IMG/VR virus record: IMGVR_UViG_3300018063_000032
Coordinates: 1-32,947 of that record
From: a virus
Reading direction: 5' to 3' (one strand)
Length of the DNA stretch: 32,947 nucleotides
Positions 1-32,947 of this stretch are shown in pieces. Positions within the stretch are counted from its first letter, which is position 1. Every line of letters starts with the position of its first letter. Under the pieces are notes generated by a model. It was not told where the DNA came from, made no database searches, and worked only from the letters and a program-made list of their open reading frames with translations. A program made the position numbers and the translations under genes.

Positions 1-92
1 CCGTTGTTATAAATGTTACCAAATTCGTTGTTCCAGCGTGCCGACGTAATCACGTCATTAGAAACTGCCGTGTAGACTTGTGTGAGAGCCAT
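1..92 (-). CDS. Tail-type virion protein, N-terminal fragment (runs off left edge)
   Basis: The reading frame opens with ATG at 92 directly after the TAA stop of the upstream gene (93-95), with no spacer. The 30 visible residues begin MALTQVYTAVSNDVITSARW and continue with NNEFGNIYNN. I know this kind of N-terminus from phage tail fibre and other tail-associated proteins, where it probably serves as a virion attachment segment. The rest of the protein lies outside the window, so length and receptor-binding part are unknown. The stop/start abutment suggests translational coupling to the 526-aa gene. Confidence 0.6.
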   Translation of the reverse strand, partial: MALTQVYTAVSNDVITSARWNNEFGNIYNN

Positions 93-1673
93 TTATGCGT
101 TCTCCGTGCTTTCACCACTTGGGGAAATCTTTACCATAAAGTTATGAATCTCAAGATCACTTTCATTGACGGAATCAGAAAACGCATATGCAATAGATCG
201 GAAATCACCACCGTTTTCAATACCGAAGAATCGAGGTAAGAAGGCTTGCCCACCAAAGACGGCGGTATCAAATAATCCAACGTCAAACAATCCACCAGTT
301 GCACCTTGTGTGACAGTGGAAGTTCCTGATGCTGTACCGTCAAGAAACCAGGTAAACGTCAAACTGTTATCATTCAGTGCGTTTAAGGATACACCAGCAT
401 CAACTATATTTTTCAACAACCACTCGTCACCATAGGTCATTGACGGTGTTTCAACATTCATGTTGATCGCTACACCACTATCTGATCGCGTTGTATTATC
501 GAGTTTGTATACTTTACCATCATATCCGCCAGCCATAAGACGAGGCCGTTGAACATCACGTACTAGATGAATGGCCGCAAAAGCACGACTATCCCAATAC
601 GACCAACGCGGGTACGTTTCATTCTGTGACAGAAATCTATAATCCATTATGAGGTAACGTGTGTTTGTAGTTTGGCCTGATGGTGTTATCCCAAGCCATA
701 CTTGCCCACGATTAGGATCTGTTGCAGAACAAAAGAATCGAGCCCGACTGTTATTCAGATTTTCTTGCATGTATTTATTGATCGGATAGGACAGCCATGC
801 TTGGTTGTAATCACCATACGCTGCTGTTGCTTTAAGACTATGAACACTTCCGTTCGTTGTGATAAACCCAATATCATCACCGAACTTGAATATACTATGA
901 ATCCACGGCACAGGCAACCCACTCACAAATGGTACTTTTGCCCAATCAGCAAGAGCCGAGCCAGAAATACGATGTATACTGCCTCTATTCGGTCCTTTAA
1001 ATACCCACAGGTTGTCTTTGTGGCTAATCAGCCCTGTTATCATGTCACCGTCACTTGGATCAATGTCAATAGATCCTGACCCTGTGTTAGTCCAGTCTTC
1101 AGGATTTAATGGAACACTAAAATAAAGTCGTGATGGATTGGTGAACACACCAGCAGCAAACTGGTGATTCTTATGATGGACTGAAAATGAAAAGTTAGGA
1201 GGCGAACCTATTAGGTTTTGTCCAGTTGTACCATCGAACGAACGTGGTAAATCAGCAGCAACCGATGATCCAATAAGTAACAAATCGTCAAAGGTATCAT
1301 ACTGAGGAATCGATGTACTACTCATGCCTGTAAATAAATCTATAAACGTACCATCAGCTTGATCGTACTTTACTTTTGTATTTACATGAACAATTCGTTT
1401 TTGTACGGGTGAATCGACCGTGCCTTGACGCCAGAAGTCATAAATACCACGAACAGGTGCGCCTGATTCTAGCACTGTGCCATTTAAGACAGTAGTACCA
1501 GGTGCTTTATGTACTCCACCGTCGAATTCATAGACGATATTACGAGCATCACGTAAGAATGGAATGCTTATCATTCCGTTTTGATCTGGACTCCCATACG
1601 TAGTTGGTCCAAAGTCAGTAGCCCATCCACCGCCAAAGCGGTGAGTTATCCACTTACTTCCTTGTAACGGCAT
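93..1673 (-). CDS. Large beta-rich virion protein, probably tail-associated
   Basis: The 526-aa product has no signal peptide or membrane segment. It is rich in short strand-turn stretches with W/F/G spaced as in beta-propeller or beta-sandwich phage proteins (for example FKGPNRGSIHRIS near residue 225 and LMAGGYDGKVYKLDN near residue 380). Length, composition and its place between the adaptor candidate and the tail-fibre-like gene fit a tail or stabilisation protein of podovirus type, but I cannot assign a named family. The start is supported by AGGATATAATC just before ATG. It lies 12 bp after the preceding gene in the same late operon. Confidence 0.6.
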   Translation of the reverse strand: MPLQGSKWITHRFGGGWATDFGPTTYGSPDQNGMISIPFLRDARNIVYEFDGGVHKAPGTTVLNGTVLESGAPVRGIYDFWRQGTVDSPVQKRIVHVNTKVKYDQADGTFIDLFTGMSSTSIPQYDTFDDLLLIGSSVAADLPRSFDGTTGQNLIGSPPNFSFSVHHKNHQFAAGVFTNPSRLYFSVPLNPEDWTNTGSGSIDIDPSDGDMITGLISHKDNLWVFKGPNRGSIHRISGSALADWAKVPFVSGLPVPWIHSIFKFGDDIGFITTNGSVHSLKATAAYGDYNQAWLSYPINKYMQENLNNSRARFFCSATDPNRGQVWLGITPSGQTTNTRYLIMDYRFLSQNETYPRWSYWDSRAFAAIHLVRDVQRPRLMAGGYDGKVYKLDNTTRSDSGVAINMNVETPSMTYGDEWLLKNIVDAGVSLNALNDNSLTFTWFLDGTASGTSTVTQGATGGLFDVGLFDTAVFGGQAFLPRFFGIENGGDFRSIAYAFSDSVNESDLEIHNFMVKISPSGESTENA

Positions 1674-1685
1674 GATTATATCCTA

Positions 1686-2708
1686 TCAAGTACGGAAATC
1701 GTCAAAGGAGTTGTTGACAGAGAAGCGTCTGTTTTTGCCACCACTATATACCGATCGTTGGTCATATAATCCCGCTCTAGGTTGAATATGTACCCCTGTG
1801 TTGGCCCCAATTCGTTGATCGCCAACGATTCGGTTTACGCATTCTTGGTAATCTGTCTTAGCTGATTCGCTTCGTGTATCATCTTTCTTATCTCTGTACC
1901 ACTGTGAAATTGCAAACCACACCAGGGCCTGCCGGTATTGAACAGGCAAGGCTGGTTCGTCCGTATCGTCAGTCATTGATAAGGCTTCAACACCAGCACT
2001 TGAGACAGCAAGATTCTTTGTAATATACGAATATGGAATAATAAAATTTGTATTCGGGGATGGAAAGAACTGGACAATAAGAACAGGCGTTGTTGAACCA
2101 CTAAATGGTTTATCAAGAATCGTCACAACCTTTGGTGTCCCAGATCTGTTAGGCTTCGGATACATACGTCTAAAATCGTTACGGCCTATAATAGGAAGAT
2201 TGAATGCTGGACTGAACCGACGATAATCAACAGGCTTTAAGAAATCTGAGGCAAGGGTATACTCATCTTCAAAATAAGTATATGATGCGCCAGCAGCTAG
2301 ATCGTTATCTGCAACATAACGTTGACCTAATGTGATGTCACCAGCACCGCCAACAGCACTAATAGTGTAAATGTTGTTATCACCAAGAACAATTTTGCCT
2401 GTAGTTCTAGCATTATTTACACCATAAACATTTGATGTTGTCCATAAGGTAGACGTGCCTGTTAAAGTAGTACTCCCTCGTGTGGCTGCAACCGTTCCGG
2501 TTGTATAAGGTGCTTGTGTAATAATATGTGAGTCACGTTCCAACCACGGTAGTTTGTACTCAAACCCAAATACCATATCGTGCAGTGCTGTATTTGCGTA
2601 CCGCTTCGCTTGTGCTGTAATCGCAGTCACGTTAGTTGGCTGACGCATCTTGTTCAAGATCTCTGTAAAGATATCGGTAAACGTGCGTACTTCAGTGGTT
2701 GTTGACAT
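1686..2708 (-). CDS. Head-tail adaptor / connector candidate
   Basis: This 340-aa soluble protein has a helical N-terminus (TFTDIFTEILNKMRQPTNVT and on), a central beta-rich insert rich in T and G (about residues 75-145), and a C-terminal part with alternating strands and a helix (LPVQYRQALVWFAISQWYRD near residue 255). An N-terminal helix, an inserted barrel and a helical dimer-like C-terminus are typical of adaptor proteins such as those of SU10-like podoviruses, which bind under the portal ring. That assignment is inference from architecture, not from a clear motif. The start overlaps the preceding repeat protein gene by 55 bp and has AGGAAC five bases upstream. Confidence 0.55.
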   Translation of the reverse strand: MSTTTEVRTFTDIFTEILNKMRQPTNVTAITAQAKRYANTALHDMVFGFEYKLPWLERDSHIITQAPYTTGTVAATRGSTTLTGTSTLWTTSNVYGVNNARTTGKIVLGDNNIYTISAVGGAGDITLGQRYVADNDLAAGASYTYFEDEYTLASDFLKPVDYRRFSPAFNLPIIGRNDFRRMYPKPNRSGTPKVVTILDKPFSGSTTPVLIVQFFPSPNTNFIIPYSYITKNLAVSSAGVEALSMTDDTDEPALPVQYRQALVWFAISQWYRDKKDDTRSESAKTDYQECVNRIVGDQRIGANTGVHIQPRAGLYDQRSVYSGGKNRRFSVNNSFDDFRT

Positions 2709-3292
2709 GTTGTTCCTATCAAACCTTCAAAATAAGATACTCTTCGTCTATGTTTACGAATAATGTGTATATCATGACGCTTTAAGCGTAATCTGTAAAT
2801 AGAATAACCCCCTGCAGCTCCACCTGTGACTTCACCCACGCCTACAATTACTGCAGACCCTGCTAAGATCACTCCGTCTGTTGAGAGTGAAGCACTCAGA
2901 CCAACGCCAGCTAATGTCGCAGCTTGTGCAGAGATTGCTCCGTCAGTTGACAACGAAGCACTCAGCCCTTCACCAGTTATATCTGATGCTTGTGATACTA
3001 AGACACCTGTACCAGAAATAGTAGGATCACCAACCTCGCCAACTCCTACCAGGCTAGCATTTTGTGAAACGATAACACCGTCAGTAGAAAGCGAAGTACT
3101 TAATCCTGAACCAGCTACCGTCGCAGCTTGTGCAGTAATAACACCGTCTGTACTTAATGAGGTACTAAGTCCTTCCCCATCGACTGTTGCATTTTGGGCT
3201 GAGATATTACCATCTGTAACGTCAATTATTGGTTGTATAACTACTGCTTCAGCCGACCAAGGTGCGGCACTCCATGCTTGTCCGCTCCACAT
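2654..3292 (-). CDS. Repeat-containing virion-type protein
   Basis: The 212-aa product opens with a Trp/Ala-rich segment (MWSGQAWSAAPWSAE) and then carries six imperfect repeats of about 21-24 residues (about residues 30-155) on the pattern I-x-A-Q-x-A-T-x-x-G-x-G-L-S-x-S-L-S-T-D-G-V. The repeats are followed by a Gly linker and a very basic tail (RLRLKRHDIHIIRKHRRRVS). Regular G-x-G strand-turn repeats suggest a beta-solenoid-like or fibrous surface protein. The last 18 codons overlap the start of the adaptor candidate, which is unusually long for this genome. GAGG six bases before ATG supports the start. Function is not known. Confidence 0.6.
   Translation of the reverse strand: MWSGQAWSAAPWSAEAVVIQPIIDVTDGNISAQNATVDGEGLSTSLSTDGVITAQAATVAGSGLSTSLSTDGVIVSQNASLVGVGEVGDPTISGTGVLVSQASDITGEGLSASLSTDGAISAQAATLAGVGLSASLSTDGVILAGSAVIVGVGEVTGGAAGGYSIYRLRLKRHDIHIIRKHRRRVSYFEGLIGTTCQQPLKYARLPISLQRS
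2828..3205 (-). repeat. Six in-frame ~65-72 bp coding repeats
   Basis: The DNA coding for residues 30-155 of the repeat protein is internally repetitive. The segment for LSTSLSTDGVI recurs with variants (LSASLSTDGAI and others), and two of the six units are replaced by the divergent GVGEV form. The repeats keep the frame, so this is protein-level tandem repetition rather than a non-coding array. Confidence 0.75.
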
Positions 3293-3316
3293 TTAGAACC
3301 TCATGTACACCCTCAT

Positions 3317-4111
3317 CTAGTTAGTCCGAAAACACAAACCACTACTCCCTATTTCAAGTGAAATTTCAGCTGTAACTTCAGATGCACACCATAGCTCAAT
3401 GTCGGTCAGAGCAGTTACAACAACGAGGCATTCAACCTCAAGCATATGTGGTACAGCAGCGGTTGTTGTAGCGATCCACGGCCCTAAGTTTGGGGCTGTC
3501 GTAGACTCAGTGCGGGTATTTGCGTAAGCATATACCTGTCCAGTTGTTGCGTTGTTGGCGTCGTGCATGGTCCCAGTTGCACCCGTAACACCAGCCGAAG
3601 GGAAATATGCATGGGCGACAAATTCGTTGACGGCCCCAGTGATATTGACACCAAATTTAATACTTGATGTAGAAGCCAAAGCCTCATACAGCAGCTTCCA
3701 TTTTACCCAATACGTGCCTGGTGAGAGGTTATTAAATGAAAGACCAGTAACTTCTGTGCCTGTCGATGTTGCGTTAGTATATCTAGCTGCTAGATGCCTT
3801 ATTTTTGGATTCGTTTCAATAGCAGGATAAATAACGAATAAAGTGCGTGTACCAGCAGCCCAACTAATTGCTGACCCTGTTGAACTCAGCATAAACCTGT
3901 CACGAGTCAACGTGTCTGGTGTAGCGTCAGTTACAACACCTTCGTTAAGTTCCCAGTCAGTACCGTTCTCAGCAATGTACATACAACGGTTCGCTGTGCC
4001 GATTCCAGTAACAAATGTACGAAACCCCGTCACGGCACCATCAAGGCTATAAGTACCTGTACCAGTAGTTGTACTCGTTTCTTTAATACGATCTGCATTA
4101 ACAAAAGCCAT
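3317..4111 (-). CDS. Virion surface / fibre-type protein
   Basis: The first ~100 of 264 residues (MAFVNADRIKETSTTTGTGT, then LDGAVTGFRTF and a DRFMLSSTGSAISWAAGTRTLFVIYPA segment) match a recurrent phage module found at the N-termini of tail fibre or other surface proteins. Residues ~105-264 are beta-rich and could be a jelly-roll-like surface domain. The start has AAAGGG six bases upstream. It lies 9 bp after the 125-aa gene end in the same operon and fits a minor virion surface protein, perhaps a head or tail fibre. A precise role is not visible. Confidence 0.6.
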   Translation of the reverse strand: MAFVNADRIKETSTTTGTGTYSLDGAVTGFRTFVTGIGTANRCMYIAENGTDWELNEGVVTDATPDTLTRDRFMLSSTGSAISWAAGTRTLFVIYPAIETNPKIRHLAARYTNATSTGTEVTGLSFNNLSPGTYWVKWKLLYEALASTSSIKFGVNITGAVNEFVAHAYFPSAGVTGATGTMHDANNATTGQVYAYANTRTESTTAPNLGPWIATTTAAVPHMLEVECLVVVTALTDIELWCASEVTAEISLEIGSSGLCFRTN

Positions 4112-4120
4112 AATAACCCT

Positions 4121-4498
4121 TTATGCAGGTGCAGAATATGTCATCGATGACACAGACACCTGTTGACCAGCCGACACTACAACGCTGTTTAATTCAATAT
4201 CACCACCGCCACCAGTCGCCGTCACAGAACACAAAATTTTATCTGCTGGTGTGCTAGTCGTAAGCGCAGCCTTGGCAATCGTTCCACCAGTCGCACTTGC
4301 GTCAGCAGTAATTGCACTTGCCGTCGCTGTACCACTTGACGACGCACCAAACGCAGGATCACTAAAAGTTAGTGTCGCTACTTCAACATCACCAGAAGTG
4401 CGAAATACAAGTGTACCTGCCCCCGCACCACCATCTATTTCATCTACAGCAGCATTACATAAAATATCACGTACTGCTGTTACATGTGTGACTGCCAT
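4121..4498 (-). CDS. Small virion decoration-type protein
   Basis: The 125-aa product is almost all Ala, Thr, Ser, Gly and Val, with a small beta-protein pattern: HVTAVRDILCNAAVDEIDGG, then GTLVFRTSG, VATLTFSDPAFG and a C-terminal VSVSSMTYSAPA. Such short Ala/Gly/Thr-rich proteins recur in the structural regions of many siphoviruses and podoviruses and are usually annotated as hypothetical structural proteins. Its start shares one base with the preceding stop (TAATG), which suggests coupled translation. No enzyme motif is present. Confidence 0.6.
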   Translation of the reverse strand: MAVTHVTAVRDILCNAAVDEIDGGAGAGTLVFRTSGDVEVATLTFSDPAFGASSSGTATASAITADASATGGTIAKAALTTSTPADKILCSVTATGGGGDIELNSVVVSAGQQVSVSSMTYSAPA

Positions 4499-4758
4499 TA
4501 TGACACCTTCCCTTTACCAGCTATTTTTGCGTTGCTATCGACAATTTTAACTTTCTTCTCTAAAACCCACGTTCCAACCTGTAATGCTAACTTTGCATTT
4601 CCAGGTCGTACAGTATATATTAATCCTGCAACATACTGTGACTGTAATTCGGCAGAAAAGAAATCGTGATACGGAGTAAACAACACGTTAGTTGTGCTAA
4701 CCGGACTAACATAAGGAGTTGTCGAAGACTTAAATAAGTTTTTAATAAACGACAACAT
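4498..4758 (-). CDS. Small hypothetical protein
   Basis: The 86-aa product begins MLSFIKNLFKSS, a short amphipathic basic segment, followed by a soluble strand-rich part (VLFTPYHDFFSAELQSQYVA and LALQVGTWVLEKKVKIVD). AGGAATAATT precedes the ATG. It sits 2 bp after the lectin-like gene and overlaps the decoration-type gene by one base, so it is part of the virion operon. I do not recognise the family. It may be a minor structural or assembly protein. Confidence 0.5.
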   Translation of the reverse strand: MLSFIKNLFKSSTTPYVSPVSTTNVLFTPYHDFFSAELQSQYVAGLIYTVRPGNAKLALQVGTWVLEKKVKIVDSNAKIAGKGKVS

Positions 4759-4760
4759 AA

Positions 4761-5798
4761 TTATTCCTGACTCAAATTATGAGGTTTACGATTTATGCCA
4801 TGCTGTCTTATACGACCTTGACTTCTATATCCTTGTGACCGACCAATATGGATAAGAGCCTGCGGAGTTGTGCCTGCAAGTTGGATATAAGCACCTCGCT
4901 TAACACACACAGGAACATCGGCTAAGTCAATTGGAGGTTCTGCGGCTGTCAAGTTGTGTAACAAGGCTACCACGTTACTTTCATCACTAACGAAAGCACT
5001 GTCTGTATCATAGATTTTTAGTACAAGGTTTACCCCCGCACCTGTAGGTACAAGAGTTACGTTCAGTAATTCAGAATCACCAACACAAATATGTGTACTC
5101 TTTGTCACCCAAAATACATCTGGAAATCTGTCAACTTGCGGAAAGATTCGTAAATCATCGAATATAAACGAGTCAACAAAAATATGACCAACCGTAGTCG
5201 CCAAGGTGTTTTGAGTACCAAGTACACCACGCAGGACTGCTGTATTAGTCAAAGTTGTTACAGCTTGAACAAGAGCACCATCAACATACAAATTGATTGT
5301 GCCAGTACCGCCAGTTTGAATCGTAGATTCCAGTTCTATACAATACCAGCGTCCACGTTCAAGAGGTTGAGGCGCAAAGACAGCAGCAGCGGTTTGACCA
5401 ATCCCTATTTCAACATTGGCAACATTGGTTGTAACACGCAGACTGATTGCATTTTCAACGGCGTCAGCAGTTCCTTGCAGTTCAAATATATTAAAAATAT
5501 CTGTTATACCTTGTAAATCTTTACCTAAGAACAGATAAAAACGAGTCCAACGAGTAACAGTATCCGCAATATCTAAATCACCCTCAATAAGTGTATGGTC
5601 CGCAGTATCGCCTACTAAATCCCACTCAGCTTCAAAGGCACCACGCCACGGAGCAATAGGACCGACATTCTGCACGCCTTGTCTAGCGTTGTGACTATAA
5701 TGACGTACATTAAGCACACCTTCAACATCAGTTTCACTGTCCCATTCAGTTACAACTCCACCTTCAAAATTCGACTCAAATATAAATGGAAATGCCAT
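4761..5798 (-). CDS. ConA/LamG-like lectin-fold virion protein
   Basis: Residues ~1-225 have the layout of a concanavalin A-like jelly roll: an N-terminal SNFEGG segment, paired strands with aromatic residues, LERGRWYCIELESTI (a typical LamG central strand), then INLYVDGALVQAV and IFVDSFIFDDLRIFP. A ~120-residue beta-rich domain follows, with a basic tail. Such proteins bind glycans at the virion or host surface. I chose the second Met (MAFPF, 5798), because AAAGGA lies five bases before it and would be only one base from the first Met at 5804. It is near a glycosyltransferase and a beta-helix gene. Confidence 0.65.
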   Translation of the reverse strand: MAFPFIFESNFEGGVVTEWDSETDVEGVLNVRHYSHNARQGVQNVGPIAPWRGAFEAEWDLVGDTADHTLIEGDLDIADTVTRWTRFYLFLGKDLQGITDIFNIFELQGTADAVENAISLRVTTNVANVEIGIGQTAAAVFAPQPLERGRWYCIELESTIQTGGTGTINLYVDGALVQAVTTLTNTAVLRGVLGTQNTLATTVGHIFVDSFIFDDLRIFPQVDRFPDVFWVTKSTHICVGDSELLNVTLVPTGAGVNLVLKIYDTDSAFVSDESNVVALLHNLTAAEPPIDLADVPVCVKRGAYIQLAGTTPQALIHIGRSQGYRSQGRIRQHGINRKPHNLSQE

Positions 5799-5856
5799 GT
5801 TCATCCTTTACCGTTGCTATTAAATCTACCGCAGTAGACCGGAACGGCCTTAATTG

Positions 5857-6621
5857 TTAATCTGCACCAACTACTTCTTGTTCAATACTTTTACCGTCTA
5901 GTGCTGCTTCAAGCTGCTTTGCGTCTGCTCTTTTCTTCGCTAGTACTTCTCTACCATGTGCCAATCGCTCTGAGAGAATGGCACGTTGTTCAGGTGAGCA
6001 TGTAGACAAGTGTTCCTCTTCCTCGTCTTTGTCCAACTGTTCAAGTGCAGAATTTACGTCAGTTTCAGCATGCTCTGTTGCATAGACACGCTCTGCTTGC
6101 TTTGCTGCTGTATTCTCTGGGGCTGCAAACGGCCAGTTTTCGTCAGGAATATTGCTGTACGACATTAACCCAGGAATTTGTGCATCACTTCGCAGCCTGT
6201 CCAATTGTCCAGTCGGCCTGTATCTTTCAAGGTTCGACAAGTCACGATCAGAGTTGTCAGGGTTCAACTGAATAACTGCATTCTTCCACATACGGATAAG
6301 TGGTTTATTAACCTTCTCCCATTTCTGGTGCCAATCAACTGCACCAGCAGGATTCTTACGCATGACTTCTTCAGTCGGCATATTTGTGGTAATACGAGTA
6401 CGCAGCCTTTTCTCAAGGCTATGAAGAGTATCTTTCTCTTTTGGTGTCAACGGAGTAGGTGATTGAGAATCAAGTTGTCGTTTGGTACGATTAATTCCGG
6501 CCAAGATCGTTCCACGATCTTCAATCTTGGCTTGTGCAAGCATTCCTTCAGCTTGCGTAATCTCACCCTTTAACTGTTCGCGTTGATGAAACCGAAGTAA
6601 ATTCTTTTTTAAGTCTTGCAT
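5857..6621 (-). CDS. Coiled-coil, highly charged protein of unknown function
   Basis: The 254-aa product is mostly helical and charged. Heptad-like segments lie at residues ~5-75 and ~185-250 (LEQLDKDEEEEHL and ERLAHGREVLAKKRADAKQL), around a middle with W and P residues (AVDWHQKWEKVNKPLIRMWK). No catalytic motif is visible. AGGAG nine bases before the ATG supports the start, which overlaps the glycosyltransferase 3' end by 13 bp. It could be an internal virion or assembly protein, but this is a guess from position. Confidence 0.5.
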   Translation of the reverse strand: MQDLKKNLLRFHQREQLKGEITQAEGMLAQAKIEDRGTILAGINRTKRQLDSQSPTPLTPKEKDTLHSLEKRLRTRITTNMPTEEVMRKNPAGAVDWHQKWEKVNKPLIRMWKNAVIQLNPDNSDRDLSNLERYRPTGQLDRLRSDAQIPGLMSYSNIPDENWPFAAPENTAAKQAERVYATEHAETDVNSALEQLDKDEEEEHLSTCSPEQRAILSERLAHGREVLAKKRADAKQLEAALDGKSIEQEVVGAD

Positions 6622-7424
6622 ACTTCTTCTCCTGCATCACTAAGGGGTGATGATCCCGCATCCGGTATGGATGAACGTGGGTCTGAATCTGAATTAAAAT
6701 CGTGGTTCTCGTCATTACCATTTTTACGAGTCGCACTATATGGCATAAGAACTAAATCCGTACCTGCTCCACTACCGACGCCAGGTATCCACTGATCGTT
6801 AATCCTTCGTGCAGTAATACGCATTGGCACGTGATGATCGAAAATAACATCTTGATCGACATGCACAGTATAACCTCGTTGCTGCAATTCACGGCAAAAG
6901 GTTAAATCTTCTTGGAGTCTTCCAGGGTCTATCTGCCCACACTTGAACCACGGATATCCGATGCTATCAAGTACATGCTTTTTTACAAGCATCCCTGCTT
7001 GGCCGATGAAATCACCTTTAGGAAGAGGCAGTAAGCCTTGACCTGATATTTCATCCCAATGATACAGTGGCATATTCTCATGCCATTCGCCGTCAATGCC
7101 GTGCATAATGCAAGGGGCATACGGTGGTCCTTTACATGGTGTAATAGGTACAACCACGTCAACATTGTGTTTCAGAAAATGGAGTAACAGTGTAGGTGAA
7201 AACGAGTGATCGTCACCTAAAAACCATGCCCAATCTCCCTGCATTTTCTTTACACCATTGTTGAAGTTCTGAGCAATGTCACAACTTCGTTCAATGTGCA
7301 ACTTGGTGCCAGCAGGAGCACCCAATCCTTCAAGCGACAATTGAAACTCATAATACCGAGGCTGGATACCAGCGGCAACAATAATCGTTCCCGCTGAATA
7401 TCCAGAATCAGATAAAGCAATCAT
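6609..7424 (-). CDS. Glycosyltransferase-like protein (GT-A fold)
   Basis: From Met at 7424 the product is 271 aa. It has the N-terminal half of a GT-A enzyme: a first strand (GTIIVAAG), then RSCDIAQNFNNGVKKMQGDW and WFLGDDHSF at about residues 66-74. The DDH would be the DxD-type metal and nucleotide-sugar site. Later come DVVVPITPCKG, a GQAGMLVKKHVLDSIG acceptor-type segment and a possible catalytic D-L-T. GGAGGGG seven bases upstream fixes this start, and a longer frame to 7592 would run deep into the beta-helix gene. It may glycosylate a virion protein or a host surface polymer. Confidence 0.7.
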   Translation of the reverse strand: MIALSDSGYSAGTIIVAAGIQPRYYEFQLSLEGLGAPAGTKLHIERSCDIAQNFNNGVKKMQGDWAWFLGDDHSFSPTLLLHFLKHNVDVVVPITPCKGPPYAPCIMHGIDGEWHENMPLYHWDEISGQGLLPLPKGDFIGQAGMLVKKHVLDSIGYPWFKCGQIDPGRLQEDLTFCRELQQRGYTVHVDQDVIFDHHVPMRITARRINDQWIPGVGSGAGTDLVLMPYSATRKNGNDENHDFNSDSDPRSSIPDAGSSPLSDAGEEVCKT

Positions 7425-7449
7425 TATTTCCCCTCCAAAATAAGACGAC

Positions 7450-8457
7450 TTAGACGTTACCAAACAACGCGCCAAACGGTGAAGCAACACCAGCCAAATA
7501 GTTCTCAGCGAACGCAATGACGTTGTTTGCAACAGCCGTAGCACCATCTGTACCAGCAGACACATAGTTCCGAAGCATATGCACCGAAGCAATAGTCGTA
7601 GCTGTCACAGAACGTACCGCAGTTGTAATAACCGTTGTTGACGATGTAGGATTGATGAAATCATTATCTCTAATGACGATCCCTAAATGTGCGCCAACGC
7701 TGATTGGCACCAAGTCGATTGCAGCCGCCCACGCTGCTGTTCCTTTTAACTCAAATGTGCTGTTCTCAATTGTAAACCCATGTGCTGTACCAGCAATCAA
7801 GACGCCAGCACCGTTGGCTCCACTTGACGTGTCAAGACCTGACACAAAGTAGCAACCTGAAATTAAAGATTCATCGAGCACGTCGGCTGTGACGTTTGCA
7901 GGGACGTGAATCCCATACGTTGTGACTGAAGCAGTTGCTTGCAATGCAAACGTGCAGTCATGCACGTACACCCTGTTTGCTGTTGCCAAAGTCGGAGTCA
8001 AGCTGATCCCTCGTCCACCAGCAGCCGGAGGCGCAAAATGGATAAACGCAATTTCTGCGTCAGGAGCAGAAACGGTCATACAAATACCAGCAGTTTGTGT
8101 GCTAGTAAGTTGTGTACGAAGACGCTTGCTACCAGAAGCATGTCGAGTAGTAAATGATCGATCTTTACCAGGAATACCCGTAATCGTTAAACCAGCTTTA
8201 TTAATGACGATTGGAGTAGTAACCGAGTGAGAACCAGGAAGCATTACAATCACATCACCAACACTTGCTGTAGCATTTGTGATAGCTTGATTGACTGTTC
8301 GTAATGCACGCTCAGGTGATAACCCATCATTGTTATCACTAGATTCATATGATTGACCTTCAACAGTATAAGTCGCTGCAGGTGCAACCCAAAAATATCT
8401 ACCGCTTGTCTGAGGGATCATCCCCCAAAATGAACCGTACTTTGTAATAAGAGCCAT
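7450..8457 (-). CDS. Right-handed beta-helix (pectate-lyase-like) virion protein
   Basis: The 335-aa product starts MALITKYGSFWGMIPQTSGR, then WVAPAATYTVEG, SSDNNDGLSPERALRTVNQAI and VGDVIVMLPGSHSV. This is the usual opening of phage beta-helix proteins, where a capping helix leads into coils. About residues 80-330 consist of short strand-turn rungs rich in V, I, T, S and N (VYVHDCTF, SLISGCYF, FTIENSTF, IVIRDNDF). The fold is common in tailspikes and head-surface proteins. No clear catalytic acid pair can be named. AAAAGG precedes the start. It lies between the capsid genes and the glycosyltransferase. Confidence 0.7.
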   Translation of the reverse strand: MALITKYGSFWGMIPQTSGRYFWVAPAATYTVEGQSYESSDNNDGLSPERALRTVNQAITNATASVGDVIVMLPGSHSVTTPIVINKAGLTITGIPGKDRSFTTRHASGSKRLRTQLTSTQTAGICMTVSAPDAEIAFIHFAPPAAGGRGISLTPTLATANRVYVHDCTFALQATASVTTYGIHVPANVTADVLDESLISGCYFVSGLDTSSGANGAGVLIAGTAHGFTIENSTFELKGTAAWAAAIDLVPISVGAHLGIVIRDNDFINPTSSTTVITTAVRSVTATTIASVHMLRNYVSAGTDGATAVANNVIAFAENYLAGVASPFGALFGNV

Positions 8458-8522
8458 GTTTTCCTTTTGGCACGATTATACTTTCATGATCCGTCACGCG
8501 CCCCTGACGCCACGATCAGATA

Positions 8523-8648
8523 TTATTTAGTGTACGTCTGGTCTATATCTGAATTAGTCCAGAGCTTTTTTATTGTTTTCGGTTGCTTCAATTTGAGTTT
8601 CTTGACTTTGTTCAACTTTGCTTTCGGAGGATTATCCAGATCATACAT
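8523..8648 (-). CDS. Possible 41-aa Lys-rich small protein
   Basis: A short frame starts ten bases after the tRNA CCA end and encodes 41 residues, beginning MYDLDNPPKAKLNKVKKLKL and very rich in Lys, ending NSDIDQTYTK. AAAGG is five bases before the ATG, directly at the tRNA 3' edge. Composition is like that of small phage nucleic-acid-binding or internal proteins, but no family is recognised. It fills most of the 200-bp gap before the beta-helix gene. It could be a chance frame. Confidence 0.4.
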   Translation of the reverse strand: MYDLDNPPKAKLNKVKKLKLKQPKTIKKLWTNSDIDQTYTK

Positions 8649-8657
8649 AAGAACCTT

Positions 8658-8734
8658 TGGAGCAAGTGGCATGGAATCGAACCTGCGACCTGTGCTTTAC
8701 AAAAGCACTGCTCTACCAGCTGAGCTACACCTGC
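8658..8734 (-). tRNA. tRNA-Thr (anticodon UGU), CCA encoded
   Basis: On the minus strand a cloverleaf folds with acceptor GCAGGTG/CACTTGC (one G-U), D arm GCTC-AGCTGGTA-GAGC, anticodon stem GTGCT/AGCAC, loop TTTGTAA with anticodon TGT (reads ACA), variable AGGTC, T loop TTCGATT, discriminator T and genomic CCA. The T stem is GCAGG with CC(A)TGC, so it pairs fully only if one A is bulged. This makes the RNA 77 nt rather than 76. It lies between the small basic gene and the 41-aa frame in the late operon and would be co-transcribed with capsid genes. Confidence 0.85.
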
Positions 8735-8758
8735 TCACAAAATGTTAATAAAAGCGGA

Positions 8759-8920
8759 TTACATCGAAGACTTTTTATACTTCTTTTGCTTACCAGATTT
8801 CAAACCGTATTTCTTACCACGTCCACCGTGAGCAATATGTTTACGGCCAGAATGCTTGGCACGCCATTCAGTACGAGAAAGTTTACGACGCCGCCATAAC
8901 GCTTGAGTAATGAGTGACAT
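8759..8920 (-). CDS. 53-aa strongly basic protein after the capsid gene
   Basis: This frame encodes 53 residues, starting MSLITQALWRRRKLSRTEWR and ending in a Lys/Gly/Ser-rich tail (GRGKKYGLKSGKQKKYKKSS). It is preceded by GGGGGTGATTTT, a strong ribosome site. It contains about 20 Lys/Arg residues and almost no acid, which fits nucleic-acid binding, perhaps packaged with DNA or acting on capsid assembly. It lies 55 bp after the major capsid gene and just before the tRNA. No family is recognised. Confidence 0.65.
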   Translation of the reverse strand: MSLITQALWRRRKLSRTEWRAKHSGRKHIAHGGRGKKYGLKSGKQKKYKKSSM

Positions 8921-8975
8921 AAAATCACCCCCTTTACTTTGTCGTCATGGCTACCCCCTTTCGTTAAAGGTTTAT

Positions 8976-9893
8976 TTATGAAACTTCCGCCCCTGCGATC
9001 CATCTCCAGTTCAGCCACATATAAGAATACCGACAGTATGCACGCCACTTGGCTACAAAGCTGTCAAACTCTTCTGCCTTGCCGAACTCAAGAGGAATAC
9101 GATCAAACCACACCAACCACTGTTTGGCATTCTTGGTATCAAGCATGAACCAATTGTTAGTATCGCTCAAGTATTCCCAATCTGTACCAGTCCAACGACC
9201 ATTACCTTGTGGGTTATAGGCATTGTTAGCCGAATTAGGATCTTTGCTAGACTTGATAATTTCATCTGCACGATCAGCCAAATCAATCGGATATACTAAT
9301 TTATCCGGCATGACACTGATCTTATTAGCAACATCACCTCGGAAACCACGCATTTGTGTGCGTAAGACCGAAACGCCAGTTGCAGTAAATGATGCAGTTG
9401 TCAAGTTATCGAAGCCAACGGCTGTCGATGCACCTGACGTTGTGGTATGACTGTCCGAGCACAACGCCACAGCTTCTGTGTTGTTGTAGAAGAACGAGTC
9501 ATTTGAAAATGCGAAATTGAAAACACGAGCACCATGACCTTGACGAGTGCGTGAATACGCATTCGCAAGTGCAGGAGACTTTCTCTCCCAAATCCCATGC
9601 CGATCATCATCGTACATCTGACGAGTTACTTGAAACCCGTTTACAAACGCTCTGTGCTCTGCTGTCACGTCATAACCCTGCGATTGACTTTGGTAAGCCA
9701 CTGAACCATTAAACTCAGTGAAATCACCAATCTCACCTACGCCGGACCACTTTTCAAAGCTGTCTTTGGATGTGTCCATAGCGTAAAATTCGCCAACCCT
9801 ATCGGGTAACTGCGTTAATTCATCATAGAACAACTTGGTAACTCTCTTATCGAGTAGATCACCAAATGCCCCTGAATCATGAGGTACACCCAT
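8976..9893 (-). CDS. Major capsid protein (HK97 fold, Mu gpT-like)
   Basis: The 305-aa product fits the major head protein family related to Mu gpT in length and order. An N-terminal arm has the DSGAFGDLLDKRVTKLFYDE motif (residues 6-25). Then come the EFYAMDTSKDSFEKWSGVGE loop, the QGYDVTAEHRAFVNGFQVTR helix/strand region, a central domain (GHGARVFNFAFSNDSFF), a VMPDKLVYPIDLADRADEII segment and a C-terminal WLVWFDRIPLEFG ... WLNWRWIAG. It follows a decoration-like gene and a scaffold-like gene, the classical order. GGGAG before the ATG supports the start, and a hairpin lies just upstream. It forms the capsid shell. Confidence 0.85.
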   Translation of the reverse strand: MGVPHDSGAFGDLLDKRVTKLFYDELTQLPDRVGEFYAMDTSKDSFEKWSGVGEIGDFTEFNGSVAYQSQSQGYDVTAEHRAFVNGFQVTRQMYDDDRHGIWERKSPALANAYSRTRQGHGARVFNFAFSNDSFFYNNTEAVALCSDSHTTTSGASTAVGFDNLTTASFTATGVSVLRTQMRGFRGDVANKISVMPDKLVYPIDLADRADEIIKSSKDPNSANNAYNPQGNGRWTGTDWEYLSDTNNWFMLDTKNAKQWLVWFDRIPLEFGKAEEFDSFVAKWRAYCRYSYMWLNWRWIAGAEVS

Positions 9894-9905
9894 TATAAAA
9901 CTCCC

Positions 9906-9921
9906 TTCGGGTAAACCCGAA
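9906..9921 (-). promoter_or_regulatory. Perfect hairpin just upstream of the capsid gene ribosome site
   Basis: TTCGGG (9906-9911), a four-base loop and CCCGAA (9916-9921) form a six-pair stem in the 51-bp gap before the capsid gene. On the minus transcript it lies immediately 5' of the GGGAG ribosome site. There is no real U tract, so an mRNA-stability or processing hairpin, or a weak attenuator, is more likely than a full terminator. Confidence 0.45.
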
Positions 9922-9944
9922 CTCCATACATTAAATATTAAATA

Positions 9945-10652
9945 TTATGAAAGCGCAGACCCTGACCAAATATGGTCGGTCAAGATTAATTCCAGTGAAC
10001 TATTGCCAGCACCGTTCAGATTCAAGTCAATACAAGACATTCTCCCTGTAGTTGCGGCAATTTCACCACGTACATTTTGCAAGTTTGTGCTTAATGTCAC
10101 GCCTTCTGTTCCAGGTGTATAGTCAGCTGTGTGATACTTGTCACCAATACGGTTTGCACTAAACGGGACAATCACTGTAACTGTCAACGTAGTTGTCGTT
10201 GACGTGATCTTGCGCGAAGCACCACCGTTAGAACCACTAGCATACCATACTGTTCCTTCATCCATATCGGGTGAGGAAGGGTCGGTATCACCAGTCGTTC
10301 CCACAACTGTTAATCCGTTTGAAGATGCTGTCCCAACAGTTCGTGTTTCTAAAACTGCGTTTGCAGCAGAGCCGACTAGAAGTGCCTTGAATACCGCGTC
10401 AGAATTGATAATCACTGACTGCAAATGCTCTACCGCACCTTGGGTTGTACTATACGCTACTGGCGCACCCTGAGATAAGATTGCGTCTAATGTTAAACCA
10501 ACCGCATCTACCATCCCAGTCGTTGTTGAAGTCGTCAATCCTGTCGCATCAGCAGCAGGAACGAGTACAATAATACCAGCAGCATGTCCAGCTGCCATTT
10601 TGTACTTCTTAATTGTTGGTGTACCACCGCCGAGTAAATATGCGAACTCCAT
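9945..10652 (-). CDS. Capsid decoration / head-fibre type protein
   Basis: The 235-aa protein lacks Cys and is rich in Ala, Thr, Ser, Gly and Val. Its N-terminal ~90 residues (GGGTPTIKKYKMAAG, IIVLVPAADATG, MVDAVGLTLDAI, AYSTTQGAVEHLQSVIINSD) look like the small beta domain found in phage head decoration proteins next to the capsid gene. Residues ~125-200 carry a second beta domain (DMDEGTVWYASGSNGGASRK). AGGAGA precedes the start. Its place directly before the capsid gene in the transcript supports a capsid-surface role. It is not similar to proteases. Confidence 0.6.
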   Translation of the reverse strand: MEFAYLLGGGTPTIKKYKMAAGHAAGIIVLVPAADATGLTTSTTTGMVDAVGLTLDAILSQGAPVAYSTTQGAVEHLQSVIINSDAVFKALLVGSAANAVLETRTVGTASSNGLTVVGTTGDTDPSSPDMDEGTVWYASGSNGGASRKITSTTTTLTVTVIVPFSANRIGDKYHTADYTPGTEGVTLSTNLQNVRGEIAATTGRMSCIDLNLNGAGNSSLELILTDHIWSGSALS

Positions 10653-10696
10653 GTTATTCTCCTAATTAGGCGCATCGAAGGATCGCCTTTGTATCC

Positions 10697-11056
10697 CTAC
10701 ATTGATTTAGCTAACAATTTCCTATGTGCAGTCTTCGTTGCACGACGATCAGCAGCCGTGGATCGTACCTCATGATACGTTGCTTCAAAGAAGTACGCAG
10801 AGCATTTCACGTCAAACGTATCGCAACCGTCACACTTCGCTTGCACAAAAGGAAACTCTTTTTCTTTTCTATACCCAAGTCGTCCAGGATTAAACTTGTG
10901 CGTACAGAGTGGGCAAAGAGTAATGACTTTACGCAGAGCGCATAAATCATGTACCCAACTGCCAGCAGTACGACCCCAGGTTTTTCCAGGAGCTTCTTGA
11001 GCTGCTGTTACTTCTCTTTTAGAAAACTCACGCTTCGCAAGAATTGTTACACTCAT
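10697..11056 (-). CDS. Small zinc-ribbon-type protein
   Basis: The 119-aa product has CPLC (residues 48-51) and CDGC (75-78) in a single ribbon-like layout, with basic ends (AKREFSKREV and TAADRRATKTAHRKLLAKS). Such small Cys4 proteins lie in the head regions of many phages with unknown roles. The start overlaps the scaffold-like gene end by four bases (ATGA). AAAGG lies eight bases before the ATG. Metal binding is inferred from Cys spacing only. Confidence 0.6.
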   Translation of the reverse strand: MSVTILAKREFSKREVTAAQEAPGKTWGRTAGSWVHDLCALRKVITLCPLCTHKFNPGRLGYRKEKEFPFVQAKCDGCDTFDVKCSAYFFEATYHEVRSTAADRRATKTAHRKLLAKSM

Positions 11057-11949
11057 CGGCTAGCCTTTGGAGATTTCCTGTCAAACTTCAACTCTGCAAC
11101 AACATCCTTCCATCCACCAGGATATCGACCGGCACGAAACATCTTGTTGTAATGAACAACTTCGCGTTTTGTGAGGCCATCCAAGAGGGCTTGGTCAGGG
11201 TTTGTTGAAGGTCTAGGTCTGGTGCCACCAGGCAACCCTTGATGGGTTTCACCTTTTGGCTTTTCGCTCCGCTTTACAAGGGAGTCGATGGGGCCATGAA
11301 CTGTACGCAATGCAGTAAGCTGTAGCGCCTTACGCTGAGAATCAGTCATCTTTGCATGATCTATACCTTGAACGGAGGCTAAGAATTCAAACTCTGATTC
11401 TAGTCTTTCACGTTCGTCAGAACCCTCAGTCATGATTGCAGGAATAGCATCGATATACTTTTGAATACTGACCTGTAATGCCTGACTTCGGTTTGCTGTA
11501 GTGACTTCTTGGGTAAATTCACCTTTGATAGATCGCGCTAATCGTTTTTCAATAACTTTCTCACGATGAGCTTGTGCATCGGCACGAGTGATTCGACCTT
11601 GCTGTATAAACTCCTCAAGTTGAGGCCAGTCATACTCAGGATCATCACCAGTCGATGTAGCTGGTCCTTTATGTTCAAGAACAGACAGCTTCGCTTCAGC
11701 AGCGATTCGCAATTCACGTTCCTGAACTAAGTCACGCTTTGCTTGCTTACTTTCTGCATACACTTGTTCAAAACGACGACCACCAGGAGTTAACGGATGC
11801 GGAACCGCTCCTTTTTTAGGGTCTGGATCTGGCGCACCTTCAGGCTCCAAGAGAGGTTCTGGGTCGATTACCTCGTTAGGGGCTTCAAGTTCGTCAACTT
11901 CCTCGTTCTGAACTTCTTTGTCTTCTGGCTTTTGTTCTGTCACTGGCAT
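11053..11949 (-). CDS. Scaffold-like capsid assembly protein
   Basis: The 298-aa product has a very acidic Pro/Glu-rich N-terminus (residues 1-45). A coiled-coil segment follows (about residues 58-95, RFEQVYAESKQAKRDLVQER and on), then a DWPQLEEFIQQGRITRADAQ segment, a helical middle and a basic C-terminus (residues 230-298). An acidic, helical, charged protein coded between portal and capsid is the usual signature of phage scaffolds, whose basic C-terminus binds the capsid protein inside the procapsid. AGGTGATTC precedes the start. Sequence alone does not prove the role. Confidence 0.65.
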   Translation of the reverse strand: MPVTEQKPEDKEVQNEEVDELEAPNEVIDPEPLLEPEGAPDPDPKKGAVPHPLTPGGRRFEQVYAESKQAKRDLVQERELRIAAEAKLSVLEHKGPATSTGDDPEYDWPQLEEFIQQGRITRADAQAHREKVIEKRLARSIKGEFTQEVTTANRSQALQVSIQKYIDAIPAIMTEGSDERERLESEFEFLASVQGIDHAKMTDSQRKALQLTALRTVHGPIDSLVKRSEKPKGETHQGLPGGTRPRPSTNPDQALLDGLTKREVVHYNKMFRAGRYPGGWKDVVAELKFDRKSPKASR

Positions 11950-12011
11950 GAATCACCTATGCATGACTTAGGGTGTCAAGAAACCCGCAGGGCGAATACC
12001 CTGAAAATTAT

Positions 12012-12371
12012 TTACTCGACCAGAGTGAGCTTGGATTCTGCGATTATCCGTGCTGGTATTTGCGCAACTTCTTTGTAAGCATCACTCTTGCCTTTGGTAT
12101 AGAAATACTCAAATTGCTGTAACCGTATCATTTCCTCTTGTACGCATCCAATACCCTTAAAGGCAAGCTCTTTTGCATGTTCGTCAGACTTGTTGAGCAA
12201 ATCTTGCAGAGTACGAATCAACTTATCGAGTTGGTCGTGCCCAGTAACCGCAAGATCACTAGGCGACTGGGGAAGAAGTGCTTGCTGTGCAACTTTCTCT
12301 GCTGCAACTTGTTCTGCCTCCGCTAACTTGCCATCTACATACCGACGATGATCTTTTATATCAACAGCCAT
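12012..12371 (-). CDS. Small helical protein of unknown function
   Basis: The 119-aa product is almost fully helical and has no Trp: AEAEQVAAEKVAQQALLPQ, then a Leu-rich LDKLIRTLQDLLNKSDEHAK and a SDAYKEVAQIPARIIAESK end. GGAGGG four bases before the ATG gives a strong start. It lies between the 62-aa Cys4 gene and the scaffold-like gene, with a 62-bp gap (11950-12011) after it that holds no gene. It may be an assembly co-factor, but I do not recognise it. Confidence 0.55.
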   Translation of the reverse strand: MAVDIKDHRRYVDGKLAEAEQVAAEKVAQQALLPQSPSDLAVTGHDQLDKLIRTLQDLLNKSDEHAKELAFKGIGCVQEEMIRLQQFEYFYTKGKSDAYKEVAQIPARIIAESKLTLVE

Positions 12372-12383
12372 TTAACCCTCCAG

Positions 12384-12572
12384 TTATGTTATTAAAACAC
12401 CACTAATTCGTTTTAACGCTCCGTGGCATACATCACAGCGGGTTGGCATAGGATTCGGCACACACCTATTTGCGTAAAATCCAGGACGTGCTGGATCTTC
12501 GTCTTCATACACCATGCCAACAAGTAATACACAATGCTCACAAATTATTTGATTTTGTAATGTACGTTTCAT
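12384..12572 (-). CDS. Small Cys4 zinc-binding-type protein
   Basis: The 62-aa product has CEHC (residues 11-14) and CDVC (46-49), the second close to the end, so a zinc ribbon of about 40 residues is likely. Its ATG overlaps the portal stop codon (ATGA), so translation is probably coupled to the portal gene. Similar mini-ribbons are common next to phage portal genes, with no proven role. Confidence 0.55.
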   Translation of the reverse strand: MKRTLQNQIICEHCVLLVGMVYEDEDPARPGFYANRCVPNPMPTRCDVCHGALKRISGVLIT

Positions 12573-15070
12573 CCGTTAGCCCCACCACCAGCGCCTGGAA
12601 GTGACTCATCGAGCATTTCATTACCTTGCACCTTCGCGTTCCCACCTGGACCTGTGTTAGGGGGATTAGAAGCCGTTGCAGCCTTACCAGCCTCTTGTCC
12701 TTCACCACCACCCATTGACTGTTGCATCAATGCAGCATTCGCCATAAGCTGTTGTTGCTGCATCTGTTGCTGAAGCTCTGAAACTCGTTCGGCTGAATAT
12801 TGACTAAGCATTTGAACTTGCGATGGTGTCAGCAGATCCATATTTTTCTTGTCACTTACAAATTCTTGCAACTTCCGTAAGTGCTCAATTAGTGGCTCCA
12901 TTGGCCTACCATATGGATAATAATTGTTCACGATCGTCAGAAGGGCATCTTCAGCAGAAATCTTAACCATATCGCCAAACGGATCGTTTGTCGGAGATGT
13001 AATATACTTCTGTGGATCTTGCCCTCGTGCTCTAATCCAATCACTCAAAAGGGTATGCACGTTTGTTGGGGATACAATTCCAAGTTGAAACAGCAAGGGA
13101 TTGACAAGCACACCAAACATATCTTGTAAGGCAGAGGTAGCCAATGCTCTATTGGTGTTCAAAATACTGGCACCGAATTCAAACATAAACCGACCAGTAA
13201 TCTCTTCACGACTACCAACAGTTACAAACGGGTTGGCTTCTTTTGTCATTCCTGACGAAATGCGAAACTGTTTGGCCTTTGGTAAAAAGATCTGGTTTAG
13301 TTCATGAAACTGATGCCAAATTTCAACAAGCCCACCAAAGAAACGACGCATAACACGTTCAGGCCGTGCATCGCCTTGCTGAAGTAACGATTGCATGTTT
13401 TGAGTTGTTCGCAAAGCAGAAGACTTACCTGCCGGTACTCCTCCAAGTTGCAACTGACCCACAAGAGTAGTTTGATCGAGAATCTGACTGACGAGAGTAA
13501 TAAGGTTGTGTCCAAAACTGGCCATCCCTTGTGGTAATGTTGGATAATGCACATCGTTTTTTGGATCATTTGTTGGGTACAAGTCACCTGGACCCATACG
13601 CATTACTTCAGGACGAATACCAGACATAGGCCGGTAAAATCCCCACGGCGTATTTGTCAAGTCACCACTATCCACCATCTGATCGAAAGTTTTCTTGATA
13701 ATATCGTATCCAGACTCCATAAGTTCGATAAGTCCGATTGCGTAGAACTGCCCGTTGACAGGAATGTACTTTGCCATTGCAAAAGGACGACGCATTGGAG
13801 TAGTAGGATATACTTCTGTCAAGTATCGTGCTCTCAAGAACACTTGAGGATTCTCTAAGAACCAATAAACTACTTCCTCTTCAAACCCGTCACCGTCAAT
13901 ATCTTCACGCCCAAAATAGGTCAAACGTACAAACGGATCTTCTTGCTCATCTGCATACGTACCAGTCTGTATACCAGTCAAATCGTCTTGTAGTGTTTTT
14001 TGTTCTTCAGGATCACGTGCGTCAGTCTTGCGTTTAGTTGTTGCCTTTATTTTAGCTTTGTCTTCAGTACTGACTTCATCATAGAAACCACTTTCAATTA
14101 GTTTTAGTATCTCATCCTTTGAGGGATAATCTACCATGAAGACGTGAGGCGCACCAGTTGGATTTGACATGGTTTGCGGCTGGAGGTTCTCACAACGACC
14201 AGGCACCACAATGTCTTCAAGCTCTTTGGGGATAAGTGAAGGGCCGTCAAAGATTGTTTCGTCTTTGTGGCAGAGTAACTGTGCTCTATCTTCTTCTCCA
14301 TCGCGTACAACCTCAATTTTTTCAATAACTGTTTCACCAGTCAACGGGTGTTGAGTTTTTATTACCCAACTCCACGGCGCTTTATCACCAGGCAAAATAG
14401 TGGATTTCGGAAAATACTCATACAAGTGTTTCATAATCCATTTATCCCACGAGTTTTTATCAGGTGGGAAATCGATCATGTAAACACGAGTAACTTTTTG
14501 CTTTTCCTTAATGTACGGAACGTAAGCAATAAACTGACCATCTTGCGTAAATGCCGAAATCAAGTTACCAATACGAACTTCACCGAAGTTCTCAACAAAT
14601 ACTTGATGATCGATGAGATTATCAACTACTTTCTCTTTTACCTCCCAAGCCTTGCTCATAGCCTTGGCAGTCATCACAGGCCGAACAGACAGCACGGCAT
14701 TGTGCAACGTATCTTCTGTCCGTTGAACGTCGGTCATAATAATCGGTAAGTGAGCGTTGCTTGCGTTCTCCCAAGGGAACGTCTTTGTTTCACGCCATCC
14801 ACGGTACTTTGCAGTACGTTGAATTCTACGTTCTGTCCAGTCCGACCGATCCATAAGATTATCGCCATATTTTTTAATAAGTGTGGCGACAGTCTTTGGC
14901 TTATCCTTCACCAGTGTTTTCTTACGTTGAGGCGGTTGAATAAAAAACCCAACTGGTTCTTCACCTTCCAGAATATCATTTGGACCTGTGGGTGCCCCTG
15001 GGATTGACTCTTCCATTCCTCCGTTAGCAGGAGGCTGTATTTCGTCTGTGTACCCTTCACCCTCTGCCAT
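12569..15070 (-). CDS. Portal protein
   Basis: The 833-aa product has a low-complexity N-terminus, then RIQRTAKYRGWRETKTFPWE and NASNAHLPIIMTDVQRTEDT (residues ~84-120), which I recognise as the N-terminal signature of long podovirus-type portals. A typical FAMAKYIPVNGQFYAIGLIE segment follows (residues ~435-455), then a SALRTTQNMQSLLQQGDARP helix (~555-575), a C-terminal helical barrel and a Gln-rich coiled tail (ERVSELQQQMQQQQ). It forms the dodecameric DNA channel in the capsid vertex and docks the terminase. It overlaps the terminase gene by 14 bp. It is longer than siphovirus portals. Confidence 0.85.
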   Translation of the reverse strand: MAEGEGYTDEIQPPANGGMEESIPGAPTGPNDILEGEEPVGFFIQPPQRKKTLVKDKPKTVATLIKKYGDNLMDRSDWTERRIQRTAKYRGWRETKTFPWENASNAHLPIIMTDVQRTEDTLHNAVLSVRPVMTAKAMSKAWEVKEKVVDNLIDHQVFVENFGEVRIGNLISAFTQDGQFIAYVPYIKEKQKVTRVYMIDFPPDKNSWDKWIMKHLYEYFPKSTILPGDKAPWSWVIKTQHPLTGETVIEKIEVVRDGEEDRAQLLCHKDETIFDGPSLIPKELEDIVVPGRCENLQPQTMSNPTGAPHVFMVDYPSKDEILKLIESGFYDEVSTEDKAKIKATTKRKTDARDPEEQKTLQDDLTGIQTGTYADEQEDPFVRLTYFGREDIDGDGFEEEVVYWFLENPQVFLRARYLTEVYPTTPMRRPFAMAKYIPVNGQFYAIGLIELMESGYDIIKKTFDQMVDSGDLTNTPWGFYRPMSGIRPEVMRMGPGDLYPTNDPKNDVHYPTLPQGMASFGHNLITLVSQILDQTTLVGQLQLGGVPAGKSSALRTTQNMQSLLQQGDARPERVMRRFFGGLVEIWHQFHELNQIFLPKAKQFRISSGMTKEANPFVTVGSREEITGRFMFEFGASILNTNRALATSALQDMFGVLVNPLLFQLGIVSPTNVHTLLSDWIRARGQDPQKYITSPTNDPFGDMVKISAEDALLTIVNNYYPYGRPMEPLIEHLRKLQEFVSDKKNMDLLTPSQVQMLSQYSAERVSELQQQMQQQQLMANAALMQQSMGGGEGQEAGKAATASNPPNTGPGGNAKVQGNEMLDESLPGAGGGANG

Positions 15071-16745
15071 AGTTCACCCTTGTATCCTTAATTTTGTAAT
15101 CTGAAGTACTACGCTCACGCTTATAAATAGTAGGAGTAGAAAATACTCCTGCTGGTAGATAGTTCATGAGATACTTTAACAATGTAGGGAAGTCGTCGTG
15201 CTTCTGTAAAGGCACTTGTGAAATATCCTTATTCTCAGCGTTTTTATGATCGGCCCACACATAGCGCATCATCTGAAAAATAACATCGTCACATGAGGGA
15301 TCGACTCTCAAGCGCGTGCGTCTAAAATTACGATCAGGCCGAATAAAATCGTTTAGTCTTGCACGCCCTACACTACTATCGTCACCTAAATCAAAATGTA
15401 ATCCAACATTGTCAAATTCCATTTGCCATGTAAGGTCGCGTTTCGCACCACTCGGTTGTGCCCCCATGTTTGGGTCCATAATACGAGTAATATATTTGTG
15501 CTGTAATTGTTCTTCAATAAGTTTTACTTCATCACGTACAGATTCAGCCCCGCCTTCAACTTGAAGGCTAGCAATTACTTCATAATCTTCGTTCGGAGTA
15601 ACTTGTACCCATAAAAGGAAGTGAGGCTTACGCGGATGAGGGTCGAGCAAGCAAATGCACGGATAGTGTGTATTAGGAATACAAATTTCAACATTATTAT
15701 ATATACCAACCTCATGTGACTTACAGTCAGAGCATTTATCATCTGAATCTACCAGGGTTATGTTCCCGCATTCGTAACACCACCATTTGTCTTGATTGGT
15801 GAAGTCAGGATGAATCCGGTTACTAAATCGAATAGGTAGACCATAGATACGAGTACTCTTTTCGGTCTTTGTCATGAGTGAAGCACTCTCCGCAACCTTA
15901 GTTTGATCCAAGTGCGGATTCATCGTTGTGAAGATATTGATAACTTCAATATCATCGTGCTTCAACGTTCCAGGCATCCCCTTGTCATAGATCTCATCGA
16001 AGATCCAATCAACAGGACTAGCAGGATTATCAGGCCATGTCATGGACACGACCATCGTAGATCCTGAGCCACCTCTCATAACACGAGCACGGTTTTCACG
16101 CCAGATTGGAAACGGAGGAGGTTCATCGTGTAAGCAATAATGAACATCGCCGGAGGCGAAATTCTCTGGGTCTTGATCGTAACTCATGAACTGAATAGTT
16201 GAATAACCTTCAAACTTGTCTGTATCAGGGTTAAGATACCTGACATTCAACATTCGTGTCCTAGTGTTATAACTCTTTTTCCAATCCCCACCGACTAAAC
16301 AATGACGTGGGATCCATCCCCAGTGGCCTTTTATACCGCCCTGCGGATTTAACCCAGACCAACTCCAATATTGGAGCTTTGGTAAAATGATCGGTTCTAG
16401 GATAGCTATTATCGATTCACAGACCACCCTCATATGAATTGGACCACGTAGCTTCTGTCGCGGGTACGTATAACGTAGACTTTCAGGAATACGACCAGTC
16501 GAACGTATGATACCTTCAACCAAGGCATGTTCCGTCTTCCCTGATCCGTTACCACCAAAAATCCCAATTGTGCCACATGTCAAATCGTGTAACTTTGCAA
16601 CCTCAGCGTTGGCTGGTACATAATAATGCAAGGCAAACTCTTGTAAGTCTGTTTCTTGCAATTGAAGTATACTATCGGTGGCTTCAAACAGCTGTTCATC
16701 TGTCAGGCTAGACAGATCGGTGCTTGGATCTATAATCTGTCCCAC
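15057..16745 (-). CDS. terL: Terminase large subunit (ATPase-nuclease) with an internal zinc ribbon
   Basis: The 562-aa packaging motor has Walker A GGNGSGKT (residues 64-71), Walker B with CLHDEPP (204-210; the acidic pair is D207-E208), and an RNase H-like nuclease with acids at LLDPHPRKP (D368), RIMDPNMG (D424) and KHDD (D517/D518). A Cys4 ribbon, CYEC ... CSDC (C323, C326, C338, C341), sits between the ATPase and nuclease domains. The start is GTG, fixed by AGGGGGGAG, and follows the small-subunit gene by 9 bp. It cuts and translocates phage DNA into the procapsid through the portal. Confidence 0.9.
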   Translation of the reverse strand: MGQIIDPSTDLSSLTDEQLFEATDSILQLQETDLQEFALHYYVPANAEVAKLHDLTCGTIGIFGGNGSGKTEHALVEGIIRSTGRIPESLRYTYPRQKLRGPIHMRVVCESIIAILEPIILPKLQYWSWSGLNPQGGIKGHWGWIPRHCLVGGDWKKSYNTRTRMLNVRYLNPDTDKFEGYSTIQFMSYDQDPENFASGDVHYCLHDEPPPFPIWRENRARVMRGGSGSTMVVSMTWPDNPASPVDWIFDEIYDKGMPGTLKHDDIEVINIFTTMNPHLDQTKVAESASLMTKTEKSTRIYGLPIRFSNRIHPDFTNQDKWWCYECGNITLVDSDDKCSDCKSHEVGIYNNVEICIPNTHYPCICLLDPHPRKPHFLLWVQVTPNEDYEVIASLQVEGGAESVRDEVKLIEEQLQHKYITRIMDPNMGAQPSGAKRDLTWQMEFDNVGLHFDLGDDSSVGRARLNDFIRPDRNFRRTRLRVDPSCDDVIFQMMRYVWADHKNAENKDISQVPLQKHDDFPTLLKYLMNYLPAGVFSTPTIYKRERSTSDYKIKDTRVNYGRG

Positions 16746-16754
16746 GCTCCCCCC

Positions 16755-17333
16755 TTATGACCCCGTAGCAAACTCTATCTTTCGTTCACTGACAGTAGTA
16801 ATCAAGCCTCTACGCTTCATTTCAGTCAACAGTTTGGGCATTACGTTGTCCATCCGAGCCCTATCTTCGCTCCCAATAATTACATTAGGTTGACCCTGAA
16901 GCACCAAAGATTTGTCCAGCATGATACCTTCGTAAATACCAACCTCTTTCAAATTAGAGAAAGCCAACAATTCAATCAGCTTTTCATCAGTCAAATAGCG
17001 GTCAAGTACATTCAGGCGACGTGTCACTCTTCGTTGTAGACTCTCTTTTGTAACCGTTGGAGCACCCTCTGCTGTTCCTCCACCGTCGAAATCAGCCGGT
17101 GTCATAAACGCTTGTTCAGCATCTGCCAAGGCACGTCGAAAGGTCGTCAGCAGTTTGGGGTCATTAGCAACAGTTGCAGGCACAGTCTTTTCAAACGGAT
17201 TCACTTTACGTGGGCGTCCTGGGCCTCGTTTTAACACCGATGGGGCCAATGGAGGGGTTTGGCCCACCGGCATAACAGGTTCTACCGTAGTAGACTTAGC
17301 AACTTGTTTTAATTTGGTTGACCTGTGTTTCAT
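16755..17333 (-). CDS. terS: Terminase small subunit candidate
   Basis: The 192-aa protein lies directly before the large-subunit gene. Its basic N-terminus holds a GRPRK AT-hook-like motif (residues 38-42). A C-terminal helical part has YLTDEKLIELLAFSNLKEVG and a GIMLDKSLVLQGQPNVIIG segment, similar to the conserved helix-turn-rest pattern of small terminase subunits that I know from other phages. It would bind the packaging site and recruit TerL. AAGGAAG is two bases before the ATG. Confidence 0.7.
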   Translation of the reverse strand: MKHRSTKLKQVAKSTTVEPVMPVGQTPPLAPSVLKRGPGRPRKVNPFEKTVPATVANDPKLLTTFRRALADAEQAFMTPADFDGGGTAEGAPTVTKESLQRRVTRRLNVLDRYLTDEKLIELLAFSNLKEVGIYEGIMLDKSLVLQGQPNVIIGSEDRARMDNVMPKLLTEMKRRGLITTVSERKIEFATGS

Positions 17334-17341
17334 AGACTTCC

Positions 17342-17674
17342 TTAGATTGTCAGACCGAGATTTGGTACTGTTTGTACCTCACGACTCGCTTCAAAATTTA
17401 ATGACAAATGTTTGGCAGCCACAAATTGCCCTTGTTCAGCTGCACAATTATTTTGGCACGTATGCCCACCTGAGAAACGCTCTGACCATTCTAAGGCGTA
17501 GATGTAATCAACGTCAGTCGGAACATAGTCTTTTAGATCAACTCCAAGTGCAGCAAACTCCATTTTTTGTTTGATCGTTGCTTCTCGATGATCCTTTATA
17601 TAGGCCCATGACAAAAACCCAATATCGACTTGGCCTGAATCTTCTACAAAAACCTTGTCGCCTATAGTAAGCAT
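17342..17674 (-). CDS. Hypothetical 110-aa protein
   Basis: The product starts MLTIGDKVFVEDSGQVDIGF, with an SH3-like opening, and continues with a helix and a region with two Cys (TCQNNCA, C73/C77). There is no signal peptide or membrane segment. GGAGGGATT precedes the ATG, inside a 19-bp block that is repeated exactly before the gene at 18360. It lies between holin and terminase genes. Function is not known. Confidence 0.5.
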   Translation of the reverse strand: MLTIGDKVFVEDSGQVDIGFLSWAYIKDHREATIKQKMEFAALGVDLKDYVPTDVDYIYALEWSERFSGGHTCQNNCAAEQGQFVAAKHLSLNFEASREVQTVPNLGLTI

Positions 17675-17689
17675 AATCCCTCCAGATTA
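17671..17689 (-). repeat. 19-bp repeat containing a ribosome site, copy 1
   Basis: These 19 bases are identical to 18357-18375. Each copy spans an upstream gene end, the GGAGGG ribosome site and the ATG start of a small gene. It is probably a re-used translation-start cassette made by local duplication. Confidence 0.7.
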
Positions 17690-17690
17690 A

Positions 17691-18101
17691 TTACTTTAAC
17701 ATCTTTTCATACGTTCGCATACCAGCCAGCCCAAGTAACCCTGTCACCAACTCCATAAGAATAATCGTATCAAGTTGCGGAGGAGGCATTAAACCAAAAT
17801 TTATTGAAGCCCACGATGCAACAGGATGAAAAACAGTGGCATACCCCAAGCCTATTACGCCGATCCAACCACAGGCAGGACGCCAACGCGACACAAAGCG
17901 GTCAGCACTACCAGCCTCAATTTCATTAATCTTTGTTTGAGCCTGAGATAAACCTAGCTGAAGATCCATCTGCGCTTTAGTAATAGCATGTTCAATCTTC
18001 GCAAGCTCTAACGGATCTGCTTTGAATGTTGAGACAACATCCTTAACACCTTTCAAAACACCTTCAGCACCACCTGCAAAAATATCTGAGATAAAACTCA
18101 T
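17691..18101 (-). CDS. Holin of the three-TM gene-transfer-agent type
   Basis: The 136-aa product has a helical N-terminal half with a short charged coil (LAKIEHAITKAQMDLQLGLS), then RFVSRWRPACGWIGVIGLGY, a membrane segment (about residues 77-97) and another (~108-128) ending GLLGLAGMRTYEKML. The WRPACGW ... GLAGMRTYEK pattern is the signature of the GTA_holin_3TM family. It would make holes in the inner membrane for lysis. Its ATG overlaps the stop of a 24-aa membrane peptide. No endolysin gene is visible nearby. Confidence 0.8.
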   Translation of the reverse strand: MSFISDIFAGGAEGVLKGVKDVVSTFKADPLELAKIEHAITKAQMDLQLGLSQAQTKINEIEAGSADRFVSRWRPACGWIGVIGLGYATVFHPVASWASINFGLMPPPQLDTIILMELVTGLLGLAGMRTYEKMLK

Positions 18102-18172
18102 GGATTCTCCATTGCATATATCAAATTAACAAGACAAACAAGAATAATTACGACTACAAGGCCGGTCATCAT
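18098..18172 (-). CDS. 24-aa single-span membrane peptide coupled to the holin
   Basis: A 24-codon frame begins MMTGLVVVIILVCLVNLIYA and ends MENP. One hydrophobic helix (about residues 4-20) makes up nearly the whole peptide. AGAGG is five bases before the ATG, and the stop overlaps the holin ATG (ATGA), a strong sign of coupling. It may regulate or assist the holin. A chance frame is possible, but start, hydrophobicity and overlap agree. Confidence 0.55.
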   Translation of the reverse strand: MMTGLVVVIILVCLVNLIYAMENP

Positions 18173-18180
18173 AAAGACCT

Positions 18181-18360
18181 CTAATGAATGTGAATACGTG
18201 ATGGAAAACATAACAGACGATCAGCCAACGCTTGACCTAGTGATGTAATCAACGGATTATTATTGTTGCAGCATATACACGGAAGTACAGAGAGTGTATG
18301 CGGAACAAGTGCTTCAAATATTTGGTTACATTCACGACACTTAAAATCATACCTAGGCAT
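18181..18360 (-). CDS. FmdB-like zinc ribbon protein
   Basis: The 59-aa product begins MPRYDFKCRECNQIFEALVP and has a second Cys group CICC (residues 28-31), the pattern of FmdB-type small zinc ribbons (PxYDFxCxxCxxxFE). It ends in a helical tail. GGAGGGATT gives a strong start within the 19-bp repeated block. It lies between the 311-aa gene and the 24-aa peptide, with an 8-bp gap to the latter. Role unknown. In other phages similar proteins are found in structural operons. Confidence 0.7.
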   Translation of the reverse strand: MPRYDFKCRECNQIFEALVPHTLSVLPCICCNNNNPLITSLGQALADRLLCFPSRIHIH

Positions 18361-18375
18361 AATCCCTCCAGATTA
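18357..18375 (-). repeat. 19-bp repeat containing a ribosome site, copy 2
   Basis: Exact copy of 17671-17689, spanning the end of the 311-aa gene and the start of the FmdB-like gene. Confidence 0.7.
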
Positions 18376-19308
18376 TCTTATCTTCAATTTCTTCAACCGC
18401 ATATCTTCAGCCTCGACAGCCTTTCGCAATTCAGGGTCCATACCTTCATTTGGATCTATTGGAGCCTTTGATCTAGATCTGGCTGGTCCTAAACGCCGCT
18501 TAATCTCATCCTGTGAATAAAGAGGATCACTTGCCCCCGCTTTTTTTAGGTTCTCTATGTCGCGGTTGCTCCCGCTAGCCACAGGAGGTAATTGACTCAT
18601 AGCATCAGGAAGAAGGGCTTTCAATTGTGCATCTTGACCAACATTACCTGTTGACGCGCCTTCTTTTATATTCTGCCTCGTGGTTGTATCAAGTTGTGTC
18701 ATCAATACAGGACTGGCGGGTTGAATAGGCTCAGGATTATCATGCTCAAACGGCATTAGACGTTTGGCGGCTTCTGCACCCCATATGGCTTGACGTGTAT
18801 GGGCCTCAAGAAACGGCCCAGTCGATAACAGCTTTTTATGATGCTCGTTCATATCAACGTCGTTCTGAAGAGGCAACTGTTGCATGTGCTTTTTGAAAAC
18901 ATCCATAAGAACTGGAAGTTGCTCTATCATGTTACCCTCTTGACCCTCTTGACCAATCGGTCTTGCAAAATATTTTCCAACAGTACGTGTTGTGATTTTA
19001 CCAGTCGGTAGAGCCTGGATATATGGATCAGCCTCCCCACTTACAATCGCTGTTTTCTTTTGGGCCTTACGTATTTCTGCTTTTAAACGATTAATGTCGA
19101 TCTGTAATCCTTCTGTGCGGGGATTGCCTTTGAACTTTTGTACATGAAAGTCAAATGACTTCGACCGTGCCTTGGCAGCAGCCTCGGCCTCTTCCAAGCT
19201 AGCATATGTTTGACTACCTGGCAGTTGTTGTCCTGCTTTGGGTAAGGCGCGCCCGTATACATTGATCCACTTACCGTTGCGCTTGATTGTTTCAGATTGT
19301 TCGTGCAT
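18373..19308 (-). CDS. Hypothetical 311-aa protein, possibly internal virion protein
   Basis: The product begins MHEQSETIKRNGKWINVYGR and continues as an LPGSQTYASLEEAEAAAKAR segment, a short module seen at N-termini of some phage proteins with unknown roles. The rest is helical and charged, with low-complexity Pro/Gln stretches and a basic end (RRLGPARSRSKAPIDPNE and AEDMRLKKLKIR). No enzyme motif is visible. The ribosome site is weak (GAG ten bases upstream), and the gene follows the lipoprotein gene by 9 bp. Confidence 0.5.
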   Translation of the reverse strand: MHEQSETIKRNGKWINVYGRALPKAGQQLPGSQTYASLEEAEAAAKARSKSFDFHVQKFKGNPRTEGLQIDINRLKAEIRKAQKKTAIVSGEADPYIQALPTGKITTRTVGKYFARPIGQEGQEGNMIEQLPVLMDVFKKHMQQLPLQNDVDMNEHHKKLLSTGPFLEAHTRQAIWGAEAAKRLMPFEHDNPEPIQPASPVLMTQLDTTTRQNIKEGASTGNVGQDAQLKALLPDAMSQLPPVASGSNRDIENLKKAGASDPLYSQDEIKRRLGPARSRSKAPIDPNEGMDPELRKAVEAEDMRLKKLKIR

Positions 19309-19317
19309 ATAGTCAAC

Positions 19318-19554
19318 TCATATACAGGCACTCTTCATGCTGTCATAGGAGTGGTAAATCCAAATATCCTCAAAATCTTGTTCGTCACCTCGTGCTGGAA
19401 TACAAATGGTATAAACTGGCGTGACTTCAATTTCTGTAACGTCCACCACGGGCTCACCAGTCTTACCACAATCAGCACAGACTTTGAGAGTGATACACCC
19501 AGTCAAGCTCGTCATTAACATAACTATGATTACTCGCACAGCCATGTTAACCAT
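19318..19554 (-). CDS. Small lipoprotein (possible outer spanin or surface protein)
   Basis: The 78-aa precursor has an N-terminal hydrophobic segment and a lipobox LTGC (MAVRVIIVMLMTSLTGC), so a mature lipoprotein of about 58 residues anchored by a lipid on Cys20 is likely. CADC (C26/C29) follows. GAGG four bases before the first ATG favours the start at 19554. Being in the lysis-side operon, it could be an outer spanin, but it lacks the Pro-rich stretch of many o-spanins, so this is open. Confidence 0.6.
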   Translation of the reverse strand: MVNMAVRVIIVMLMTSLTGCITLKVCADCGKTGEPVVDVTEIEVTPVYTICIPARGDEQDFEDIWIYHSYDSMKSACI

Positions 19555-19586
19555 TGTACCTCAACTTAACCTAAGTTTATTACAGT

Positions 19587-19946
19587 CTATTGGAATCGTG
19601 GGCTTCCTGGACTGACGGGGGCCTTTGCATCGAAAGGGACTTGCACACTAAGGCTTGATTCATTCAAAACCTGGTCACGCGCCGTGACAGCTACGCTACC
19701 TTCTTTTCCGACAATATCAAGGGTATGGGTTGGTAACACCCCAACCGTGGGTTGCAGAGTAAATCCGGGCTGTAACATCGTAGGGGTTTTCGTTACGATA
19801 CAGTTTGCAGTAAAGCATGCATAGACTGCATAATCCTTCATGTCAATCTCTGAGTTACGATCCCATGTCAACGTTGCAGCCAGCACGGGGCTGGCAAAGA
19901 GTGCCACTACGAATAATCCTACAAGACTGGCGATTGATACTTTCAT
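19587..19946 (-). CDS. Secreted Fn3-like protein
   Basis: The 119-aa precursor has a clear signal peptide (MKVSIASLVGLFVVALFASP, cleavage likely after VLA or ALA near residue 23). An Ig/fibronectin-III-like domain follows: LTWDRNSEIDMKDYAVYACF, a middle with Cys pair C44/C49, and VAVTARDQVLNESSLSVQVP. This is a common extracellular fold. GGAGGG four bases before the ATG and an ATGA overlap with the preceding stop fix the start. Export by a phage protein suggests a role at the host surface, for example exclusion or lysis. Confidence 0.65.
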   Translation of the reverse strand: MKVSIASLVGLFVVALFASPVLAATLTWDRNSEIDMKDYAVYACFTANCIVTKTPTMLQPGFTLQPTVGVLPTHTLDIVGKEGSVAVTARDQVLNESSLSVQVPFDAKAPVSPGSPRFQ

Positions 19947-20665
19947 TTAACCCTCCGTAATTTTATAAATTTGGGTACTAGTATGTTCGTAACACGTTTA
20001 TCGAGTAAATCAGGAAATGCACTTGAATCAAGAATGCCTAGTGGCTTAAAGTCTGGTGGTACACTAGCTGAAAAAAAGCCGCATTCAAAATTATCAAAAG
20101 TGCAAGCAGTAACAGTGGATGAATACCCTATTCCACTGTATCCTGTATTTGGACCAGCTATCACGTTTGAATCAACATGCTGTCGTATTTCTGTCAAGAC
20201 AGAATCATATGCATATAAAATAATTTGATTGAGGCTTGTGCCTTCAACGGCAAACGTAAATTCATCACCGTCCGTAAAAGGCTGAGTCCAAGTTACTAAT
20301 TCAGTATAGGCGTTATTAATAAATCGTGCAATAGTGGCGTTGCCGGTGGCCTTTTTACTGATCGAAAAGCGATACAAGGTATTGACAGTCTGCACAGCAT
20401 TTCTTAACAATAAGCAAGGTCCTACTCCAGCAACTGATCCGCCTGTACATGTAAAGTTTGCACGCGCATATTGATTAGAAGATTGGCCAAGGGTTGTATA
20501 GAGGGCACCGGCATCACTAGCAAAAGATGATGGACGGGCCGAGTTTGATGTAATTTGCATCACCCCGCCAGGAGGCGTCAACTCCGTCCACTTATTTACT
20601 TCTAATATTGGGCTTTCATCTGGCCTAGTAAATGTGCTTGTGGCTAGAGGCGTAAATGTAGGCAT
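19943..20665 (-). CDS. Beta-sandwich (lectin-like) protein with a capsid-motif C-terminus
   Basis: Residues ~1-198 of 240 look like a ConA-like beta sandwich (LYTTLGQSSNQYARANFTCT, LLRNAVQTVNTLYRFSISKK, IILYAYDSVL, ACTFDNFECGFF). The C-terminus (213-226) reads DSSAFPDLLDKRVT, identical at 12 of 14 positions to residues 6-19 of the major capsid protein, then a basic end. No signal peptide is seen. The end overlaps the secreted Fn3-like gene (ATGA). It may be a virion decoration protein. The capsid-like tail could serve as a capsid-binding peptide. Confidence 0.6.
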   Translation of the reverse strand: MPTFTPLATSTFTRPDESPILEVNKWTELTPPGGVMQITSNSARPSSFASDAGALYTTLGQSSNQYARANFTCTGGSVAGVGPCLLLRNAVQTVNTLYRFSISKKATGNATIARFINNAYTELVTWTQPFTDGDEFTFAVEGTSLNQIILYAYDSVLTEIRQHVDSNVIAGPNTGYSGIGYSSTVTACTFDNFECGFFSASVPPDFKPLGILDSSAFPDLLDKRVTNILVPKFIKLRRVK

Positions 20666-20667
20666 AG

Positions 20668-20874
20668 TTACTCTTGGGCTTTGGGTAAGTCGGGTAAGTC
20701 ATTTGGTTTTGGCTGTAGACATGCAAATATATAATCGTTGTCACCTGGATATGCGGCCAAGAATTCTTTTTCCCATCGAAGTTGGGAAATAAGACATAAC
20801 TCCTGGGTGGAATACTTATCTACTGTGGCTGTCGTGATAGTTGTTGTGAGAACGAGTACAATCAAGGTCCACAT
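20668..20874 (-). CDS. Small exported or membrane-anchored protein, first gene of the late arm
   Basis: The 68-aa product starts MWTLIVLVLTTTITTATVDK, a signal peptide or single membrane span, followed by a short soluble part with two Cys (C27/C52) and a Pro-rich end (KPNDLPDLPKAQE). AGGA is seven bases before the ATG. As the first gene of the leftward arm, its promoter should lie in 20875-21200, but I see no convincing box. Function is not known. A Pro-rich end would fit a spanin part. Confidence 0.5.
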   Translation of the reverse strand: MWTLIVLVLTTTITTATVDKYSTQELCLISQLRWEKEFLAAYPGDNDYIFACLQPKPNDLPDLPKAQE

Positions 20875-20937
20875 GGTCAGTCCTAAATATCTCTTTTGTT
20901 TTTATTGCATGTAAATGTGATGCCACCACAGCTTGCC

Positions 20938-20952
20938 CACACCGGGGGTGTG
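20938..20952. promoter_or_regulatory. Inverted repeat 5' of the late arm
   Basis: CACACC, three G and GGTGTG form a six-base perfect inverted repeat ~64 bp upstream of the first leftward gene. It could be an operator or an RNA hairpin in the leftward leader. There is no U tract. Confidence 0.4.
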
Positions 20953-20960
20953 CCTTGCCT

Positions 20961-21156
20961 TACGTAGTTACCCTTACCTACTTCCTTTGCTTAGTGCATA
21001 CTACGTAGCGACTAAGTACGTAAGTAATTATGATTAGGTACAACATAACACTACTGAATACTACGTACTCCATTTGCCATTAACCATTCGCCCCTAGTGT
21101 AAAATACTTACGCATGCTTATGTACGTATCGCCCATTAGCTATGGTATACTACGTA
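20961..21156. repeat. Cluster of six TACGTA palindromes
   Basis: TACGTA occurs at 20961, 21002, 21017, 21062, 21123 and 21151. Three of them belong to the longer repeat ATACTACGTA at 20998-21007, 21058-21067 and 21147-21156. Six copies of a 6-bp palindrome in ~200 bp is well above chance and suggests binding sites for a dimeric protein. Confidence 0.7.
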
Positions 21157-21209
21157 ATACAATGTAATACATTTTTGTTAGGGATTACTTTGAGGTGTGA
21201 TGCATAGAA

Positions 21210-21454
21210 CTAGAGTAATACCTAAGTAAGAACCATAATCTATGTTTATCTAAGTAATATCTAACTCTAGATACATATAATATATAACTAGTTACATAGT
21301 CTATGGCTAACTACAAACTAGAGTAATTATAACTAGATTACTATAACTAGAGTAATTATATCTAGAGTAATTATAACTAGTATTACTTGTTTAATAATCT
21401 AGGTTACTGGATTAATATATCTAGAATAAAAATAATCTAGATTAATATAACTAG
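21210..21454. repeat. CTAG-rich iteron-like array
   Basis: CTAG occurs twelve times between 21210 and 21454. At the core, five units start at about 21316, 21331, 21345, 21361 and 21375 with a 14-15 bp period. AACTAGAGTAATTATA is exact in units 1 and 3, and units 2, 4 and 5 are variants. Each complete unit ends in ATTATA, so it also carries TATAAT on the minus strand. Outer copies (21421-21459) read CTAGATTAAT. The spacing suggests cooperative protein binding, as in replication iterons. Confidence 0.7.
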
Positions 21455-21621
21455 ATTAATATACATAGACCTACGGCATATTTCAATAAACTCAAGATAA
21501 CCCTTCACGTGTTTATCTCTCATAATGTAATGTATGCAAACGTAACCTTCGGACCAGAATCATATAACCCATTGATATTGTTAGGCGTTTCATAGACCTG
21601 ACAAGTCTTACTTTTCACATT

Positions 21622-21652
21622 TTGGACAGACAATATTTGTCACAATTATAAT
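21622..21652 (+). promoter_or_regulatory. Upstream rightward promoter candidate
   Basis: A perfect TATAAT (21647-21652) is preceded at 19 bp by TTGGAC (21622-21627), a poor -35 match. It would add a second transcript start about 85 bp before the first early gene. The long spacer keeps this tentative. Confidence 0.35.
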
Positions 21653-21672
21653 GTAGAACTACAAAATAGTTG

Positions 21673-21701
21673 TTGACATCTTACTTACCCTTTGATAAAG
21701 T
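21673..21701 (+). promoter_or_regulatory. Sigma-70-type early promoter
   Basis: TTGACA (21673-21678, perfect -35), a 17-bp spacer and TAAAGT (21696-21701; four of six to TATAAT) lie 45 bp before the first rightward ATG. A tandem ATGACAGAC repeat (21706-21714, 21715-21723) sits at the predicted transcript start, where it could be an operator. This is the strongest promoter-like site in the control region and fits early transcription by the host polymerase. Confidence 0.6.
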
Positions 21702-21745
21702 AACCATGACAGACATGACAGACAACCTAATTAAGGGGCCTGACC

Positions 21746-22195
21746 ATGATTAAATTAGTGGCACAGAAAAGGAATGAATGTTACCTAGCAGTCGTAGCTA
21801 TGCTGTCTGGTAAGACAATAAAACAGATACGATACGAAGCACATATTTTATGTAGATCGTTGGGCTACTTAACCTATGACCAACTATGGCACGCACATAA
21901 TGGAAACTGGTATAAACTTGAAAAAGTTCTATCGACTAGATATCATATTCCATTTTGGGAAGGGTGTAATGGGTCTAGACCTGGGGACAAACCTGATGAA
22001 TGCACTCCTACGTTAGACGGTCGAGGTACAATTGAAATAGTATATATAGGTGGAACTGCACATATCGTAGCCTTTGAGAATGGATATGTGTTCGATAGTA
22101 TTTTTGACAAGCCACTCGCCTATAAACAATGGCTGAAGAAACTGAATACTTTACACCCTATTGACACTGTGAAGGTAAAGAGAATACAATGTTGA
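21746..22195 (+). CDS. Papain/C39-like cysteine peptidase-fold protein
   Basis: The 149-aa product opens AQKRNECYLAVVAMLSGKT, the usual Q/N-x-C-x-x-A-x-x-A-M-L-x-G motif at the N-terminus of C39/papain-like proteins. It later has GGTAHIVAFENGYVFDS. A C12-H106-D117 triad can be proposed. AAGGGG eight bases upstream gives the start. As the first gene after the early promoter it is expected to be made first, and it may act on a host or phage protein. Substrate unknown. Confidence 0.65.
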   Translation: MIKLVAQKRNECYLAVVAMLSGKTIKQIRYEAHILCRSLGYLTYDQLWHAHNGNWYKLEKVLSTRYHIPFWEGCNGSRPGDKPDECTPTLDGRGTIEIVYIGGTAHIVAFENGYVFDSIFDKPLAYKQWLKKLNTLHPIDTVKVKRIQC

Positions 22196-22221
22196 TAGTC
22201 CATTTAACCAGGGAGGTTATA

Positions 22222-22389
22222 ATGCGTACACATTATGTGCCAGAACACGTTAACACAATAGATGGAAATTCATGGCCCGAAGGACGGTTAAGTTATTCCT
22301 ATAGATTAGATCAAGTTCGAGTAATCCCTGAAGGGAAGACTAGCTTGACGCCTCTTGAGCATGTTCTACTCGATTGGTTAACAAAATAA
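22222..22389 (+). CDS. Small hypothetical early protein (55 aa)
   Basis: I chose the start MRTHYVPEHV at 22222, because GGGAGG lies five bases upstream. A Met at 22189 would overlap the upstream gene and lacks a ribosome site. The product is soluble, with NSWPEGRLSYSYRLDQVRVI and a LTPLEHVLLDWLTK helix. No family recognised. Confidence 0.55.
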   Translation: MRTHYVPEHVNTIDGNSWPEGRLSYSYRLDQVRVIPEGKTSLTPLEHVLLDWLTK

Positions 22390-22408
22390 CCTTAACCTTG
22401 GAGGTATT

Positions 22409-22570
22409 ATGAAACAGTATATGATTTATAACTGGCACAAAAGGGAATACCTTACTCAGGTATTCACAAATAGTATACGTGCACAACAGCAGGCTGATAA
22501 CTTCAATCTAGCATTTCCTACTGGTACAGCGCAGCCTCAATTCACAGTGATCGTTTTACAACAATACTAA
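22409..22570 (+). CDS. Small hypothetical early protein (53 aa)
   Basis: This frame begins MKQYMIYNWHKREYLTQVFT and ends FTVIVLQQY, an alpha/beta-like mini-domain. TTGGAGG is five bases before the ATG. It fills the 22390-22580 gap between neighbouring small early genes. Function unknown. Confidence 0.6.
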   Translation: MKQYMIYNWHKREYLTQVFTNSIRAQQQADNFNLAFPTGTAQPQFTVIVLQQY

Positions 22571-22580
22571 GAGGAAATTT

Positions 22581-22793
22581 ATGTATAAAATAGTCCGGCA
22601 CTATTTCAATGGAGGCTCCCAAGGCTCTAATGGAGGTTCGTTCCATCGCACAATTAAAACACGCTTGACATTGGAGGAAGCTCAAGCACACTGCAAAGAC
22701 CCACAAACCCACAGTAAAGAATGCACAACTCCTGCAGGCAAACGACGGACTAAAAAGTATGGTATGTGGTTTGACGGATATGAAGAAACATAA
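22581..22793 (+). CDS. Conserved-type small phage protein (70 aa)
   Basis: The product reads MYKIVRHYFNGGSQGSN, TRLTLEEAQAHCKDPQTHSK, then a basic end with GMWFDGYEET. The order 'YKI.R.Y ... LTLEEAQAHC.DP(E/Q)T ... WFDGYEE' recurs in small proteins of many actinobacterial and other phages, all of unknown function. AAGAGGAAATTT precedes the ATG. Confidence 0.6.
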   Translation: MYKIVRHYFNGGSQGSNGGSFHRTIKTRLTLEEAQAHCKDPQTHSKECTTPAGKRRTKKYGMWFDGYEET

Positions 22794-22804
22794 GGGAGAT
22801 TATC

Positions 22805-23251
22805 ATGAAACTATTCACTAAGGCAGATGGCACGCTTCCTGACCTTCCGCCTGTTCAAGAAAAACCTCCCGTTATTGGAAATCTGAGCACGGTGAAACGT
22901 CATGAACAATTTGGTGGGGCGATTGCGTTAGGACTATCCGAGGCATTGGAAACCCTTATTGTGGGATTAAATGAGGCAAAGGAACAAAGCTTGCGTGATA
23001 ACGGATACACAAACCTAGTAGGCAAACATTGGGATGATTTCAACGTCAACAAGATAGGTAAAAAGTTTCTATATTTGGATAGCGGTGGTTCTGGGTGTTT
23101 CTTGGTTGAATTAAAGACTGGTGAACTATATAATATCAAAGGTTATGGCGTAGCAGACTATAACAAGAAAAAGAAGGCTAACCTTGGAAATGTCTTCCAA
23201 GTTGATCCAGCCTGGTTACTCAGTAAAAGATGGAACTACTTGCGAGGCTAA
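22805..23251 (+). CDS. Hypothetical early protein (148 aa)
   Basis: The N-terminal half is helical (ALGLSEALETLIVGLNEAKE). The C-terminal half (about residues 80-128) reads KIGKKFLYLDSGGSGCFLVE, LKTGELYNIKGYGVADYNKK and ANLGNVF. This KY-x-R/L ... V(D/E)xxTGE(I/L)Y-x-(I/P)xG ... GN pattern is common in a small phage and plasmid domain of unknown function. GGGAG lies seven bases before ATG. Confidence 0.55.
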   Translation: MKLFTKADGTLPDLPPVQEKPPVIGNLSTVKRHEQFGGAIALGLSEALETLIVGLNEAKEQSLRDNGYTNLVGKHWDDFNVNKIGKKFLYLDSGGSGCFLVELKTGELYNIKGYGVADYNKKKKANLGNVFQVDPAWLLSKRWNYLRG

Positions 23252-23252
23252 C

Positions 23253-23447
23253 ATGAATGAATTATGCAAAATATGCGATCGTGTAGCTTTCGGAAATATT
23301 GTCCACCTAGGATTCAACCAATGGCGTCATGCTGGCTGTGCTCTTGGGTCTGAAGAATGGAAACTGTATTATCAACGTCAACCACTCAAGACAAAAATGA
23401 CTCTCAAAGAATTCTATAATCTCTTCAACCACATTTATGAGGTGTAA
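23253..23447 (+). CDS. Small zinc-finger-like protein (64 aa)
   Basis: The start MNELCKICDRVAFG at 23253 follows the previous stop by one base and has GCGAGG upstream. The earlier Met at 23184 would overlap the neighbour by 68 bp. A CKIC pair (C5/C8) and RHAGC (H26, C29) suggest a mini zinc finger. The rest is helical (LKEFYNLFNHIYEV). Function unknown. Confidence 0.55.
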   Translation: MNELCKICDRVAFGNIVHLGFNQWRHAGCALGSEEWKLYYQRQPLKTKMTLKEFYNLFNHIYEV

Positions 23448-23449
23448 TC

Positions 23450-23719
23450 ATGATTCTCTGGCGCATCTATACTGAACTTAAAAATCGTGCGGAAATTATT
23501 AGATATGCCAAGCGTGTTTTCCCTAATGAAGGAGTAACGTTTTACAATGGGCAAGGGGTATGGCATGGCGTCATAGAACAATCACTTATTATTGAATTCA
23601 TTGGCATCCTAAATGATGAACTTCGAGTTAATAACCTTGCCTTATTTATCAAAAATTACAATGAGCAACAAGCTATACTTGTAACGGCGCAAGAGTTATC
23701 CAACTCCAAATTATTATAG
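23450..23719 (+). CDS. Hypothetical early protein (89 aa)
   Basis: The product begins MILWRIYTELKNRAEIIRYA, then FPNEGVTFYNGQGVWHGVIE, QSLIIEFIG and a C-terminal LALFIKNYNEQQAILVTAQE. It looks like a small alpha/beta domain. The pattern is familiar from other phage genomes but has no assigned role. GAGGTG before the ATG. Two bases separate it from the previous stop. Confidence 0.55.
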   Translation: MILWRIYTELKNRAEIIRYAKRVFPNEGVTFYNGQGVWHGVIEQSLIIEFIGILNDELRVNNLALFIKNYNEQQAILVTAQELSNSKLL

Positions 23720-23726
23720 AGGCACC

Positions 23727-23912
23727 ATGAAAAAAGGATTGAGTAACAGCGAAGAAAAAGCAAAACGTGTTGCAACCAAAGCAGAACATAAACTTGCAAT
23801 TGACGCCTATCTAACGGCGTTAGACTATGAAGATCAAGACAGCATCGACACGTTGCGTACAGCCTATCCTCAGTTAACCAACGTATTTAATCAGCTTGAG
23901 AAAGGATATTAA
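23727..23912 (+). CDS. Small hypothetical helical protein (61 aa)
   Basis: An all-helical product with charged ends (MKKGLSNSEEKAKRVATKAE, then DQDSIDTLRTAYPQLTNVFN). GAGGCACC precedes the ATG. Seven bases separate it from the previous gene. Function unknown. Confidence 0.5.
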   Translation: MKKGLSNSEEKAKRVATKAEHKLAIDAYLTALDYEDQDSIDTLRTAYPQLTNVFNQLEKGY

Positions 23913-23914
23913 CC

Positions 23915-24073
23915 ATGAATCATTCAAACCTTAAAATAATTGTGGATTCAAGATTAAAGCATCCTTATGGGGTCCATCATAGACTCCAGTTCTTTGCCCA
24001 TACAGCAAATGTCAAACTGGTAGTTATATCTCGCAGAGAAGATAGACAAGTCACATACGCAATTAAAGGATAA
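23915..24073 (+). CDS. Small hypothetical protein (52 aa)
   Basis: The frame begins MNHSNLKIIVDSRLKHPYGV and ends VVISRREDRQVTYAIKG, a short strand-helix-strand product. AAAGGA is eight bases before the ATG and inside the end of the preceding gene. Three bases separate it from the next start. Function unknown. Confidence 0.55.
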   Translation: MNHSNLKIIVDSRLKHPYGVHHRLQFFAHTANVKLVVISRREDRQVTYAIKG

Positions 24074-24076
24074 TCT

Positions 24077-24700
24077 ATGCTTACAATACCTCAAGCTGTT
24101 AGAAACATCGCCAAAATAGCGAAGCGATCGACCCCTAATAATTGGGCAACGGGTGTAACATGGTATAGCATTGCTCATACATTTTGTGTCACAGCCTCAG
24201 AAGCGTATGCTATCCCGTTGGATAAAGTTGTCGGAGTCTTAGCACTTCTCTCCCCTCAATGTGCATGGGAAACAAACAAACTAGCAACCCTTGACATGCT
24301 AGAACGGCGAGACACAACCAGACAAGTCTACCCTGACAACATTACAAAAGCACTACGGCTACTTAATGGCGAAACATTTGAACAAATAACAAATCATAGG
24401 CGTTACGGTCACAAGGTCCGTGCATTTTACGATAATATTCTGCTGCTTGATAAGTCTGAGGCTGTTACAGTAGACACCCATGCTACTAGAGCAGCATTCA
24501 ACCTAGTCGATCTGTCAACTAGGCATGTCCGATGGGTGTTTGAATGTGGTGGAAACAAAGTCATAGCAGAAGCGTATAAACAAGTAGCACGCCACTATAA
24601 AATAGCCCCCCATAAACTACAGGCTACAGTCTGGTTGCATGTTAAAGACAGCCTGGAAAGGAATACATCATGTCAAAACTTGACAACTTTACAGCCGTAG
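24077..24700 (+). CDS. HhH-GPD-like (DNA glycosylase-like) protein of unknown function
   Basis: The 207-aa product has VGVLALLSPQCAWETNKLAT (residues 53-72), KVRAFYDNI, then VTVDTHATRAAFNLVDLS (129-146) and IAEAYKQVARHYKIAPHKLQ. The VDTHA-R-x-x-F segment resembles the catalytic-Asp motif (VDTHV-R) of endonuclease III-type HhH-GPD enzymes, and the layout repeats in a phage family of unknown function. No Fe-S Cys cluster is present. A role in base repair or base modification is inference. AAAGGA upstream. It overlaps the next gene by 31 bp. Confidence 0.5.
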   Translation: MLTIPQAVRNIAKIAKRSTPNNWATGVTWYSIAHTFCVTASEAYAIPLDKVVGVLALLSPQCAWETNKLATLDMLERRDTTRQVYPDNITKALRLLNGETFEQITNHRRYGHKVRAFYDNILLLDKSEAVTVDTHATRAAFNLVDLSTRHVRWVFECGGNKVIAEAYKQVARHYKIAPHKLQATVWLHVKDSLERNTSCQNLTTLQP

Positions 24701-24858
24701 GAATCGCAGAAGGTTTTATAGAAGCAAAGTCAAAGAAACAAGTGATTGCAGCATGGCAATACTTGATTGACTCAGGACTAGCATGGAACCTTCAAGGTTC
24801 GTTTGGTAGACAAGCGCATGCAATGATTGAAGCTGGTATATGTCACAAGAAAGGGTAG
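24670..24858 (+). CDS. Small hypothetical protein (62 aa)
   Basis: The product reads MSKLDNFTAVGIAEGFIEAK, IAAWQYLIDSGLAWNLQGSF and GRQAHAMIEAGICHKKG. The AWQYLIDTGLAWQLQGWFGR-x-A-x-x-I-x-x-G type of sequence is widespread in small phage proteins without a role. AAAGGAATACATC precedes the ATG, overlapping the upstream gene. Confidence 0.6.
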   Translation: MSKLDNFTAVGIAEGFIEAKSKKQVIAAWQYLIDSGLAWNLQGSFGRQAHAMIEAGICHKKG

Positions 24859-24861
24859 AAC

Positions 24862-25083
24862 ATGGAAAAGCTAATAGATATTGAATGGGAAAACGTACAC
24901 GGCAATGTGTGTACAGGAGAAGCGATCGTTGAATATGTTCGCTATGATGAGGATGGAAAAATAGTCAATGAAATTATCAACGTTTTCTTACCTCAATATG
25001 TACCACTCGACATACATATATACAAGACCTTGAAGCAACAAGTGACCGAGGCGTTTCATAGAGGTGAAGGATCTACTTTATAA
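24862..25083 (+). CDS. Small hypothetical acidic protein (73 aa)
   Basis: The product is acidic and strand-rich (IDIEWENVHGNVCTGEAIVE, YVRYDEDGKIVNEIINVFLP) with a C-terminal helix. AAAGGG is seven bases before ATG. No family recognised. Confidence 0.5.
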   Translation: MEKLIDIEWENVHGNVCTGEAIVEYVRYDEDGKIVNEIINVFLPQYVPLDIHIYKTLKQQVTEAFHRGEGSTL

Positions 25084-25095
25084 CACGGAGGGGAT

Positions 25096-25293
25096 ATGAT
25101 AAAAGCACTATATCGACAAGCAGAAGACAAGTTTTATACGTTGACAGCATATCGTAAGGCAAAAGAAGATGGAGCACATGACTTAGCAAAACGTATTCGA
25201 TGGGCAAATGAAAGTCTCACTACGGAGTTTGATTTAATCGATAAACAAGTCGCATTAATTCCTGTGAATCGATCGGAAGGATGGGAGAGTTAA
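25096..25293 (+). CDS. Small hypothetical helical protein (65 aa)
   Basis: The product is helical and charged (MIKALYRQAEDKFYTLTAYR, LAKRIRWANESLTTEFDLID). GGAGGGGAT directly before ATG is one of the strongest ribosome sites in the arm. Function unknown. Confidence 0.5.
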   Translation: MIKALYRQAEDKFYTLTAYRKAKEDGAHDLAKRIRWANESLTTEFDLIDKQVALIPVNRSEGWES

Positions 25294-25330
25294 AGTTAAA
25301 AGTTTAATAACAATTAACCTAGGAGATTAT

Positions 25331-25582
25331 ATGTCAGTTACATTGGTTGTAACAGCAGACGATATTAACAAGGGGGTGCAAGGTGATTCTAAAAAGTGTG
25401 CTCTTGCTCTAGCTTTGAAGCGATGCACAGGCAATTCGGATGCATCCGTTGGATACTGGCATGCATATGCTGGTGGAATCACCTACTCATTAACTAACGG
25501 GAGTATAGCCTTTCATAAATGGTTTGATGTAGACAAGACGAAAGTTAACCCCACAACGTTTACTTTAAGGGAGAAAATATGA
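25331..25582 (+). CDS. Conserved-type small phage protein (83 aa)
   Basis: The product begins MSVTLVVTADDINKGVQGDS, then KKCALALALKR and a C-terminal FHKWFDVDKTKVNPTTFTLR. This V-T-x-x-D-I-x-x-G-x-x-x-D-x-x-x-C-P-(V/L)-A-L-A order with a terminal FD-x-x-x-V-x-P-x-x-F is common in small phage and proteobacterial proteins of unknown role. AGGAGATTAT precedes the start, and the stop overlaps the next ATG. Confidence 0.6.
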   Translation: MSVTLVVTADDINKGVQGDSKKCALALALKRCTGNSDASVGYWHAYAGGITYSLTNGSIAFHKWFDVDKTKVNPTTFTLREKI

Positions 25583-25743
25583 AATACTTTATACTTATAT
25601 TACTTGTTGCTGTAGCACTCTGCATGCCTAACGTTGCATTAGCTGGTTGTCAGTCGCAGACCATTATCATAGACGGCAGAATGTTAATCTGTACGGTCTG
25701 CTATGACGTGAGTGGCAGACCTATATCGACCACATGCTACTAG
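25579..25743 (+). CDS. 54-aa secreted or lipid-anchored Cys-rich protein
   Basis: The frame encodes a signal peptide (MKYFILILLVAVALCMPNVA) with lipobox-like LAGC at residues 21-24, then a ~30-residue Cys-rich end (TIIIDGRMLICTVCYDVSGR). The mature part has C24, C38, C41 and C53, so disulfides or lipidation are likely. It starts inside the previous stop (ATGA). Such tiny exported phage proteins may act at the host envelope, for example in exclusion. The role is not proven. Confidence 0.6.
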   Translation: MKYFILILLVAVALCMPNVALAGCQSQTIIIDGRMLICTVCYDVSGRPISTTCY

Positions 25744-25826
25744 ACCATAGACTATGCACTAGATACATTACATAATAATGAACTGCATAGAACATAGTAC
25801 TAGATTAACTGTGGACAAGGGGGGCT

Positions 25827-25994
25827 ATGAACTGGATAGCATTGAAAGTTACGAATCTGAAGCGATTTAAGAAACTGGATGCAGCATGGCGTAAGGAACA
25901 CAAAGACTATTTACGCGCTTATAATACAAAATATAGGCGTAAGTATAGAGCGAGGAAAAATGACGTGGAAAGAACTAGCTATAGGGCTAGCTGA
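25827..25994 (+). CDS. 55-aa basic small protein
   Basis: The frame reads MNWIALKVTNLKRFKKLDAA, then a W-R-K-E-H-x-x-Y-L-R-A-Y segment and a Lys/Arg/Tyr-rich tail (YRRKYRARKNDVERTSYRAS). This W(R/K)xxHxxYx(R)xxxxxxYRRxYRA pattern is seen in small basic phage proteins, probably DNA-binding. AAGGGGGG precedes the ATG. It overlaps the next gene by 35 bp. Confidence 0.5.
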   Translation: MNWIALKVTNLKRFKKLDAAWRKEHKDYLRAYNTKYRRKYRARKNDVERTSYRAS

Positions 25995-26112
25995 TTCTAA
26001 AGCTCATGCTATGTACTGCCCGTTTCGAGGTTGTATGTGTGGAGCGGTTGAACACCAAATAGAATGGCTGGCACTAATTCAAGCCAAGCGTAGAGAGGAG
26101 CGAAAAGTATGA
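25960..26112 (+). CDS. 50-aa small protein with a Cys motif
   Basis: From Met at 25960 (GAGGAAAA upstream) the product reads MTWKELAIGLADSKAHAMYC, then PFRGCMCGAVEHQIEWLALI and a basic end. Three Cys (C20, C25, C27) are close together with a His (H32), as in small metal-binding proteins. A longer frame from 25879 would overlap the upstream gene far more. Function unknown. Confidence 0.5.
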   Translation: MTWKELAIGLADSKAHAMYCPFRGCMCGAVEHQIEWLALIQAKRREERKV

Positions 26113-26297
26113 CAGTTAAAGCAAAATCTTGGGAAGCTATAGCTGTTGACTTGGTTTATAGAGACAAAGATCCTGTGACCGTGGCAGTACTCCCTAGAGA
26201 TTATCCTGATCTGTCAGACTGGATGACAAAGAATATTAAGCATCCAATACCAGGCGAGCATTGTTTTATCTATACCTACGATGTTACACTTCACTGA
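26109..26297 (+). CDS. Small hypothetical protein (62 aa)
   Basis: The start overlaps the previous stop (ATGA). The product reads MTVKAKSWEAIAVDLVYRDK, then DYPDLSDWMTKNIKHPIPGE and a beta end (FIYTYDVTLH). No family recognised. The 10-bp gap after it contains the ribosome site of the sigma-like gene. Confidence 0.5.
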   Translation: MTVKAKSWEAIAVDLVYRDKDPVTVAVLPRDYPDLSDWMTKNIKHPIPGEHCFIYTYDVTLH

Positions 26298-26307
26298 AGG
26301 ACACATT

Positions 26308-27048
26308 ATGCGACGAGACAGATTTATAGAACAATTCGCGGAGCACTTGCCTTACCTTCGAGGTATTATTCAGCAAACTGGCCTAGATCACGATAATACC
26401 AATGACGTACTTAGCAAATGTTCTGAAAGTTTGCTCGATAATAAAAGTTATTTTAAGGTTACACCTAATAAGTTAAAGGCGTTCTTGCGAACAGCTGCAC
26501 GTTTTAATGCGCGGTCATATAAGAAAATTGAAGGGATGCAAAAGCAAGTTATTGCACGATTGACTGATCCTGAATCAACTCCGCGAACAGTTGATCGTGT
26601 CTTTATAAGTACAAAAGTTGATATTGCGCCTGTGCAAGAGAGGGAATGTCCATTTTGTTTTCAAGCTAACCTTAACGAATATGGAGCTTGTGCTATGTGT
26701 CATACGATCGTACCTTCACATATCCGAACACAACGTAACACCATCGTCATGACAGAAGAAAGTTTAGCATGTCAGTTTGATTTTGATATGCCAATTGACG
26801 TACAGAAAGCAGTTGCACGCCTCACGCCTTTTGAACAACGAGTCATTAAAGCTGTTGGCTTAGGCAATGAAAGTCTGGAAAGTTTTGCAGATGATATAAA
26901 TGTTAGCAAGTCAAGTTTAGTACGAACATGGGTGGAAGCTAAAGTAAAACTTCAAGATTATTTGCATGAATATGGCCCACAAAGGCTGTCCAAAAGAGGG
27001 GAAAGGGCCTTTAGGGTGGCTCTGCAACGTATTGAAAAAACACACTAA
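26308..27048 (+). CDS. Sigma-70-like factor with an internal zinc ribbon
   Basis: From Met at 26308 (AAGGA eight bases upstream) the 246-aa product has a region-2-like helix set (DNTNDVLSKCSESLLDNKSY ... LKAFLRTAARFNARSYKK, residues 29-73). A Cys4 ribbon CPFC ... CAMC (C114, C117, C128, C131) follows, and then a region-4 helix-turn-helix (VQKAVARLTPFEQRVIKAVG, LESFADDINVSKSSLVRTWV, residues 165-209). Region order is that of ECF-type sigma factors. It would guide host RNA polymerase to phage promoters, perhaps late ones. It is followed by the primase gene. Confidence 0.65.
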   Translation: MRRDRFIEQFAEHLPYLRGIIQQTGLDHDNTNDVLSKCSESLLDNKSYFKVTPNKLKAFLRTAARFNARSYKKIEGMQKQVIARLTDPESTPRTVDRVFISTKVDIAPVQERECPFCFQANLNEYGACAMCHTIVPSHIRTQRNTIVMTEESLACQFDFDMPIDVQKAVARLTPFEQRVIKAVGLGNESLESFADDINVSKSSLVRTWVEAKVKLQDYLHEYGPQRLSKRGERAFRVALQRIEKTH

Positions 27049-27104
27049 TTCAGGGTTTGGTCCAAAAGTCAGTTTCAGGACATTACCTTATGAGAGGAGT
27101 ATTT

Positions 27105-27776
27105 ATGCAAAGTTATCTGCATGAGCAATATAGAGAACGGGACAAAACTATCCCTGACAATACTGTTTGGCCGTTAATGAGTACTGACGGTCTAGATGAT
27201 ACAGATATGACACGCTATCTACAAGCGCGTGATTTATCATCGCAACTTGCAGAGGATAACAGCTGGTATCCTTCACGCCATGCCAACGATAACTTTTTAC
27301 GAATTGTTATTCCTGCACTCACAACAAAAGAAGGTCATGTTTACTGGCAAGCACGCGCTGTGAGTAGCAATGTTCATCTTCGATATCAATCACCTAAAGG
27401 TCCAAGACACGGCGCATTGATTCGGGTGTTATCATTTCCTGCACATAAGCCGACACGAGAGGTTGTGATAGTTGAAGGCCCGATGGATGCGCTTGCGGCA
27501 GCACAGTGTGGAGCAGACTCCATTGCACTTATGGGAATGGCTCCTGGCGATCAAGCAATAGAACATCTAATTAAGTTAGTTGCAAAGCGGTCTGTCTTGA
27601 TTGTCCTTGACAACGAACCTGAAGCGCAAAGTGCAGCAGGAAAGATTGCAATGGCTTTGGCAAGTGCTGGTAGTAAAGCCCATGTTGATAAACTTCGTTA
27701 TGTAAAAGATCTGGCAGCTATGAATTTTATTACCCGTAGTGCTTGGCTTGATACACACTTGGATGGACTGACATGA
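27105..27776 (+). CDS. Toprim-domain DNA primase
   Basis: The chosen start (27105, AGAGGAG upstream) gives 223 aa. An N-terminal part (residues ~60-110, FLRIVIPALTTKEGHVYWQA) matches the primase region before Toprim. The Toprim core has VVIVEGPMDALAA (E124) and VLIVLDNEPEAQSAA (D169, E171), then KLRYVKDLAAM. No CHC2 zinc finger and no helicase domain are present, so it is a small primase that makes primers for the polymerase coded 460 bp downstream. The next gene starts inside its stop (ATGA). Confidence 0.8.
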   Translation: MQSYLHEQYRERDKTIPDNTVWPLMSTDGLDDTDMTRYLQARDLSSQLAEDNSWYPSRHANDNFLRIVIPALTTKEGHVYWQARAVSSNVHLRYQSPKGPRHGALIRVLSFPAHKPTREVVIVEGPMDALAAAQCGADSIALMGMAPGDQAIEHLIKLVAKRSVLIVLDNEPEAQSAAGKIAMALASAGSKAHVDKLRYVKDLAAMNFITRSAWLDTHLDGLT

Positions 27777-27994
27777 AAGCTAAAGCCAAAATTACCAAGG
27801 CTCCTCGTATTATATTTAATCCAACGAGAAAATGGATATGTGATCCTGTGCCAGGTACTGGATGCCCACTTTACAAAGGTGCACGAAACGGATTATATGC
27901 TCATTTTTGTTATGATTGGGATGAAATGTTGATTGACGAAACTGATCCTGAATTTAATTCATGTATGTGTGGTATGCCTAACCCGAAGACGTGA
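27773..27994 (+). CDS. Small Cys-rich protein after the primase (73 aa)
   Basis: The product has a basic start (MKAKAKITKAPRIIFNPTRK) and six Cys (WICDPVPGTGCPLY, HFCYDW, FNSCMCGMP), so metal binding is likely. Its start overlaps the primase stop, which suggests joint expression. Function unknown. Confidence 0.55.
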   Translation: MKAKAKITKAPRIIFNPTRKWICDPVPGTGCPLYKGARNGLYAHFCYDWDEMLIDETDPEFNSCMCGMPNPKT

Positions 27995-28056
27995 GCCTAG
28001 TGCAGAGACTGTGCAGCCGAGTTAAGCGAATTTATTTATTCGCCGGTCAATGGCTC
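27993..28056 (+). ncRNA. Possible three-way-junction RNA element
   Basis: Outer GAGCC (27993-27997) can pair with GGCTC (28052-28056). Inside are a hairpin TGCAG-AGA-CTGTGCA (imperfect, 28001-28015) and a stem GCGAAT/ATTCGC (28026-28031 with 28038-28043), extended by CCG/CGG (28017-28019 with 28044-28046). There is no U tract, and a ribosome site follows directly. It could control translation or processing between the primase and polymerase genes. No known riboswitch class is recognised. Confidence 0.3.
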
Positions 28057-28076
28057 TTCATATAAGAGGAAATTAT

Positions 28077-28229
28077 ATGTTATCACAACATGGTCTTACG
28101 TTTGATACGCGAGAAGAGTACATTGATATTTTTATTGAGTTGCTTGTAAAAGAGGCGCATGAAGTAACATTTTCTAAAACTGCATTAAAAAAGTATGTAT
28201 CAAAACGGATAGAAGAATTCAACTGGTAA
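28077..28229 (+). CDS. 50-aa small protein before the polymerase
   Basis: The frame starts MLSQHGLTFDTREEYIDIFI and ends KKYVSKRIEEFNW, a short helical acidic-basic product. AAGAGGAAATTAT precedes the ATG, and the polymerase gene begins 10 bp later. Function unknown. Confidence 0.55.
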   Translation: MLSQHGLTFDTREEYIDIFIELLVKEAHEVTFSKTALKKYVSKRIEEFNW

Positions 28230-28239
28230 CAGGGGCAAC

Positions 28240-30765
28240 ATGGGCAAGCAACTTAAAATTGTCAACACAAAGTTCGGGCTTGTGCCAGAAAGACTGAGTG
28301 AAGCCTCCCATAGCCGTCCAGCATGTGTAGAATGTGCCTTGCATGATGATTGCTCCGAACCATTTATGAAGCCTTACGTACCTAACAACTGGACTGGCAA
28401 GTATTTGTTTGTGACAGAGACAACTAAGGCTGGCGAAGAAGCGTACAGCAGGAATGGACTGCCTATTGGTGAACGTGAGAGGGCGCAGTTAAAAGAAGTA
28501 TTTTTAACGAGTGGTGTCGAACGCAACGACGTGGCGTTCGCCCCTGTCCTTCGCTGTAGGCCCGTCTTGACAGGTTCTAAGAAACCTAAAATGGTCAACC
28601 TTCGGGCCTGTCGTCCATTCCTCATACGCACTATTCAAGAATTGAATCCCTACCTAGTTATAGCGTCGGGTGAAACAGCTGTGAAGTCGATTATGAATAC
28701 TGGTGCACCAGGACCACAAGCCTTGTTAAGGGGTCGAGCAATTGGGATGCCGGTTGCTGGAAAAGATTTATTCATGCGCGTAGCTGTTACAAGTAAGCAC
28801 TCTGCGCTTTTAACTGATCCTCACGCTAAGAAACGAATGATAGAAGATCTTCAACGGTTAGGGATGCCTGAGTTAAAGCATCCAATTTCTGCATTGCCCA
28901 AATGGATGCCAAAGCAAGAATTAGGATTTGATACGGAATATGGCTCTCCGATCGTAGGAGAAAAGGGCGCAACAGGCGTCTACACGCTTGGTATCGCTGA
29001 CGAGCACCATGCGATAGCAGTTCAACCCAAGGCGGTTGCAAGTCTGACAGCATTGCTAAAGGATGCTGTGATCGTCGGACATAACATAACTGTAGACATA
29101 GAAGCACTGTTGCGTCTCCAACCACGAGGGCTAAAGACTGCCTTAGAGCAATGGTTACAAGGCAGACGCCAGCGCGATACATTACTTGAATCAAAATTGG
29201 CAGACGAAAATAGAGGTAAATATGGTTACAAACTTGAGTCGCTTGCAGTTAGTTTGTTCAACACAAAGGACTGGAAAAAAGCTACTGAAGACCTTGGCCC
29301 TGATTCCTCTAAGTGGCCCCCTCACCTTAGAAACGAACGATGTAGGCTGGATGCATGGGCTACTTTACAAATTCATAAGAAATTGCAAACAAGTCTGGAA
29401 GGACCAACACGGCTCTCGCATGCCATTGCAATGAGTCTTCGGAGAATGTATTGGGCCGGGGTTTATATTGACGGTAAAAAGTTTGCAAAGATGCGTACAA
29501 AAGTTTACAAAGATAGGACAGTAGGGTTTACTGATTTGTTAAAGTATGTTGACAAGTTTGGGATGAATGTTTCTGAGTTTACTGCGAAAGACGCTCAACT
29601 AAGAGAATACGTCTACGGCAGTAACGGGGTAGGGCTGGAAATCGAGTCATATACTAAAGGCGGTTTGCCTAGCGTTTCAGTGAAACACCTGAAGGAATAT
29701 AAAGATGATAAAGCGATTCAAGCCCTTATCACGTTCTCGAAAGCCGACAAACTCCAAAGTACGTACTGCGACTCTCTTGCAAAAAGGTTTGTTAAGTTGG
29801 CAGACGGTTTGTGGATGCCTGTCCCTATCAACCCTCTCGCCGCAAAGACTGGTAGAAGGGCTAGTGCGTCTCCAAACTTCCAAAACTGGCCTGTATCGGT
29901 ACGGCAAATCATTGTCAGTCGCTTTAAGGGCGGAAGCATTGCAGACAATGACTATTCAAAGCTGGAGCCGATTCTTGGAGGGTGGGTATCTGGTGAACCA
30001 AAACTTACCGATTATTTTGTCAAGTATCCAAACGGATATATCAAAATTGGAGAAGATTTTTTCAAGAAGAGTGTTACTAAAGGTACTAAGGAATATACAT
30101 CAGTAAAGTCTCTTGTGCTTGGAATTACATACAACAAAAAGAAGTGGTCATTAGCCGAGGATTTGTGGAGTCAAGGTGTACGTTTGGATAGCAACTATGA
30201 ACGACACGTAGAAAAGTGTGGTGAGTTGCTAGAAGAGTTTCTTGATATGTTTCCTGGTATGCGTGACTATCATGCAGAACAAGAAGCGAACGTATTAAGA
30301 AATGGGCATGTATATAATGCTCTTGGTCAATGTCGTCGTTTACCATTGCCGGAGGAACCTCCGCGAGGCGAGAAAGGATTATATCGAGCATGGATGAGGT
30401 ACAAAGCACATGTGATCAACCAAGCAATCAACTACCCGATTCAGTCGCTCGCGGCTTACGTGACTGGTTGCTCCCTTATAGACTTAGAGAGGGAATTTCT
30501 TACTCATTGGAAGTGGTCATACGTAGATTACCAGACAGCCTTAATGGAGAAGAAGTGGCCGCACATGCCTTTGCTTGCTATCGAAGTACACGACGACCTA
30601 ATGCAAGATATACCGAAGGGGATGGAGAAAATAACCAGGGAGATTACCCATGAAACCATGAACAAACCACCAAGTTTATTTGCTGTCTTGCCGGAACTGT
30701 GGGATTCAAATGTCAAGTTAACCGTGGATACAAACACTGGACCTTGTTGGGGGTTGAAGTCATGA
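28240..30765 (+). CDS. DNA polymerase A with N-terminal UDG-like domain
   Basis: The 841-aa fusion has three parts. Residues ~25-210 are a family-4/5-like uracil-DNA glycosylase with Cys ligands C29, C32, C106 and C124 and a HSALLTDPHAKK motif; the GEAPG motif is replaced by TETTK. Residues ~225-385 are a 3'-5' exonuclease (D231/E233, N282/D286, D371). Residues ~395-841 are polymerase A: motif A DYSKLEP (D571), motif B K623-x3-L627-G-x-x-Y631, motif C VHDDL (D785/D786). It replicates the phage genome. There is no 5'-nuclease. The start follows AGGGGC. Confidence 0.9.
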   Translation: MGKQLKIVNTKFGLVPERLSEASHSRPACVECALHDDCSEPFMKPYVPNNWTGKYLFVTETTKAGEEAYSRNGLPIGERERAQLKEVFLTSGVERNDVAFAPVLRCRPVLTGSKKPKMVNLRACRPFLIRTIQELNPYLVIASGETAVKSIMNTGAPGPQALLRGRAIGMPVAGKDLFMRVAVTSKHSALLTDPHAKKRMIEDLQRLGMPELKHPISALPKWMPKQELGFDTEYGSPIVGEKGATGVYTLGIADEHHAIAVQPKAVASLTALLKDAVIVGHNITVDIEALLRLQPRGLKTALEQWLQGRRQRDTLLESKLADENRGKYGYKLESLAVSLFNTKDWKKATEDLGPDSSKWPPHLRNERCRLDAWATLQIHKKLQTSLEGPTRLSHAIAMSLRRMYWAGVYIDGKKFAKMRTKVYKDRTVGFTDLLKYVDKFGMNVSEFTAKDAQLREYVYGSNGVGLEIESYTKGGLPSVSVKHLKEYKDDKAIQALITFSKADKLQSTYCDSLAKRFVKLADGLWMPVPINPLAAKTGRRASASPNFQNWPVSVRQIIVSRFKGGSIADNDYSKLEPILGGWVSGEPKLTDYFVKYPNGYIKIGEDFFKKSVTKGTKEYTSVKSLVLGITYNKKKWSLAEDLWSQGVRLDSNYERHVEKCGELLEEFLDMFPGMRDYHAEQEANVLRNGHVYNALGQCRRLPLPEEPPRGEKGLYRAWMRYKAHVINQAINYPIQSLAAYVTGCSLIDLEREFLTHWKWSYVDYQTALMEKKWPHMPLLAIEVHDDLMQDIPKGMEKITREITHETMNKPPSLFAVLPELWDSNVKLTVDTNTGPCWGLKS

Positions 30766-30989
30766 GAAATCAAATAGGTAAATTAGACAACTTTGAATTG
30801 GTGTTAAATGATGGTGACTTTCCAAGTTTTCAACGAAGACTTGTTGGTGTACCTTGGAAGCTCACGAAGTTACAGCGTAAAGAGTATGTGCCCTATTTGA
30901 ATGTGAATGATGAACGCGGTTTATTGGGTACGTTGCAGGTAAAGCAGTTGCGGCAATTGCGGTCGTGGTTAAACAGAGTTAACTTATAA
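30762..30989 (+). CDS. Small hypothetical protein (75 aa)
   Basis: The start MRNQIGKLDNFELVLNDGDF at 30762 overlaps the polymerase stop (ATGA). The rest reads LVGVPWKLTKLQRKEYVPYL and ends in a Leu/Arg/Gln-rich helix (KQLRQLRSWLNR). Coupling to the polymerase suggests a replication accessory role, but nothing is recognised. Confidence 0.55.
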   Translation: MRNQIGKLDNFELVLNDGDFPSFQRRLVGVPWKLTKLQRKEYVPYLNVNDERGLLGTLQVKQLRQLRSWLNRVNL

Positions 30990-30998
30990 GGGGGGATC

Positions 30999-31325
30999 AT
31001 GTCTGGTATTGCAAAGGTAAACCCGTTTGTGAAGAAGGCAAAGAAGCATGGCAAGAAAGCAGGGCAGAAGTCTCTTGTGAAGCCTTCACAAAAGAAGTCA
31101 GTCAAGAATGGGAGACACCAGGAAAAAGAAACAGCTAAAGTTAGAGTTGCAAAAACTGTAGCTGCAATTCCTGTCGGACTTGATGGGCCAGTGCTCGATG
31201 AGGGTGATGAGCTAGACGATTTCTTGCAAGAACCTGAGTTTGACTATAGCTGCGATCAAGACGATGATGATAACGTAGTTACAGAAGAAGATTTTGCTGA
31301 CGGCGATCTGAACCAACATGGGTGA
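30999..31325 (+). CDS. Charged bipartite protein: basic N-half, acidic C-half (108 aa)
   Basis: Residues 1-55 are Lys-rich (VKKAKKHGKKAGQKSLVKPS). Residues 65-108 are Asp/Glu-rich (EGDELDDFLQEPEFD, DDDDNVV). It is probably disordered and could bind DNA or a basic partner. AAGGGGGG upstream. Function unknown. Confidence 0.55.
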   Translation: MSGIAKVNPFVKKAKKHGKKAGQKSLVKPSQKKSVKNGRHQEKETAKVRVAKTVAAIPVGLDGPVLDEGDELDDFLQEPEFDYSCDQDDDDNVVTEEDFADGDLNQHG

Positions 31326-31327
31326 CT

Positions 31328-31423
31328 ATGACTGAAGATATTGCAGAACTAATAACATTTTTTGTAGCTTGTGCCCCAATTGTTATTCTAGTAGCACTTG
31401 TTATTTGGCAATTTATTCACTAG
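31328..31423 (+). CDS. 31-aa single-span membrane peptide
   Basis: The frame reads MTEDIAELITFFVACAPIVI, then LVALVIWQFIH, with one membrane helix (about residues 9-30) after an acidic N-terminus. It lies directly between two early genes, 2 bp after a stop. The ribosome site is weak (GGGTG). It may be a small membrane regulator. Chance origin is possible. Confidence 0.45.
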   Translation: MTEDIAELITFFVACAPIVILVALVIWQFIH

Positions 31424-31431
31424 GAGAAATT

Positions 31432-31680
31432 ATGAAAGCATCGTTAGACGTTATTATCCCTACTCCGCCCCCAAATGAAATTGTTCTGCGGTTAACTGAA
31501 CGGGAAGCCGCTTTGTTTTTTCAATTAGGAAATTGGAACAGCAGAGTTGCGACAGACTTTGCAGCGCATTCTGACGTATTAACATCAGACGTAAAAGGTC
31601 TGTTAGAAACCTTATATTATGCTTTGAGTCCTCTTGACTTTAACAAAAATATAAACAGTAATGGACACTGGATTCAGTAG
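31432..31680 (+). CDS. Hypothetical early protein (82 aa)
   Basis: The start MKASLDVIIPTPPPNEIVLR at 31432 is fixed by TAGGAG seven bases upstream. A longer frame to 31369 would overlap the membrane peptide. The product has LTEREAALFFQLGNWNSRVA and a C-terminal LLETLYYALSPLDFNKNINS segment, an alpha/beta mini-protein. No family recognised. Confidence 0.55.
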   Translation: MKASLDVIIPTPPPNEIVLRLTEREAALFFQLGNWNSRVATDFAAHSDVLTSDVKGLLETLYYALSPLDFNKNINSNGHWIQ

Positions 31681-31744
31681 TTAATGTATGAGTGAAATGG
31701 TAGATCTGGATTATTATTAATATAACGAAGAGGAGTATTTTGAA

Positions 31745-32218
31745 ATGGCAAGACGTGGCAATCGTGACAATGATGGGAAGTATCTTCGGTTGACGGGCTT
31801 GTGGCCTTCTAAGAAAAATAATGCCCTCTGGAGCGGCAAGATTCGCAATCAAGACATTGGTGTGCTTCAGGACAAGATTCAAGAAGCCGACGATTCTAAT
31901 TCTGATATTGTAGTCTTTCTGTGGGAGAACACTGATCGTCGGGGTAAGAAAGACCCTGAGTTTACGGTGCAAATAAGTGTCTCTGAGGATGAAGAAAATG
32001 GGCATGGTCGCGGTCGGTCAAGTGGTGGTCACTCAAGCCGTCGTGATCGTGATGAAGTGAAGGATGAGGAGAACGACGATAACAACGAGGAAGATAATGA
32101 GGAACCAGAAGAGAAAGAAACTCGTCGTAGTACTAGAGGAGCTAAAGCAAAAGGTAAAGAAGAGTCACGCAGCAGACGCAGCGGTGCAAGTTCCAAGAAA
32201 GACAAGAACGATTGGTAA
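31745..32218 (+). CDS. Beta-domain protein with charged tail, possibly ssDNA-binding
   Basis: Residues 1-80 of 157 form a small beta domain (KYLRLTGLWPSKKNNALWSG, DIVVFLWENTDRRGKKDPEF, TVQISVSEDE). The rest is a long Arg/Ser/Glu/Asp-rich disordered tail ending KDKNDW. The layout is like that of some phage single-strand-binding or accessory replication proteins, with an acidic disordered tail. I cannot assign a family. GAGGAGTATTTTGAA lies upstream. Confidence 0.5.
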   Translation: MARRGNRDNDGKYLRLTGLWPSKKNNALWSGKIRNQDIGVLQDKIQEADDSNSDIVVFLWENTDRRGKKDPEFTVQISVSEDEENGHGRGRSSGGHSSRRDRDEVKDEENDDNNEEDNEEPEEKETRRSTRGAKAKGKEESRSRRSGASSKKDKNDW

Positions 32219-32375
32219 GCCCTCGAAGCATGACGTGTTAGCACAAGTCTGGCACTTTGTACACTATGTAGAAGACCTGGCTAACACTCCAAAGGGCTTA
32301 CGCCATAACGTTGACACTAGTGTTATCAAACAAAAGTGTGAACAAGTCAAAGACTTGTTAAACCATGTATCTTAA
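32097..32375 (+). CDS. Hypothetical helical protein (start uncertain)
   Basis: The C-terminal ~55 residues (SKHDVLAQVWHFVHYVEDLA ... VIKQKCEQVKDLLNHVS) look like a genuine two-helix domain, downstream of the tail of the previous gene. Upstream codons run in a second frame through the neighbour's low-complexity tail. The ATG at 32097 is possible (GAGGAAG upstream, but inside a GA-rich coding stretch), as are GTG starts at 32184 or 32235. The true start is unknown. Confidence 0.45.
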   Translation: MRNQKRKKLVVVLEELKQKVKKSHAADAAVQVPRKTRTIGKPSKHDVLAQVWHFVHYVEDLANTPKGLRHNVDTSVIKQKCEQVKDLLNHVS

Positions 32376-32409
32376 TATTTTTTAAGCCAATAGACAGGAA
32401 TACGTTTAT

Positions 32410-32480
32410 GGGACTAGGCTATGCACTAAAGCTACATGAGTTGGCCGCATGTACCAAATAAAGCGAAACTGCCTAGTCCC
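32410..32480 (+). ncRNA. Structured leader RNA candidate before the nuclease gene
   Basis: GGGACTAGGC (32410-32419) pairs perfectly with GCCTAGTCCC (32471-32480), a 10-pair stem closing a 51-base loop. Within it TACATG (32433-32438) pairs with CATGTA (32448-32453). No gene is present in 32376-32510, and the nuclease start follows 30 bases after the stem. It could be a cis-regulatory RNA, processing site or small RNA. It does not fit a known riboswitch or hammerhead consensus that I can recall. No U tract is present, so a classic terminator is unlikely. Confidence 0.5.
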
Positions 32481-32510
32481 TTGTTTATAGGAATATTGTA
32501 AAGGATATAA

Positions 32511-32947
32511 ATGTTGACACTACCCCGTTCACTCACGGTAGACCGAAACAAGAAAGCCGAAGCCAAGTTAATAGAAAAAAGTAGAAAGTGGCTTGAGAAG
32601 GATTCTAGAGATCGTACAGGGATTCATGCTAGTGACTTGCTTGACCCACGTAAGGCATATTACGACAAGATCAATCCTCAACCATTATCTAACCGCATGG
32701 TGGGTCTATTCTTTGTAGGCAAGGTTTTGCATGCTTTCTTTTTGTCGGCACTAACTGGTGAGGATGGGGTTAACTGGAAATCTGATGGAGGGTCAACAGT
32801 TGACAAAGAATTAGGGTTTAGCTACTCGCCAGACTGGTGCAAAGAGGGTATCCCAGGTGAATTGAAGACAAGCAGAAGTAAGTATGAGCAATCCAAGTCT
32901 GATCTTGGCTTGTACTTGGAGCAACTTGTTATTTACATGGCTGGTAA
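32511..32947 (+). CDS. Cas4/RecB-type PD-(D/E)XK nuclease, N-terminal part (runs off right edge)
   Basis: The 145 visible residues begin MLTLPRSLTVDRNKKAEAKL and carry the Cas4/RecB order: IHASDLLDPRKAYYDKI (motif before the core), GKVLHAFF (H), YSPDW (D), GIPGELKTS (E-x-K, the metal site) and LEQLVIYMAG (Q-x-x-x-Y). It would be a single-strand or end-resecting exonuclease in phage recombination or replication. AAAGGATATAA precedes the ATG. A Cys cluster, if any, would be outside the window. Confidence 0.75.
   Translation, partial: MLTLPRSLTVDRNKKAEAKLIEKSRKWLEKDSRDRTGIHASDLLDPRKAYYDKINPQPLSNRMVGLFFVGKVLHAFFLSALTGEDGVNWKSDGGSTVDKELGFSYSPDWCKEGIPGELKTSRSKYEQSKSDLGLYLEQLVIYMAG

Follow-up and report, generated by a model that had tools for sequence, protein, structure and literature searches.

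A phage family A DNA polymerase with a degenerate uracil-DNA glycosylase-like domain, conserved iron-sulfur ligands, and an altered nucleotide pocket

The window is the whole 32,947-nt stretch of viral DNA analysed here (IMGVR_UViG_3300018063_000032), and the feature under study is the open reading frame (ORF) at 28240-30765. The phage that encodes this fusion polymerase is known from metagenomes only. AGGGGC lies a short way 5' of the ATG. The ORF joins a uracil-DNA glycosylase (UDG)-like domain, a 3'-5' exonuclease, and a family A DNA polymerase (PolA), and lies downstream of a primase gene:

27057..27776, + strand: Toprim primase gene (phrog_47 DNA primase), upstream of the polymerase and kept in relatives
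28240..30765, + strand: UDG-like / 3'-5' exonuclease / family A DNA polymerase fusion, 841 aa (Pfam, PHROGs, MAFFT alignment, AlphaFold2)
28312..28860, + strand: UDG-like domain with a degenerate active site, residues about 25-207 (Pfam UDG, E 2e-11; TIGR00758 below cut-off)
28921..29403, + strand: 3'-5' exonuclease domain, residues 228-388 (alignment)
29404..30753, + strand: family A polymerase domain, residues 389-838 (Pfam, alignment, structure match)

Three Pfam families match the protein, all over their curated cut-offs. These are UDG (PF03167) on residues 65-204 (44.5 bits, cut-off 24.3), DNA_pol_A_exo1 (PF01612) on residues 259-387 (27.5 bits, cut-off 23.6), and DNA_pol_A (PF00476) on residues 452-838 (111.8 bits, cut-off 34.3). 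The original prediction of an Fe-S UDG-like domain ahead of a proofreading PolA is borne out. PHROGs assigns residues 111-838 to DNA polymerase phrog_17. The protein falls under the equivalog cut-offs for cellular DNA polymerase I (NF004397, 98.5 versus 720 bits; TIGR00593, 69.7 versus 600 bits). The order UDG-exonuclease-PolA is already known from SPO1, and the window protein and its relatives are a divergent variant of it.

The AlphaFold2 model, built with 23 homologues, has a mean pLDDT of 86.9 and a pTM of 0.85; with an input of three sequences, the pLDDT was 33.5. The model matches the Bst and Klenow fragment structures and also viral DNA polymerases of similar size, and the best 50 Foldseek matches are polymerases only. 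In the UDG region, four predicted beta strands (55-59, 98-102, 139-143, and 178-184) fit the UDG fold.

No close relative of the protein was found in the phage collection, where the best matches are below 26% identity. Only three relatives were found, all in IMG/VR: L002/L005 on an 11.8-kb contig, L004 on a 51.7-kb contig (G001), and L116 on a 40.4-kb contig (G004). L116 came from a search with the motif A pattern NDYSKLEPI, which turned up in only three other contigs of IMG/VR. The window protein and these three make up the window family. Identity to the window protein is 54-56% for L002 and L004. The UDG domain is the fastest to diverge within the family, at 36-50% identity versus 65-79% for the polymerase.

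The 51.7-kb relative and the window have a common gene order across the structural and replication modules, and both encode an SU10-like portal and adaptor. The relative appears complete or nearly so, because its ends fall between two capsid-region genes that adjoin in the window. Its replicative helicase is a DnaB-like ring helicase, not UvrD or RecB. The best explanation is that the fusion is the replicative DNA polymerase of the window phage, which would be a tailed phage whose portal is of the SU10 type.

Several neighbouring genes are worth recording. A conserved protein is encoded upstream of the primase (window 26281-27048, L116 contig 7188-7838, G001 31413-32126). By eye, it shows a zinc-ribbon-like CxxC...CxxC insert and, at its C-terminus, a helix-turn-helix resembling sigma region 4; neither Pfam nor PHROG has a match for it. 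In phage Dp-1, a gene at a comparable position is annotated as a sigma factor. The window ORF at 24077-24700 encodes a DUF7178 / phrog_3842 protein, also present in G004 and missing in G001, in which a VDTHATR stretch resembles HhH-type DNA glycosylases by eye. A conserved small protein (KYLRLTGLWPSK), whose long tail is rich in acidic residues and arginine, is encoded at 31745-32218 and, in the L002 contig, at 4738-5205; it is possibly a single-strand binding protein, and no family matches it. G001 encodes a nucleoside deoxyribosyltransferase and a dATP/dGTP diphosphohydrolase-like protein at 21055-22130, both belonging to the nucleotide-modification toolbox, and no adenylosuccinate-synthetase-type (PurZ) family is among those listed for it.

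The polymerase domain carries four segments in which residues of E. coli Pol I are replaced:

29950..29973, + strand: motif A, DYSKLEPI; Asp705 and Glu710 kept, Gln708 replaced by Lys574 and Arg712 by Ile578 (alignment)
30037..30039, + strand: Tyr600 replacing His734 (alignment)
30094..30132, + strand: O-helix, YTSVKSLVLGITY; Arg754 replaced by Tyr619 and Phe762 by Leu627, Lys758 (Lys623) and Tyr766 kept (alignment)
30589..30597, + strand: motif C, His784-Asp785-Asp786 (alignment)

Residue numbers come from aligning the protein to E. coli Pol I and T7 with MAFFT, and they stay the same in larger full-length alignments. Leu627 aligns with position 762, Tyr619 with 754, Lys623 with 758, and His784-Asp785-Asp786 with 881-883. 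The placement of Leu627 is independent of gap placement, because the spacing K758-x3-762-x3-Y766 (KSLVLGITY) is fixed. The proposal of Leu at the Phe762 site thus holds in the full alignment, which puts neither Phe nor Tyr there. Tyr619 at the Arg754 site is confirmed as well, with Tyr in all four family members; outside the family, position 754 is Arg in 86 of 87 aligned sequences and a gap in the other. For motif C, the identity HDD was read correctly, but its description as an altered or unusual motif does not stand. Most related phage enzymes compared have HDA or HDS, so that HDD is ordinary and was rejected as a distinctive change.

All four members share Q708K, R712I, H734Y, R754Y, F762L, E883D, and Y497R in the exonuclease. 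The polymerase substitutions are beyond chance, as three further contigs share every one. K708, I712, and Y754 are confined to the window family within a 91-sequence set. D705, the steric gate E710, R668, K758, Y766, N845, Q849, H881, and D882 are kept in all four. The exonuclease acids D355, E357, D424, and D501 (Asp231, Glu233, Asp286, and Asp371) are likewise kept throughout, and Tyr497 of ExoIII is replaced by Arg (Arg367 in the window protein). In Klentaq, positions 708, 734, 754, and 758 contact the triphosphate of the dNTP; by that model, three of these four contacts would be altered jointly here. With the core residues of the polymerase and proofreading sites intact, the enzyme is probably active, and the nucleotide pocket appears to be rebuilt but working.

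Leu762 is accompanied by an aromatic residue nearby. In 82 Phe762 polymerases, which fall into 44 clusters at the 60% identity level, positions 733-734 are an aliphatic residue or Pro followed by His. An aromatic is always found at 733/734 in the 152 readable Leu762 sequences (36 clusters), either as Tyr734 or, in one clade, as Phe733-His734. A strict Tyr734-Leu762 coupling was perfect in 91 sequences and was rejected when the larger sample broke it; the exception clade comprises 17 sequences with His734 and Leu762, all having Phe733. For the four window-family members, the 733/734 register was assigned manually, following the full-length alignment. A domain-only alignment shifts the family near 734 and 754 and was disregarded at both positions. 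The statistics linking 733/734 to 762 are weak, because Leu762 has few origins (a single Leu762 clade is not rejected, p-AU 0.175, and there are only two independent pairs). With Leu at the 762 site, T7 PolA retains almost no activity, and the authors of that work posit compensatory changes, as yet unidentified, in Leu762 enzymes found in nature (PMC13228545). A concrete candidate for this compensation is the aromatic at 733/734.

The UDG-like domain keeps its cysteines and has lost residues of the excision site:

28324..28335, + strand: Fe-S ligands Cys29 and Cys32 (Tth UDGa Cys13 and Cys16), invariant in four of four members
28414..28428, + strand: TETTK (59-63) at the site of the UDG motif GEAPG (alignment)
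28543..28545, + strand: Pro102 at the uracil-recognition residue Asn80 (Tth numbering), Pro in four of four members
28555..28557, + strand: Fe-S ligand Cys106 (Tth Cys84; alignment)
28609..28611, + strand: Fe-S ligand Cys124 (Tth Cys100; alignment)
28795..28797, + strand: Lys186 at the catalytic His155 (HPxxL to KHSALL), Ser in the three relatives (alignment)

The references for this alignment were Tth UDGa, TM0511, and S. tokodaii UDG. The four cysteines, Cys29, 32, 106, and 124, are present in every member, as are C38, R71, G73, R105, RGR of 164-166, and others. The predicted change of GEAPG to TETTK is upheld by the alignment with family-4 UDGs, and the site differs in each member (TETTK in the window, GDNST, GETSV, and VEVSS). 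The His155 site is K/S/S/S, and the base-stacking Phe54 site is I/F/Y in the three members aligned. The Glu41 equivalent (Glu60) is kept in the window protein and L004. The family-4 model TIGR00758 scores 51.1-54.9 bits versus a cut-off of 125.3, so the domain is a UDG superfamily member that the curated model does not count as a family-4 UDG.

Substitution H155S in Tth UDGa reduces k2 more than a thousandfold, and N80A reduces k2/Km by a factor of over 40 (PMC5387724). Since Asn80 is Pro and the catalytic His155 is Lys or Ser across the family, uracil excision is very probably gone, as had been suspected. UdgX-type covalent trapping was considered and rejected, because the His loop is absent: the window protein has TETTK rather than GEQPG, no His within 107-118 (the KRRIH loop), and a TIGR03914 score of 18.8 versus 190 bits.

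His155 is also lost from other UDG-PolA fusions that retain the cysteines. UDG-exonuclease-PolA fusions were gathered from phage records and IMG/VR, and 31 were aligned, three of them from the window family; the alignment of the remote fusions L059, L064, L067, and L068 is unsure. The five-residue active-site set is complete in 5/31 (ctfzr933, L063, L057, L045, and L051). His155 is missing in 21 of the 31, of which 13 keep all four Fe-S cysteines (14 of 22 when L116 is added). On the polymerase tree, supported branches give a minimum of three changes in the His155 state, and the best tree has five. This recurrent loss with the cysteines kept suggests a DNA-binding or structural role, and it argues that selection in many fusions maintains something other than excision. 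Phe762, Arg754, Gln708, and Arg712 are found in every fusion outside the window family, and in this sample a UDG domain and Leu762 are combined only within it. A literature search found no paper on UDG domains fused to phage PolA or explaining the UDG part.

On balance, the joint reading that we consider probable is that of an active replicative PolA with an excision-dead, UDG-derived Fe-S contacting module and a compensated dNTP pocket. The N-terminal domain would descend from a family-4 uracil-DNA glycosylase, retaining the [4Fe-4S] scaffold and the UDG fold while having lost uracil excision. Within the replication complex, it would most likely act as a module that is stabilised by Fe-S and contacts DNA or protein. 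Such a role has a precedent in vaccinia D4/A20, in which the UDG D4 works within the polymerase processivity factor (PMC3946371). The co-inherited pocket set K708, I712, Y734, Y754, and L762 would relocate charge and aromatic groups near the incoming nucleotide and probably compensates for the lost Phe762 and Arg754.

An unlikely but credible alternative is that the UDG domain is a decaying relic without a function of its own. Its place as the fastest-diverging domain fits such a slow loss, as do the different motif 1 in each member and the repeated loss of His155 among fusions. Against this reading, the four Fe-S cysteines, C38, R71, G73, R105, RGR 164-166, and others are invariant at 36-50% identity, the fold is predicted confidently, and the domain is present in every member.

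Quite unlikely is a base sensor, in which uracil or a modified base particular to the phage would be flipped out and recognised by the domain in advance of the polymerase, with no cut made. Uracil recognition by archaeal family B polymerases provides a model, and SPO1 DNA contains hydroxymethyluracil. The UDG fold does precede the polymerase here, and it is kept though the excision residues are gone. A thymidylate-synthase-like gene, divergent and perhaps encoding a pyrimidine hydroxymethylase, is present in 16 of the 21 UDG-PolA contigs outside the window family (those behind L040-L068). That gene is absent from the three window-family contigs searched (the window and the 51.7-kb and 40-kb relatives), so an SPO1-like thymidine-modification setting does not appear to reach the family. 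Asn80, the reader of uracil N3/O4, is Pro throughout the family, Phe54 is not conserved, and the UdgX His loop is missing. Specific uracil sensing, which had been raised as a possibility, is thus weakened and seems unlikely, and modified-base recognition has gained no positive support. We regard as very unlikely a version in which the former glycosylase is an Fe-S DNA-reading module for a non-standard base and the pocket (K708, Y734, Y754, and L762) is rebuilt for the matching modified nucleotide.

Continued excision of uracil or a related base through other residues (His187, Glu60) is likewise very unlikely. His187 adjoins the His155 position, Glu60 is the Glu41 equivalent kept in two members, and UDG families 2 and 6 manage without the motif 2 His (PMC5387724), but His187 is Ile or Leu in the relatives, and N80 has been lost together with the motif 1 PG.

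The idea that Leu762 signals a temperate phage whose polymerase is slow is highly improbable: surveys do associate Leu762 mainly with temperate phages (PMC6302109, PMC9069017, PMC13228545), but no tyrosine or serine recombinase (integrase PF00589, resolvase PF00239) was found in the window and its three relatives by searches positive in 14/14 and 11/14 control genomes, and the apparently complete 51.7-kb relative shows no lysogeny gene among its listed Pfam families and has a helicase of the ring type tied to lytic phages (Nasko 2018). The original link from Leu762 to temperate replication is therefore not supported. The absence of a recombinase is weak evidence in the window and two relatives, because those contigs are fragments. 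An exact-peptide scan of 84,980 genomes, a weak test, found no relative and no prophage with this polymerase.

The window family can be compared with several named systems. The SPO1-type fusions of Herelleviridae (SPO1L1, Goe16, and LysYB1) have the same UDG-exonuclease-PolA order and also a changed motif 1 (QENPF, ADNPT). SPO1L1 keeps His155 and has lost the Fe-S cysteines, the opposite of the window protein. Its pocket is R754, H734, F762, and Q708, where the window protein has Y754, Y734, L762, and K708.

The Serbin / ctfzr933-type fusions and L040-L068 resemble the window protein in their Fe-S cysteines, domain order, and recurrent loss of His155 or Asn80; Serbin, like the window family, has Pro at Asn80. 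They differ in having Phe762, Arg754, Gln708, Arg712, and Tyr497 throughout, and five have an intact UDG site. In the polymerase tree, the window family is a long branch separate from them. A solved structure of the architecture may exist, because the N-terminus of PDB 9qhs_A, a putative DNA-directed DNA polymerase I of 1142 aa, matches the UDG domains of phage UDG-PolA. The match is through ctfzr933 and LysYB1 only, not through the window protein, and a literature search did not find a paper on 9qhs.

Family-4 UDGs (Tth UDGa 1ui0, TM0511 1vk2, and S. tokodaii 4zbx) have the superfamily fold and four Fe-S cysteines in common with the window domain, which has lost their GEAPG, Asn80, Asn89, and His155. 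The Leu762 viral PolA clades (Schmidt 2014, Nasko 2018, Keown 2022), Streptococcus phage Dp-1, and Listeria LP-010 combine Leu762 with Tyr734 as the window protein does. Those clades keep Arg754 and mostly Gln708 and Arg712, which the window family does not, and no UDG domain turned up in the IMG/VR members checked from the other Leu762 clades.
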